DNA of 64,000 nt from Saitoella complicata NRRL Y-17804 (lineage: Eukaryota; Ascomycota; Saitoellomycetes; Saitoellales; Saitoellaceae): the NCBI RefSeq assembly GCF_001661265.1, contig NW_017567007.1, forward strand, positions 51,476 to 115,475. Direction: 5' to 3'. The translations under genes and the position numbers were made by a program. The notes beneath the pieces are model-generated. The model saw nothing but the letters and a program-made list of their open reading frames with translations, searched no databases and had not been told where the DNA came from. This document shows, one piece after another, positions 1-64,000 of this stretch (positions are counted from its first letter, which is position 1; every line of letters starts with the position of its first letter).

Positions 1-273
1 GACCCATTTGTCGAGGATGATGGTGTAGGTCGGATATCGCCAATGTGGGGGTGAGGGGTTGAAGGTGTGATTTTCCCATTCGCCGGAGTAATCGAGGATA
101 GCGCCGGCTGTTTGTCACCAGTTAGCAAATGCACACGAAGCTTCGAAAGCGCAAGACAAACCTGCGGCATTAGGATTGGTGTTCAAGTTATAAGGTGCGT
201 TTGCTTCGGTGTAGACGGCTGCCCATGCCCTCGAAGCGAGGCCAGCGAGGGATAGTAGCAGGGTATGCCGCAT
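1..273 (-). CDS. AGS1: Alpha-1,3-glucan synthase, N-terminal fragment (runs off left edge)
   Basis: This is the 5' end of a cell-wall alpha-1,3-glucan synthase gene. Read on the minus strand, exon 1 (273-162) starts with a typical secretion signal (charged MRHT, then a leucine/alanine core ending near AWA), followed by YTEANAPYNLNTNP, a segment typical of the extracellular N-terminus of fungal Ags proteins. A 54-bp intron (161-108, GTTTGT...CAG) joins to exon 2, which gives LDYSGEWENHTFNPSPP, then HWRYPTYTIILDKW; this is the conserved entry into the extracellular amylase-like domain. The rest (family members are about 2,400 residues) lies beyond the left edge. The start was chosen because it begins the signal peptide and splices in frame. 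The family builds alpha-glucan at the plasma membrane. Identification is from a short piece but the motif match is specific. Confidence 0.8.
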
Positions 274-345
274 CTTCGTCTTCGTCCTTTTCGTCCAAGC
301 AGTGGACAGCTACCAGAGCTGTTAAAATCGTAACGAATGTGTATG

Positions 346-351
346 CTTATA
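346..351 (-). promoter_or_regulatory. Possible TATA element for the alpha-glucan synthase gene
   Basis: TATAAG on the minus strand lies 73 bp upstream of the signal-peptide ATG, a normal distance for a fungal promoter. This is position-based inference only. Confidence 0.35.
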
Positions 352-2958
352 AGGAAGGAAAATGTCGAAGTGAACCGGCCCGAAGGGTGTCGAGTTTTGT
401 TGACCCTTAAAAAGCTCCCGGTCGTTGTCGTGGTGTACTTCTAGCGAACCAACGTCGTTGAAAGTGGTGAAAAGAGAGAGTGACCAAGTCGTGTCACAGT
501 TGGTAACCAGGTTCAGATTGCAATTGCAACGGATTCAGCCGGGCCGTCTATAGTACCTGTACGTGTGAGTAGGCGACTTTGAAAGACATTCGACAAGGTT
601 CACCCCTTCCCGGGCTGGCGTTTCATTGCACGTATCTATAATATAAGGGTACGACAAGGCTGGGCGGTACATGGGAGGCTGTCTGGCGGGGGTCCGTTTC
701 AAGCTGGGAGCTCCTTTGTGTACGAGTCTACGTTTCAGGGCGCGCGCATCACCAGCTCCCTTTGTTCTGACTGTTACCGGATTAGGAAGTGTAATTGACC
801 TTCACCTCAAGAACCTTTAAACTCGTCCAAAACCTGCTCCAAATGACGCCCAATCACTCGAAATACCTCGACTCGAAGATGCTTGTGACCCAAGGGCCCT
901 CTTGATGTTGCGTTACCCGAGAGGCCCGTGCCGCGTGGCTCGGCACTCTATTCACGACCAAGTGGGACGGCACTGACATAACTCAATATCCGCCTGTTTG
1001 TGGTTGTGGTTTTGGCTTGCATCGATTTACATTCCTGGGCGAACAGTAGAGGGTGGATGGACCGCTTGCTGCGAATTGCCGAGATTGGGTGTCGGAGGTG
1101 CTTGTTGCTTAAAATAGCGACGACGTTGAGGGATGTGTGATGACGTGAATTCTGCGAGGAAGTTCTGAGAGGGAAGGTGTCAAGGGCAGCGTCCAAATGC
1201 CATGGATTGCCTTGCCTGATCTCCTGCCGCTTCTTCCTCAACCTTATAAACGCGGCTCACACGGCTCGGCCAACGAGTGCCCCGCCTTGGCTGATCATAA
1301 ACTTGGCATGTGAAGGTCATCTCCTCTCCTCGACACTCGCGGCTCACCACTGGTCACTCATTCCTCCAAGACCTCAAAGCTTGCTCAACGGCAGACTTAT
1401 CAGCAATATGAGCAGATCACAACCGTCTTAACCCGCCGTTACCGCTCGGCCCGCAGCGGAAAGCCCGGGTACGAAGCGCTCGGCAAGCAGTACCGCACCA
1501 TGACCTCATATCAACTTCAATTCACGACCTCAACCTTCGGATCGGTCCTTTCAATGTTTGGGTATGGGGAGAGTGAGAGATCTTGGTAGCCCTCGGCAGG
1601 TTTGTCAAGGTGACGGCTCAGAGCTGGGCCGCAGCTGGTGGTGGTCGTTGATCCTTAAATATGTTGACGTGGTCCTTAGGATGTGCTGATGTGTTAGCCT
1701 TGAGCTCCCCAACAATCGTGCTCTTGGACAGCGCGCCAAGTCTTAACGTTATCGGCACTTAGCATCAGCTGGGTGGGTATCGGAGGTTTGGGATGCATGG
1801 CATCAACCCCGATTTCTTCCGAGTAGCTGCCTTGACCATGGACGAGATATCCCTAGCCGGTACAATCTCGTGGTTGAACCCTTTCTGACAGCTACAGGTT
1901 CCTGTGGCATCGGCCAAGAAACTACTCACTCCACACGTCCTTCCGTTCCACATGCTCCAAGCTCCAAGCCCCAAGACTGCTCGTCAAACCGGAAATGTTC
2001 GTGTACAAGCCCTTTCCGTAATTTTGAGCATCGTCCAGAAACAGTGCTTTCTTGAGGAAGGGCTGCAGGTCATCATCGGCGTAGGCTTAGTGCTAGTGTG
2101 ATTTGCAATATATGTTCCCACGACCTCGCCGTCAAATGGACGGTTCTCGCGAAAACAACCTCGAAAAATCTCAAGAAACTGAAGAGATGTGAAGTCACAT
2201 ATGCGCCGATGCATCAACTACAGTACGGCTGACCTCGTAATGATCATTACCCCCGGACCACCATGTGCAATTGGACGGTATCACTTGTTTTCCAGACGCG
2301 GCCCATTGCTGGAGTAGGAAGCGGCAGAAGTGTGAATCCTGAGATTGCATCAGAAGGGTCGTAGAGTTAGAAAGTGCACGAAATCGTGTTCGAGAGTCGG
2401 GTCATGACAACGTACAGTCCAGGAGGACGAGTCCGCGATTGACATTGCTGACGGCGTGTCTTTGGTACGGCCATATAAAGCGAGCATTACTTCTGCGAAC
2501 CGGATAGAAATGGATTTGGACATCGAAAAATTGGAGAACCAGCCTCAATATCAATAGAAAGCATGCCAACATCATTCAAAACGCTTTGTTTGGAGATCAA
2601 AGCCATTCAACCACAAGATTCGTTTGTGAGTGTCAAACACCGCTCAAATATATACATGCAGGGTAGCACATGAAGCAGTGAGCGCGTGAATCAGATATCA
2701 TGATTCAAGAGGAACACGAGGAACTGCTCCAAATCTTGTTTCATCATATCCAGCTCGCGAGGAGAAGTTCGACGGGAATGGTTTTCACGGGGCTAGGACT
2801 GGCGTTGTGGTCGCAATCGACCACGTCCTTTTGTGACAGCGACGTCAAAGTCACGTTCCAAAGCAGAAAAATCCCAGGTGCAACCTCAGTCACCCCTCTA
2901 AAGAATGCTATTACTTATCGAATATCGCGTATGTTTCCAAATCACGTTTTCCGAAACA

Positions 2959-3012
2959 ACGCGAAAACAAAATGTGCCCTACGCAACTCGAACGTTGACC
3001 AGCGGCAGTCTA
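2959..3012 (+). repeat. Imperfect direct repeat, left copy, flanking the Rai1-like gene
   Basis: About 54 bp that aligns, with a few substitutions and one 4-bp gap, to 5226-5275. The shared cores are gcaactcgaac and cggcag, in the same order and orientation. The two copies bracket the intact Rai1-like gene. Confidence 0.45.
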
Positions 3013-3296
3013 GCGTGGGTTGTTTATAGCCAGATGTCATCCCTGGCGTTGGTCACGCTGCACCAGAGAGTTGGGTCACTGCACTTACTTATTTTCTTGA
3101 ATGGTAGGGCCGGAAAGTTACCTTCGCAGAGAGCATCTGACCGACACAGCCTTAACATGTGTACATTTACGTGGGGCGTAGGCCAGCGTGCGGGGTGTAA
3201 CGTCGATAAATTTGTCACCTCAAAAAAAAGCAGTTGCAATTGATCCGTCCTTTAAATTCAGCATTCCAACTCTCACAGCAAAATTGGTTTTGAATC

Positions 3297-5030
3297 ATGA
3301 CTACTATTGCCGGGGGAAATGGCGAAAAGCCGCCCAACAACCCTGGAAATAAGAATGCTGCTGATGGTGCCGGAACCAGCCAAGGTGTTCGCCAGAACAA
3401 GCGAGATTGCAGACGGCAGACGCAGAATCACGCTAGTAGGACTGGGGCGACTGCTTCTGTGTCGTCCGCAGGCAGCACAGCCGCCCCAGCTGCGATCAAT
3501 CTGGCTGCGAGGGAAGGGCTGTCCAATACTGTTGCTGGCCCTGTCATGAAATCGTGGTCCAGCATTGCAAGCTCGCATACGCCAGACATTGAACCGGAGC
3601 CGGATACGGAGAATGATTGCACAGTTCTAGGGTCGTACAACTGGTTCGAGAAGTCTAAGTGGTATAACGAAGCTCCAACAATCTGCGTTCCCGGTGAATT
3701 TGCGCATGTGTTTTGGTACGAGAAATACGCTAACAATTATACGCTAAGCTTCGCCCCGATATATCATCGAAAGACGCCACAGGAATTGCGGTTCCTGCCA
3801 AAAGACGACAAGGAAGAGCATCACGTTGATATCAACCGAGCGCATTCTTCGTTATCACCCCTGGAGCCACTGTTCCGGTCAGTTGCCCAATGTACACCTG
3901 CATTTAGGTTCGATCAGGTGGATGTTGTTACCCATCGTAATAATCTGCAAAAAATACTCAGCCCAAACAAGAATCATCGAAAATATCGCATCTACATTGA
4001 GCTAGTAGGACGGACGCTGTTGTGTGAACGATGGGACGGCAGGGTCACTGGCGCTGGAAAGGGATATGGTCACGCTTTCGAGAAGCGTGTTACACGAGGG
4101 TTGCCTGAAGCGGAATCATATCACCGGGTTATCACGTACAATTGCGGCGGCCTCAAGATGGTGGTCCGCACCGAAGTGGATGCTGTCAACCCTGATCCAA
4201 ACGTTCCTGACACCACTCCTATCTTACCCACGACCACCGCCCTTGGATTTGAAGGCACGACTCTTCAGTGCCTAGCATCGGACAATGCTATTCCTCAGCA
4301 AAGTCGTGTTGCCGAGTTAAAGTGCTTTTACGATAGAAACCCTTGGGAAGCGAGAGACACACTGCAATGCGTGCTGGGTCGAGTCCCCACCGGCTATTGT
4401 GCGAGACATCTATCAAGTCGCATGGGGGAGAACTTTATGGCTGATATTCAGAGGATTGACGAACATCATTTCAGTGCGATGGACTTCATTGATCCGGTGA
4501 TTGGGTCGCAGTTACGCAACTTCTTCGGCGCAATTAGGAAAGTGATGGCCAAGAGGGGAGTCAGCAAGACCGTACTGATTGGCGATTTGAAGGCAGGGAT
4601 TCAGCTACACCCGATGGGACGGGATAGGCGGGCAGCGCTTCCCGGGTCTTTAGTGGCAAGGATGTTGGAAACTCCCTCCAAGCCAGAAGACAAGAAGAAT
4701 GGGAAGGCGACGGAAGTAGACGTCTCCACCGACAAAACTAACAAGGTTCCTTGTTCTGGGACGCCAAAACCTCAGCAGACGAAGGTGGCGAACGAGCCTG
4801 TAACATCTTCGGGAGGCAAATCCAATTCGCGAACCCCGTCAAAGAGGAAAGCTGAGGGTGAGGCCGACGAAGAAGCCCCGGAGAGCAAGAAGGCAAAGAC
4901 AGGGGACGATGACGATGATAAGATCGAGGAGAAGCAGTGCACCAGAACCGTGAAGATGACCCGTTTTAAGAACAATCGTGAGGTTCATGAATGGGAGGAA
5001 AGGGGGAAAAAAGAGGTCTGGAGAAAGTGA
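3297..5030 (+). CDS. Rai1/DXO-like decapping nuclease family protein
   Basis: A 577-residue intronless ORF related to the Rai1/DXO family, nucleases that remove faulty or non-canonical mRNA 5' caps. Residues about 112-133 contain SYNWFE, then PTICVPG, matching the family's (S/G)YNW...PTI.VPG block. Residues 186-215 hold SPLEPLFRSV and a VDVVT.RNNL segment. The three metal-binding signatures are present: GHAFE with E262, E293-V-D295, and E340-L-K342, corresponding to the G..xE, ExD and ExK motifs, so the nuclease core looks intact. The last 110 residues are lysine/acid-rich with an SKRKAE nuclear-localisation-like tract. It belongs to the diverged fungal-specific branch, some of whose members carry misleading prenyl-synthase names; I see no prenyl-synthase motif. 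A decayed second copy lies 1.8 kb downstream. Substrate is not known. Confidence 0.72.
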   Translation: MTTIAGGNGEKPPNNPGNKNAADGAGTSQGVRQNKRDCRRQTQNHASRTGATASVSSAGSTAAPAAINLAAREGLSNTVAGPVMKSWSSIASSHTPDIEPEPDTENDCTVLGSYNWFEKSKWYNEAPTICVPGEFAHVFWYEKYANNYTLSFAPIYHRKTPQELRFLPKDDKEEHHVDINRAHSSLSPLEPLFRSVAQCTPAFRFDQVDVVTHRNNLQKILSPNKNHRKYRIYIELVGRTLLCERWDGRVTGAGKGYGHAFEKRVTRGLPEAESYHRVITYNCGGLKMVVRTEVDAVNPDPNVPDTTPILPTTTALGFEGTTLQCLASDNAIPQQSRVAELKCFYDRNPWEARDTLQCVLGRVPTGYCARHLSSRMGENFMADIQRIDEHHFSAMDFIDPVIGSQLRNFFGAIRKVMAKRGVSKTVLIGDLKAGIQLHPMGRDRRAALPGSLVARMLETPSKPEDKKNGKATEVDVSTDKTNKVPCSGTPKPQQTKVANEPVTSSGGKSNSRTPSKRKAEGEADEEAPESKKAKTGDDDDDKIEEKQCTRTVKMTRFKNNREVHEWEERGKKEVWRK

Positions 5031-6831
5031 GAAGGTTGTGGAGGAGAAGGTTGATGATGGTTTATGTTTGGCGTTCCGCTCGAACGGAACGTTTACCACT
5101 CGCTGCAAGTGGTACGGGAAACAAACAAGGTTTCAATGTCCAAAATCAAGGATGTTCTTTTTAATGATCATTATCCTTTCTTTATTCCAAGTTGAACATC
5201 TATCACTTAATCACAAGCCTCTAAAACGCACGAAACCAAAAGTGCGTATCGCAACTCGAACCAACGGCAGATCTAATGGTTGCGAGCGACTTACGTGGTA
5301 CAACACCCTTTTCGGGGTATGATAACTTTAGTCCATGCTTCATTCCGCCGCAATATAGAAGGTGGACATGGCACACAGCTTCCACCTTGATTGTTGGGGC
5401 AGAAACGGACAGTTACGTATACCTAAAGGACACTAGCGTACTCATTTGGGCCGGCGCAAGAATGTATGGTTATGGCAAAATGAATGAGCGACGCCGGGAA
5501 CTCTGAAAGGTGTTTACATGATATTAGATTCCATAATTGATACTCAATGTTGACGAAATGCCATACCACACAAACATATTTGTAGCGCCGTGAAGCGAGG
5601 AAGATGGTCCTCAAGACGATCTAATCCAGCCCCTACAGCTTCCGTGCAGCTGCGTCCAGGGCGAGTTACGAATACACCAGTTGAATTGACGCAACCTGCA
5701 CTGAGGTAGACAAGAAGATGGGTGATCCGTTAAGATAGAGACGATTCGTTGGTGTAGCTCGGCCTGCTGGTATCCGGGATTCAGAGCCATGAAGCTTTCG
5801 TTGATATCGACACCGGACATGCGGAACAACGGTGCCGGTGACAGAAGCAGAAACCTGGATTCATTGTCGCTGTGACAGACTGTTAGGCAATACTAGTACT
5901 CTCCATGGTTCGATTCTGTACCGGCTTGCTCCCTCTTACCTTATCGACCTTTCCAACCACCCATACGAGCTTGAGAATCCCACGGGTTGTCGTGAAGCCG
6001 TCATGTCAATTGAATCTCATCATCAAGTTTTATATTTGAGGCATTTGGAGCCCAATTAGACTGACCCGAACGGTGTTGATCCAGTAGTTGTAGTTCTTAC
6101 CTTGTAACTCACCCTCGCTGCTCCAACTACACGGCTGTGTCAAGCATCACTCATATGGATACACCTGCTGGAAAGCAGGTGTCCGTCGGCAACGAATCGG
6201 CGACACCTACAACTCCCAGTCTTGCAACGCTGTTATATATAGGCTTCGACCACCATCAGCATCTCCTGGTCTCCTACACGAAGCCTGACTGCTTTTTCGA
6301 AAAACGAAAAAACGAAAAAACAAAAGATGGGGGTCGGTTCGGAACCAGTGGAAGTCCCGGACCTATAGACATTCTGCATATGGCATGTCATCTCGCCTCA
6401 TAGGTTAACCACTGCCCTAGAGGAGCCTGATACGCTGTTTGTATGAGAAATGACTGGCTCATAAAGACCGGGGAGTTACCTAGAACGGACTAGCGTGCAC
6501 GGTTTGAACACCATGAGAAGCAAGTGCAGGTGTGCTCGTGACTGGTGAAGGCGGGATTGTCATGGACATGGGTCATCAGCCTTGGCCAGACGGACCTCTG
6601 GAAGGTCAATTCACCATCGCACCTTTGATCCAGCGACCATTTCGACAACATTGAAACCCATAAGAACACACTATGTCTCACAACGAAGAAGTAAACAGGG
6701 CGAGGATTCGACAATCCACCAGACACGGAAGAAATCTCAAGTTTGAGAAAACTGCTGCCTCTGTCCCCGATTTGAGCAACCTGGTGAACTTGGCACAACG
6801 AGAGAAAGTGACCAATGTCCATGGCTAAATG
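5031..6831. other. Intergenic region between the intact and decayed Rai1-like copies
   Basis: Only short, unrelated reading frames. A minus-strand frame near 5611-5890 reads like protein (…FRMSGVDINESFMALNPGYQQAEL…) but is short, has no start or splice context I could support, and matches no family I know. A perfect 9-bp-arm hairpin sits at about 6162-6183. The segment just before 6832 may include the degenerate 5' part of the second Rai1-like copy. Confidence 0.5.
5226..5275 (+). repeat. Imperfect direct repeat, right copy
   Basis: Partner of 2959-3012 (same orientation, shared cores gcaactcgaac and cggcag). It begins about 200 bp after the stop codon of the Rai1-like gene. Confidence 0.45.
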
Positions 6832-7887
6832 ATGAAGTCGTGGGCCGACATCGAGAGTTTGAGCTCGCCGCTGGTTCAGTCAAAGTCGAGAGGACTGTAC
6901 AGTTGTAGGGTCGTACAATTGGATTGAAGAAGTGAGTTGTGACCAGGAATATCCTACGATCTGTGTTCCAGGTACGTCCATGGATGACAGCATAAGACAA
7001 TCGCCAACTGATCACGTTGTCAAGGATTCGCGCCGATCTACAAGTTAAACGGCACGCCGGAGGCCCTCCACCTCGACAAATACTATGGAGAGTTTTATGT
7101 CGATGTCAAGCGCCCGTTTTCCCGAATCGCCCCTTGAACCACTCTTCAGGTCCGTAGCTCACGTGAAGCCGACGTTCAAATTCGACGAGGTCGATGTCGT
7201 CACCGACCAGAACAGCCTATCATGTTGACGCCGTGGTCCCAGCTGACCTAACTAAGGCCGTTCCCGATTGGACCGGCCGAATTACCCACGACCGCTCCGC
7301 AAGAATTCGCCGACTCCTACCTGCGCTGCTTGACCTGCACAAACCCAATTCCTGCCTAAGAAGGCCGGTGTTGCCTGCGTCGGTTATGGCCGGGATGTGG
7401 ACGGCGCTTGAGGTTGCACGAGATGGGGCAGTGGCTGAGGATTTGGCGAGAGAGTATGTGGAGCACGACGAGATGGATGAGGAAAGCGAGGATTTGAAAT
7501 CTGAGGAGGGTGGGGATACTGATGACAAGCCCAATAAAGAGAAAAGCGAGCCAGGAAGTGAGGGAATATGTGAAAGAGCTTGGAAAGGTGGTCCAGAAGG
7601 AAGCTGGGAAAAAGGAGGAGGAAGTTAGTGCAACCGTTTCACTAGATGCTAGTCCTGCGCGTGAAGTTGATTCCAAGGTGTCGGGGAAGGGCAAGAAGGG
7701 CAAGAGCTCGGCGAAACAAGATGAACCGGAAGGATCTGTGCCTTCGAAGAGAAAGGCGGAGAACAGGGACATCGAGCAGCCCCAGACCAAGAAGTCGTCC
7801 AAGGAGCCCGAGCTGGAACGATACACCAGGACGCGCACGAAGAAGACTGAGGAAGTGATCAAGGGAAAAGAGATTTCGAGAATGTGA
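6832..7887 (+). pseudogene. Decayed second copy of the Rai1/DXO-like gene
   Basis: Pieces of the neighbour's protein recur in the right order but in different frames: MKSWADI (neighbour MKSWSSI), then SYNWIEE and YPTICVPG, then FAPIYKLNGTPEAL, then SPLEPLFRSV and FDEVDVVTDQNSL, after which the catalytic middle (the GHAFE, EVD and ELK blocks) is missing. The sequence resumes with the lysine-rich tail containing SKRKAE and YTRTRTKK, equivalent to the SKRKAE...CTRTVK tail of the intact gene. Frame changes occur before SYNW, between FAPIY and SPLEP, and in the tail, and a large internal deletion removes the active site, so it cannot encode a working enzyme. A 54-bp stretch starting gtacgt after CVPG may be an intron or diverged coding sequence. 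It most likely arose by tandem duplication. Confidence 0.7.
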
Positions 7888-8135
7888 GATGGCCGTGGAG
7901 GAGAGGAGGAGGGTTAAGCCTGGGAATCGTCCCTAGGCGTCCCTGGTTGAAGCATCGGTAATAATGAACTTATGATTAAAGTACTTGGTTATCTAATATC
8001 ATGCCTTTGCCAAACATACTCTGAGTTGAAGGAAGTCGAGCCCAATCCCGCGTCACGTGCGAAAGTTTCCACCACCACCGGCACCGTGCCCTAGGTCTAA
8101 CCCTCCACACAGACCCTACGATAAGCCGATAAGGC

Positions 8136-11100
8136 ATGGGTAAGCCCTAATACTCCCCCCATGCGATACACAAACCTTATTCATTCCTTCAGACGGTGCC
8201 GTAGCAGATCCCTCGAGCAATCAGCATGGCCTGCTGCCTCTGCACCACGTCGAGCATGCCGTCGCGGGATTGGACAATGGAAGTGAACAACAACCTGACG
8301 GAGGAGAGGGACGGGATGGGCATGTGTCGGAAGTTGAGGAAGGTGTGGACGGTACGCCGTTCTCGATACCGGAGTTTGGGGAGTCAATTCCGCCGGATCA
8401 GCAACCCGAGCAACAACACACACCTCCAACATCCGTAGACCCTTCCCGGAAGCGAAGTCGTGACGAGATGTCGCAATCGCAACAAGCGGAAGGAACAGGT
8501 GCTGATCATGCTGATCTCGGTTTCCCTATACCTGACGGAAGTGGGGACGGAGAGCCGGATGGCAAGAAGCAGCATCTCGACCTTGACACTATGGATCACG
8601 AAGCTTTCGCACGGAGCTTGGAGAGCCATAATGCTGGTCATGAGGTTCTACAACACGGAAATGCTGAGCATACAATGCCAGACCTGACCTCGCATGGGGA
8701 TGTACATATTCCCTTTGATCCTGCCCAGGGACATGCGGATCCGAGTCGGCTCTTGGGCTTGACATTACATCCGCCGGACTTCTCACTGCCCGATTTCTCT
8801 GTCGCTATCGCGTTAAGGATCGAGAACTTGGATGTCATGGATGCGCTCGCTACACGAATACTGGGGGTATTGGCTAAGGGGCCGTATCAGGAGACGCTCA
8901 ACATCGTGACTCGACTCGACACGTTAGACTCGCAAGCATATCGCGTTCTCGTGTCTGCTTTTACGTCATTGAAGAAGCTATACTCCGAGGAAGCTTTCTT
9001 CAATGCTGATCTTCTTGGATTGATTGATCCTGAGCAGCGGGGTGTCGTGAGAAAAACCAATCTGGCGACTTTCGTTAGTAGTGTGTTCGGCAGTACGGAG
9101 GTTGGGTTCTTTCATTTGAATGAGCATTTCTTGGATGTGTTTGTTCCGGACGGTGGGAGGTTGTTGAAGCCTCAGGGACAGCTATTCCTGGATTTGAAGA
9201 CTCAGGCGTATATTAGTGCGATGACGCAAGCCGAGCGACCTCAGCACGAGATCATTGAGGAATTGTTCCCTAGTATTCTCCCTCAGCTCTTGGTTGCCCG
9301 ACATCCCCATTCGTCCAAGAATTTGTCGCAATCGGAGACCGACTTCATCAATAAGGCGCAGCAACGCCGCGAAGTTCTTGAGCAGACTACATCACCGGAA
9401 GGCCTTGCTGTCCTCGGTGAGAAATATGTATGGCAGGGCTTTTTGAAGGATGTCGCCGAATATGTTGCCAAGAATCACGAATCTATTGTTGGTGTGGGCG
9501 GTCGTAAGAGGCGAGCAGGGATGAACGGGACGGCGAAAGAGCCGCAGATGCCGAAGCCGAGTCGAAGGGTTCAGGTTATTCCAGGATACCCAGCCCAACA
9601 TCATTGGCAAGGTGCGGACGGTACTGTTGTTGGAGTGCCGGTGGTTCACCACGAACCCGCTCTACACCAATACCAGGTCCAGCATGTCCAGCTTGCGCAA
9701 GACCCGAACATCCAGTACCAGCTCCCACTGCCGCACTTGGTACAGCACCAACATTTACAGGCAGCCGTTCAGCAACACGTCGTACCTCCGCCGCCCATGT
9801 TCGTCCATGAGCAGACGGCAGCGACGACGTTGTCTGTTGTTTCTGCAATTTCCGAGGGGCAGCATCAGCCGAGTGTGCCGCCTCAGGAGCAGCAGCAGTA
9901 TCAGCAAGTTGAGCAACAGACTGTTGACAACCATGTTCAACCTCAGCCGCAGCCTGAACAAAGCATGCCGCCGCCGTCAGGGCATGGCGAACCACAAGTG
10001 CAGCAAGCCACTGTGGAACCTACACCGCAGCCACATGTTGTACAAGCTCCTGAGCAGCAGGTGCAACCCGAGCCCGCTCACCCCCACGTTCAGGTGCAGG
10101 AGCCTACTCCGCAAGCCGTACCTCCACCTCCCGCACCAGAACAAGGACATCCCCATCCCGAACCCCTTCATCATCCTCAACCACAAGAAGAGCATGCTCA
10201 AATGCAAGTTCGGCTGCCCTTTCCAGGGGAACACCAGCAGCAGCAACAGATGCCAGTTCAGTCTCAGCTCGTTTCTCACGAAGCGACGCCGGCAGCTACA
10301 CCTGCACCACCCCCAGCTGCTCTGCCGGTTCAATTACAGCAGCAAATGTCAAGGCCAATGGAAGCTCCTGGTACTCCTATGGCGCACACTCCTGCTCCCG
10401 GTATGCCGCAAGCAGGTACTCCTGCTCCTCCAACACCTATCAAGCCGGCATCGACGCCAGCTCCCGAACAGCCTGTCGCGCTCCACAAGATCGACCCCAC
10501 TCTTAGTACGCAGCAGCAGTATGAACGTGCTCGCGCTGCTGCACGGCCGAACCCGACTAGACGTGGTAAGCCGACGCAGCGAAGACATTGGTCGAAAGAG
10601 GAGGAAGATGCGTTGTTTGCTGGTTTGGATGCGTTGAAGGGACCGCACTGGAGTCAGATTTTGGCGTTGTATGGGCCTGGTGGGTCGATCTCCGAGGCGT
10701 TGAAGGACAGAACGCAGGTTCAGTTGAAGGATAAGGCGCGTAACCTGAAGCTCTGGTTCCTCAAGAACAACTTCGAAGTCCCACATTACTTGAAGTGCGT
10801 CACTGGTGATCTGAAACGAGGACGTGGGGAAAGCTTGGAAGCGGAGGAGGGTGAGGGTGTGGAAGGAAGTCCTGCGCCGAAGAAAGAGAAGAAAGCGAAG
10901 GGTAAAGGGAAAGCCGGACAAGAGGGCGAGGCGGCGGAGGAAGCTGCGCAGGAGGCACAGGATGTTAGGGATGCGCAGGACGCGAAGGAAGAGGATCTGG
11001 TTGCTCCAGTTGGCGGCAATGGGGAGTATGTTTCTACGAAGGCGGAGGATCTTGCACATGGGCATGCTGTGCAGCATATGAACGGTCAACCTGGTGTCGA

Positions 11101-11623
11101 GGGTCATGGACAACCGGCAGCACTTGATCATAACCTCATGCCACACGAGCCTACTCAACAACAGCAACTCGAACAGCAAGGCGACGCAATTCAATTGCAA
11201 GCGGTGCAAGAGTATGCCCAGCAACTGGATCCTAACCATCAATACGACCCTAACATGCAGTACCACCACGACCCTACGCAAGACATGCAGATGAACTTTG
11301 GCGTGGATGGACAGGTTATGCACGGTTTCGAGCATCCCTACGTGGATTATACGCATCATCACCAGCAATTGGGTGTTGGTGGTGATGAAGGTGATAAATA
11401 CAACCTGGAGAATATGGATCCGGCGTTGCAGGCTGCTGCGCAGGAGGTACATGAGCCTGTTGCGCATGTGGAGGTGATGCATCAAGAACATGGACATCAT
11501 GAAGTGCAGGGTGGTGAAGTGCATCACCCCGAGGAGTACGTTCACCACCATGAGCAGCAGGTGGAGGAGGTGCATCAGGAGGGTCATCTTCCGGTGCACG
11601 CGATTGACCCTAGCTTGCAGTGA
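8136..11623 (+). CDS. TBF1: Telomere-repeat-binding factor (Tbf1/Taz1/TRF-like, TRFH + telobox Myb)
   Basis: A 1144-residue protein made from a 4-nt first exon (ATGG, 8136-8139), a 53-bp intron (GTAAGC...TTCAG) and one long exon from 8193; the in-frame region upstream of 8270 has no other ATG, which is why I chose this start. Residues about 190-420 form a helical block (…FFHLNEHFLDVFVPDG…, LFLDLKTQAYI) that looks like the TRF-homology dimerisation domain of fungal Tbf1/Taz1. A long Gln/Pro/His-rich linker follows. Residues about 795-860 are a single Myb/SANT repeat (RRHWSKEEEDALFAGLDALKG...HWSQIL) ending in a VQLKDKARNLK telobox signature, the hallmark of TTAGGG-binding Myb proteins. The C-terminus is Gln/His-rich. 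Such proteins bind telomeric or subtelomeric TTAGGG repeats and some promoters. Confidence is high for the DNA-binding domain, moderate for choosing Tbf1 over Taz1. Confidence 0.82.
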
Positions 11624-12049
11624 AGAACTTGAGGAGAATATGTCGATCAACACGGGCACTTACAGCGGGTTTGAATGGTACCCGCCTTTTAGCGATCGGG
11701 CGTTTCTGGATTTAGATATGGAGTCTTGAATTTTCTTGTCTGGGATGATGTATAAATACACATATACCTTCTTAGAAAGACATTGACCGTTCGTTCCTTC
11801 TCAAAAAACAGGATGTGGATGCGGATTCTTGATTGTCGATGTCTCAAGGTTCGTCTACGCGCACGGTCCGCCAATCGCGCACCGTTGTTCAGTACAGTAC
11901 AAAGTGTATGGTCACAGGATAACCTGAGCACGCGCACGCATACGTATGGAAAAAGCGGCACGAGAGCGATGGTTGAGTCACGAGTTTGTATTGTCGTGTA
12001 TTTAAGGGCGTGGACGCGTCGTTCATTGCCCGTCAATTGTTCTTGAACC
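11624..12049. other. Intergenic: 3' end of TBF1-like gene and promoter of the ammonia-lyase
   Basis: No gene seen. An AT-rich tract with tataaata near 11750 may belong to 3' processing signals, and a GTATTTAAGG motif about 50 bp before the lyase ATG may be its TATA-like element. Confidence 0.4.
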
Positions 12050-15000
12050 ATGCCGAACTCGACACTACTCGCAGAATTTGCAGCCAGGCTCAAGTCACCT
12101 GGCCTTGAGAACGGAGACCGCAATGTTGTACTGGATGGCAATTCGCTCTCTCCTGGCGTCTTATACGATGTTGCCCACTCGGGTGTTCGCGTCTCTCTGT
12201 CGCCGCACACGAAGGCCCCTGTTGACAACTGTGCCCAATGGCTGGAGGAGCAACTTGCCAAGGGCGAAGTCATCTACGGCGTGAACACTGGGTTCGGTGG
12301 TAGTGCAGATACGAGGACGAAGGATACATGGGGTCTACAGGCGTCGCTTATTAGGCACCTTAATGTCGGCGCATTGGAGGGTGGGAAGTTGGATGCAGCG
12401 GACGTCAGAGCAGCAATGTGCATTCGCGTCTCGTCCGCTCTTCATGGCGCTAGTGCGGTCCGTTGGTCGACAGTTCAGGTGATGGAGACAATGCTCAATG
12501 CCGGGGTTACGCCTGTCATCCCCCTTCGAGGCTCTATCTCAGCAAGTGGTGATCTTATCCCGCTGAGCTACATCGCTGCTGCTCTGACTGGGAAGAATGG
12601 CTCGTTCTGTGATGTCCGTGGGAAGTCGGATCCGGTGCCTTCCTCAGACGCTTTGGCGGCGTTGAATGCTGGGCCCTTGACGCTGAGTCCGAAGGAAGGC
12701 CTTGCTATTGTCAATGGGACGAGTGTTGGCGCTGGTGTTGCGAGTAATGTTTCCGTAGAGGTTGACAGTCTGCTTGCTGCTGCCACCATCGCAAGTGCAC
12801 TCGTGATGGAAGCCGTCGGATCTGAATTTGCCGGTGAGCCATCGGCCACGGTGTGCGGAAATAAGGACATAGAGGGTGTATTCAAGGTATTGTTGCTTTC
12901 TCCTGCTAGTTGGAGAGAGTTGCGCAAGGAGATCACGGGAGGATACCCCCGCAACGGGCGCGAGAAGGTCTCACTAGCAACAGTGTCCTCGTTTCTCACG
13001 GCTGCTCTGCATCATCTCAACACAGCTATGGCAACCCTAACCATCGAACTCAACTCCGTTACGGACAATCCCCTCTTCCATCCCCAAAGCAACACGACCC
13101 TCCACGGTGGGAACTTCCAAGCGATGGCCGTGACTCGTGCCGTTTCCTCCCTCGCCACCACCCTCGTCCTCCTCGCCGAGCTGCTTTACGCATTACACGC
13201 TTCGATGGTTAACCACGACATCAGTGGGCTCACCCCAAATCTTGCATGGGGTGACCCCAGCCGAGATTTTGGAATGAAGGGTGTTGATATTGCGATGTGT
13301 GCGTTGCTGAGTGAGATCCAGTCTCTTGCTTCTGGAGACGTTTCAAGCCATATCCGGTCGGCGGAGTTGGATAACCAGAGTGTCAATTCGATGGCTCTTG
13401 TTGCTGCGAGGAAGGCGAGGGAGATGACGAAGTTGGTCAAGATCATGGTGGGTTATGTGCTGCTTGAGGCATGTCAAGCCCTTGATCTCGCGAAGAAACG
13501 CAAGTTGTTCCTCACTGCGGCTTCGGAGTTCGTTGTAGATAGGGCCAGTCGCTGCTTCGAAACGCATCCCGCAGTATCTGCTCAGCTTGAGAAGACCTTT
13601 ATCCTGCAATATGAGGCTACAAAGACTATGGATGTGCGAATGAGGATGGAACACATCGCCGCGAGTATTGTGCCTCACCTTATCCAAACTTCCTCTAATG
13701 CTGAACACATTCACGAGCTACTCCAAGGCACCTGGAAGAAGAACACTGCGGCAGTATTGGAGCATATGTGGTCGTCACTCAAGAGATCTGAAGCGAATGG
13801 GTCGATACCGTTGTCCCCTGTTATTCAGCCTCTTCTCGCTAGAATTTACACCCACATCCGTGATGATCTGGAGGTTGATACCCATGAGTTCGGTCACAGC
13901 GAGATCCCTCATGGTGCTGTAGTTGACATTATCGTCCGCGAATTGGCACCGAAGCACGGAAGATTGGCGGTCGAAATCGCTGAGGTGATTGCTGCAGCTG
14001 TATCGACGGCACCATCATATACTAATGGCTCAACGAACGGCCATACCCCTAGCGGACGTCTTCCTTCTCCTGATGTGTCCGCCCATGACGAAATTGCGGC
14101 TTCTTCCGCTAATCTTCTGAAGATCTCTCAAATATCTACTGCACTGGCAGCCGAAGCCCTCCTCGGCACCATTGAGTCTTACGACCCAAAAGTACACGCC
14201 CTACGTCCTCATCCAGGCCAAATCCGCGTCGGCGCCAATCTCACCCGTTTGTTGAAAAGTTCTCGCCTCATCCACCAGCACACGCCGGACGCGGACTTGA
14301 GCTTGGGTGATCGCGGCCTAAGTGGACCGAGGGAACTCAAGCAAGACCGCTACGCACTCCGTACAGCACCACAATGGATCGGACCGCAGATGGAGGCATT
14401 AGAGATTGTGATTGGAGTTTTCAGTGATCCCGATGCCTCTGACATCGCGAGGATTTGCGCGCTTGATGGCGTGAGAGCTTGTGTGCAGGCACTTTGCCGG
14501 TTAGCGATGGCGCAATTGACGGAGATCATGACCGATTCGATGAATAAGGGATTGCCGCACAGTCCTGAGGCGGGTATCTCGGACCAGCATCAAGCAGAGG
14601 GGACGATGGCGAAGCTTGAGTTGCTCTCTGCGCCGTTACTCTCCCACATGCAAAACGGGGAAATCAACAAACTCGATACACTCGTTCAACAATCTATCCG
14701 CACTACTACTGAGGCTTTGACGGCAGCGAAAGAGATATTTACGGCACATATGTATGCGTGTGTGAGGGCGGTTGAGCAAAGGGTGATGTTGGAGGAGAAA
14801 ATCACTCATATTCAGACAGCAGTGGAAACACGATACGGAGAATTGCTGCCGGGGTTCACTCAACAAGCTCTTGGCACGATCAGACAGATTTTACAAGCTT
14901 CGTCGCGACATGACGAAAGCATGTTGGTGAATGCGTTGTCCAGTTTGTTACTACTTCATGTCGACATCTCGATTCCGGATGAGGAACCTCCTACGATTGA

Positions 15001-15247
15001 TATCAGCAGGAAGAGTTTACAAGTACAGTCACGACTTTCTGAACTAAAGTCGGTGATATCAGAGGCCATGGCCACTTTCAAGAACGAAGCAGACGCGGGG
15101 GAATACGTCGGGGATGCTACGAGGGAGATGTTTGTATGCTTGCGTGGATTGTGTCAGGAGAGTGGAGGGCTGGAGGGGCTGAAGAATGTACCAGAGTTTC
15201 TTGAGGGGAAATACCTCAAGAAGGTGTTAGATGCGTGTTTGCCTTGA
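12050..15247 (+). CDS. MIO-type aromatic amino acid ammonia-lyase with split/tandem architecture
   Basis: A 1065-residue intronless member of the phenylalanine/histidine ammonia-lyase family; ordinary fungal PALs are about 700-750 residues. Module 1 (about 1-640) has the catalytic loop IYGVNTGFGG (Tyr76), the MIO-forming Ala165-Ser166-Gly167 in SISASGDLIPLSYIAAA, LAIVNG (Asn221), ELNSVTDNPL, HGGNFQ (351-356) and AELDNQSVNS (Glu438). The block that normally follows LAIVNG, containing HPGQ and QDRYALRT.PQ, is absent there and replaced by unrelated residues 262-315. That block appears instead at 719-780 (RPHPGQ at 719-724; QDRYALRTAPQWIGPQ from 765, Tyr768), followed by helices resembling the PAL core (LAMAQLTEIM...NKGLP, SIRTTTEALTAA) but with no TDNPL, HGGNFQ or MIO. 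I infer a fusion of two lyase modules with complementary losses. Family reaction: loss of ammonia from an aromatic amino acid; activity here is unproven. Confidence 0.8.
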   Translation: MPNSTLLAEFAARLKSPGLENGDRNVVLDGNSLSPGVLYDVAHSGVRVSLSPHTKAPVDNCAQWLEEQLAKGEVIYGVNTGFGGSADTRTKDTWGLQASLIRHLNVGALEGGKLDAADVRAAMCIRVSSALHGASAVRWSTVQVMETMLNAGVTPVIPLRGSISASGDLIPLSYIAAALTGKNGSFCDVRGKSDPVPSSDALAALNAGPLTLSPKEGLAIVNGTSVGAGVASNVSVEVDSLLAAATIASALVMEAVGSEFAGEPSATVCGNKDIEGVFKVLLLSPASWRELRKEITGGYPRNGREKVSLATVSSFLTAALHHLNTAMATLTIELNSVTDNPLFHPQSNTTLHGGNFQAMAVTRAVSSLATTLVLLAELLYALHASMVNHDISGLTPNLAWGDPSRDFGMKGVDIAMCALLSEIQSLASGDVSSHIRSAELDNQSVNSMALVAARKAREMTKLVKIMVGYVLLEACQALDLAKKRKLFLTAASEFVVDRASRCFETHPAVSAQLEKTFILQYEATKTMDVRMRMEHIAASIVPHLIQTSSNAEHIHELLQGTWKKNTAAVLEHMWSSLKRSEANGSIPLSPVIQPLLARIYTHIRDDLEVDTHEFGHSEIPHGAVVDIIVRELAPKHGRLAVEIAEVIAAAVSTAPSYTNGSTNGHTPSGRLPSPDVSAHDEIAASSANLLKISQISTALAAEALLGTIESYDPKVHALRPHPGQIRVGANLTRLLKSSRLIHQHTPDADLSLGDRGLSGPRELKQDRYALRTAPQWIGPQMEALEIVIGVFSDPDASDIARICALDGVRACVQALCRLAMAQLTEIMTDSMNKGLPHSPEAGISDQHQAEGTMAKLELLSAPLLSHMQNGEINKLDTLVQQSIRTTTEALTAAKEIFTAHMYACVRAVEQRVMLEEKITHIQTAVETRYGELLPGFTQQALGTIRQILQASSRHDESMLVNALSSLLLLHVDISIPDEEPPTIDISRKSLQVQSRLSELKSVISEAMATFKNEADAGEYVGDATREMFVCLRGLCQESGGLEGLKNVPEFLEGKYLKKVLDACLP

Positions 15248-15334
15248 GACGTGCTTATGCTTTAGTAGCTATGATCGGGATGATCGTTATTCGGTACAGT
15301 GCGGTACGTAATAGTAATAATGATAGTGCATATC

Positions 15335-16611
15335 CTATCTCCCACTCAACCACCCCGCCACAACCGCCCTCTCCCTCCCCCTCTCATCCCCCCACCCAAC
15401 AACCTCCCCAACAACCCTCTCAACCTCCCCCCTCCCCCTAACCCCCGTCATAACACCCCTCACCCCGGCATGACTTCTCACCATCTCCCTCAATTTCACA
15501 CCACACTCCCCTCCCGCCTCACGCCAGAAATACGAAATAGGCGAAACACCCGATAATGCCGCGACCGAGATGGAGAGGGATGTGGTTGCCGTGGATAGGG
15601 ATTCTGCTAGTTGGGCTGGGGGGCGGAGGGATTGGATCGCTGTCGTGATAGCCCTGAGTATCGCAGCGTCACTACCCGCTCTCCGTGCCCCGTCCAAGCC
15701 GCCCGCAAACTCCCGAACCCCAAACGCGACATACGCATCCAACGCGGTCAACACACTCTGCTCCACATGTGCCTGCGGCGCGAGGATTTTGAGGATGTGG
15801 AGGTTGGAGTGGATGAGAGCGGGAGGGGTTGAGGGTGTGCGGAGGGTGCGGGTGGAGTTTGTGAGGAGGGCGTGGTGGAGGGTGTGGAGGTGGGGGGTGT
15901 GGTGTGTTATTGGGAGGAGGGTTGGGAGGATTGGGTGAGTGCGGAGGAGGTGGTCTATGGGTGTTTTCTGTGTTAGCTTGGCGTTCATGTGGTTGTTTGG
16001 GGTGTGGGGGCCGACGTACTCAGTTCGGATACGGTCATTGCGACTTGTACCCCACTGTCGCCCTCGACTCCACTCTCCCCGACTTTTACTCCCTCGATTC
16101 GTCGTGCGAGGTAGAGATACCTCACGAGGACCCGCATCGCGACGACGATTTCTTGTAACCGTCTCGTTTCGTCGAGGAGCGGCGCAGCTTTGTCGTATGA
16201 GGCATGGACGCGATCGCGGAGACGGGTATGTGTTGATTGAAGTGTTTCGAGGGGTGTAGAGAGCGATTTTGCGGGAGCTAGAAGTGAGGCATTGGCGCGT
16301 GCGCCGTCGATGAGTTCGGAGTAGTGCGTGTCGACCTGTATTTCCCGTCACAGTCAGCCGACACGATCGCGACGCAAGCTGTCAGTTAAGTAGCAGGGAG
16401 ATACCTGGTCGCGAAGCATGCTCTCAACTTCCTCGATCATAAACTCGGCCTTCTTGAGGGGTACGGAGAGATCGATGGTGGTGTCTGATGCATCGTGTGT
16501 TGCCAAGATCAGTGAGTTTGCGTGGTTTGATGGAGCAAAGTCTGGAGCTGTTAGAGGAGTGAAGTCAGAGTATTGCGTTTTGAGGCGGAGGTGGAGGGGG
16601 AGGGGGGTCAT
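15335..16611 (-). CDS. COG5: Conserved oligomeric Golgi complex subunit 5
   Basis: Three minus-strand exons (16611-16405, 16335-16020, 15954-15335) join in frame to 380 residues; both introns have GT-AG ends (GTATCT...CAG and GTACGT...TAG). The N-terminal part (DFTPLTAPDFAPSNHANSLI) and the following coiled-coil stretch (LETLQSTHTRLRDRVHASYDKAAPLLDETRRLQEI in pieces, then RVLVRYLYLARRIEG) fit the Cog5 N-terminal helical domain. COG tethers retrograde vesicles at the Golgi; Cog5 sits in lobe B. The length is like yeast Cog5 (about 400) and shorter than the animal protein. The ATG at 16611 was chosen because the frame upstream has no other ATG. C-terminal residues are Arg/Gly/Glu-rich and less conserved. 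Confidence 0.7.
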
Positions 16612-16723
16612 TCTTGCTTGTTGTCTGGGTCCGTGCTGGGTTGGCTCGTACGTCGCGTTAGTCAGAGGGGGGTCCCGTCGCAACTCATTGTATTTTGTCT
16701 GTCCGTTTCGAAAACATCAACCA

Positions 16724-16796
16724 TCCCCCGTGGTCTAGTGGTTATGATGCCCCCCTAGTAAGGGGGTGATCGCTGGTTCAAATCCGGCCGGGGGAA
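16724..16796 (+). tRNA. tRNA-Thr (anticodon AGU)
   Basis: 73 nt fold as a cloverleaf: acceptor arms TCCCCCG and CGGGGGA with discriminator A, a D-arm TGGTCTAGTGGTTATGA, an anticodon arm CCCCC-CTAGTAA-GGGGG, and a T-loop GGTTCAAATCC. The loop CTAGTAA places AGT at positions 34-36, which decodes ACU/ACC (Thr) after inosine modification. No intron. A copy with the same sequence lies in the opposite orientation at 20870-20942, and 19 bp reaching from its upstream flank into the gene are shared. Confidence 0.92.
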
Positions 16797-17103
16797 TCTC
16801 CGTTTTGTGGTTATCCGCGGTTGAACACTCGTGAAACCGCATGATTTCCATCGCATTTCTCATCGAATTCACTTCTATTTTTGGCGTTGATCTCCGTCCA
16901 AGTCCGCACTCTGGTGTTTAGGCCCACGCCCCGACGTCACAAAGCAGCGTTGAGCTCAGGTTGCATACGGCCGCGGTAGGGACCACCCATAACAGATCGT
17001 CCAGTGCCAACTGAAAAAGACGACAGGACGGTATCTTGACAGTAGCTATATAGCATTCAGAGCTCTGGCTACCCGTATACTGCCACCGCGGCATCTTGCC
17101 AGC
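16797..17103. other. Intergenic between tRNA-Thr and APP1
   Basis: No coding potential recognised. It should contain the APP1 promoter; a tagctatatagc stretch about 60 bp before the APP1 ATG is a TATA candidate. Confidence 0.4.
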
Positions 17104-19592
17104 ATGCCTACCGTTCCATCGTTCCGGTCCTTTGCTTCCTCGAGGCCATCCTCGACTCCTGGGTCAACGAGACCGTCTTCGCCGGCACTGCCTGGAGTCT
17201 CTGAGTCTTCCGGCTCGCCATTACCTTCGATGGGTTCTTCATCAGCCTCGAGGTACAAACAGAAAGTCCTGAATTACATCAGCAAACGACCAATTTCCTC
17301 TGCTGCTATTCCTGCTGCAGCCGAAGTAGCGGAAGCAGTTATGAAGCTTCCGGAGCAAACTGGAGTCAATGTATCGAGTGCGTCTGATAATAGCAAGCTG
17401 GATGAGGATAGTGGGATTCCGGTGAAGGAAACTATGGTCGTTTTTCCCTCCTACGCACGGATCAAGAATGGTGGACCTAGTCACGAAGGTACGAGCATGC
17501 TCGGAACGATGAATGCCGTTCTAACATGTATGTAGGATGTAAAGAAATCGAAATCAACGTCCATGGATGGCTCTATGACGCTCCCGCCCGCACAAGCCGG
17601 AAAAGCCGCATCATCCTTTCGGTAGCACGGCAAATTGTCGGTCTACCGCCTCTCCCTACTGATTCGAAACGCAAATCGACAGATAGTAGCACGGCATCCG
17701 GCTCTGGTCCTTCACCTCTCTCACAAGGTTACTTCACTAATAACAGCGGAGCAAGCACACCCCGCGATGAACGGGAGCTGCTGGATCTCATTGAACTGAG
17801 CGATGAGCCTGAAGAAATGCTATCGTCTGAGTCTGTGACATCTTCGGGCGCCGCAACACCGAATGAGCCGGATGCGACGGGCATGTTCGACGTCGCGAAG
17901 GATCGAGGTACCGCAGCTGCTGAAGAAGCACGCCGGCATTCCATACCTAAGCGTGTGAACTCCGAGCCCCAAAGTCCACACGCGGAGAACGCACCTCGAC
18001 GAGTTGCTACAGAACCTACCAGAGAACCGAAACGAACATCGACCGAGAAGTATGCAAAGCACTTCCCAAATCTGGATTTGGTTACTTGTCATACCAATCT
18101 CGCATTCCGTCTCGCACCATTCATGAGTCGTCCTGTTGTTGGGCGTGCAGTGACATGCAAAGTTTTCGACGAGGAGGACAAATTGGTACACGAGCAAAGC
18201 CTCACCACCTCTGACGTTGGCCACTTCCTCGGCAAGGTCCGCGTGCCGATTCAGAGGGTGCAATCATCACGACTTCTGAAGTTGCGCATCTTCGATCAAG
18301 TTAACACGGAGTTGAAACAGACCAGCAAGTGCAAGATCGTGCCTGACAATGGAGTGAGTATTATTTCTGATATCGATGATACGATCAAGCATTCTGCTGT
18401 GACTGCTGGTGCGAGGGAGTTGTTCAGGAATACGTTTGTGCGAGACTTGAAGGGGTTGGAGGTACCTGGTATTCGTTCCTTGTATGGGAAGTTGGAGCAG
18501 ATGGGCGTTTCGTTGCACTATGTCTCGAATTCGCCATGGCAGATTTGGCCTGTGTTGAAGGATTTCATGGGTGTGGGTGGATTACCGGGAGGTTCCGTTC
18601 ATTTGAAGCAATACTCTGGTATGCTTCAGGGGATTTGGGAACCTGCCGCAGAAAGGAAACGCGCGAACGTGGAAGGTGTACTGAAAGACTTCCCTGGGAG
18701 GAAGTTCATGTTGTTTGGCGATTCTGGAGAACAGGATCTGGAGTTGTATGTCGAGATGGCGAATGAGTATCAGGGACAAGTCGTTGGAATATTCGTTCGG
18801 GATGTTACTACGCCGCAGGCTATGCTTGCTTTGGCGAAGAACAATCCGGCTTCCAGTGATATGTCTAGTACAGGGATAGTTGATCAGGTTCTGGGTTCAG
18901 CATTGAGTACGGGGGGCGTTCCGAATATCAACGTCGACAGTGCCAGCGATGTCAACAATATGCTCGACCCCGGAGATATAGGATTCGACCCGACAGAAGC
19001 AAACGCAAGGGCAGCGGAAAAGAAAATGTTGGAGAACCCGCCTCCGCCAATCCCACCGCTTTTGCCTCCGAGGGACAAGGTCGCTGGTGAAAGGAAGCCT
19101 GTGCATGCAAATACTGAGCCTGTGGAAAGTTCGTATGTACCTCCGCTGCCGCCGAGGAAAGCGAAGAGTATCAATGAGGTTGGTGCAGGGCCGGCGAGCG
19201 AAGTTACTGTTACGCCGGCTGGAGAGACGGTTGACAAGACGTCTACGACACATGGACTGGCGCAGCCGAAGACACCGAGACCGGTTATGTACCGCCGTGC
19301 GCACTCGGCTTATTCGTCCACCAAGAGTCTCTTTACCTCACCCGCCGAGAAGACGATGGAACAGCCCTCCCTCGTGACGTCACCAAACAAGAAGGTCGAA
19401 GCATGGCGTCGTCGCCTCGAAAGCGCAAGGTCCAGAATCCCGCAGGGCTGTGTCCTCGAAGTCTGGAGAAGCGGTAGTGACATCGAGGATGCTGTCGTTC
19501 AGCTTGCAGACAAATCCATCGAGAAGCAGAAAAAGGTCGCACAGTCTTCCCCACATGCAAGAGTCAAAGAAGGCAATTTGATTCACATTTAG
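17104..19592 (+). CDS. APP1: APP1-type phosphatidate phosphatase
   Basis: Two exons (17104-17488 and 17536-19592; 47-bp intron GTACGA...GTAG) give 813 residues. The catalytic centre is SDIDDTIK with Asp407 and Asp409, the DxDxT haloacid-dehalogenase motif. It is followed by GVSLHYVSNSPWQIWP, then PGRKFMLFGDSGEQDLELY and VVGIFVRDV, all standard for the APP1 catalytic domain. Upstream residues about 140-400 (EIEINVHGWLYDAP, and FMSRPVVGRAVTCKVFDEED) fit the conserved N-terminal APP1 region. The C-terminal part is proline-rich (PPPPIPPLLPPRD, VPPLPPRKAK), with potential SH3-binding sites like those that recruit yeast App1 to actin patches. The enzyme dephosphorylates phosphatidate to diacylglycerol at sites of endocytosis. 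Convergent with VPS24. Confidence 0.9.
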
Positions 19593-19804
19593 AGTTACGG
19601 ATGGGTTGCGACTGCAATTGGGTGTGTTAGGTATGCATATCATGTTGGAAATCGGCGTTCTCTTTGCTAAAAACGTGGGAGTTGTTCATTCTTTGTTATT
19701 TGCCTTCTTTCATCATGTTTCCGCTCATGTTCCATTCGTGTTCATCATTTGACGGATGCTTTGCTCAGCGTACAACCGCTCCTCGTAGCCAAAAACTATT
19801 GTCG

Positions 19805-20521
19805 TTATCCTTTCAATGCTTCCAATCTCTGTCTCATACCAGCCAATACGTCCTCCTCGTCTTCCTCTTCCTGTACGGGTTCTGGCTCCACAATCCTCCC
19901 CTCCGGGACCTTCGCCGCGTTGGCCAACTTTCCACCCACAACCTCTTCCAAAATCTTGTCAACTTCCTCATCAGCCTCCTCATCCAATTCCTCGTCCACA
20001 CCAAGCTCATCCAGCGTATCTCCAATCATCTCATCTATAATACCCGCCTTCGTCATCTCCATCGACATTTCGCGCATTTGTGCGGATATTTGGGGTAGGG
20101 AGACGAGTGTGTTGACGTCTTTCATGATTTTTGTCGAGGATCTTAAGCTGTTTGAGATTTTGTACGTAGCTGTCCATCACTGTCAGTCAACCAAGTTTTG
20201 TCAGTTGACGAAACCTATGGACATACCCATTTGTTCATTTAATTGCATCAGGACGCTTCCAACTAAGGCTTTACTCCTACTGACTCTTTCGCTTTCCTTT
20301 CGTGCTCTGACGATTTCTCGTGCTAAGGTCTTCTGCGATACGACATCGCTTGGCCGTGTCTTGGCGGTTTGCTTGAGGAGCCGTTTGGTCTTGGATTCAG
20401 CAAGGGAGATAGAGTTGAGCTGCTTTTCGAGAGCGCGCTGCTCGGCACGAAGCTGAGTCGACCATTTCCGGTGAAGTTCTTGTGGTGTTGGCTTGAAGAA
20501 GAAGCTGCGGATGGTCTCCAT
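19805..20521 (-). CDS. VPS24: ESCRT-III subunit Vps24/CHMP3
   Basis: Two minus-strand exons (20521-20227, 20169-19805) join as NEQMATYKISNSLRSSTKIMKDVN, giving 219 residues. The intron is 57 bp with GTATGT...CAG ends. The basic N-terminus (RSFFFKPTPQELHRKWSTQL, then RALEKQL), the long helices and the acidic second half (EELDEEADEEVDKILEEV) are typical of Snf7-domain proteins, and the length matches Vps24 (about 220). The tail …DVLAGMRQRLEALKG resembles a MIM1 peptide that binds the Vps4 MIT domain. It assembles with Snf7 and Vps2 to bud and sever endosomal membranes. Confidence 0.9.
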
Positions 20522-20869
20522 CGCTGATTACCGGAGGGAAGAAGGACGAAGGTTTGTACTATAGGGTGGAGCCGATTGAAAGCTTAGACTGTGAATAATG
20601 ATTACTGGATCCTGAAAACTCTTCCCCTGCTAGAAACTGAAGACAGGAAGGTTGACGTTTATGATCTGGTGTTTATGCTGTCGCGTATCGATAGTCGGCG
20701 TCGTACATGCGTCGACGTCAGTCTAACTGAGGGTGGGGAAGTAACGCAGTCGTAGGAAAGCGATGAAACTCCGCAGTCATGTTCACGGAGACACAAAAGG
20801 AAAGCCTGTCAGATAGAAAGCGAGCAGCTTGGCGCATCTGCCCAAACAGCGAGACAAGAAAAAAGTGAT
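20522..20869. other. Intergenic between VPS24 and tRNA-Thr
   Basis: No gene seen. Upstream region of VPS24; nothing else recognised. Confidence 0.4.
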
Positions 20870-20942
20870 TCCCCCGGCCGGATTTGAACCAGCGATCACC
20901 CCCTTACTAGGGGGGCATCATAACCACTAGACCACGGGGGAT
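20870..20942 (-). tRNA. tRNA-Thr (anticodon AGU), second copy
   Basis: The reverse complement of this stretch is the same 73-nt cloverleaf as at 16724-16796, with anticodon loop CTAGTAA. The shared sequence starts upstream of the gene (aaacatcaaccatcccccg in both, which includes the first bases of the acceptor stem), which points to duplication with flank rather than independent origin. Confidence 0.92.
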
Positions 20943-21880
20943 GGTTGATGTTTGAGAATTTGCCAAATCAAACAGAAAACAAATGCTAAACTGGGTTCAG
21001 GTCTCGTCTTTCCCACGACTGTTCCGGACGAAATAACATGCAGTGACGCACTGGATCAGGGCTGGGGACCTCAACGGGATCTGCTTGAGCAGAGCCTTTC
21101 TGTAGGAGGGTTGTAAGCGTTTGACAGTGCGCGATAAGTTGCTGGCGGGGGACATGCTATTGGAAACGATTTCAGTTGTTTGTGTGCCACTTGTCTGTGA
21201 TCCGAGCATGTAGAAGTACCAACGTTGGTGGGTTTCATATCTGTATCTGTGCTACTAATATCAAGTCTTAGGTGCTTTTCGACCTGCGTGTAAGGAAAGG
21301 CGGAGGAAGTCAATGCAAACGGGGCGCTTGTACGTCGTGCTGGAAATCTCAACACAAAAGTAACCCAACTGCCAATTTACGCAGAGCTCCCAAGCACGGG
21401 CATCAGAAATGTCACACACATCAGGGCAAAGGAGAGCTCGCGATGATAGATGCTGTTGGGATTGCTCTCCTTGGGCGGTGAGCAGTTTCTGCATGCGTAC
21501 ATCGCGATCTCGCGGTCCGCGCACCGGTTTCCTATTGTGCAACCGCGCCGGCCGAGCCAATCGGTGCAGTGTTCAAGGCGATTAGCGACTTAAGCAAGAC
21601 AGTCATAGGTCTTTATGCCGGCCCACTGTAGGAGCTCTCACCGGTATCCGATCCCTGACAGCTGATACTACTACATATCAGGAGGTATCAAAGGAGGATG
21701 GTGAGTATGATACGGATAAGCAAGAATCACGAGGAAGGAACAAGAGAAGAAGGGCGAGGAAGAGGATAGGTGTAATGGAAGCTGCGCCTTTCATATTCCG
21801 CGCCAAGCTATGGTATAATGCCATCTGCATCCCACATCCCAATTCCCACATACTTCCTTCCATCGAAAACGTGAACCACC
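20943..21880. other. Intergenic region, no gene recognised
   Basis: Roughly 0.9 kb with only short frames, none with a family match or convincing splice pattern. It contains the 3' flank of the PP6-like gene on the right. Confidence 0.5.
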
Positions 21881-22967
21881 CTACAAAAAGTACTCTGACT
21901 TCGCACCCCGATGCGCCGGTATCTGCCTCTGATCATCCGGCACCGCATTAAAAATCTTGAATGTGGGCTCCTCCTGCCCCTCCTCCACCTGCATAATACT
22001 CGCCACATTCCCACATCGGTAACAGTAATTAGGTGCACTCCAGACTGTAACCAAATTTTTGCCCTCGAAATGGTATTTGTATCCTTCTTGTACGAGTTGA
22101 TGTGCCCGAGCGATGAGCTTGAGGTCATTGATGTGGTTGAATTGTGAGGTGACCTTGTCACCGAATAACCACCCTGCACCACGGGGACTCACAGCCCATG
22201 TACCGACGTCTTCGGGGTCAGACCACATTAAATCACAAAACGCTCCGTCGTGTGGGATTTCCTGTGCGCGCGCAACGACGCGGATTTGATCCAGTGTCTT
22301 GATTTCGGGGGAGAGACCCCCGTGGACGCAGAGGATGGACCCGTCGATGATTGCGGCAAGGGTTAGGAAGTCGAAGACTTGGCAGCAGTATTTCCAGACG
22401 TTTGCGTTGCCGTATTTTGTGTTGCATTCATCTGTGCATGACTGTCAGTATGGCTGCAGTGGGAAGAGAGGGGCGGTAAGCACCGTAGAAACCGTAGACT
22501 TGGGTGATTTGTCTGGATTCGTGGTTTCCTCGCAAGAGTGTTATTCGGTCCGGATACCGTGCTTTTAGACACATCAACAACGTAAAGGTCTCCAAACTGA
22601 AGTATCCTCGATCCACGAAATCGCCCTATACGTCGATTAGCCAATCTCTTTCTAGAATAAATCTGTTGACGAACATACCATGAAGATGTAATTTGTATCT
22701 GGTACCTGCCCACCCACGCGAAACAACTCCATCAAGTCATAGAATTGACCGTGGATGTCGCCACAGACTGTTACGGGCGAGTTGACAGGTTGGATATTTG
22801 ATTCTTCCATCAACAACTCCTTCACCATTTCGCATAGGTGTTTAAGGTCGGCCTCTGGTAGGTATCTGTACGAATCGTCAGCCGCCCAGCCTGTGAAGAT
22901 GCCAATGAGGAAAAACGTACTTGCACTGCTTGATTTGCTCGAGCCATTCATCTGGACCGGCAACCAT
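21881..22967 (-). CDS. SIT4: Protein phosphatase PP6/Sit4 catalytic subunit
   Basis: Four minus-strand exons (22967-22921, 22865-22679, 22625-22484, 22431-21881) splice to 308 residues, the usual size (about 305-315). PPP-family metal and catalytic motifs are in order: [23 protein letters not shown], then [31 protein letters not shown] and [20 protein letters not shown] and the ending YFL, the carboxymethylated tail of PP2A-like enzymes, favour the PP6/Sit4/Ppe1 branch over PP4 or Ppg1. The first exon is only 47 nt. Such enzymes act with SAPS-domain subunits in G1 progression, TOR signalling and chromosome segregation. Confidence 0.9.
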
Positions 22968-23358
22968 TGTGGATAATGGGGAGAAACGAGGATGCGCAAA
23001 GACGTGGAGGCGAGAAGAATTGAATGTGCTTGAACAAACGCGACGATCGGAGGAGTATAGAGAGGCGTATCTTGGGTGAATGCTGTTTTGTGACGGCGTT
23101 CGGGTCGGTGAGCTTATGCAGGCTGACGGCGATGTGCGCAGCTTGCACAAGGATACGATTGGGCCGGCAACGGATCACTCAGGAGACCTTATCAATTGAT
23201 TGAAGATTCTTCTCTTCTCTTTAGCTTATCCTATGTACAGGACGGTATTGACGCACTGTTTCCCCTTAACCTGCATCACAGCCGCGGCCGCCGTACGTAC
23301 GGCCGTATCGAATACGTGCATCTCGTAAATCCCGACTCCACCATATATTGCAATTGTC
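22968..23358. other. Divergent promoter region of the PP6 and UPF3 genes
   Basis: About 390 bp between two outward-reading genes. No gene seen. A GC-rich palindrome-like stretch (gccgcggccgccgtacgtacggccg) lies near 23280. Confidence 0.4.
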
Positions 23359-24798
23359 ATGCCGGATCCCAAGGCTGCAACTGATGCTGCGACGGCTCCT
23401 CCGATAGCAATCACGAAGAAAGACGGTCCTGCCGACCAAAAACTCAAACCAAGGCCTAAACCACGAGACCCAGTTGGCCCCAAATTGAAGGTGGTCGTAC
23501 GCCGTCTCCCGCCTAACCTTCCTGAAGAGATCTTCATAACCGCAACAGACGAATGGGTCAACGAAAAAACAACATCCTGGTTCCACTACATCCCCGGAAA
23601 ACTAACCGAGAACCCCAACAAACAATCTCGCTCAAGCCGCGCCTACATCAAATTCCTCACTCCCGCCCACATCACGACCTTCCACACCGCCTTCCATAGG
23701 CACCTCTTCATCGACTCCCGTGGCCGCGAATCCCGTGCCCTTGTCGAACTGGCCCCCAACCAAAAAACCGCCCGCACCCGCAGCGGGAGGGCGAAAGATA
23801 ACCGCTCCAACACACTTGAGGAGGACCCGGAGTTTAAGGCCTTTGTGGAGAGTTTGAGTGAGAAAGGGAGTGGAGTACCGGCTGTGGAGAAGGAAGAGGA
23901 GAGCAAGGTTACGCCATTGATTGAGTATTTGAGGGCGCAGAAGGAGAAGAAAAAGGTGGCGAAGGAGAAGAGTCGGGAGAAGGAGAAGAAGAGGAAGGAG
24001 AAGGAGGGTGGGGTTGGTGCTGCTACGGCTGAGAAAGGTAGTAGACGGAAGAAAAGTGGAGCGCCTGCTGCTGGGGATGGGGCTGCCAAGACGAACGGTG
24101 CGAAGGCTGGACAACAACCCGCTACAGGAGACGCCACAGCACCCAAATCTCGTCGCTCCAAACAACGAGCAGCGAAAGCCGCAGCTTCTGCAACAGCCGG
24201 TGACACCGCCACGACCACCCCGCAACCTTGCGCGCCTTCGACGAATGCGCGGAAACCTGCACAGAAGCAGCCCAAGATCGTGCAACCACCGCAGAATGGG
24301 GTGGGTCCGCCGAACGCGTTGATGCAAGCTGCGAGGAGGCCGCCAAATGCGCTGGCGGCTCAGGCTGGTGGTGGTGGGCAGGGAGGACAGGGACAGGCGC
24401 AGGGTGGTGGACGGGGAAGGAGGGGAGGTGGTGGCGGTGGTGCGGCACAGGGGAACCGACAACCTCCCACGCAACCTCAGGCCAGTACACAGCAACAACA
24501 CGTACAACAACCACCCACGGGCCCTGCTGCTCAAGTCGCACAACGCGGTGGCCGTGCTCCGGCTCGTGGTGGCATGAACCCTCGAGGTGGACTAGCCATC
24601 GGAGGAGGACGTGGTCCACCCGTCCCAATATTAGTCGCACAGGCACAGTTACAGGCCTTACAGAGTGGCCGCGGAGGGTTTGCGAGAGCCGGCTTTGGGC
24701 CCGGAGGTCGTGGGGGAAGGGGAGGCGGCAGAGGAGGAGGGAGGGGTGGGGCGGTTGTGGGAGGTGCAACGGGTGCACCAGCGGCGCCGCAAGGTTGA
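23359..24798 (+). CDS. UPF3: Nonsense-mediated decay factor Upf3
   Basis: An intronless 479-residue protein. Residues about 34-145 match the Smg4/UPF3 RNP-like domain: LKVVVRRLPPNLPEEIF, then WFHYIPGKL, SSRAYIKFLTP and FIDSRGRESRALVELAPNQ. A long charged helix rich in Lys/Glu (EKKKVAKEKSREKEKKRKEKE in part) follows at about 195-215. The last third is Gly/Arg/Gln/Pro-rich with RGG-like repeats, which is RNA-binding in character. Upf3 bridges exon-junction or terminating-ribosome complexes to Upf2 and Upf1 to degrade messages with early stops. Confidence 0.88.
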   Translation: MPDPKAATDAATAPPIAITKKDGPADQKLKPRPKPRDPVGPKLKVVVRRLPPNLPEEIFITATDEWVNEKTTSWFHYIPGKLTENPNKQSRSSRAYIKFLTPAHITTFHTAFHRHLFIDSRGRESRALVELAPNQKTARTRSGRAKDNRSNTLEEDPEFKAFVESLSEKGSGVPAVEKEEESKVTPLIEYLRAQKEKKKVAKEKSREKEKKRKEKEGGVGAATAEKGSRRKKSGAPAAGDGAAKTNGAKAGQQPATGDATAPKSRRSKQRAAKAAASATAGDTATTTPQPCAPSTNARKPAQKQPKIVQPPQNGVGPPNALMQAARRPPNALAAQAGGGGQGGQGQAQGGGRGRRGGGGGGAAQGNRQPPTQPQASTQQQHVQQPPTGPAAQVAQRGGRAPARGGMNPRGGLAIGGGRGPPVPILVAQAQLQALQSGRGGFARAGFGPGGRGGRGGGRGGGRGGAVVGGATGAPAAPQG

Positions 24799-25197
24799 CC
24801 ACGTGGAGTGGAGAATCGAGTGAAGAACGATGTGACGGACATGTCATGATATTGAATATCTGTGGCCACCAGAAGGGTCGAGAGTACGGCGCTTCGCGGT
24901 CTTTGTAATAGTGCGGAGTGTCATCCTTGAGCGCTCTCATTGCGAGCGATATAGCTTGCCTCTGCACCTCGTTACGGATGAATGATGAGGTCAAGGCAAT
25001 CAAGAGAAGCTCGAACGCTTGGTCTATCAACGTGTAAAGCAGCTGAAGTAACGAATCATTATCTCCCCATGGTCCAATCCTCTCCGGCACGTGACGTGCC
25101 TGACCATGTATGACGTTCTCCTCCCCCAGGTTCACGCTGGTCCGAGATCCCCACAAACTCACCACCAGATCTACACCAGATCATACATCAATCAGCC
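24799..25197. other. Intergenic between UPF3 and the OCIA-like gene
   Basis: No gene seen. A long minus-strand frame entering from UPF3 passes through but looks like a shadow. Confidence 0.4.
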
Positions 25198-26198
25198 ATG
25201 GGAGTAAGTCCAGACGACATCATCAAGTCAACCCTCAAGCATGGCTTGGACAAACTCAGTCCTGAGGAGAAACGCGTTCTTGAAGAAAGCGCATCGACTA
25301 TGTCCATATGTACCAAGGTTGGAGCAGCTGTTGGAGTCATTGCTCTGGGATTCGCTAGTACGTTCCGCATCCCTCCTATTTCGCTACCTTTCTTGTTCTA
25401 ACACTGCGGTCTATAGCCCGCCGTCTTAAGAATACAACACGGCTCCGCATTTTCGGAGCTAGTTTGTTCGGTATGTTCGCCGGTGGTCAAGTCGGTCTCA
25501 TGGTCGGCATATACCAAACCTCTAACATTATTCGTGCGTTGCCTGATAAACAGCATTTGCTATCTGTGTTGAATGAGACGCAGGCGGAGATCGCGAGTGG
25601 AATCAAGGCTCCAAGAAGTTCAGCTGTCGGCGGATCTCCAAGTGGTCGTATTCCGCCATTGGAGGTGCGAGGTGGGAATGGGAATGGGAATGAGTTTGAG
25701 CAAGTTCCGGATGCGGATGATGGCAGGATTTTGAGTGATGAGGAGATGAATCGACAAGCGATGTTACTTGAGCAACAACGATTAGCCAGCGCGAACGGTG
25801 CAGACGGTGTTGATCCCACTCCAGGGCAACCACAGAGTGCATGGGCACGGGCACAGCAACAACCAGAACCACCGACACGGACACCAAAATGGGACGAGAT
25901 CCGTCAGGCGCAAACTGGACAATCGCAAAGCGCATGGGGGCGCGTTCGTCGAGAAGCCGCTACCTCCTCCCCGTCTTCTTCTTCGTCAAAGTCAGGCTCG
26001 GAGCCGTTTGGACAGGGAGCGTATTCTTACTCCGCGAAACTCGAGGAAGAGGATTTGGCACGGGAGAAGGGGATGGAGGATTTCGAGAAGGTGTTGGAGA
26101 GCGAGAGAGCGGCTTCTGCAAGGACTGGGGAGGATAAGTATGCGGGTACAGGCTTCGGGGGGAGGAAGAAGGTAAACCAGTATGGTGATGAGTCTTAA
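25198..26198 (+). CDS. Small membrane protein, OCIA-domain-like, conserved in fungi
   Basis: Two exons (25198-25357, 25417-26198; 59-bp intron GTACGT...TAG) give 313 residues. The N-terminal 110 residues show LSPEEKRVLEESA, a short hydrophobic segment (VGAAVGVIALGFA), a basic linker (RRLKNTTRLR) and a second hydrophobic segment (IFGASLFGMFAGGQVGLMVGIY). This order resembles OCIA-domain proteins of mitochondria and endosomes, but the match is by eye and could be another two-pass family. The C-terminal 200 residues are polar, Gln/Ser-rich, with repeated QSAW motifs (QPQSAWARA, QSQSAWGRV) and a final acidic/basic stretch. Function unknown. Confidence 0.6.
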
Positions 26199-26485
26199 GC
26201 ATGATCAGGCGATATGAGCATCGAATACCAGCTTCACTACCTAGGACACACTGTTCACCTTCAATGACTTCATGGATGAAGTTCCCAGGACCTCCCGGTG
26301 TGATCACGTGCATAATCGTGGGGTCCCCGTTGCTATGCGGCGATCATTGTTTACGTGCGCGACAACAACGACTCCGCCAAGTCCTCCAACGAAGCGTACG
26401 GCAAACCGACAGGCCAGCAGCATTCACTCTCTTTACAACCATCGACATTCTTTAAGTACAACCGGCTCATTCTTTCGCTTCTATA

Positions 26486-29400
26486 ATGACCACTTTCGCC
26501 GTCGGCAACGGCACATCGATTCATGTTGACGACCCATTTCTCGAAGACATCGTCGATGACATCTCAGAAGAACTCCCACACAAGCACGCACAACAGGTAT
26601 CGACACCAGCGACTCGTGAATATGTTCCAGATTGGCTCGCGGATTTGTCGGGGGAGTGGATCAGTGAGCGGGGGGAGAATTCACCGGCGGAGGATCGGGG
26701 AAGCGTGAGTACGCACCGCAGTAACGAGACACAGAAAGCGGCTGCTAGGGATAGCGCTGGAACGGTGAAAGTCCTCGAGGAGGTCCCTGAGAACATCGTT
26801 GGGAGGTTAGGGATGCGGACACCGGAGTGGAAGAAGAACGGTGCGGTAAAAGATTTCTTCAGCCCGATTGCGTTAGAGAGTATGTTTCGACCACCGACTG
26901 TTCAAGCGAGACCGGGTAGTGCGCCTAATGCGCCGTTCGCCAGTTCGACCCTGAATAAAGCGATGCAGCCCCAGGGCTTTGCGGAGGTGTTTGGGAGTAC
27001 GAGTCCGATTGGGAAGGTCGGGAGTGATCATATTTTGCAGGACGAGGGTGTAACGAATCCGCTGTTGACGGTGTCGTCGAAGGGACAGACCATTTCTGAC
27101 ATGCCTTCAGAAGTAAAGATCACGCATTTTGTGCCTTCAGAACGCGACGAGAACTCACCTTCGGCCGCGTCTGTCAAGCAGCGTACCGTCCGTTTCGACC
27201 CCAACAACGAACACTACGACTTTACCTTTTCACCTCCCAAACCACAAACTACTCGTCCCGCGACACCTGAAGGCCGAGCACCGAATGCGGAACCAAAGAA
27301 GAGTCCGCTGAAGCTGTTCCAGGGAAACTTTGATACGTTCACCGAGGAGCGGCTGAGTGCGATGGTGGAGAAACTTGGGTCTGCAGCAGGAAGTTCCAAC
27401 GGCGGCAGTGTGATCGAGCCCGAACCAAAGAGATTGAGAACTCGCAGTGTGAACAATAGCCCGCAGAAGCCACAGGAGAGAGTTCGTAGTATGGGTACGA
27501 AAGATTTCTTGGCTCAAGCGGAGAAGGTTATGGGGTACATCAGGCGAAGGTACCAGCCTGAATCTCTCGATAGTTTTCACGAAGTCGAGGAAGCGGAGGA
27601 GAGAATGGCAAAGATCCAGAGGGAGACGAAAGTCTCTGCTACATTGACGAGTGCGTTTAGTGATTGGTCTTCTGCGCCTGCCGATTCTCGGAGTTTGAGA
27701 ACTATCCAGGTCGCGGCACTCAAGGAGGAACTCGAAAGGTCACGTCCATCAAGTGCGGATTCGGGCGCGAGGGGTGAGGAGGGGATGTACTATGATTCTA
27801 TCAAGGAACAGTGGTCGCGCTCGCTTATCCATCTCCGTGCTCCGCCACCAGCCGACATCCTACCTCCCCGCGATCAACCACAACAACAACCTCGCATCAG
27901 CAGTGCAGAGTCCATTCATGTGATAACACCCGCCGATGCCTCACACATGCTTGCGGACAGAGTTGGGGAGATGACACTTGACCGCAGACAAATGAAATGG
28001 ATCAAGCCAATGGAAGATGAGGATGAGGATCCGTTCAGGGATATCGAGAGTTTGGTTAGTGAGAGGGATGTGTCGCCGGATCGGGAGAGGAAGGAGTTCT
28101 TGCCAATGGATAGTGTGATTGAGGAGGACGTGCCGGCTGATGAAGGGTTGACCACGAAGGAGAAGCTGGAGGCAAGAGAGGTACAGGGTGTAATTGTGAC
28201 GCCACACGAGGTGAAGGTTGCGGAGGTTGTACAGGCACAAGAGGTCATCGAAGTTGAGCAAACTGTGGCACCCGAAGTGAAGGTGGTGGAGGAGAAAAGC
28301 GCCGAGGTCACGGAGTTTGTTCCAGCCTCTCAGCCTGATGAAAGGTCCGAGCAGTGTCAGCAGTGGTCGCCAGTCCGCAGCTCTCCCATTCGCAACGAGC
28401 AAATGTCCTTCTTGAGCCCCGCTCGGGCCAACAACCATGTTACCGAGTGGTCTCCCATCCGTGAACACCCGCAACCAAACGATGAGCACACTGCCTCGTG
28501 GGACAAATCGAACCTCGAAAGACTGAGCTTCGCGACTCCTCACTACCTCGAGCGTGTCCGCAACAACATGATCGAACACAGCTTCCAGTCGCCAATTCCG
28601 CCCACTCCACCGTCGTCGAAGGGATCCATTGCGAGGTCGACATACGCCAAACCTGCACCGAAGCCGAAATTGGCTGCTAACCCGTTGTTGGCACGTATGT
28701 CACACTTGAAGCTGGATGAGGGCAATTCATCGCTTATGTCTCTCTCTGCTGTCGACTGTTCTTTTTCCGTCGCTGCTGAGATGGTGTTGAAGGCTTTGAC
28801 TGACGTCGAGCCGTTCAAGCCTGACTGGGCGAGTATCCGGAAGATCGACCTGTCTGGTCGTGAGTTGGAGAGTCTCATGACGTTGGAGAAGCAGTGCCCG
28901 AAGGTCAAGGAGTTAGATGTTAGCGATAATCAGCTCGGTTATTTGACGGGCGTTCCGACTGAGGTCAGGGCACTTAAGGCTAGCGGGAACAGGTTGACTG
29001 GGTTGACTACATTCAGTTACTTGAAGGATCTTCAATATCTGGATGTTGCCAACAATGAGATCGATACATTGCATGGGTTTGCTACGTTGTATCATGTGCG
29101 TGAGCTCAACATTGACCAGAATGAGATCTCCTCTCTGGATGGGGTTACTCATTTGGATGGGCTGTTGAAGCTGAATGTTCGTAAAAATGGGCTCAAGGAG
29201 GTTCACTTCACCAAGGGTCAGTTTGTGAGGTTGGAGGAGCTAGATCTCTCCGGCAACGAGATCACGTCGTTGACTGGGCTGGAGCACCTTCAAAGGCTCA
29301 TGTCTTTGAGTTTGGATGGGAATCTTATCAAGGAGCTGAAGGTTGTGTCTCACATGCGCAGTCTCAGAACACTGAGGATTAGCGGAAATGACCTCGAAGC

Positions 29401-30163
29401 CTTCGACGCGTCAATGTTCCCTAACTTGAGGACACTGTATCTCGATGACAACTGCTTGAGCAATGTTCACGGATTGCACGGGTTGAAGTATCTCGAGAAC
29501 CTCTCGGTAAGGGATCAGAGGAGCGAGGGATTGCAGATCGAGATGCGCGATATCGACGATGTACGGAAGCTGTACTTGTCAGGTAACAAGCTTGCCCGGT
29601 TTAATTTCGACAAGGGCTTTTACAACCTTCAGTACCTGGAAGTTGCTGCTACTGGTTTGACTGCATTGCCTGAAAACTTTTCAAGGATGGCACCGAATTT
29701 GCGCGTCTTGAACATCTCATACAATGCTATCAGGGATATCTCGGCTCTGCATGATCTGCAGAAGCTTAACCGCTTGTTCGCTGTTGGCAACGAACTCGAG
29801 CGTGCTGGTGATGTTTGCAACACTTTGCTCAACCTTCGTCATCTCCAGGTGCTGGACTTGCGCGGTAACCCTCTAACCCAGGGCTTTTACGCACCAGTTG
29901 CCATGACCTCCACTACCATCGACCATCGACAGTTGTACACGCTGGCAGTGAGCAGGTCTGCACAGGAAGAGTGGCAAACTCGAGATGCAACGTTCAGGAA
30001 GCACTTGCCCGCTGATCTTCAGCTGAAGAGGAAAGCTTATGAGGGCTTGGTGTACACCTCTGCACCAGGGTTGAAGTGGCTCTGTGGAGCTATCGTTACA
30101 TCCAGAGACATTGCGGATGCAGAGAAAGTATTATCGTGTTTAGAGACCGAGGCAAGGGCGTGA
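26486..30163 (+). CDS. Nud1/Cdc11-type LRR scaffold of the mitotic exit/septation network
   Basis: A 1225-residue intronless protein. The N-terminal 750 residues are mostly disordered, with short conserved islands such as RTPEWKK...FFSPIALESMF, which resembles the TPEWK element of Nud1/Cdc11 homologues, and phosphorylatable SP/TP sites. From about residue 805 to 1125 there are some 12-14 leucine-rich repeats of the SDS22-like type (ELDVSDNQLGYL, YLDVANNEIDTL, ELDLSGNEITSL, TLYLDDNCLSNV, VLDLRGNPLTQG). The tail TRDATFRKHLP is typical of the capping region. In yeasts this protein sits on the spindle pole body outer plaque and recruits the GTPase/kinase cascade that triggers mitotic exit and septation. 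Confidence 0.78.
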   Translation: MTTFAVGNGTSIHVDDPFLEDIVDDISEELPHKHAQQVSTPATREYVPDWLADLSGEWISERGENSPAEDRGSVSTHRSNETQKAAARDSAGTVKVLEEVPENIVGRLGMRTPEWKKNGAVKDFFSPIALESMFRPPTVQARPGSAPNAPFASSTLNKAMQPQGFAEVFGSTSPIGKVGSDHILQDEGVTNPLLTVSSKGQTISDMPSEVKITHFVPSERDENSPSAASVKQRTVRFDPNNEHYDFTFSPPKPQTTRPATPEGRAPNAEPKKSPLKLFQGNFDTFTEERLSAMVEKLGSAAGSSNGGSVIEPEPKRLRTRSVNNSPQKPQERVRSMGTKDFLAQAEKVMGYIRRRYQPESLDSFHEVEEAEERMAKIQRETKVSATLTSAFSDWSSAPADSRSLRTIQVAALKEELERSRPSSADSGARGEEGMYYDSIKEQWSRSLIHLRAPPPADILPPRDQPQQQPRISSAESIHVITPADASHMLADRVGEMTLDRRQMKWIKPMEDEDEDPFRDIESLVSERDVSPDRERKEFLPMDSVIEEDVPADEGLTTKEKLEAREVQGVIVTPHEVKVAEVVQAQEVIEVEQTVAPEVKVVEEKSAEVTEFVPASQPDERSEQCQQWSPVRSSPIRNEQMSFLSPARANNHVTEWSPIREHPQPNDEHTASWDKSNLERLSFATPHYLERVRNNMIEHSFQSPIPPTPPSSKGSIARSTYAKPAPKPKLAANPLLARMSHLKLDEGNSSLMSLSAVDCSFSVAAEMVLKALTDVEPFKPDWASIRKIDLSGRELESLMTLEKQCPKVKELDVSDNQLGYLTGVPTEVRALKASGNRLTGLTTFSYLKDLQYLDVANNEIDTLHGFATLYHVRELNIDQNEISSLDGVTHLDGLLKLNVRKNGLKEVHFTKGQFVRLEELDLSGNEITSLTGLEHLQRLMSLSLDGNLIKELKVVSHMRSLRTLRISGNDLEAFDASMFPNLRTLYLDDNCLSNVHGLHGLKYLENLSVRDQRSEGLQIEMRDIDDVRKLYLSGNKLARFNFDKGFYNLQYLEVAATGLTALPENFSRMAPNLRVLNISYNAIRDISALHDLQKLNRLFAVGNELERAGDVCNTLLNLRHLQVLDLRGNPLTQGFYAPVAMTSTTIDHRQLYTLAVSRSAQEEWQTRDATFRKHLPADLQLKRKAYEGLVYTSAPGLKWLCGAIVTSRDIADAEKVLSCLETEARA

Positions 30164-30547
30164 GACGGGGAAAGTATGATTAGCTAAGGGATACCGTGTG
30201 AGTTTCTGAGGTCAAGGCGCTGGCGTCTCTTTGACAAATATTCTATGATACCATAGTGGACTTTATCTTTATTCTAATGATAATTTTGCTGGAGGATGTG
30301 CGATGTGTAATACCCTGCCGTGGGTTTTGGGATTCGCAAGCTGTGTTAAGCTTCTCACGCTTCCTCGACAACCTTTCGAAATTTCGCCTCCCGTATTCGC
30401 AGACGTATCGACACCGGGCGTCTCGCCGAACCAAAGGCATAACTCGTCGCTTTTCTCTCCATTAAGGAGATTTCTAAGGTTACACTCGTGATTTTGGCAA
30501 CTCATAAAGTTCATCCGTCCGAACCAGCGAGCCGAATCGTGTTATGA
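30164..30547. other. Intergenic between the Nud1-like gene and the BCS1 pseudogene
   Basis: No gene seen; convergent 3' flanks. Confidence 0.4.
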
Positions 30548-32002
30548 CTACGTCGTTAATCCTCCATCCTCCCGATTCAGATACGGCGCCATCTCAATAC
30601 TCTCTTGAGGCTCGCCCTTGTTGTGTACGAAAAGACCCTGAAGTTGAGCCGTCGACACAGGCCTTCCCGTCTCCCGAGAATCCGTCTGACAAACTCATCC
30701 GCCTCAGCCTCCTTCCCTTCATAGAACCTCATGAACATTTCTCGGAGCTGGTGCGATGTAGCAGTACCAATCAACCGCTTCATATCGACGCGACCTGGAC
30801 GGATAAGTGCAGGATCCAACCTTTCAGCATGGTTTGTCGTCATGAAAATAATGCGTTCCTCAGCGGATGCGACACCATCCAACGCATTCAGCAAACCGGA
30901 AAATGTCACATTTGAGCGACCATAGCCTGACTCTTCGGTTTGTTGTCGGCCTGAGAACGCGGCGTCGATGTCTTCGAGTAGCATGATTGATCTCTCGGGA
31001 GGTTGGAGAGGAGGTGATTCAGTTTGTCGTCTGTTAGGCCTCGTTCGGAGAGGTTCAGGATAGCAATGTTGTATTCGAGTTCCCCAGCTAGAGCCTGGAT
31101 GAACGATGTCTTTCCAGAACCTGGAGGACCGTGGAGGAGGTATCCTCTTCGGTATGGGATACCGCGTTCGTAGTACCACTTCCCACTTGCCAAGAAGTCT
31201 TTGACGTCCGCGACGATCTCTTCTTTGATACCTTTGTCCAGAACCACACTATCCAAAAGACGTCTCCGACGTGGTTGTCCGAAGGGTCTCCATTCTGGAC
31301 CCCAGGAGGTGTACATCACCGTCTTCTCAAAATGCGCCCATTTCCATTGCTAGACCTTTTGCTTCTTCCAACAGTCCCGTGAATAAATGGCGGTCCCGGG
31401 AGAGGGTTGTCAGCGTCACAACTTCCCACGGTGATCCAGTAGATATATCAACCATCTTGGTGTCTCTTGATCTGGTAACTTGAATCTATGTCTCTCCATC
31501 TGAAGAAGTACTTGCCAGGTCCAGGGACTAGCGAGAATGTGGTGGGTGCCGAACCGTTGTCGTGTTGTTTGTAGGATGTCTCGACGGCAAGGTGATGTAA
31601 GCGTCCGAGACCAAGACCCGCGGAAGCGGTCTTTTGTTGTAGGGACATACAGTGAAGGAACCGGAGGTATGGTTTGTCTTTTGATGGGATTTCGAGGGTG
31701 ACCAACATTTTGCGTTGGGCCATATGTGCTGCTCTTACTGCACCCTGTCGGGCCATTGCCAACCCAGCACCGAGACCCATCAAACCGAATCCCTACAGGA
31801 CATTGTCAGTTCTACCACCATAAACCTGGAGCAATAGGTAACGTACAGCTCCGAACAGCGGGTTATCCGTGACCTGACTGAACCAGCCCTTATCTGCCGC
31901 TGCCGCTGGAGTAGCAGCAGCACCCTGCTTGATCGCAAGGACACCCTAGATAGTTTGAGGCTGCGTTACCGTCTCTGATACGGTTGCTGCGATGTCTGCC
32001 AT
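30548..32002 (-). pseudogene. BCS1: BCS1-like mitochondrial AAA ATPase, frameshifted
   Basis: Homology runs the full length of fungal BCS1, the inner-membrane AAA protein that translocates the Rieske protein into complex III. The parts present are an N-terminal segment and membrane helix (GFGLMGLGAGLAMARQGA), the BCS1 domain (RKMLVTLEIPSKDKPYLRFLH, in part; SYKQHDNGS, FSLVPGPGKYFFRWRD, then VTRSRDTKMVDISTGSPWE), [11 protein letters not shown], Walker A GPPGSGKT, Walker [30 protein letters not shown] and STAQLQGLF. The frame breaks at least four times: near 31485, near 31330, near 30997 (NLP to ERS, one base short) and near 30670. A TAG also interrupts the N-terminal part at 31946-31948 unless a 36-nt intron is spliced. 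The breaks are too short to be introns. Either a dead paralog or local sequence error. Confidence 0.75.
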
Positions 32003-32147
32003 CTTTGGCTTGGAGGTGGTAACGTAGACTCGTTGACCCTTGCAGTTGCAATTGCCCGACAGCACCCCACATCGATGCAAGGGCCATGTCGTATACGGTA
32101 TTCCGAACGGCCCGTGCTCTTCTGAAAATGCTCAGGTTTTTCGTCAT

Positions 32148-33652
32148 ATGCCTATGAAAACAGTCACCACTCCTACTGTGCATTTACAGTTGACGGCCAC
32201 CGACACCGCGATCTCTCCAGACGCCAATGTCGACCCAGATCGTGAGGATGACTTCAAGCTGCCAAAACGGTCTTCCCTTACTTGTGTACTGATCTGCAAT
32301 CTTCTGATCCAGGTGCGTATGAAGACATTGCGACACTGCGGTTCTTATAGTTGTTAGATCTCCTACTTCATCGTCATCCCCACCTCCTCGACCTACGCGA
32401 AGAGCCTGGGAGGAACCAACGCCATATCCGGAGCAATCATCGGTGTACCCACGGCCTGTGCAGCACTATGCCTCGCTCCAATGCTCCGTATCAGTAAGAA
32501 CGGGTACGGAAGACCACTTAAAATTGGTTGTTTGGCCATGGCTCTCGGACAGTTTCTGTACGCCATCGCGGATCGCACGGGATGGTTGTACTTGATCCTC
32601 ATCGGGCGCATCGTGAGTGGACCCGGTCAGGTATACCTGATGTAGCTTCCCTGGCAAAGTGTTCTATACGGGTCCTGACAGGGCGCTACAGGTTCGGCAA
32701 ACGTTTCTGCACGGATCCCCGTCAGGTGGGTCTTCGACGCCGTGCGACACTCGCTAGTTGGCTCGTTCTCACACAAGCAGCTGGGACGATGATTGGGCCA
32801 TTTGCTGGGGCTTTATTATATAGGATTGGGGTGAGTAGTGGGGACTCGAAGTGGTGGAATGGGTATACGGCGCCGGGATGGTTGATGATGGGGTTGTGGT
32901 TGGTATTTTTCGTTGTCGTGAGTTGTGTGTTTGAGGATGTGCAGACAGAAATCGTGCAAGAAAGTCCGGAGTCTGATACCGAGGGCCATCCAAAACGCAA
33001 CCTCCTTTTGAGATTCGCTTCATTCTGGCAGGACGAATTAATCACGCCTATACGCAAGCTCCAACCCCGCCAGCAAGCAGTTCTTGCTTGTATGGTGTGG
33101 TACGCAACCATAGCATTCTTCGTCCTCGGTACTTGGGAAGCATTCATCCCATCATATTCCAAAGACGCACCTGGCCTCAAGTTGACACCATTCTCCTCCG
33201 GTATTCTTTTCGCGCTAGGGGGGCTTGCAGTTTTCCCGATCCTCGTAGTGAATTTGTTCACTGTGAGGAAAACACAAGAACGGCATACATTCCTCTCTGC
33301 ATCGTTGGTTGGAATTGTTGGCCTGCTAATCCAGTTGATGACGCAAGTGACGGGGAAGGTGCACTACTCAAGCTTCTACATCAGTTGGGTACTGGTAGCC
33401 TTAGGCTTCAACCTCCTCACAACTCTCACGTTCGCTCTACTCAGCAAGCAGCTTCCAAAGGAGTGGAACCTGAGAAGTAGCCTAATCATCCAAACAGGAA
33501 ACTACATCGGGAGAGTAACAGGAGCCTTATGGGGCGGAGTCAACGGTAAAGTTGGCGCAAACACAACTATAGGTCTCGATCTGGCGTTTGCCGGAATAGC
33601 CGTGCTCTCCCTACTTCCCCTCTGGACCTTCATGAAAGCAAAAACAGGATAA
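32148..33652 (+). pseudogene. MFS transporter with at least one frame break
   Basis: Exon 1 (from 32148) ends LTCVLICNLLIQ and splices over a 45-bp intron (GTGCGT...TTAG, ending near 32356) to ISYFIVIPTSSTYAKSLGG. Hydrophobic helices follow (AISGAIIGVPTACAALCLAP, GWLYLILIGRIVSGPG). At about 32633 the frame ends (…VYLM stop), and the clear continuation (GKRFCTDPR.VGLRRRATLASWLVLTQAAG, then helices to the end at 33652) is in another frame. Only a non-consensus donor could join them as an intron, so I call it a probable frameshift. The intact C-terminal half has about eight membrane helices and a charged central loop. Substrate cannot be told. It diverges from the BCS1 pseudogene across only 145 bp, and both are broken. 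Confidence 0.55.
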
Positions 33653-33882
33653 GCAGGCATGGTATCTAAGTAGATATATTCGGACCAAGAATACCCAATA
33701 AAGCCTAATCATCCACCATGCCAACGTACAAATCACGATCACAACCTGTGGACCTCTGGATAAAGGGCCGCGACCTAGGCCTCGCTATGACGAATCTCAA
33801 ACCTGAAAGACAAAACGCCTCGTAAAGAACCAACACACACTCATCTCATCAAACACTCCGCTCCGAACACCTCATGCACCAC

Positions 33883-34962
33883 CTACTCGGCAACCCCAAC
33901 AGCCTCGAGCTTCTCAGTTGCCTCTTCGACCCCTGCATCACCGTTCGCCGGCTTGCCGGATGCTTCGCCATTCTGCTCAGCCTCATCATCGCTCTCATCC
34001 TTCCGGTACTCAGTCAAATCCCATTCGTCCTCCTGTCCGTAACCCTCGTCATCGTCATCAAGCAAATCGGGCCTAAACACGAACCAGTTCCTTCCCGAAA
34101 CCATTCCACCGGCCCTACCAGCCTTAACCTGTGCCTCAATCTTCTTCTGATTATCCTTCTCATCAGCCTCCTTCCTCTCAATCCTCTCCTGTTTCCACTT
34201 GTTGAAGGTCTCCAATGTAACGGGCGTGAGGTTCTTGCCCAACCTGTGTCGTTCGGTCTCGATGAAGTCTTCGAGGGTGATTTCGACCTTCTTGTCGTTC
34301 TTCTTTTCACCCTTGGTTTTGAGCACGAAACCAGGTGGTAGGGCGTGACGGTACATACAGTCGTTACCGCCATTCGGGCATTCCCATCTCCAACCATATT
34401 TGTTGTTCTCAACTGCCTCCAAGAAGAATTTACAGACGATGTCGGTGGTGGTTTTGGGGTTTCCGTGTTTGGACAACACGACGGCAGCGAGACGCTCCTC
34501 GTCCCAATCATCCATTTTGTCTTCCTCGACGGCTTCTCCGAGTTCGTCACGAACGTCGGTGTATAGATCCTTCTTGACGACTCTGCGGCCGACGTTGAGA
34601 TCGTGCGAGAACTTGCACTTTTCGCCCTTTGCACACTTTCCTTCCTGTTTCCAGAAAACACAAAGAATAGTCTTGGGGTCAACACCGAACGGTACCTTGG
34701 GTTGGATGAGCGAGGGCTTGAACAACTCGGCGAGCTCAGCCTTCTTCTTCTCCTCGGCGGCCCTCTTGGCTGCGATCCTATCCTTCTCGTCCTCCTTGGC
34801 TTTGGCGGCCTTACTGTTCTTTCCCGCCTGCTCTTCTTGCTGTCTAACAGTGTTGACGTAATTCTGGACCTTGGCGGACTTGTTCTTGTTCTTCATACCG
34901 AAGGTCTTGTCGACCTTGACGCTCTTCTCCTTCGGCTGTTGGCCTTTTCCCTTTGGTGGCAT
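33883..34962 (-). CDS. TMA46: CCCH zinc-finger translation factor Tma46/ZC3H15 (DFRP1)
   Basis: An intronless 359-residue protein beginning MPPKGKGQQPKEK, then KTFGMKNKNKS, the highly conserved N-terminus of the family. Two CCCH fingers follow: CVFWKQEGKCAKGEKCKFSH, then CKFFLEAVENNKYGW, ending ECPNGG.DCMYRH. After these comes LPPGFVL, the DRG-binding region (LEDFIETERHRLG, FNKWKQERIERKE) and an acidic C-terminus. Tma46 stabilises the translational GTPase Rbg1/DRG1 and associates with ribosomes. Length matches the family (345-430). Confidence 0.92.
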   Translation of the reverse strand: MPPKGKGQQPKEKSVKVDKTFGMKNKNKSAKVQNYVNTVRQQEEQAGKNSKAAKAKEDEKDRIAAKRAAEEKKKAELAELFKPSLIQPKVPFGVDPKTILCVFWKQEGKCAKGEKCKFSHDLNVGRRVVKKDLYTDVRDELGEAVEEDKMDDWDEERLAAVVLSKHGNPKTTTDIVCKFFLEAVENNKYGWRWECPNGGNDCMYRHALPPGFVLKTKGEKKNDKKVEITLEDFIETERHRLGKNLTPVTLETFNKWKQERIERKEADEKDNQKKIEAQVKAGRAGGMVSGRNWFVFRPDLLDDDDEGYGQEDEWDLTEYRKDESDDEAEQNGEASGKPANGDAGVEEATEKLEAVGVAE

Positions 34963-35373
34963 GTTGGGCGATCTGTATCTGGAGGATGTACTGAAACGAA
35001 AGGGGAGTTATTGATACGACCTTGGTATCGATTGCTTCGTAAGGCGATGCCCTTTTTGCGTTTGCGGTGTTCGTTCGTCGATGTCGTGCCCCTCGAAATT
35101 CAAGAGAACCCGCAGGTCGACGCGCCACGCCCAAAACGTTTAACATGGGAAGAGCAGGGAATTGCGGTTTTCGATGGGATTGCAATACGCTCTTACACGC
35201 ATGTGAGGACAGACTCCAATTGGCTTCTGCGTGATTAACCAAACTGTTGGTATGAGTGCTTCAAGCCTTCACAGCAAATCGTAATACTCTTATAACTTCC
35301 AGACGGGTATGTCGCTATGCGTACAAAAATTGCCTCCATTTTCCGCCCTATCTTGATACTCTTACATCCCTCT
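34963..35373. other. Intergenic between TMA46 and p23
   Basis: No gene seen. It includes the TMA46 promoter and the p23 3' flank. Confidence 0.4.
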
Positions 35374-35997
35374 TTACTTCTTCTCCTCCTCCAACGCCGG
35401 CATCTCCTCCTCCTCATCACTCTCATCGCCCCCGAAATCCATTCCTCCACCCATGCCTCCCAATCCGCCCATCCCCCCGAGCTTCGACAAATCCAGATTA
35501 TTGAAATCCATCCCGGGCATACCCATGTTCGCCATCGGGTTAATCCCGGCCATGGGGTTCTCCTCCTCGGGATCCTGCTCGTCCTCATCAACCCACTTAT
35601 CGAAATCAGTCTTGAGCCAATGTTCCTTCTTCTTCTCCTTGAAGAGTCTGGGCCAGTATTCCTCGTTCTTCTCCTTCTTACGGAGAATGAACTGAATGTT
35701 TCTGGTGGAGACGTGGGTGACGGAAGCCTCGGGGTCGATCTCGGCAAAGAACTCAATGTTGAGGGCGTAGGATTTGTCCGAGGTGGAGGAGGAACCGGTG
35801 AAGGAGAGGGAGGTGGAGGTGAGGTTGATCGAGGGGGATTTTACGTCGGGGGTGTTGATGGTGAGGTAAACGACGTTCTTGGACTCATCGTCCGCACTTG
35901 ATCTTTGTGCCCAGAGGACTGTATGAACTGTCAATAATCAATCCGAGAATGCTTGTCGACGTATCATACCTTCGGGAGTAGCCGTTTGCGCAGACAT
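35374..35997 (-). CDS. SBA1: Hsp90 co-chaperone p23/Sba1
   Basis: Two minus-strand exons (35997-35970, 35918-35374) give 190 residues; the 51-bp intron has GTATGA...CAG ends. The first exon codes for only MSAQTATPE plus one base. The CS domain has VLWAQRSS, NVVYLTINTPDV, then LSFTG and YALNIEFFAEIDPEAS, and ends with the p23 signature YWPRLFKEKKKEHWLKTDFDKW split across 128-149. The tail is Gly/Met-rich and then acidic (EEEEMPALEEEKK), as usual. It stabilises the ATP-bound closed Hsp90 dimer during client maturation. Confidence 0.93.
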
Positions 35998-36504
35998 TGT
36001 TTCAATTCAGTATTGGATGTGGTAAGTGAAAGTGGGGAATGGTCCTCGTCTCTGTTTAAGCTCGGCCGACGTCTTGGTGTGCGAAGCGCGGGAGTTTGCG
36101 GTCATTACGCACAACGGGCACACACTAAGAAAAACTTGGAAGGTGCCAGAAACATAAATTCTTAGGATTATCAAAGATGTTACAGAGATGTCCCTCCCCT
36201 TCAAAAGACGCCCAAGCACGGAGGTAAGCTCGGGTATCCTCTGTAAAGGAGGTGTACGAACGACACATCGCAGAGTTAACGTCCGCGATGTGTCTAACCA
36301 ATATAAGCGGGTCGTTTACGTCCAACAATGTGAGTATGCCATTGAAGGACGAGATAAAGCCGCTATATCTCGAAAGAGACTTCACAAATGGAGGAAGGGG
36401 ACGGAACCGAGTAAACGGATATTTTATTGAATGTGACCCATGTAAACCGACAAAACTCCGAGATAAAGTTAGTCGACTGACGTGTGACCAGCAGAGTCAG
36501 ACAA
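35998..36504. other. Intergenic between p23 and RPL26
   Basis: No gene seen in about 0.5 kb; p23 promoter and RPL26 3' flank. Confidence 0.4.
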
Positions 36505-37169
36505 TTAAGCAGACTCCTGAGCCTTGCCACCCTTGCGCTGTATGAGTAGTTAGCCCTGATCCACTATAGAAGGTGAAGGGAACAAACCTGAAGGATAGCG
36601 AGACGGTCCTTGTCCAACTTCAAAGAAGTAATGACAACCTTGGAGGCGTCAAGACCAACCGGGGCAGAAGCACCGTTGACCTTCTCACGGACGATACGCT
36701 CGACCTGAATGACCCACTTGCGGCGGTAGACGGAGGTGACCTTGCCCTCCTTGCCCTTCTGGGAACCACGGACAACGAGGACCTCGTCGTCCTTGCGGAT
36801 GGGCATGGAGCGGACACCGTACTTCTCACGGAGCTCCTTGGAGAGGGGAGCAGACATGAGGGTGCGGCGGACGGAGGAGGGAGCGGAGAAGTGGGCCTTG
36901 CGGCACTGGCGGCGGGAGGAGGAGACGTCTAGGAGACAGTTAAGGATTGGGATGCAAACAAAGAGGGAAGAAGATCCGAGATCCGGTCTCGCAGCATCCA
37001 TCACCCGTCCGAGGGACCGTTTCATTAAATGACGAGACGAAAGATGGACCGACGGAAAGGCGACGAACAAACGAGACCGGACAGAATTGCAAGGTGGGAT
37101 TCACGAAGAAGAGCCCACTTGGACAGTTCCACGGAAGGTAGTGGTAGACATACCAGCCGAGTACTTCAT
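36505..37169 (-). CDS. RPL26: 60S ribosomal protein uL24 (L26)
   Basis: Three minus-strand exons (37169-37154, 36928-36588, 36537-36505) give 129 residues. The first exon is just 16 nt (MKYSA plus one base) and joins to [19 protein letters not shown]. The KOW region is clear: [38 protein letters not shown] and [19 protein letters not shown]. The last 33-nt exon encodes [10 protein letters not shown] and the stop. The 225-bp first intron is longer than others here, a common feature of ribosomal protein genes. It lies next to the exit tunnel on the large subunit. Confidence 0.95.
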
Positions 37170-37313
37170 TCTGTATTTTGTTGGTGGTCGAACGGGGGGG
37201 GGTGTTGGGATGGATCGGACGAGAACTGTATTGCTATTGCTGGGAGGGTCAGATTTTGCAAGGGGAGTCACGTGTCCCTGAGCTGGGAGGTCTCCAAACC
37301 CTCAGAACAGCTG

Positions 37314-37388
37314 GACAGGTACGTAACTGAGATAGACAGGCACAGACAGGCACAGACAGGCATAGACAGGCACAGACAGGTACGTAAC
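37314..37388. repeat. Five-unit 10-bp tandem repeat bounded by a 14-bp direct repeat
   Basis: Five units of (g/c)a(t/c)agacagg type run from 37331 to 37380. The sequence gacaggtacgtaac occurs at both ends (37314-37327 and 37375-37388). It lies between the divergent RPL26 and zinc-finger genes, 30 bp before the latter's ATG. Confidence 0.8.
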
Positions 37389-37417
37389 AGGCACAGGTAC
37401 AGTGTCCACCGAAGACA

Positions 37418-39028
37418 ATGGCCCTCCTCCGGCCCTCAGAACAGCACCGATATGCCGAGCTCCTCGCGAGCAGCAAGAGCGCGGCGGCGATGGACTACGA
37501 CGAGGCCCACGCGTACATCGCCCGCTTCCTCGCCGCGACGCCCTCACTGCACGCGCTCGGAGCTCACCTGGCCGCCCAGTTCAGCTGCCCAATCGCTGCC
37601 GTGTCCTGGACTCCGACGCCGAGGACGCTGAGTTCAGTCGTCGAGCTGCTGAGCGAGGGCGAGCACCTGGGGACACCGAGGTCTGGGCTGGGCTATGATG
37701 ACGCGCACAAATGGGTCTCTGATTTCTTGCGGCGAGTCCCGAGCGAGGAGGGGCTGAGAGTCACGGCGAAGAATCTGTGGAAGATTGATCTTCCCGCTTT
37801 CACACAGACCCACACGCTCATCCCAGAAGGCGTCACCGAACACAACGTCGCAGAATCGATACTACTAGCCGCAAACCGCCACCCGGACCGGAAGATGAAT
37901 GATGTTATGAGTGGGACTTCGAAGGAGTTTGCGGTCGAGATTGTGTCGGGGGCTGGGACGCCGGTTCCTGCGACGAAGGAGAAGGATAGGGAAGGGAGGG
38001 AGACGAGTCCGACCAAGAGTGCCTTGTCCACTGTGGCGGACTCACTCATGAGCGGCGCCAGGAAGTTCCTGGGGTTTGGACAAACCAAGTCTCCGGCCAA
38101 GGAACACGCCGACCCTGACGACGAGATTGTCGAGATTTCCCCAGGCCCCAAACGAACGAGCTCAACCTCGCAAGCGAAGAAGAGGAGGGCAAGCAAGAAA
38201 TTCAGTGTCTGGACATGTGGCTGGATGGGATGTGCCGCCGAACTCCACGATCGACCTACGCTGGAGAAACATGTAAAGTCCCAACACGGACTCGAAGCAC
38301 CTTCTGGTGGATTCCCCTGTGTCTGGCAAGGCGGCTGTTCCGACAAAATGATCGAGTTTGAGAGTAGACCGGAGATTTTGGAACATATCCAGAAAGAACA
38401 TCTGGATCCGATGAGGTGGGCTTGTGGGGTTTGCACTGGGTTGACGTTCGCGAGGAAGGAGGAGTTTGACAGACACGAGGCTGATTTCCATCCTGACATC
38501 TCTGACCCGGAGGACGACAACGGCGAGACCCACGCAATCCGCCGGAAACGGAGAAAGACTGGGCGTAGTAGTCTATCCTCACCGCTTTACACCACACCAC
38601 TCGCTAAACCCGGTCCGAAGGGTTGGACACCGAAACCGCCCCCAGGGTACTCCATGCCCGAAACACTCACCGGTTCTGGCCGTCGAAAGGGTGAACGCAC
38701 CAGGGAGGAGGAGGAGGTGGGGAAGAGGAGTATCGTGGATCGGAAAACGAGCGGGTGGATTGATTCGGAGGATGAGGAGGAGGTCAAGGTACAGCGTCTT
38801 GCGTTTGAGGGACCGGATGTGACACTGGTGGTAGGAAGGAAGAGGGCGAGGAGGGCGAGGGAGTTGGTTCCTGCGGATAGTTACCGGGCGAAGATTGCGA
38901 GGGCGGCGGAGGAGGATATGAGGGTGATTAAGGGGGTTGCGGGAAAGGCGAAGGATGGGTCGGTGACGCCGGAGGAGGGTGGGAATAGGGTCAAGTGGGC
39001 GCGATGGCTTAGTTACGTGAAGCGTTGA
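37418..39028 (+). CDS. C2H2 zinc-finger protein, uncharacterised
   Basis: An intronless 536-residue protein. Two N-terminal segments are similar to each other, MDYDEAHAYIARFLAATPS (about 25-43) and LGYDDAHKWVSDFLRRVPS (about 90-108), each followed by a hydrophobic stretch, which suggests an internal duplication. Residues about 262-362 hold three C2H2 fingers: CGWMGCAAELHDRPTLEKHV..QH, then CVWQGGCSDK...EHIQKEH, then CGVCTGLTFARKEEFDRHEADFH. They are wide-spaced (Cx4-5C) like Gli/Zic-type or fungal C2H2 fingers. Basic tracts around 250 and 385 may be nuclear-localisation signals. Likely a nuclear DNA- or RNA-binding protein; target unknown. I do not recognise an ortholog. Confidence 0.75.
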   Translation: MALLRPSEQHRYAELLASSKSAAAMDYDEAHAYIARFLAATPSLHALGAHLAAQFSCPIAAVSWTPTPRTLSSVVELLSEGEHLGTPRSGLGYDDAHKWVSDFLRRVPSEEGLRVTAKNLWKIDLPAFTQTHTLIPEGVTEHNVAESILLAANRHPDRKMNDVMSGTSKEFAVEIVSGAGTPVPATKEKDREGRETSPTKSALSTVADSLMSGARKFLGFGQTKSPAKEHADPDDEIVEISPGPKRTSSTSQAKKRRASKKFSVWTCGWMGCAAELHDRPTLEKHVKSQHGLEAPSGGFPCVWQGGCSDKMIEFESRPEILEHIQKEHLDPMRWACGVCTGLTFARKEEFDRHEADFHPDISDPEDDNGETHAIRRKRRKTGRSSLSSPLYTTPLAKPGPKGWTPKPPPGYSMPETLTGSGRRKGERTREEEEVGKRSIVDRKTSGWIDSEDEEEVKVQRLAFEGPDVTLVVGRKRARRARELVPADSYRAKIARAAEEDMRVIKGVAGKAKDGSVTPEEGGNRVKWARWLSYVKR

Positions 39029-39200
39029 CTGTGGTTATCAAGTATGACAGTGGACTATTTGTATGCGATATCGATTTTGAGGTTATCTACAGGATCATCA
39101 ATGATCAATACATGCTTACTCAGCTGCGTTCATTTCCGGGCTTCTATTAGAGATTAATGATTGCTATCCTTGCCCGGCCGTCTAATAACGCACACCGTAC

Positions 39201-41027
39201 TCAATCATCCATATCCTCCGTCTCCAGCACCACCTCCTCCTGCGCATCCTGCAAACTACGAAACAACCCCTTCTCGGCATCCCCACCCAACGCCCTCTGT
39301 ACTTCTAATCCCAGATCCCACCTCGACTCCTCGAGGAATCCCTCAATCCCCTTCATAGCATCATCCACATCAAACGCACTCATTTGACTCATTTGACTCA
39401 GTGCTCTACTCATACCCTCGCCGCCCTTTCTGTTGGAGGGAAGAAATGCCGTGGGGTTGTAGGAAATTGGCGAGTCGAGGAGTGCGCTGAAGGGTTTTGG
39501 GGCGGGTGAGGCGGTCGGTGTGGTGAAGGTGCGGAAGTGCAGACTTGCTCCGTTTGCATGTCCGTTTGCTGGCTTCGGGGTTGAGGGGGTTTGAGTTTCG
39601 GCGATTGGTCCGCTTGGGGTGGGGTCGAAGTGAAGGGTGCCTAATGGAGCTTCACCTGTTCCAGTTCCGTTTGTAGCATTTGTCGGTGCCGGCGTCCGTT
39701 GAGTGACCTTCTCCTTCGTCTCCGCGATCGTAGGCCGGGGCGCAGAGCTACCGACTCCAAGCAGCTCTCCCCATTTGACCTCCTCCCCACTTCCTTCCAC
39801 CAGCGGCGTAGCAACTAAGCTCAACTCGCCCACCTCTCTCGTCGGTGTATCCAACACTGGTTTAGGTGGGAACAGGGTAGATGACCGCATTGCCTCCACA
39901 AATGATAGTTTCGCTTTCGCTAGTTCTTCCTGTGTATTCATGTCTGCTAGGCTTGCGCTGGAGGTGTTAACATCGGCGCGGGTTATTGGTGATGGAGGTG
40001 ATTGCTGTTTTTCGGGTGAGGGTACACGTAATGACGTGGGAGCTGGAGCAAGGGAGGCAGGCTCTTCGTTGGCCGTGACGAAAGTGTCTTTGTTGGTGTT
40101 CGTTTCAAGCTCTTGTACGCCCTCAAAAGGGGCGAACGGTGACAGCTGCGGTGGTGCAGATAGTACGGGAGCGGAGTTACCGACATGTAGAGTATCCTTG
40201 GCTGACTCGCACACACCTCCGTTACTTTCTTCCACTACCTCTTTCGCAGATTCCGTAGGCAGTTTTGTAACGATCATGGTCTGTTTGGTCCGTGATTTGA
40301 CGGGGCTCAATGCGTCGAAATCTACGAAGCGAGGCTTCTCGACGGGTGCGAGGACGGGTTTAGGTGAGTTGAGCATGTTCCGTAGATCCATTGGGGATGA
40401 TGTTCGTCGTTGTATGGATGACGGCGGGTCACCCGCAACTGGAGGAACAGGAGTAGGACTGGATGGGTAGCGCACGCCCGTATATTGCGCATTGATGACA
40501 GCTGCCCGAGGTGTTTGCGACCCTTCAAGTGCTGAAGATGACCTTGCATTCAAATCGGAGACCGGTAGTACGGGTGTATGCGCCTCCATCCCAACACTTC
40601 CATTCGTCGAAGCGAAATTCGTGGCTAACGACGTGTCGTCCATCTTCTTCCCAGTCACCACCCCCTGCTTCTTCCTTGCCGAGAAATACTGGTTGATTTT
40701 GTCTGCCGGACCAGGTGTACTCGTCCCCTCTCTCCTTTTCCTCTTCTTGCTCGTTGCCGCAACACTGCTCGCCTGACTGAGCATACTGCCATTCCCCGTC
40801 CCCTCCTGCACACTGGCACACACCAAATCATCCACTCGTATCGCCGTCCTCCTCCACGGATGATGCTCATCCTTCAACGGAAACGGACCCCGTATCGAAG
40901 CCGACAATATAAAGAGATCATGGCCGTCTTTGTAGCGTTGCGCACACATGTTTTCGCGATGTCGTCGGGCGGAGAGGTCGTCTTCTGGATCGGAATCTGG
41001 AGCAAGGACGAGGGTGTCTGGTGCCAT
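39201..41027 (-). CDS. Disordered nuclear protein, uncharacterised, PIP-box-like motif
   Basis: A 608-residue intronless ORF with protein-like composition throughout. The first 75 residues look folded (QRYKDGHDLFILSASIRGPF, then HHPWRRTAIRVDDLV); the remainder is Pro/Ser/Thr-rich and low in structure. Residues 94-99 are KKRKRR, a likely nuclear-localisation signal, and 108-115 read ADKINQYF followed by SARKK, which fits a degenerate PCNA-interacting (PIP) pattern xxxIxxYF plus basic residues. The C-terminal 60 residues (AFDVDDAMKGIEGFLEESRWDLG) are a possible helix pair. It shares a 191-bp divergent promoter with MRE11. I do not recognise the family; a role in replication or repair is inference from the motif and neighbour only. 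Confidence 0.6.
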   Translation of the reverse strand: MAPDTLVLAPDSDPEDDLSARRHRENMCAQRYKDGHDLFILSASIRGPFPLKDEHHPWRRTAIRVDDLVCASVQEGTGNGSMLSQASSVAATSKKRKRREGTSTPGPADKINQYFSARKKQGVVTGKKMDDTSLATNFASTNGSVGMEAHTPVLPVSDLNARSSSALEGSQTPRAAVINAQYTGVRYPSSPTPVPPVAGDPPSSIQRRTSSPMDLRNMLNSPKPVLAPVEKPRFVDFDALSPVKSRTKQTMIVTKLPTESAKEVVEESNGGVCESAKDTLHVGNSAPVLSAPPQLSPFAPFEGVQELETNTNKDTFVTANEEPASLAPAPTSLRVPSPEKQQSPPSPITRADVNTSSASLADMNTQEELAKAKLSFVEAMRSSTLFPPKPVLDTPTREVGELSLVATPLVEGSGEEVKWGELLGVGSSAPRPTIAETKEKVTQRTPAPTNATNGTGTGEAPLGTLHFDPTPSGPIAETQTPSTPKPANGHANGASLHFRTFTTPTASPAPKPFSALLDSPISYNPTAFLPSNRKGGEGMSRALSQMSQMSAFDVDDAMKGIEGFLEESRWDLGLEVQRALGGDAEKGLFRSLQDAQEEVVLETEDMDD

Positions 41028-41218
41028 AAACTGTGGACAGCAAAGGACCGTTCAGGTAGACGGTTATGAATAAGAGGAGCAGGGGGTGTTCTGTTTGGGG
41101 GACCGTTGTTATGGCGTTGCGCTCACGCCTGGACCATCATCACCATTCCCGATTGGGAACATGACGAACTGCAACTGTAACGTAGTTCTCCCCCGCTCAA
41201 CCAAGGTCAATACCACCA

Positions 41219-43357
41219 ATGGGAGACGACTCCAATCCTCGAGATACAATTCGTATTCTCATTGCGACCGACAACCATGTTGGTTACCTTGAGCGCGATC
41301 CTGTCCGTGGAAATGACTCCATGGTCGCCTTTGACGAGGTGATGCAACTTGCGAAGTCTGAGGATGTGGATATGGTCCTATTGGGCGGTGACCTATTCCA
41401 TGAAAACAAGCCAAGTCGAAAGGCACTGTATCAGTGCATGCGGAGTATTCGCCTAAATTCTTACGGGGATAAGCCGTGTGAGCTACGAGTATTGAGTGAC
41501 CAATCTGTGGCGACGGAGGATACGTATGCTCTTCAAAGTCTATCACTAGCAAAAGTCGAGGACTGACGAGCTTACAGTGCCGTCGCACATCTAAACTACG
41601 AAGACCCCGATATCAACGTCGCCATTCCCGTCTTCTCCATCCACGGAAACCACGACGACCCCTCCGGCGAAGGTCGTTTTTGCGCCCTCGACATTCTGCA
41701 AGTAGCAGGCCTCGTCAACTACTTTGGACGTGTCCCCGAAAATGACGACATCAGTGTTCGTCCGATCCTGCTCCAGAAGGGCGAAACGAAACTCGCGTTA
41801 TACGGTCTTTCTAACGTCCGAGACGAGAGGCTGTTTCGCAGTTTTAGGGATGGGAAGGTGAGGTTCATGAGGCCTGCTATGGGTCCGGGAGGAAAGGACG
41901 AATGGTTCAATTTGATTGCGGTACACCAGAATCATACGAGTCATACGGAGACGGGGTACCTCCCTGAATCCTTCATCCAAGATTTCTTCGACATGGTCCT
42001 CTGGGGCCACGAACACGATTGCCACATCGAACCCCGCCTCAACACCGAGCAGAACTTCCACGTCATCCAACCTGGGAGTAGTGTTGCGACGAGTTTGAGT
42101 GCGGGTGAGAGTATCCCGAAACACGTGGGTGTGCTGAGTATCCATAAGAAATCGTTTTCGTTGAAGACGATTAGGTTGACGAGTGTGAGGCCGTTTGTGA
42201 TTAGGGATATTTCGTTGAGCGACGAAAAAGCCATCAGACCGAATACGGAGAACAAGTCGTCTGTGACGGCGTTCTTGATTGAGCAGGTGGAGGAATGCAT
42301 TACGGAGGCAATCGAGGAGTGGCGAGAGGCACAGGGCCCAGAAGACCGGGACAAGACACCTCCGTTACCTCTCGTACGGTTGAGGGTCGACTACGCAGGA
42401 GGATATGACGTCGAAAACCCGCAACGCTTCTCCAACCGCTTCGTCGGTAAAGTCGCGAACTCGGGTGACGTCGTCCTCTTCCATCGCAAACGCGCCCAAG
42501 CGACTCGCAAAGCCCGCACAAACATCGACGTTGACGACACAGATCTCCTAGCAGAACACGACTCACTCGACAAGATAAAAATCCAAACTCTGGTAAACGA
42601 CGTTCTTTCCAAACAAACACTTGCGATTTTAGCCGAGAATGGATTAGGGGACGCGATTTCGCAATATGTGGATAAGGATGATAAGAATGCTGTTAAGCAG
42701 TTTGTAGATGATACGTTGACGACGCAGATGAAGACGTTGATGAGGATGGATGTGCGGGAGGAGGATATTGACGGGGCGATTGAGGCGCAGAAGGAGAAGG
42801 AGGCTGAGAAGTTTGCCAAGAAGGTTGGGAGGGAGGAGCAAGGAGCAAGGAAGAAGGCGGTTGAGAATGATGGGCTTAGTGAAGATGACATGCCCCCGCC
42901 TAGGAGGAGGCAGGTGGCGAGGGATGATGACGAGGATGAGGAGGAGGAAGAAGAGGAAGAGCCGCAGCCGAGTATTCGGACGACGAAGCGGGCGCCGGCC
43001 GCCAAGAAAGCTGCTCCGGCGAGAAAGGCGGCGGCTACGTCTACAGGGAGAGGACGAGGGAAGAAAGCCAAGAGTCCAACACTGGAAATCTCAGATGCAG
43101 AAGACGATATCATCGACGACGAAGAGGACGATTTTGAGAGTGTACAATCTACGCGTCGGAAGGCACCATCGCGGGCGATGCCGCCGCCGAAAGCCAAGGC
43201 CGCACCAGCGAGACGAGGAGCAGCGCGTCAAGCGCAACTGACATTCTCGCAACCCAGTCAAGCACCGAGTCAAACTCCAAGGAAAAGGGCAGCCGTGGAA
43301 ATCAGTGACGACGAAGACGATGGATTCGAGAGCATGAAGAGACCTGGTGGTAGATAA
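41219..43357 (+). CDS. MRE11: Double-strand break repair nuclease Mre11
   Basis: Two exons (41219-41523, 41578-43357; 54-bp intron GTATGC...CAG) give 694 residues. Phosphoesterase motifs are in order: [52 protein letters not shown] and [10 protein letters not shown]. The capping domain includes RLRVDY followed by [16 protein letters not shown]. The C-terminus is acidic with basic/Ala/Pro tracts and RG motifs and ends near [18 protein letters not shown], as in fungal Mre11. With Rad50 and Nbs1/Xrs2 it resects DNA ends and maintains telomeres. All metal-binding residues visible in these motifs are intact. Confidence 0.96.
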
Positions 43358-43623
43358 TGTTAACATTTAACTCGTCTTGTAATAAGTCAGGGGTTAAGCG
43401 GCGGAGTTCTTGCCCCGCTTGGCATGGCCTGCGAATGTACCGGTCGGTTAATGCGGCAAACTTGGACAGTTGGGCGAACGCGCGTCCAGCTGCAGAGTGA
43501 TTGTCGGCGCGGAACGAGAATAATAAGCATCCGTTCCGAGAACGTTAAAAGCAAGACCCCTGCTGCGGTAAGGATGGGGACCAGCATACATCCAGGGTAG
43601 CATAGCATACACCCCCAGCGACA

Positions 43624-45198
43624 ATGGACAGCGAACATAGGGATATCGAGAAGGGTCCTCAGACGGACGGCATGCCTCCAAAGATCGGCGGGCCTGGGAC
43701 GGAAGGCGCAGAACACACCGTCTCCTCCACCTCCTCGACCGAAACGAAGGAAATCAACTACGGTGGCCCCAATGGCCTTCACAACGAAATCGACTGGAAG
43801 GATTACATTGTTGACTTCAATGGCAAAGACGACCCGGAGCACCCTCACAATTGGCCAATGCGCAAGACGTTGACGACGGCGATCATCTTGGGGTATACGA
43901 CGTTGTGTTCCGCGTGGGGATCTTCGGTGTTCTCGCCAGGACAGGCCTACGTACAAGCTGAATTTGGGATTTCTCATGAGGTTGCGACACTTACTCTCTC
44001 GCTTTACGTCTTGGGATTCGCATTCGGTCCCCTGTTGTGGGGTCCCCTCTCCGAAAACATCGGCAGAAAACCACCTCTCATTATCGGCATGCTTGGCTTC
44101 TCCATCTTCCAGATTGCAGTCGCAGTAGCAAAGGACGTGCAAACCGTCATGCTCGGCCGCTTCTTCGGTGGTGTTTTCGCATCGTGCCCACTTGCCGTCG
44201 TCGGTGCTGCGTTCGCGGATATGTTCAATCAGCAGTGGCGCGGTAAGGCTATGACGATCTTCGCGGCGATGGTGTTCATGGGACCCATGGCTGCACCGAT
44301 TGTGGGTGGGTTTATTGCGAAGAGTTATTTGGGGTGGAGGTGGACGGAGTATATCACTGCCATCATGGGGTTCTTTGCGCTCTTCCTCGATTTGTTCTTC
44401 TTCTCCGAATGTTATGCGCCGGCCATCTTGGCGAACAAGGCTAAGCGTCTCAGGAAGGAGACTGGAAACTGGGCCTGGCACGCGAAACTTGAGGAGAAAA
44501 CTCTCACTCCCAGGGATATGGTCAGGGATCTTGTTGGCCGTCCCTTCTACTTGTTGTTCCGCGAACCGATTATCTTGTTGATGACTATCTATACCGCCTT
44601 CGTTTACGGTATCCTTTACCTCTTCCTCACCGCCTACGGTTACGAGTTTGCCCTCATCCGCCACTGGGAGCTTGGAGTTTCATCTCTCCCCTACGTCGGT
44701 CTCATGGTCGGTGAGATGATCGGTTGTGGAATCGTCTTGGCGTTCGAGCCTTACTATCTTCGTCGTTGTATGGCCAAGGGCGGAAAGCCTGACCCGGAGG
44801 CGCGTTTGCCGCCTATGATTATTGGTTCGGTGTTTTTCGCTGCTGGGTTGTTCTGGTTCGGCTGGACGGGTAAGCCGTCTATTCACTGGATCGTGCCGTC
44901 CTTGTCTGGAATCTTCACTGGTATCGGGTTGATGACCATCTTCTTGCAAGCCATCAACTACATCATCGACACCTTCTTGATGGTCGCCGCGACTGCCCTT
45001 GCCGCAAACACCTTCCTCCGTTCCTTGTTTGGAGCCGCATTTCCGTTGTTTGCCCTCCAGATGTACCAGAACTTGGGTGTTGATTGGGCGAGTAGTTTGT
45101 GTGGGTTTATCGCCGTTGCGCTTATTCCCATTCCTATCTTGTTCTTTTATTACGGACCCAAGATTCGGGGGATGTCGAAGAATGCGCCGAAGATCTAA
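43624..45198 (+). CDS. MFS transporter, DHA1 drug/polyamine:H+ antiporter type
   Basis: An intronless 524-residue membrane protein with about 12 transmembrane segments. Just before the first helix is DPEHPHNWPMRKT, the 'D.(N/H)P.NWP..K' signature of the fungal DHA1 group. Motif A appears as GPLSENIGRKPPLI, and motif C-like GPMAAPIVGGFI follows in helix 5. A central cytoplasmic loop (NKAKRLRKETGNW...LEEKTLTPRDMVRD) separates the halves. Relatives include Flu1, Tpo and benomyl/fluconazole-resistance pumps. It probably exports drugs, polyamines or metabolites at the plasma membrane; substrate not deducible. Confidence 0.88.
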   Translation: MDSEHRDIEKGPQTDGMPPKIGGPGTEGAEHTVSSTSSTETKEINYGGPNGLHNEIDWKDYIVDFNGKDDPEHPHNWPMRKTLTTAIILGYTTLCSAWGSSVFSPGQAYVQAEFGISHEVATLTLSLYVLGFAFGPLLWGPLSENIGRKPPLIIGMLGFSIFQIAVAVAKDVQTVMLGRFFGGVFASCPLAVVGAAFADMFNQQWRGKAMTIFAAMVFMGPMAAPIVGGFIAKSYLGWRWTEYITAIMGFFALFLDLFFFSECYAPAILANKAKRLRKETGNWAWHAKLEEKTLTPRDMVRDLVGRPFYLLFREPIILLMTIYTAFVYGILYLFLTAYGYEFALIRHWELGVSSLPYVGLMVGEMIGCGIVLAFEPYYLRRCMAKGGKPDPEARLPPMIIGSVFFAAGLFWFGWTGKPSIHWIVPSLSGIFTGIGLMTIFLQAINYIIDTFLMVAATALAANTFLRSLFGAAFPLFALQMYQNLGVDWASSLCGFIAVALIPIPILFFYYGPKIRGMSKNAPKI

Positions 45199-45444
45199 GT
45201 TGGAAGGAGATATTTGTGGATTTTTGCAGAAGGCAGCGGGACTGGCGGGAACTTTTTGACACACTGCTTACGATTCTGAGACTCGCTGATCGCCCAGAGT
45301 CATGCTCGTTACTATAGAATTTTTTTTTTTGTCATACCTATCTATCGCGGACTGCTCTCATACTTATGGACATCAATAATATTTACTTCACACACCTACT
45401 CATCTTGCTCTATCCTTCCATATTATACAGCCATATTTGACAAT

Positions 45445-46302
45445 CTAATGGAACATGGAGTTCTGCTTCACGAACATCTCCCCAAAAGTCTCCTGCCAAG
45501 CCTTCGCCCTCGGCTCCGCAAACCCAGGGGCAACCTCATCACGTCCCTCCTCCATCTGGCTCTCAACCTGGTTGATGAATTCCTCGACAGTCAAGGACAT
45601 GGGGTTCTTCTCCTTCTTGTTGTTGTCAGGGTCGGAGTGGTCGCGGTGCAAATCGGTACCCACGAGAGGAGGCGCAACCTCGATGACCTTGACCTTGGTG
45701 TCACGGAGTTGGTAACGGAGGGAGAGGGTGTAAGAGTGGATGAAGGCCTTCGTGGCAGAATACACTGGGCAGAGCGTGAGAGGAACGAATGCGAGGCCGG
45801 AGGAAACAGTGATGATCGCTCCCGAAGGCTTAGAGAGGATGTGGGGGAGGAAGTGAGCGGTCAAGTTCACGACTCCGGTAATGTTGGTCTGGATCTCCGA
45901 CTCAGCTCCGGAGGTGAAGGCATCGATCTTGGAGGAATCGGTGAGGGAAGTGAAGGAGAGGGGTTTCTGGATACCAGCGTTGTTGACGAGGCAGTCGACC
46001 TCGGGGTGCTCCTTGAGGAGATCGGACACGAAGGAGGCGAAGGTCTCGGTCTTGGAGGTGTCGAGGACGACGTAGGAGAGCTTAGGGTTGTTCAACTGCT
46101 TGACAGTGGCCTGGAGGTTAGACTCGGTACGGCCGGCGATGATGACTTGCTATAGGGAGTGTTAGGGTTGTGGATCGAGGATGACAAATCAGATCAGAGG
46201 ACGAACCTTGCCCTTGGAGAGGAAAAGCTGAGCAATTGCCTTGCCAAGACCACCACCTCCACCGGTGACGAGAGCGCAGTTCCAGTTGAAGCTTCCAGAC
46301 AT
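45445..46302 (-). CDS. Short-chain dehydrogenase/reductase (DltE-like)
   Basis: Two minus-strand exons (46302-46207, 46149-45445) join as LSKGK-QVIIAGR, giving 266 residues. The classical SDR features are present: LVTGGGGGLGKAIA (cofactor-binding TGxxxGxG), CLVNNAGIQ, an active-site Ser in ITVSSGLA, and YSATKAF (YxxxK). The segment VIEVAPPLVGTDL, then EEFINQVESQMEEG, resembles the DltE-type cytosolic oxidoreductases of fungi. The Arg after VIIAGR suggests NADP(H) preference (inference). Substrate unknown. Confidence 0.88.
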
Positions 46303-46682
46303 TTTGATTAATAGGATTGAGATTGTTCTGGAGGTCGAGGATGGATTTGGTGTGACGTTTTCCTCGGTCGATCAGCTGCAAGAAAGCGCGCCGGCGCCGG
46401 CAGATTCGAAATCCCGTTTTGCCGTGCTTGGCGTAGGAGATGTCAATAATTGCCGACGACGAATGGACCGAGAGTAAGGGCTTATATTGAGGAATGAATT
46501 GGAATGATAATAGTTGTGGTCACTCCAGCTACAGCCACAGCTACCAGTTTAAGCTACTGTTATGATAGCGAGCGGTGGACAAGTTCATGTTCAACCATGG
46601 ATTATAGGTAGCTAAGATCAGGCAGCCTCCCTCGAGACCGGGGTATCATGTTTTTGACGGGTATCTCTAATCATACTCTCCC
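46303..46682. other. Intergenic between the SDR and malic enzyme genes
   Basis: No gene seen; SDR promoter (a TATAAG on the minus strand near 46485) and malic enzyme 3' flank. Confidence 0.4.
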
Positions 46683-48473
46683 CTAAGCCGAAAACGCATC
46701 CCACATACTCTCCCTAACAAACTCCAACAGTCCCTCCTCATCTCCCGCCAACTTCCTACACTCCTCACTCTCACAAACGCCCTCCTCAACCGCCTTCTTA
46801 ATAACTCCCGCGGCAACAATCGCACTAATCTCCCTAATCCTGCTCAGCTCGGGATAAACGAGTCCTCTGGACTGTTCGTCTTCGCTTAGGGATGACGCGA
46901 GGGATTCGGCGGAGGCATAGATCATGGTTTCGGTTATCCGGGAGGCCTTGGAGAGGATTGCGCCGAGTCCGATACCGGGGAAGACATACATGTTGTTTCC
47001 TTGTCCTGGTTGGCGTCTTGTGCCGTCGTAGTCTTGCGCGGCGAATGGGGAACCGGAGGCGAAGACGACGCGGCCACCTGTTGCGTTCAGGGCTTCAGAG
47101 TAGGTACATTCGGAGCAGTGAGAGGGGTTGGAGAGGGGGAATACGACGGGTCTTTCGTTGAGCTCGCCCATGCGTTTGAGAATTGAGGGGGTGAACGCGC
47201 CACCAATGGTCGAGAGTCCGAGGAGTGCTGTGGGTTTCACAAATTCCAAGACTTCATCCAAGGTTCGGGGGTTCTGTCCGTTGTTGTCGTCGCGGGCAAA
47301 GTAGAGCTTGTGTTCAGCGAGGTTGTCACCACGGTCATGCGCCACGAGACCCTTCGAGTCCACGAGCCAGACGCGACGACGGGCTTCTTCCTCAGTCAAG
47401 CCACCGTCGAACTGGATCCATTGCGCGATCATCTTCGCGACACCGACACCTGCGGATCCGGCACCGAAGAAGACGATACGCTGGTCCTGAGGCTTCACGC
47501 CCGAAATCTCGGCGGCGCGCTTGACACCCGCAACAACAACGGCCCCAGTTCCCTGGATATCGTCGTTGAAGGAAGCGTACTGGTCACGGTACCGGTCCAG
47601 GTATTCGAAGGCGCGGTCAGCGATGAAGTCCTCGAATTGGATAACCATAGCAGGGAATCGTGCATGGAGTGCTTGCATAACTTCGTCCATGAACGCAGTC
47701 GCGACTTCCTTTGCTGGACGTTCTTGGCGGAGACCAAGGTAGAGGGGGTTATTCAGCAACTCCTCATTATTAGTACCGAGGTCGATTTGGATACCGATGG
47801 TAAATTGGGGGTCGATACCCGCACATGCGGTATAGAGGGAGAGTTTGCCGAGGGGAATACCCATACCGCCCAATCCGAGATCCCCAAGTCCGAGGATTCG
47901 GGAGCCGTCAGTGATGACGCAGATTTCCGGAAGTCCGGATCCAGAGACGGCGTCAGGGTATCCCTGGACTTTTGCCCACTCGTCGACAACTTGTGCGATC
48001 TGACCTTGTTGGGTGAGGTTGAGGTACATACCCTCTACATATGTCCTCGCACCAACGGGGAAGATCTCGCTGAATTTCTGGCATGCGAGGCCGACGGTGG
48101 GGGTGTAGACGAGTGGAGTGTACTGTTCGGTCGCGCTCTGCATGAGCTTGTAGAATGCTTTTCTGGCTTCACCGCCTTCTCTTCGGAGGGAAGCGAGGTA
48201 CATGTATTTATCGAGGTCGGTGTGCTTGACGTCCAATTGCGCCTTGATCCGTTGTGCGTCGAGTTGCCATGACTTCATTGAGGTCTCCTTGGTATTTTGG
48301 AGGCCGAATGGCATGAGGGCCGAGGAAATGACGGGCGGGTTGACCGTCTTGGTGTTTATTTGGTGAGGCATCGTCGTGTGAAAATGGTTCGCGAAGGAGG
48401 AGAGACGTGATAGGATATTGGAGCTGATCCGTGTAGGAGAAGCCGATCGCATGAAATATGGTAGACCCGTCAT
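46683..48473 (-). CDS. MAE1: Malic enzyme, probably mitochondrial
   Basis: An intronless 596-residue enzyme that oxidatively decarboxylates malate to pyruvate and CO2. Signatures: LVYTPTVGLACQ (catalytic Tyr), SGLPEICVITDGSRILGLGD, LGGMGIPLGKLSLY, IQFEDF and FNDDIQGTGAVVVAG (metal-binding Glu/Asp), the dinucleotide fold FFGAGSAGVGVA, and PLSNPSHCSECT. The first 34 residues (MTGLPYFMRSASPTRISSNI..., then LSRLSSFANHFHTT) are basic and Ser-rich with no acids, a typical mitochondrial presequence; a second ATG (MPHQINTK) follows at residue 35. Initiation there would give a cytosolic form. Cofactor preference cannot be decided. Confidence 0.93.
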   Translation of the reverse strand: MTGLPYFMRSASPTRISSNILSRLSSFANHFHTTMPHQINTKTVNPPVISSALMPFGLQNTKETSMKSWQLDAQRIKAQLDVKHTDLDKYMYLASLRREGGEARKAFYKLMQSATEQYTPLVYTPTVGLACQKFSEIFPVGARTYVEGMYLNLTQQGQIAQVVDEWAKVQGYPDAVSGSGLPEICVITDGSRILGLGDLGLGGMGIPLGKLSLYTACAGIDPQFTIGIQIDLGTNNEELLNNPLYLGLRQERPAKEVATAFMDEVMQALHARFPAMVIQFEDFIADRAFEYLDRYRDQYASFNDDIQGTGAVVVAGVKRAAEISGVKPQDQRIVFFGAGSAGVGVAKMIAQWIQFDGGLTEEEARRRVWLVDSKGLVAHDRGDNLAEHKLYFARDDNNGQNPRTLDEVLEFVKPTALLGLSTIGGAFTPSILKRMGELNERPVVFPLSNPSHCSECTYSEALNATGGRVVFASGSPFAAQDYDGTRRQPGQGNNMYVFPGIGLGAILSKASRITETMIYASAESLASSLSEDEQSRGLVYPELSRIREISAIVAAGVIKKAVEEGVCESEECRKLAGDEEGLLEFVRESMWDAFSA

Positions 48474-49029
48474 CGAGAAGAGAGCAGACAGAACCCTTCT
48501 TATACTCCGGGCTTCAGGTGAGAGACTCGAAATGTTCGAGGGAGTCGTCGGATGTATGCGACCGATCTGCGGGGGAATTAAACGTCAGGGAGGGCGGTGA
48601 TTGGTTTCCGCGCACGGGCGTTGGCGGTGAGGGTGGAGAGCTGCGTCCGTCCCGCTCCGAGGCCTGGGAAGCGGGAGTTAATTCAGCCGACGCGTACGAG
48701 CTTCCGCGGGAGCACAGCGACGGTGATTGGATACGGAAGCGGATGAGTTGGGAGTGACTCGCGTCGAGTGTAGACGTCTACGGGTTCCCTACAACTACTA
48801 CACCGACAGCTGAATCGAGACAGCGGTCTTCCCGCTCCTCCGCGCTCAATGTCGCCTATGACGCCGAAGCCGGTGTGGCTGGTGCGTTCCGGAAGATCTC
48901 GGGGTTTGCTCGAGTGGCTCTCCGTTTGTGCGGTGCTCCGCCTCGCTTATGGATGGTGCTTGTAGCTTGTACGCTAATATACGATTGCTATGTACCCAAG
49001 CTATGGTCCGTGCGCGAAACCCTCCTATC
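48474..49029. other. Intergenic between malic enzyme and monooxygenase genes
   Basis: About 0.55 kb with no recognisable gene. GC-rich part near 48580-48730; otherwise promoter of malic enzyme and 3' flank of the monooxygenase. Confidence 0.4.
48499..48504 (-). promoter_or_regulatory. TATA-like element unusually close to the malic enzyme start
   Basis: TATAAG on the minus strand, 26 bp upstream of the first ATG and about 130 bp upstream of the second in-frame ATG. It is compatible with some transcripts starting at or after the first ATG. Confidence 0.3.
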
Positions 49030-50922
49030 CTAGTACCCTAACTGAACAGCTGCCATGGTCGAAAGACCGAGGGCGAGGGCGGCGGCGATGGCGTGGGACG
49101 GGGTTATCGTGATTGTTTGACGTTCGCCGGAGTAGGATCCGCCGGTCGTGCTATAATCATCCCAATTCACGCGTTTCGTGCGATTCTGGTACTCCACCAC
49201 CGTGCCGCACCTATTCTTGTATTAGCATCCCGTAGTAATAGAGTACTGTGAACATACCAGTTGTTGGTGATCAACCCATCCTCCCTCTTATACCAACTCC
49301 TACAATTGGGGCTCGCAAATGAAGTTCCTCCCAACCTCTCCTGCACCTCATTGAAGTACTTTTCACACGCCCTTTCCTTCACAGTCACGCTCTTAACCCT
49401 CTTTTCCAAGACTGGTTTGACAAGTTGACATATATACTCAGATTGAGCCTCAATCATGAGGATGATCGAGTTGTGACCCAGGTTTGTGTTTGGGCCGTAT
49501 GTCATGGCAAAGTTAGGCAGGTGCGGGACTGTGATACCGTAGTGCGCGATTGGAGCACCAGCTTTGTCCCAAATGTCCGAAATCGATGTAGAGTTTTCTC
49601 CACGAACAGTAATCGGGTGCAGGAATTGCTGAGATTTGAACCCGGTTGCGAGGACGAGGAGGTCGCAATTATGGAGGGTGCCGGAAAGTGTCACAGGACC
49701 CGCTGGGGTTATGGAGGCGATTGGGTCAGTTTCGAGAGTGACGTTTGATTTTGTCAACGCGTTATAGTAGTCATCGCTGATGATCTGCACCTCTGATCAG
49801 CTTCGACATACCGGAGAGAGGAGGACAGAGGACTTACTACACGTTTACACCCAATCGGATAGTCCGCCTTCAACTTCTCCCTCATCTCCTTATCCTGCAC
49901 CTGCGCCTCCAACATTCCTAAACTCAAGGCCATCAATCCCTTCGCCACCTCACTCTCGGGGTGCACGATCGGCTCGTAGGTACTTTCGCGGAAGTTCATC
50001 AATTGCTGACGATAGTACTTCCGGATGGGTGAAATCCGGTACAGGAGGCGCTTGTAAGTAGGAATTGGTGCGTCGAGGCGGGGGACGACCCAGTTTGGGG
50101 TGCGTTGGAAAATGGTCAAGCTTTTAGCTTCTTTCTGGATTTCGGGGATGATTTGAACGGCCCTACAAGCATCGTGTTAGCTCGCCGCGACACTTGGAGG
50201 AGAGTGGAGGGTAGGGGAGAGTAAATACGTTGCGCCATTGCCGATGATACAAACTTTCTCCCCAGCGTAATTGTAGGTCTTATCCCAACGGGCTGAATGC
50301 ATGATGCGGCCCTGGAAGGTATCGAAGCCCGGAATGTCCGTGGGAAAGTGAGGTTGGTTGAGTTGGCCGACGCAGCTAACGAGCTATACATGTGGTAAGT
50401 TTTGAAACTAATAGGGGAAGAAGGTAGACGGACAAGCTGTGATGTGATTGTGTAAGAGGGGGTGTACTCCCCTTCCTTCGTGCCGGGATTGATCTTGACT
50501 TTAGTATTCCAGACTTGATTCTCGTCATCCTGCCGGACATGTCAGTGCGAATACTGACTGGGGCGTGAGAGATGTAAACAAACCCAAACAGCATCCTCGA
50601 CCTCACTATTAAACCTGATCTTACTATACAAGCCCCACTTTTCCGCAACCTTGATAAAATACTCCAAGATCTCATCCTGCAACGGATACTCCCTCGTCCA
50701 CTCCGAATTCGGCTCGAACGAGTACGAATAGAGGTGTGAAAACACGTCACACGCCGCACCGGGGTAGCGATTGTCGAACCAGGTACCGCCGATTCCGGCC
50801 GACTTTTCGAGGATGACGAAGTCGTGGAGGTTGAGTTTGCGAATGAGGTCGATGGCGATGCAGAGGCCGGAGATGCCCGCGCCAATGATGACGACTGGGG
50901 TTTGGGTGGTGGGTGTGGGCAT
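49030..50922 (-). CDS. Baeyer-Villiger-type flavin monooxygenase
   Basis: A multi-exon minus-strand gene. Exon 1 (from 50922) has the FAD-binding GAGISG, then EKSAGIGGTWFDNRYPGAACD, DVFSHLYSYSF and EYPLQDEILEYF. The next exons give DDENQVWNTKV and the Baeyer-Villiger fingerprint FQGRIMHSARWD, followed by the NADPH-binding IIGNGAT. Then come TIFQRTPNWVVPR, CDLLVLATGFKSQQF, GPNTNLGHNSII and a last short exon with WCGTVVEYQNRTKRVNW. Introns are short GT-AG. The final 25 residues are hydrophobic (AIAAALALGLSTMAAVQLGY) and could anchor the protein to a membrane. It inserts oxygen into ketones or oxygenates heteroatoms using NADPH and FAD; substrate unknown. Internal exon boundaries near 50390-50530 are less certain. 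Confidence 0.85.
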
Positions 50923-51300
50923 TGTCGTGTGCTAGGGAGGGTTGAAAGGGGACTACAGAACTACATTGAGGATGAAGAGCGTATAAAAGGATCAGGCAGA
51001 TGATTTATCATGGTGAGGGGAAGGTCGGGTAACGGCAGTCGTGTAGGGACATGTGATGCGAAGATGAACAAGGTTCCACTTGACCCATTACGCTAGGTCA
51101 GAGAGTCTCCGTGTTTGGGCAGCTGAGCAAGCGTGCGACATCTCAGGGCATCTCCGAAACTGCGGTTTGCGCCTGCCGAAGTGGGGTATAGTCGAGTTCT
51201 AAAGTCATGCAAATCACGTGTAGTGCGCATGTGCGGGGAAAAAGTTGTAGACCCCGAGAACAAAAACCCTTAATACTCGACGACTAAAAGTCTAGGATTG
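50923..51300. other. Intergenic upstream of the monooxygenase
   Basis: No gene seen. It separates ordinary genes from the decayed, transposon-rich region on the right. Confidence 0.4.
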
Positions 51301-51880
51301 ATGGTTGAGGTCGATCCTGAGCCAGGTCAACGGAGGGCATCTTCTCGTGCCTCAAATTCCCGGATTCGGCACACCGTCGAGGTGCCACCACCAGCTACTG
51401 CCCCACCGCGGTTCCCGCGGCAAAACCTGTCAACCTACACCCAGCGTCTCCAGCAATTCGAGAGGTGATTCAAGCGTCCAATGATGATGAGTGGGCCTTG
51501 GAGGACTTGCAGAACGATCCTCTCTGCCCTGAAGACATCTCCGCTTCCGACCATGCCCTTAACGTCGGGTACCAGATCATTCGCGGTTCGACAACATCCT
51601 CGATGTCTCGACTGCGCTCCGCTGAAGACTTCGAGCAATTGAAGGAGACCCTTGCAGGCCTTCAACAGCATGGGCAGGTAAAGGGAAGAAGTGGGCTGTT
51701 CATATTACGCTCAAGACTGATTTCAGACCTGCCGACAGTACCAGCGGTGAATCCGACGGTGAACTACCCAATGCTGCTAGGACGAATAAAGGCGAAAAGA
51801 AGTACGGTAACAACCCTACGGAGCGTATGCTGAAGGATATTGAGAAGGCAACGACACACTGGTTCCTAATTCTGTAAACG
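51301..51880 (+). pseudogene. Remnant of an unidentified protein gene
   Basis: From the ATG at 51301 a frame reads 57 codons (…QNLSTYTQRLQQFER) and stops. Protein-like sequence continues in the next frame (VIQASNDDEWALEDLQNDPLCP, in part; FEQLKETLAGLQQHGQ) and then in a third (ADSTSGESDGELPNAART, then NPTERMLKDIEKATTHW). A gtaaag...tttcag segment between 51677 and 51726 could be an intron but does not restore the frame. The family is not recognised. Confidence 0.45.
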
Positions 51881-51972
51881 GTGGACTTGTGCTTTCCAGT
51901 CCATTCAGCAATGTCACTCACAGGCTGACCACGGAGGCGAATTGCGAATAACCAGAGCGCGCACCGTATCAT
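51840..51972 (-). mobile_element. Transposase N-terminal helix-turn-helix remnant
   Basis: The minus-strand frame gives RCALWLFAIRLRGQPVSDIA, then EWTGKHKSTVYRI, which has the look of the first helix-turn-helix of a Tc1/mariner-type transposase. No catalytic DDE domain follows it here. Confidence 0.4.
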
Positions 51973-52277
51973 GAACTCATTTGCCTACCATATGATGACG
52001 CGTCCTGGTCTCCTAGGCCCTTGGTTGTCGAGTATGAAGGGTTTTTTGTTTCGACATTTGCTACTTTTTTTCGGATGCGCATACCCACACGTGATTCGCA
52101 TGACTTTAGAACTCGACTATACAGCGCTTTTCATAAGTTTAGTCAAACGCGGGATTTTCAGGGCAGGGCGCGCCAGGTCAACTCCAGCAACTTGACTTCC
52201 ACGGAAACACAAAAGACCTTGTATCTCAAGCTACAGACCAGATATCGATAAGCCGACTTCAGCAATGACTTTGGGCA

Positions 52278-53160
52278 ATGCCAAAGCGTACAGGCCATGC
52301 CCGTAAAACCCCAGCTCGACTACAGGATGTGGAGCTTGAACCAGACATACATGTGATTGATCTGACACACCTACCTGATGATGCAACTACGGAGATGATT
52401 AAAACTGCGGCTTTACCCTTGCTAAGCCGTACCTTCAGGGTCAGGCTGGTTGTTTCACGCCCAGGCCGAAGTGCTTATCCGGAACTCCTTACCGAAATGA
52501 AACCGCAATGGGATTGGAATGTAGCGGGCCTGCATATCAAGGATGGTCCTGATGCGTCTCAATCATGATCAGACCTTCAGCACTGAGGTCAGTGAAGACG
52601 ACTGCACCCTCAAAATTGCCTACAGAGTTGTCAAAGGTAACTTCCGCCCTGGGCCTACAAGCATTACGGGAATCGAAGAATGACGAGCCTTCCTTGAGGA
52701 GATGGAGGACCTGCATACTCGTTGGAAGCTCAATGACTTCATGGTCTACCTCAATTGTGCTACTATCTATGTCCCTCCACCTGGTACGGATGAATCTCGT
52801 CCGACTCCCGAGGATGCCCTTGAGCCTGAGCTACCCCTGCCTCGAAGGTCTCGTACCCTCCAAGAGGACCTCTCTCCTCCACCAGTCGACCTATCGCCAA
52901 TCCCGCAGACCAAGGTTGCTGTAAGAACCCAGGGGAAGTTGAATCCGGCGTCGGTTATTGATTTCGAGATCGCCCAGGTCTGGGATTTGGCTCGAGTTCA
53001 GTTGAGGGAGTTAGGGTTAGGTGTACTTGAGTCGTTTGAGGGCGCGGCAGACATCCCATTTGTCGAGTTTAAAGCCATACAGCTTCGTGAGAGCTTCGGC
53101 TGCTTCGTCTTGGTGAGTACCGGGCGCATCATCGTACATTTTTCGAAGGTCTGTTTTCAG
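52278..53160 (+). pseudogene. Remnant of a second unidentified gene
   Basis: Protein-like sequence continues through three pieces: 52278-52568 (…VIDLTHLPDDATTEMIKTAA, then WDWNVAGLHIKDGPDAS), then the +1 frame with FSTEVSEDDCTLKIAYRVVK up to a TGA near 52680, then the same frame onward (LEEMEDLHTRWKLNDFMVYL, …VIDFEIAQVWDLARVQLREL). One frameshift and one stop break an otherwise continuous reading. No family recognised. Its right end abuts a minus-strand transposase fragment. Confidence 0.45.
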
Positions 53161-53170
53161 CGTAAGTAGC
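53017..53170 (-). mobile_element. Tc1-like transposase fragment, minus strand
   Basis: The minus-strand peptide LRKMYDDAPGTHQDEAAEAL, then LTKLYGFKLDKWDVCRALKR, aligns with IKALYDLNPTLYQDDCAEFM and VCRYLKKIGYTRKTL of the intact transposase at 63193 onward. A possible acceptor (CTGAAAACAG) precedes it at the same place as the intron acceptor of the intact copy. It is cut off immediately after this region. Confidence 0.5.
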
Positions 53171-53381
53171 GAATAATGACTCGCAAAAAGCGTACGGCAT
53201 GCTTGGTACCATCGCGAATGGCACATCGCATCCTCTGACAGACACTCATAGGTAGCTCTTGACCCCTGTATCCCATCCCTGGACTGCTTGAATGGTGAGG
53301 TTGTTGGATTTTACGGTTTGGTGACCTTGGGCACCGTGGTGGGACCTGCATCCACTAACTATATTGCAACTGAGAGTAGTC

Positions 53382-53399
53382 AAAAGCGCGTGTGCGCAC
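53382..53399 (+). repeat. Left arm of an inverted repeat flanking the Tc1 remnant and MITE
   Basis: aaaagcgcgtgtgcgcac; its reverse complement recurs with one mismatch at 55392-55409, 2.0 kb away. This may be the end of an older element into which others inserted. Confidence 0.45.
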
Positions 53400-53479
53400 T
53401 ACTCCACCAAATCGTAAAATGCCTGAAAACACCAACCGCCATTGTACTCCCTACAACACTTGATAAGGCCTGAAATTCA

Positions 53480-54400
53480 ACATGAGTCCAATCAGGTGCG
53501 TGCACTTTTAGTACTCAACAGCAAGGTCGGGAGGACACCTAATGATACTGCGACTTGTGCCCATGTCCGCCCAAGAACAGTATATCGAGTCAATAAGCGC
53601 TGCGAACATAACGGGAGCTACGGAGTACTCGCTTGTAGCGGACGTCCTAGCAAAGTCACCCCAAACGTACATCGAGTATGTCATCCTGGCCGGTACCATT
53701 TTTACCCTGACATGCTAATACTGCTGCCATGCAGTGTCTTCAGGAGTTGTACAAGGATGCAGTATATGCTTACCACGAGGAGATTGCCGGCATGCTGAAA
53801 GAAGAATTTGCAGCAGACGAGCTACAACTTACACGCTTCGACGTTTTTCGATGGTGCAAAGCAAACCGATATACCCGCAAGTTGCTAGCAGTTAAGGCAA
53901 AAACAAAGAGACCCTATCCTTCGTGCATACCATCAGCTGTCCACTATGTACTACGCACCGGATCCGCTTATCTTTCTTGACGAGTCGGCAGTGGATGAAC
54001 GTAATGGCTACCGCAATATGGATATGCTCTCGCTGGCCATCGAGCCGAAGCCCAGATTCACCTAGGTCATTCTAAGAAGTGGTCTGTACTTCCTGTTTCG
54101 ATGCAGAATGGATACAAAGCATATGAGATTTACCATGGTTCATACAATGCAGACTTCTTTGTATGGTTTCTCGAAACAAGGGTCCTCAAGATTGTATGCC
54201 CTTACCCTGCACCAAATAGCGTCATTGTCATGGATAACTGCGCTGTCCCTTATGATCCCAGGGTTGCCGAAATCATCCATTCAGCTGGGTGTTGACTGGT
54301 CTACATACCACCCTACTCACCGGATTTCAACCCTATCGAGAACAGCTTCTGTTGACGCCTAACACATAAAATGGTTCAATCAGCGGTGGGCATGACAAGG
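53480..54400 (+). mobile_element. Decayed Tc1/mariner-type transposase
   Basis: Transposase parts occur in order but in several frames: helix-turn-helix (RTPNDTATCAHVRPRTVYRV), second domain (YHEEIAGMLKEEF, then FDVFRWCKANRYTRKLL), first Asp (LIFLDESAVDER), HSKKWSVLP, NADFFVWFLE, second Asp (SVIVMDNCAVPYD), and PPYSPDFNPIEN with the Glu. Frames shift at least three times, and a TGA replaces the conserved Arg codon after AGC (CGA in the intact copy at 63747). Spacing from second Asp to Glu is 34 residues, as in Tc1. It cannot make an active enzyme. Confidence 0.7.
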
Positions 54401-54676
54401 TGCTAGACGGTTCAGCGCAGATCATAGCATCAAGCCAGGCATTGAATAGATGAGCCTCCAATTGCAAATGGTCGTTTTTGTTGGTTACTGAATGCCGGTA
54501 GCAAAAAGTCCCGTGCTCAGCACAACTCCATTTTTTCTGAAGTAAGACAATGGTCTCAGCACGCCGAACCTCTAACATCTTCCACGACTCAAATCACCCG
54601 CAAAAGTTCAATGACGTCCCTTTCCTGGTGTGCCGCATCCACGTTACTAGTGCGCTTACAGTGGAGTTCAAAAGTT

Positions 54677-55286
54677 TACTGCTGTGTGCAAAATTCTTGA
54701 CGTGACTTTCCCATGTGCGCGCGAATCGCAAACTCCATATGACAAAAACCCCTAAAACAACATAGATAAAGGCCTCGGAGGTCGAGTAAGGGTTCAAACT
54801 GATCATACCTATCGTTAGCAATCACGTCGTGCCACCGGTTTTGGGCCACAAGGCCTCCCTCAGCTGCTTCATGCTAAAAAGGTGTTTTCAGTGAAAAGAA
54901 AGAAACGGACCCTGGAAGGCACTACGGATGCAGCTCTGGGTCCCATGAGATAGAGGGAGCTTGGATGAACATGTTCTGCGTGTGGTTTCTTTGATTCTAC
55001 CAGTTTTTGAGGTTTGTGGGTCCAGAGAGTGTTTTCGATGTTTTCATGCATATTCATGCAACATCATGCACCTGGGCCGAAATCCTTCATAATGTCACAA
55101 CTCTATGAGAACCGGTACTACACGCGTTTCGAGGACATCTATCGATTCCTAAGAGTCTGATCTATCGACCTCTACCCTGAAACCGCCCTTCCAAGCCTTG
55201 TCTACGAAGATGGGGGGGTTCATGAAACTATCCCCGCGCAGATAGGCGGTAAAATGCGCCGCGTCAAGAATTTGCACACAGCAGTA
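54677..55286. mobile_element. MITE of Tc1/mariner type with TA target duplication
   Basis: The left end reads TA then ctgctgtgtgcaaaattct (54677 on, to about 54702). The right end is its reverse complement with a one-base gap, cgtcaagaatttgcacaca then gcag followed by TA (55262-55286). The roughly 24-bp terminal inverted repeats and the flanking TA dinucleotides are the signature of Tc1/mariner insertions. The 560-bp interior contains no transposase. The TIR resembles the left end of the intact element at 62804 (about 20 of 26 positions including the TA), so that family could have mobilised it. Confidence 0.7.
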
Positions 55287-55391
55287 TAGTTTATGCATGC
55301 GCCCCTGCGCACGCCCTGTAATCCAAATCGCAAAAAATGACCATTTCATCCACAATGTGATCTATTCAGAGGCCCAGGCGTAGCGGGAGGG

Positions 55392-55409
55392 GTGCGCACA
55401 CGCGTTTTT
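55392..55409 (-). repeat. Right arm of the inverted repeat
   Basis: gtgcgcacacgcgttttt, reverse complement of 53382-53399 apart from one base. It lies 15 bp upstream of the EME1 start codon. Confidence 0.45.
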
Positions 55410-55423
55410 CACCCTCCCCTTCA

Positions 55424-57521
55424 ATGCCATCCCGTTTGAGTGACGAAGAACCATCCTCTACCCAGCACAGCGGTAAGGGCAGTAAGGCAGGGAAAGGGTC
55501 CTTTACGAAGCAAATGCGTGATTCCTTATCAAGGGCTTATGATACTTCTATCGACCTTACAGCCAATGATTTCCAGGTAATAGATCAGATCGTTCTTGAA
55601 TCGACGAGGCAGAAGGTGAGGAAATTGCTTGACAGTTCCTCGGGGAAGATGCGCTGATCAGAGTTACAGACAGCCTCGCAACCTGCCAGACGGAAACAAG
55701 AAGACGTCATTCTGATCGAGGAGACTCCATTTCTGTCCAGAACGCGCCCTCCAGCACTTGCAGCTGCCGTCGACCTCACGCCTGGGGATGATCTTCCCAG
55801 TATTTCAGATGTCTTCGCAGGACGAAGTCGACGACCGGCATTGAGCAAGACAACAAGCGATATAGAGGTAACCAGCAGCACTACAATCGAAACCGAAACA
55901 GTAACGGCCTACACGCAGAGAAAGTCAGCTGATCTCATCATCCTATCGTCGTCTCCGGTCCTGGCACCACAGTTAATACGGAAAAGAAAGCGGTTGCCTG
56001 CTCATGAGATTGATCTCAGCTCTCCGATAGAGCGGGGAGCTCCTTTACCGCGACTGAGATTAACGAAGTCCAAGTCGGACGTCACTCCAGTTGTTCACCT
56101 CGAAACCTCAGCGGCACTGATTCGATTGCCTCCGAAAATTGATGATAGAACTCTGTCTATGCTTGCCGCATTGGACAACTATAGCGCGGATATTGCGAAG
56201 GAGTCATCGGAAAAAAACAAGAAGGAGAACGTGGATATACTTGGAAGTGGATCAAAGGTCATAGAGAAGGATATTCAGGAAACCACTAACAAACCCAAGG
56301 CAAAACCGCGGAAGGTCCTGAGTGAGGAAGAAAAGAGGACACAAGAGGAAGCCAAAACTGCGGAAAAGGAACGAAAAGAAGAAGAGAAAAGGCAAAAGCT
56401 GCTCGACAAACAGCGAGAGAAAGAAGCTAAGGCTGCGGAGAAGGCACAAAAGGAAGCTGAGAAGAGGAAAGATCAAGAGCTAGTCGCTCTAAACAGACTC
56501 AAAACTTCGAAGAAGGACTGTACACCTGAAATGATAGTCGACATTGACGGACACCTGCTTGGTACCGCTCTTGGTCAGCATTTGCGCTCGTTCCTTGAAC
56601 CGCTATCCGTGGAGCACACAGAGTGGGAGAGCCCAACAGCGAACACAATCAGATGGCGTCGAAAAGTCAGCTCAAGATATGATGAAAGCGCCGGATACTT
56701 CGTTCCAATACCACCAGAGATACAAACAGAAAATCGCGTCCTGTGCTTCATGAAAGCCAAAGAACTTGCCGATCTCGTGGGCGCTGACGGCGCAGGCCTT
56801 GATACCCATGCGATTCTTCTTAAGTCGACATTCCCTTCCGCGCGACCGATATACATGATTGAAGGTCTAGCAGCTCTCTTCAGGCGAATGAAGACGGCGA
56901 AGAATAGGCAGTACACCGCCGCTGTGCGAAATGCGCTGCTTGAAGAGGAAGGTGACCCGGCACCATCACAGTCGAGACGGAAGCAAAAAGAAGTAGAGGA
57001 GGTTGATGAGGAGCTAGTCGAAGAAGCTCTGATATCGCTGCAGATCACGCATGAGTGCTTGATTGTCCATACGACTGCGCCTGCAGACAGCGCTGAGTGG
57101 ATTGCGATCTTGACTTCGGATATCGCCACGATTCCTTACAAGTACGTTTTACTATAACATTAATCGCGGCAGACGTGTCATGCTAACCATGTTCAGGACT
57201 ACTCGACAGAATCTCAGCACATCCTTCTGCGTTGATGTTGGCCAGGTTAAGACTGGCATCGACATTAAAGATACGTTTTCGAAAATGTTACAGGAGGTCC
57301 AGCGAGTTACGCCGCAGGTTGCTGCCGGAGTTATGCAGAAGTATCCGTCTTTGCCAGAGTTACTGGAGGGATTCAAGAAAAAGGGTCCTGAGGCTCTTGC
57401 CAATGTGCCAATCGGTGCAACGAAGACCGGTGCTTTATCCAGCAGGACCATCGGTGTAGCATTGTCGAAGAAGATACATAACGTGTTCACAAACCGTGAC
57501 CCGGCTGTGGATGCTTTCTAA
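55424..57521 (+). CDS. EME1: Mus81 partner endonuclease subunit Eme1/Mms4
   Basis: Three exons (55424-55615, 55670-57141, 57197-57521) splice in frame to 662 residues; introns are 54 and 55 bp (GTGAGG...CAG; GTACGT...CAG). The N-terminal half is disordered with short hydrophobic peptides (ADLIILSSSPVLAP), then a Lys/Glu-rich coiled coil at about 255-320. The C-terminal half is the degenerate XPF-type nuclease-like domain (LVGADGAGLDTHAILLKSTF) and the tandem helix-hairpin-helix end: VTPQVAAGVMQKYPSLPELL, ALANVPIGATKTGALSSRTI and FTNRDPAVDAF, the usual Eme1 C-terminus. With Mus81 it cleaves branched DNA such as stalled forks and joint molecules. Convergent with the GDE1-type gene. Confidence 0.82.
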
Positions 57522-57680
57522 GGGATAACAAGCTCTAGATCCAGCTCATAGAGCGACGGTGTTATGAGACTTGGCTTGGTCATGGTCAAGAAAATAAAAC
57601 TTGTACCTACAACTATATGGTGCCCCATTCATAGTACTTCTACCACGCTAATCTACACTGTCTATGCCAACTTGCAAATT

Positions 57681-60600
57681 CTAAACTACGGCAAGCGTAT
57701 CTTCACCTTCAGCAACAGGATGCTGCAATCCCTTCCTAACGGCCAGCACTGAATCAACAATAACAGCATCCACACCAGCCTTATACTGTAACTTGACATT
57801 CGCAGGCTCGTTGTTACCAACACCATAACTTACGCACACAAGTCCTGCCGCTTTGACGATCTTCACGAGACGAGGACAAAGGATGAGAGGCTGGCAGGCA
57901 CTGACGATACCGAGCAAGTTCCATTTTGTCGCGAAGCGGACTGCTTGCTGGAGTGAACAAGCACGGATATCGGCCATTTTCGCCGTGCCTCCCTCCGTCA
58001 AGAACAAAATCGGGATTTGGGGTTGTTTCATAGAGAGAAGAATGGCGATATCGGGGTGAAAGGTGGAGAAGATAATATCTCTCCCATCCGAGTAGTCGTA
58101 GACGACCTTCAGGATAGTGTCAACATAGTGGTTGATCTCGGTGAACGACAACTCCATATCCTCATCCTGCGCTTCATCAATCATAGGATACTTCAACTCG
58201 ATGTTGAAACCAACATGCTTCGGCAGCGTCTGGAAGACTTCCTGCAGAGTCGTGAAGGGTGCCTGGATACTAATACCGCGGGAATTGCCCTTGAAGCCCT
58301 TTTTCTTGTAGTCACGGGTATACTGCATCTTCTGACTCAGCCCAGCAGCTTCGTTAGCATCGTTCGTGAGAGACATCGACCTCGCACGAGTTGTTGGTCG
58401 ACCGTTGTTCGTTCGGCCAAACTCCTTCATGTCGGTAAGCGTATCTTGACCCTCCGCAAAATCACGGTTCGAAACCTTGTGCTGTCGACTTTCAGATGGA
58501 AGCTCATGAAGCGAAGCAGCCATGAACTGCTCCAAAGTCAGAGACCCAACAGGTGCATCATGACCCGTCTCGGACACGAGGAAGTCGTGGTAAATGACAG
58601 GTACGCTGTCCTTCGTCAACTGCACATCAAACTCCACGTAGCTCGCACCAAGGTTCGCAGCAGCGATGAAACTCTGAAGCGTGTTCTCTCCAAGCTGCAA
58701 ACTGCTTGCTGTGGCAAAGTTCTTTCCGGCACCTCGATGTCCGATGATGCGAGTGGTGATAAGTGATTTCCAGTATGTGTTGTTCCTCTGCAAGACGAGG
58801 TTTTCGTGTTGGAAGGGGGTGATGATCAAGAAGTTGAACTGGAGCTGACCGATGACCCGCAAATTGCTGCTGGCAACAATAGGCACAGTAACAAGACCCT
58901 GCAACGAAGCCTTATCCTGACCCAAAGCAGTCTTCACCGAAGAAAGAAGCGCAACAGCTCGTCCGATCAACTTCCGCTGTGAAGAGTACGTCGGGATGAT
59001 ATCAAACAAGAGTTGAACGTTCTTTAAATCCTTCGTATTAAAGATGAGCGGCTCAGTCAACGCCGAAGCATCCAAAGGCAGATCAAGCGTCGTCGAATCC
59101 CCCTCCGCTCCCATCGCAGAAACACGAAGCGACAACGCAGCATCGAGATCAGACGTCGCGGTATCACTCAAATCAACACCATTCAACTGGACTGCAGGAT
59201 CGGTGGTTCTCGTATCGGTCGAACCTAGCGTTACGAGGATCATCGTCTGATCCTTCAAATACCTATGCCCAAAAGTCTTGACCGGCGCGGCCTCAGAATC
59301 CGTCATCTCCTCCTTGAAGCTCCCAGCGCTTCTAGAGAGATTCGAAGCAATGCTCTCCAATGACTTCGCTTCCGTACCGATGTGTAGACTACCATTCGCC
59401 GTCCGCGTCTTTTCGGGCGGCATGATCTTCTCCCCGATATCAAGGTGACCACGGAAGATGCCATGCTCGCATGCCGTCCATCCTTCCTGATCCAAACGTT
59501 CGACATCAGCACCTGCCTCGAGGAGTCGCTCAACCACCGCCAAGTTTCCTTCCGCGCCAGCCACGAAGAGTGGAGTCCAGGCATACGCATTCTCCGTGAC
59601 CTCGGTATCTGCCTTCTGTAATTCATTACCATCGAGAAGGACTTCCACACACTCCAGATTTCCAAGACGGGCCGCGATATGCAGAGGAGTATCGCCTTCG
59701 GCGTCCTGCACGTTTACATCCACACCCTTGTCCATCAACGTCTTTAAAATCTCGGAAGCATTCAACTTCGACGCAAGACCCAATGCCCTCGTCAATCCAG
59801 GAGTCCTAATGAAGTTAGTGTCCAATGGATCCCGGTTTAAAAACTTCAAAAGTACTCCAATGGTCTTGGGGTAATTGCCCATAACAGCCAACTGCACCGG
59901 CGTAAGCCCCTCATTGTCCCCCCACTCCTCTCCTTCGAAATCTTCCAGATCTCGCACTTGTCCCCACTTTCTCATGTAATCAAGAAACTTGGCACAAACA
60001 TTCGCCAACCCAAACCTCGCTGCATAGTGCAAAGGTCTCCGGTGATAACTGTCACGTTCAACCAACAACTTCTGCTGATCCACACTCAACGAGTCGAGGA
60101 GGTACTCGAGCGCCGCCGTGTCCTCCTCCCCACGCTCGCTCAAAACGATAGGGAAATCAAAACTCATCTTCCGGGACGACTCCGCGCGGGATATCGGCGT
60201 ACCTGGCCCACTCGGCGTGAATGGGTAGACAAACCCGGGCGTGAACGCAGGCGTGACGAGGAACGGGCTACTGTGATCGCCGTTTGGTGAATCGGTTCCC
60301 ACTGCCGCACGCTCATAGGTTCTTCCGAGAGAGATGACATACCGGTGGACGAGGTTACGCTCGTTTAGGTCTGTGCTGGTAGAGAAGTTGTGGTATGCTA
60401 GAATGCACTTGACAGAGTCGAACGATTTCCGAGTAAGCGCATGCTGCAAAAGGCCTGGTAGCAGCTTCTTGGCCAATTTGGGGTCGCATTGATCGAGAGC
60501 ATCGCGCAATTCCTCGGCCTTGTCCTCCGAAACTATTGTCTCCAGCTTCGTCCTTTGTTCTCTTGCCAAGAACGCTGACGACGACGATGATCTTGACGAA

Positions 60601-61207
60601 GTGTGATACTCATTCGTCGCAGCACCGAGCTTATCTAGCCACGACACGGCATTCGCCAAATGCTCCTGCGCCCTCGTCGGCGAAGCAAACGGAAGAACAT
60701 ACACCTTTGAATCCAAATACTTCTGTTGATGCTGCACACTCAGCTTCTTGTCGAGCTTCTTTGTGATCTTGACGAAACCGCGTCTATTGACATCGGCGTA
60801 CCACAGCAACTTCTGCAAGTTCCCCTTCAATTCAAATAATGCTCCCATCAATTCCTCCAACTCGCTGGCGGACAAGTCCGCAGTATTCATGGCCTCCTCA
60901 AATCCATACTTGTCGTTCAGTAACTTGAGACGCCTTGTAATCTCGGTATCGCGCTTATTGAAGAAATTGTTCACCTCCTCCACATTCCGGTCCAAATCGA
61001 AGAAGAACGCGGTCAAGTCGGGGTCAGTCCCAGTCGCGTGCTTCGCTTGCTGTGCACTGGTGATATGCTTCTTCAAGGCCTTGTAGTTGATATAATGAGA
61101 ACTGTAGTCACGCAGACATCAGCATTCACCCCGCGAAAATGACGCTCGCGGGGCACACACCTCCACTCGGGCACCTGGCACCTTGGTAAGTTCTTCCCAA
61201 ACTTCAT
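57681..61207 (-). CDS. GDE1: SPX-ankyrin-GDPD glycerophosphodiesterase (GDE1 type)
   Basis: Two minus-strand exons (61207-61161, 61101-57681) give 1155 residues. The 47-nt first exon encodes MKFGKNLPRCQVPEW, the canonical SPX start, and joins over a 59-bp intron to SSHYINYKALKKHI, the Lys-rich inositol-pyrophosphate-binding region. SPX runs to about residue 230. Ankyrin repeats follow at about 350-600 (RRPLHYAARFGLANVCAKFL, DTPLHIAARLGNLECVEVLL, WTPLFVAGAEGNLAVVERLL). The C-terminal GDPD domain has IIGHRGAGKN (His/Arg), GENTLQSF, YVEFDVQLTKD (Glu/Asp) and VIYHDFLV. The order and length match yeast Gde1, which hydrolyses glycerophosphocholine to glycerol-3-phosphate and choline; Pho81 shares SPX-ankyrin but lacks catalytic residues. 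Likely phosphate-responsive (inference). Confidence 0.9.
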
Positions 61208-61405
61208 TGTCTATCGGCCTTGGTGTCGTGTATAAGGGGTCAATTGGGCATGTCTATGGGGTGAGCGATTTCCTGAAATGTTCTCTACGTCAAATGAACC
61301 CGCGGCCGATTGTGCAGCTGCAGCCACACAGAAACCTTATTTGCGCAGTGACCTCCAACGCTTTTTCTTCGAAGATCCAATTGTGTTTCTATGACGATTG
61401 CTATG

Positions 61406-62746
61406 CTATGGATAACTCACACCGAAACCTCCAATGCACGCGCCTTCAGAATCACCCCTTCTGGACATGCGGAACTGGGCTTCACTGGAGCGACAATCAA
61501 GCCATGCTACACCCTTCATTCACAACATCAGTAACCGTCCTCGGACAGAATAAGGGAAGAAAAGGACGCACCATTGAGTATGTTGTGTGTGCCCATGTGA
61601 CGGATATTGCCTGTATAGGGAGGCCTGATTCGCCTTCGTCTCTCGTAATCTTCAAAGCGATCATTCCGGCCTGACCAGCATTCTGGTTATTCTGCTTTGC
61701 TCGCCGTATTGCGGATGAACCTAAAGTAAAGTGAACTCGTTAGTAAAGCTGGGCGTGTATGACAGGACTTGACGCTAACCGAGGAAGTCTCGCTCCATCA
61801 CTTGCTTCACAGCCTCCTCCTCGTAGACACCCCCCTCCATATGATTGAGCCGTGAAGCGCACTTGCTCGCAAGTATCGTATCCAGAATCTCTTCCCCGTT
61901 TCCGCTGCATACGACGGCGACATTATCTTCAACCCATAAGCCGCTTCCTAAATTATAGTCACGTCAGTGAACTGTGCACGTACCGCTGAAGAGATAACCC
62001 TTTACCCGCGACGGCTGCTGGTCCCACTCGCCCGACGTGCTTGTGCACGATCCCACCCGAACTACAAGCCGCAGCCAAATTCCCAGACAAATCCATGGCG
62101 ACTGCTCCAACCGTATCCGACACCCCCGAGTCTCCCAAATCTCCCGGATTGAAAGGCCCATGCTCTATCACCTCCTTCCATTTCTGCCACACCTCCAGCG
62201 CTGACTGTGAGATAAGCGACTCAGGCTCCACCAACTCCACTCCATGATCCCATTCCGTCGCACTCCTTCCCACAAGAAAGTTGGGCTGCGTTCGACCGTA
62301 TGGAAGTGGATTTTGCCTGTTCTTTAGGAGTCGTTGAGCGAGTTGAACAGGGTTTTTGACATCTGTGTATCGCTCCGTTAACTCCAGATACGGAAACTCT
62401 GCGAGATGCAACACACTTTCGACGGCTGCAACAGCAGCATATCCGGAGTAGTCCATCAGGGCGGCGTCCATCTGGACTTTGCCCTCCGCATTTAAATTCG
62501 ATCCGTAGCCAGCATTGGTATGTTTCGCGTTTTCAAGGATGGACACAGCGGCAGTTACGGCATCCAGCGCCGATCCTCCTCCATTAAGGACTTCTTTCGC
62601 TGCAATACACGCTCTATACACGAAGGTCAGTATCGCCTGAGTGTATAGAAGATCAAATAGCAAGCTTACTTTTTGCAGAGACTGGCATATGCGGACTTCT
62701 TCGGATGTATTCCTGCGCCGATGTGAAGGGCGACGAAGGATGACAT
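61406..62746 (-). CDS. Taspase1-like threonine aspartase (Ntn-hydrolase)
   Basis: A minus-strand gene with five exons by my reading. Exon 1 (62746-62670) gives MSSFVALHIGAGIHPKKSAY and continues KKACIAAKEVLNGGGSALD; then NAGYGSNLNAEGKVQMDAAL, NPVQLAQRLL, FLVG and SDTVGAVAMDLSGNLAAACS, whose Thr is the family's catalytic N-terminal nucleophile after autocleavage. GGIVHKHVGRVGPAAVAG splices to GSGLWVEDNVAVVCSGNGEE, then SSAIRRAKQNNQN, and VTWAHTTYSM joins GVAWLDCRSSEAQFRMSRRG before the stop at 61406. The SDTVGAV...SGG..(K)HVGRVG context and the final exons fit Taspase1 better than ordinary L-asparaginase. A transposon lies 57 bp upstream of the ATG. The native substrate in fungi is not known. 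Confidence 0.75.
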
Positions 62747-62803
62747 CGAAGTTTCACGCCTTTCCCCGGTCATGTCGTACAACCCGTGCCTTGCATCACG
62801 TTA

Positions 62804-64000
62804 CAGCTGGTTGCAAAATGCCTGTCGCAATCTGCAGGTAGCTGCACATGCTCTGTAAACCCTCACCGTAAAACCAACAGAACAACTCCATTGAAGGCCT
62901 AGGAAGGTCGCAAACGGTTCGAAATGTTTGGTGAGATATGCGACAATAGCACACGGTCCATAGTTATCGAGAACTACATCGAGGGCTATGACGTTCACCA
63001 ACTCAGTGAGATCATCAACCAATCGGTACGAACCATTTACAGGATTGTCAAGAGATTCGAGGAGGAAGGCACCCATGAGCGCCTCCCTACCACGCACTGT
63101 GGTAGGACGCCTCAGATTGACTCCCGCATAGGCATGGTAAGTGACCTGCCCCATCGAGGACCTTGGCTGAAACGCTGGGCATGGCATGACAGCATATCAA
63201 GGCCCTGTATGATCTGAACCCTACCCTATACCAGGATGATTGCGCAGAGTTTATGAACCAGGAATTTGCCACTTCACTATCGAAGTACCATGTCTGTCGA
63301 TACCTCAAAAAGATTGGATATACTCGAAAGACTCTTATGCTAAGGGCAGCAGAACGGAACGGCATTTTACGTGCGCAACACGCCATATCAATGGCTGAAT
63401 ACAGTCAAGAACAACTGGTCTTTCTCGATGAGTCTGCTGTCGATGAGAGGACTGCTACCCGCAAATTTGGTTATGCGCCAGTCGGTACTAGGGCGATTGA
63501 GGAGAGACTGTTTGCTCGAACCAAACGTTGGAGTGTATTGCCTGCACTTACCTCGACAGGGCTCCATGCTTTATCGGTCTTTCAGGGATCCTTCAATGCT
63601 GATCGATTTGTCGAATTCGTCGAACATGAACTGCTACCAATTCTCAACCCCTACCCTGGTCCGAACAGCGTGGTTGTCCTTGACAACTGCCGTATCCATC
63701 ATGACGAAAGGGTATATGAACTCATTGTTCAACGCGCTGGATGTCGACTCCATTTTTTGCCGCCTTACTCACCAGACCTCAATCCAATCGAGCTCTGCTT
63801 CAGTATGATGAAGGCCTGGATGAAGCGCAACAATGAGCATGAGTTAGTTCGATCAGACCCTGAGGGTTACATACGCTGCGCAATCGACTCAATCAATGAG
63901 CACCCTGACAAGATCCGCAACTTGTATATGAACTGCGGTTATGCATTGTCAGATGCAGAGTTACGTCGGTATGTCGAGGTTAACAACCAGGTCACTATTG
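62804..64000 (+). mobile_element. Tc1/mariner-like transposon, left end and transposase (continues past the edge)
   Basis: A TA dinucleotide (62802-62803) is followed by cagctggttgcaaaatgcct, the inferred left TIR, 120 bp before the transposase ATG. The TIR is related to the MITE at 54677-55286. The right end is outside the window. Confidence 0.6.
62924..64000 (+). CDS. Tc1-like transposase, apparently intact, partial at right edge
   Basis: Exon 1 (62924-63136, 71 codons) encodes a helix-turn-helix (YDVHQLSEIINQSVRTIYRI) and ends RIGM. A 56-bp GTAAGT...CAG intron joins in phase to exon 2 (63193 onward), which is open for 269 codons up to the window end. Exon 2 has the second DNA-binding domain (YQDDCAEFMNQEFATSLSKY, RYLKKIGYTRKTL), the first catalytic Asp in LVFLDESAVDER, KRWSVLPAL, FNADRFVEFVEHEL, the second Asp in VVVLDNCRIHHDER, and LPPYSPDLNPIELCF with the catalytic Glu. 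By my count 35 residues separate the last two, one more than Tc1. The protein continues past NNQVTI. No stop or frameshift is visible, so this copy may be active. Confidence 0.85.

Follow-up and report, generated by a model that had tools for sequence, protein, structure and literature searches.

RESULTS

A two-module lyase in a single open reading frame

In the 64-kb window, i.e. the whole stretch of DNA analysed, positions 12050-15247 of the (+) strand, on which all features described below also lie, form one intact, uninterrupted and probably fungal open reading frame (ORF) of 1065 amino acids that stays open through a linker between two modules. The probability of 1065 stop-free codons is 2.4e-16 at the stop frequency of the window, and the codon usage of the whole ORF resembles that of ten other ORFs in the window (z 8.7), the support being weak for two short blocks taken alone, namely the eroded block of module 1 (z 1.6) and the QDRY block of module 2 (z 1.9, with another frame slightly higher). 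The chain exceeds the cut-off of PF00221, the aromatic amino acid lyase family of Pfam (27.3 bits), with 437.6 bits as a whole, 350 bits for module 1 and 100.3 bits for module 2. Against TIGR01226, the PAL equivalog of NCBIfam, module 1 alone scores 377.7 bits, module 2 alone 107.2 bits and the whole chain 473.0 bits, which stays below the curated cut-off of 519.15. Besides this ORF, no MIO-lyase frame was found within the window at E values up to 1.

The alignment of the whole chain with 1w27 (PAL) by phmmer falls into three stretches of permuted order: residues 43-252 match 77-290, residues 687-784 match 276-367 and residues 330-495 match 374-540. The chain carries two non-equivalent modules, where the family has one lyase module per chain.

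Module 1 retains the MIO pole and has an eroded QDRY block

Module 1 (residues 1-657; 12050..14020) is, by TIGR01226 and by its model, a PAL-type lyase that runs from the MIO domain through the C-terminal domain. It matches TIGR01226 in a single stretch, residues 23-627 on positions 30-661 of 680, and the C-terminal (shielding) domain of eukaryotic PAL is present, as the profile match reaches position 661. The top-scoring solved relatives are plant PAL (1w27 and sorghum 6at7) and Taxus phenylalanine aminomutase (4baa, 2yii). Comparison of conserved columns places the YGVNTGFGG lid-loop block with the catalytic Tyr76 at residues 76-84 (12275..12301) and LAIVNG with Asn222 at residues 218-223 (12701..12718). 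The substrate-selectivity pair His103-Leu104 lies in RHLNVG (12353..12370), which corresponds in the alignment to RFLNAG in 1w27 and to RHLNAG in sorghum PAL (6at7). The MIO-forming triad Ala165-Ser166-Gly167 (12542..12550) occurs in module 1 only; the corresponding pattern [AST]SGDL is present in 75/75 bacterial relatives. TDNPL (338-342, Asn340) and LHGGNFQ (351-357, Phe356; together 13061..13120) keep 9/11 conserved columns, and alignment to PAL identifies DFGMKGVDIAM (Lys410, Ile414) and SAELDNQSVNS (437-447, Glu439, Gln443; together 13265..13390). The initial annotation had assigned the triad, YGVNTGFGG, LAIVNG, TDNPL, HGGNFQ and the AE/NQ block to the first module, and their positions (76-447) were confirmed.

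The reference columns are those of bacterial relatives: 80 genome loci gave 75 rows after five (L005, L024, L031, L037 and L069) had been dropped by a frame rule requiring YG.[NTC]TG, and since the rows were picked by carrying this motif, the columns of the YGxNTG loop are conserved by construction. A 68% identity filter reduced the 75 rows to 40, and the 37 with both motifs were used for the models. Module 1 retains 34/44 conserved columns of the MIO domain, with lower counts in the h3-KG (4/15) and SANQE (6/13) regions, where the bacterial columns differ from PAL, but some real loss may have occurred.

The exception is the HPGQ/QDRY segment (residues 255-329; 12812..13036), in which only 2/15 conserved columns are kept, compared with at least 12/15 in every one of the 75 bacterial relatives. 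Module 1 has no QDxYxxR block between LAIVNG and DNPL, a pattern that is present in 72 of these 75 relatives (all except L028, L048 and L059). Instead, REKVSLAT (12959-12982) occupies the place of QDRYALRT, with Val307 for Tyr and Ala310 for Arg. The block had been described as missing from module 1. Most of its conserved columns are lost, but the segment itself is still there, 77 residues between the flanking matches vs 83 in 1w27, and module 1 on its own aligns to PAL straight through it. The initial annotation had named a second occurrence of the block at residues 230-330 as counter-evidence, and a segment does stand there in position, without the residues having been kept. At the expected QDRY place or shortly before it, Tyr299, Arg301 and Arg304 remain, and these could stand in for the lost residues.

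The full-length model shows low confidence in this segment (ten-residue pLDDT means of 48, 80, 66, 53 and 58 over residues 261-310), while module 1 is modelled well at both sides of it, with means of at least 79 over 21-260 and 311-430. Since pLDDT is also low at 431-440 (51; the Glu439 block) and over much of the C-terminal domain of module 1, low confidence is not special to the eroded segment.

Module 2 is a core fragment with an intact QDRY block

From residue ~657, a linker of Ser, Gly, Asn, Thr and Pro (14018..14092) joins the modules, and the pLDDT of the full-length model is below 50 over residues 649-761. Module 2 (residues 658-1065 including the linker; 14021..15244) consists, according to profiles, AlphaFold2 and Foldseek, of a PAL core and C-terminal part without the MIO domain. 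Its PAL match begins only at about residue 281, inside the core, so that it is a core plus C-terminal fragment and not a complete further copy. What module 2 does contain after the linker, as initially reported, is an intact block of RPHPGQI (719-725) and KQDRYALRTAPQW (764-776) with Gln765, Tyr768 and Arg771 (14204..14377), which keeps 12/15 conserved columns and scores 63 bits against the bacterial MIO-lyase profile. MNKGLP follows at residues 831-836. The other core blocks keep 1/11 (DNPL-GGNF), 4/15, 1/13 and 0/5 conserved columns. In particular, the reported loss of TDNPL and HGGNFQ was borne out: a short turn (14420..14479) replaces the deleted DNPL-GGNF loop, with 24 residues between the flanking matches compared with 46 in PAL of Rhodosporidium (R.) toruloides, i.e. 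a loss of ~22 residues, and in the model five residues separate two helices that span 773-792 and 798-827 in full-length numbering.

AlphaFold2 of module 2 alone returned a PAL core (pLDDT 78.6, pTM 0.75). A Foldseek search, which covered the module 2 model only, gave 1y2m, R. toruloides PAL, as best match (E 4e-13, TM 0.72 by query length, rmsd 5.8), making this enzyme the best solved match of module 2 both by sequence and by model. The full-length model (pTM 0.63) drew on an alignment that covered module 1 alone, MAFFT having put QDRY fragments on this module; in it all ten-residue blocks of module 2 except one have pLDDT below 60, and a packing of module 2 on module 1 was not obtained.

The losses of the two modules are complementary

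Module 1 and module 2 retain 2/15 vs 12/15 conserved columns in the QDRY block and 9/11 vs 1/11 in DNPL-GGNF, a reciprocal retention with Fisher p = 5e-4. The initial annotation had proposed a tandem fusion followed by reciprocal loss; the reciprocal degeneration stands on these column counts, and the tandem fusion is plausible as the origin of the gene. No similarity is left between the modules (best blastp E 0.62), which rules out a recent tandem duplication and indicates that the fusion event is old, its details being not recoverable here.

In the models, the QDRY position starts and DNPL/HGGNF ends one core helix, which in module 1 comprises the 26 residues 309-334 between both blocks. If this helix is straight, one subunit cannot give both blocks to the same site, and with the blocks thus separated each module would retain the part of a shared site that is out of the other's reach. 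The division of the blocks between the modules fits the geometry of the modelled fold.

Is the two-module layout found elsewhere? Six exact-peptide patterns over the whole protein returned nothing in IMG/VR, and a degenerate codon pattern for QDRYxLRTxPQW gave 0 matches there. In 84 loci (80 from the genome scan and 4 from plasmids, with short flanks), no frame matched the bacterial MIO-lyase profile more than once. Among the literature matches listed, the titles and abstract beginnings of open-licence papers mentioned no fused or split MIO lyase.

DISCUSSION

MIO enzymes are homotetramers in which each site is built from three subunits (PMC9002059; PMC11432326), and the carboxylate is bound by two Asn and an Arg while a His/Leu position governs substrate choice (PMC9002059). 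By alignment, the carboxylate and selectivity positions would map onto residues of the protein described here. With moderate confidence, we predict that the gene encodes an aromatic amino acid ammonia-lyase built as a pseudo-heterodimer within one chain, acting most likely on Tyr/Phe; His103-Leu104 would perhaps point to these substrates. Two chains would pair into a pseudo-tetramer in which both copies of module 1 point their MIO poles toward one end and both copies of module 2 lend Tyr768 and Arg771 to that end. This would leave one pole with two complete sites and the opposite pole with two dead ones, and there the MIO domain and loops could have been lost freely. The linker is flexible and would let modules pair in the same chain or across chains. 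The initial annotation had already envisaged that the modules must pair to form an active site, with half the sites, a new substrate or a regulatory role as putative outcomes. The assignment of residues to the lending subunits is proposed on the basis of helix topology, as the open-licence papers searched did not yield a statement of which PAL chain contributes Tyr351, Arg354 or Phe400. More tentatively, and as a serious possibility that we would stop short of calling probable, an obligate homotetramer broke its own symmetry by fusion, its catalytic residues being sorted by pole between the modules to leave two working and two dismantled sites.

It is also conceivable, if unlikely, that the protein is a catalytically poor pseudo-enzyme or regulator, which joins the tetramers formed by a canonical PAL from another gene and tunes that enzyme by lending or withholding parts. 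Each module shows some degeneration, and MIO-less paralogues are kept in nature, one being conserved in Pseudomonas. However, the full MIO-pole set of module 1 would be needless for a pure regulator, and module 2 retains precisely the block that module 1 has lost. We consider it very unlikely that module 1 is active by itself, with an altered carboxylate site (e.g. formed by Tyr299, Arg301 or Arg304) or another type of substrate, and that module 2 is a tail with a structural role or a vestige: the end-to-end alignment of module 1 with PAL and the Tyr and Arg residues near its eroded segment would agree with this, whereas a vestige would not explain why QDRY is by far the best-kept block of module 2. 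A gene decaying toward a pseudogene is highly improbable; motifs are lost from each module and the searches of IMG/VR and the 84 loci gave no relatives of this layout by which constraint could show, yet 1065 codons are open, the codon usage over the whole ORF is host-like and the losses are complementary, not scattered. An artefact of two genes, a mis-joined assembly or a splice restoring the canonical order is scarcely credible, given the single uninterrupted frame across the linker, modules too dissimilar for a collapsed repeat and the inability of ordinary splicing to move a downstream block upstream of TDNPL. The initial annotation had itself raised separate genes and a restoring splice, to which the single ORF speaks at the level of the frame; an intron or exon shuffle that would bring back the order was likewise considered and rejected.

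If an obligate homotetramer did break its symmetry in this way, the chain would chart in nature the residues that each subunit has to lend. Shared sites are usually dissected by mixed mutants in vitro; here, evolution appears to have run the experiment, and the losses of each module would show which residues come from elsewhere. It would also be a case of subfunctionalisation inside one polypeptide that is open to testing. PALs serve as enzyme therapy and in biocatalysis, for which the chain could offer a template for designed PALs with separately tunable halves.

Among known systems, the fungal phenylalanine/tyrosine ammonia-lyase of R. toruloides (PAL; 1y2m, 1t6j) is alike in fold, MIO triad, lid Tyr and C-terminal domain; it differs in that each chain is a single module of 716 residues, whose one copy holds all blocks. 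Likewise, plant PAL (1w27, 6at7) and Taxus phenylalanine aminomutase (4baa, 2yii) are single modules with the QDRY block intact. Plants have hetero-oligomeric PAL isoforms, i.e. mixed tetramers of non-identical subunits, which in contrast stem from separate genes, each subunit being catalytically complete. In Pseudomonas, we observed a conserved MIO-less hutH-like paralogue that usually adjoins an intact one. Here, too, a degenerate MIO-family subunit has been retained, but as a separate gene in which ASG, the QDxY Tyr and the GGNF Phe are all absent; its losses are hence not complementary in the manner of the two-module chain. The sites of argininosuccinate lyase are also formed by three subunits, and differently broken subunits together restore activity (intragenic complementation); this enzyme belongs to another branch of the fold, and the complementation arises between separate alleles without a fixed fusion. 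To our knowledge, no natural MIO enzyme of a symmetry-broken fused build was known before, and the chain described here would be the first.

Architecture of the fused lyase

The lyase gene (window 12050–15247, forward strand) is a single open frame of 1065 codons, a stop-free run with a probability of 2.4 × 10^-16, and its codon usage as a whole resembles that of ten other open frames in the window (z 8.7 relative to synonymous shuffling). Taken alone, the eroded block of module 1 gives a weaker codon signal (z 1.6), as does the intact QDRY block of module 2 (z 1.9), for which another frame scores slightly higher. Compared with solved structures, the whole chain yields three separate matches to the PAL structure 1w27, whose order is permuted: residues 43–252 align to 77–290, residues 687–784 to 276–367 and residues 330–495 to 374–540. 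Module 1 (residues 1–657) alone aligned as one stretch to the eukaryotic PAL profile (23–627 to 30–661 of 680), and module 2 (residues 658–1065, 408 amino acids with the linker) aligns to PAL only from about PAL residue 281 onwards. Since the scores of the whole chain (473.0 bits), module 1 (377.7) and module 2 (107.2) all lie below the curated cut-off of 519.15, none is called PAL by NCBI's rule; all three pass the Pfam cut-off of PF00221.

Directly upstream lies a telomere-repeat-binding-factor gene (8270–11620, forward strand) with a TRF domain (PF08558) and a Myb match below that profile's cut-off. Another neighbour combines a GDE1-like C2 domain with SPX, ankyrin and GDPD parts, an arrangement that we take to be a fungal build. 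The top chains for ribosomal protein L26 were 7r81 (173.6 bits) and 8esq (172.2), presumably from Neurospora and fission yeast ribosomes; as the next chain trails by about 1 bit, this match is weak evidence by itself. On these three neighbours, the window is probably fungal. A pair of tRNA-Thr (AGT) genes, scored equally by Rfam (16724–16796, forward; 20869–20941, reverse), lies in inverted orientation about 4 kb apart, and a frame running off the window end (63253–63999, forward) resembles by eye an IS630/Tc1-mariner DDE transposase.

Reciprocal loss of conserved blocks

As a reference we used 75 bacterial MIO lyases (80 fetched, 5 dropped) and scored the 103 columns whose conservation among them reaches 90% or more. 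Of the 15 such columns in the HxGQ/QDRY block, 2 survive in module 1 and 12 in module 2, and every one of the 75 relatives keeps at least 12. The DNPL-GGNF block shows the opposite, with 9 of 11 columns kept in module 1 and 1 in module 2 (Fisher p = 5 × 10^-4 over the two blocks). The initial annotation had the QDRY block missing from module 1; this holds for its Tyr and Arg, replaced by Val307 and Ala310, but not for the segment itself, which is of near-normal length (77 versus 83 residues between the flanking 1w27 matches). At DNPL-GGNF, about 22 residues have truly been deleted from module 2 (24 versus 46).

Elsewhere, module 1 keeps 34 of the 44 MIO domain columns; module 2 lacks this domain, and its 6 apparent matches there are taken to be stray alignment of the N-terminal stretch. 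Each module keeps 4 of 15 columns in the h3-KG region, while SANQE-SM retains 6 of 13 in module 1 and 1 in module 2, and the last five conserved columns 2 and none. Module 1 carries the PAL-like FGMKGVDIAM and SAELDNQSVNS in regions where PAL departs from the bacterial enzymes.

Predicted structures

Given an alignment of 37 bacterial rows, AlphaFold2 folded module 2 by itself at a mean pLDDT of 78.6 and a pTM of 0.75; the long core helices are in place and five residues occupy the expected site of the DNPL-GGNF loop. The best solved Foldseek match of this model was R. toruloides PAL (E 4 × 10^-13, TM 0.72 by query length, rmsd 5.8). In the full-length model, ten-residue pLDDT means of module 1 are at least 79 over residues 21–260 and 311–430, and 48, 80, 66, 53 and 58 across residues 261–310 of the eroded segment. 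Low values also occur at residues 431–440 (51) and over a large part of the C-terminal domain, so the drop in confidence is not peculiar to the eroded segment. Module 2, run there without an alignment, has a single ten-residue block above 60, and the model is thus uninformative on the packing of the two modules.

In the full-length model, the QDRY position and the DNPL-GGNF hairpin are joined by a helix at 309–334. As these 26 residues, if straight, would measure about 39 angstroms, a single subunit is expected to carry its QDRY and DNPL/GGNF blocks at the two ends of the core bundle, where they would not contribute to a common site, an argument from predicted topology.

Discussion

By alignment, we take Asn222, Asn340 and Arg771 of the QDRY block to be the carboxylate-binding residues. 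Both Asn lie in module 1, together with the MIO triad and the lid Tyr, and Arg771 and Tyr768 lie in module 2. MIO enzymes are described as homotetramers with four sites, each drawing on three subunits (PMC9002059; PMC11432326), and the carboxylate as bound by two Asn and one Arg (PMC9002059). With the catalytic residues split between the modules, the losses are sorted as expected if module 2 lends its QDRY block to a module 1 in each live site; a pair of chains would then form two live sites at one pole, with two dead sites at the opposite pole. The His103-Leu104 of module 1 matches sorghum PAL chain 6at7, and a His at the selectivity position is reported to favour tyrosine (PMC9002059), which on sequence likeness suggests Tyr and Phe as first candidate substrates.

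Could the lyase instead be a pseudo-enzyme? At one of 84 loci (L070, Pseudomonas), a MIO-lyase paralogue lacking ASG, the QDxY Tyr and the GGNF Phe (1932–3479) adjoins an intact copy (3536–5083); further pairs lie at L085–L090. The paralogue reads GSVGYLTHMAH without the ASG triad, QDALSIR for QDPYSLR and ANPHG for GGNFH. Of 40 Pseudomonas genomes sampled, 30 contain a match of at least 79% identity, the query's own being one of the 30; in four of these the match has one TAG inside it. By our table count, a second MIO-lyase match lies within 250 bases in 25 of the 30 (split in two pieces in G035) and in five it does not (G009, G023, G024, G026, G027). All seven pairs read, six of them chosen for adjacency, repeat this arrangement, a first gene with these losses followed by one whose motifs are intact. 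The paralogue may correspond to hutH1 and might regulate histidase or act as its partner. The Pseudomonas gene shows that degenerate subunits of the MIO family persist in nature, so for the window's protein a pseudo-enzyme stays a live rival to a lyase with shared sites.

None of the 39 distinct solved sequences that matched, the longest being of 742 amino acids, has the two-module layout, and among the matches listed by the literature searches no title or abstract opening describes it. As these searches covered solved structures and papers, the layout may be widespread within one or another clade of fungi.
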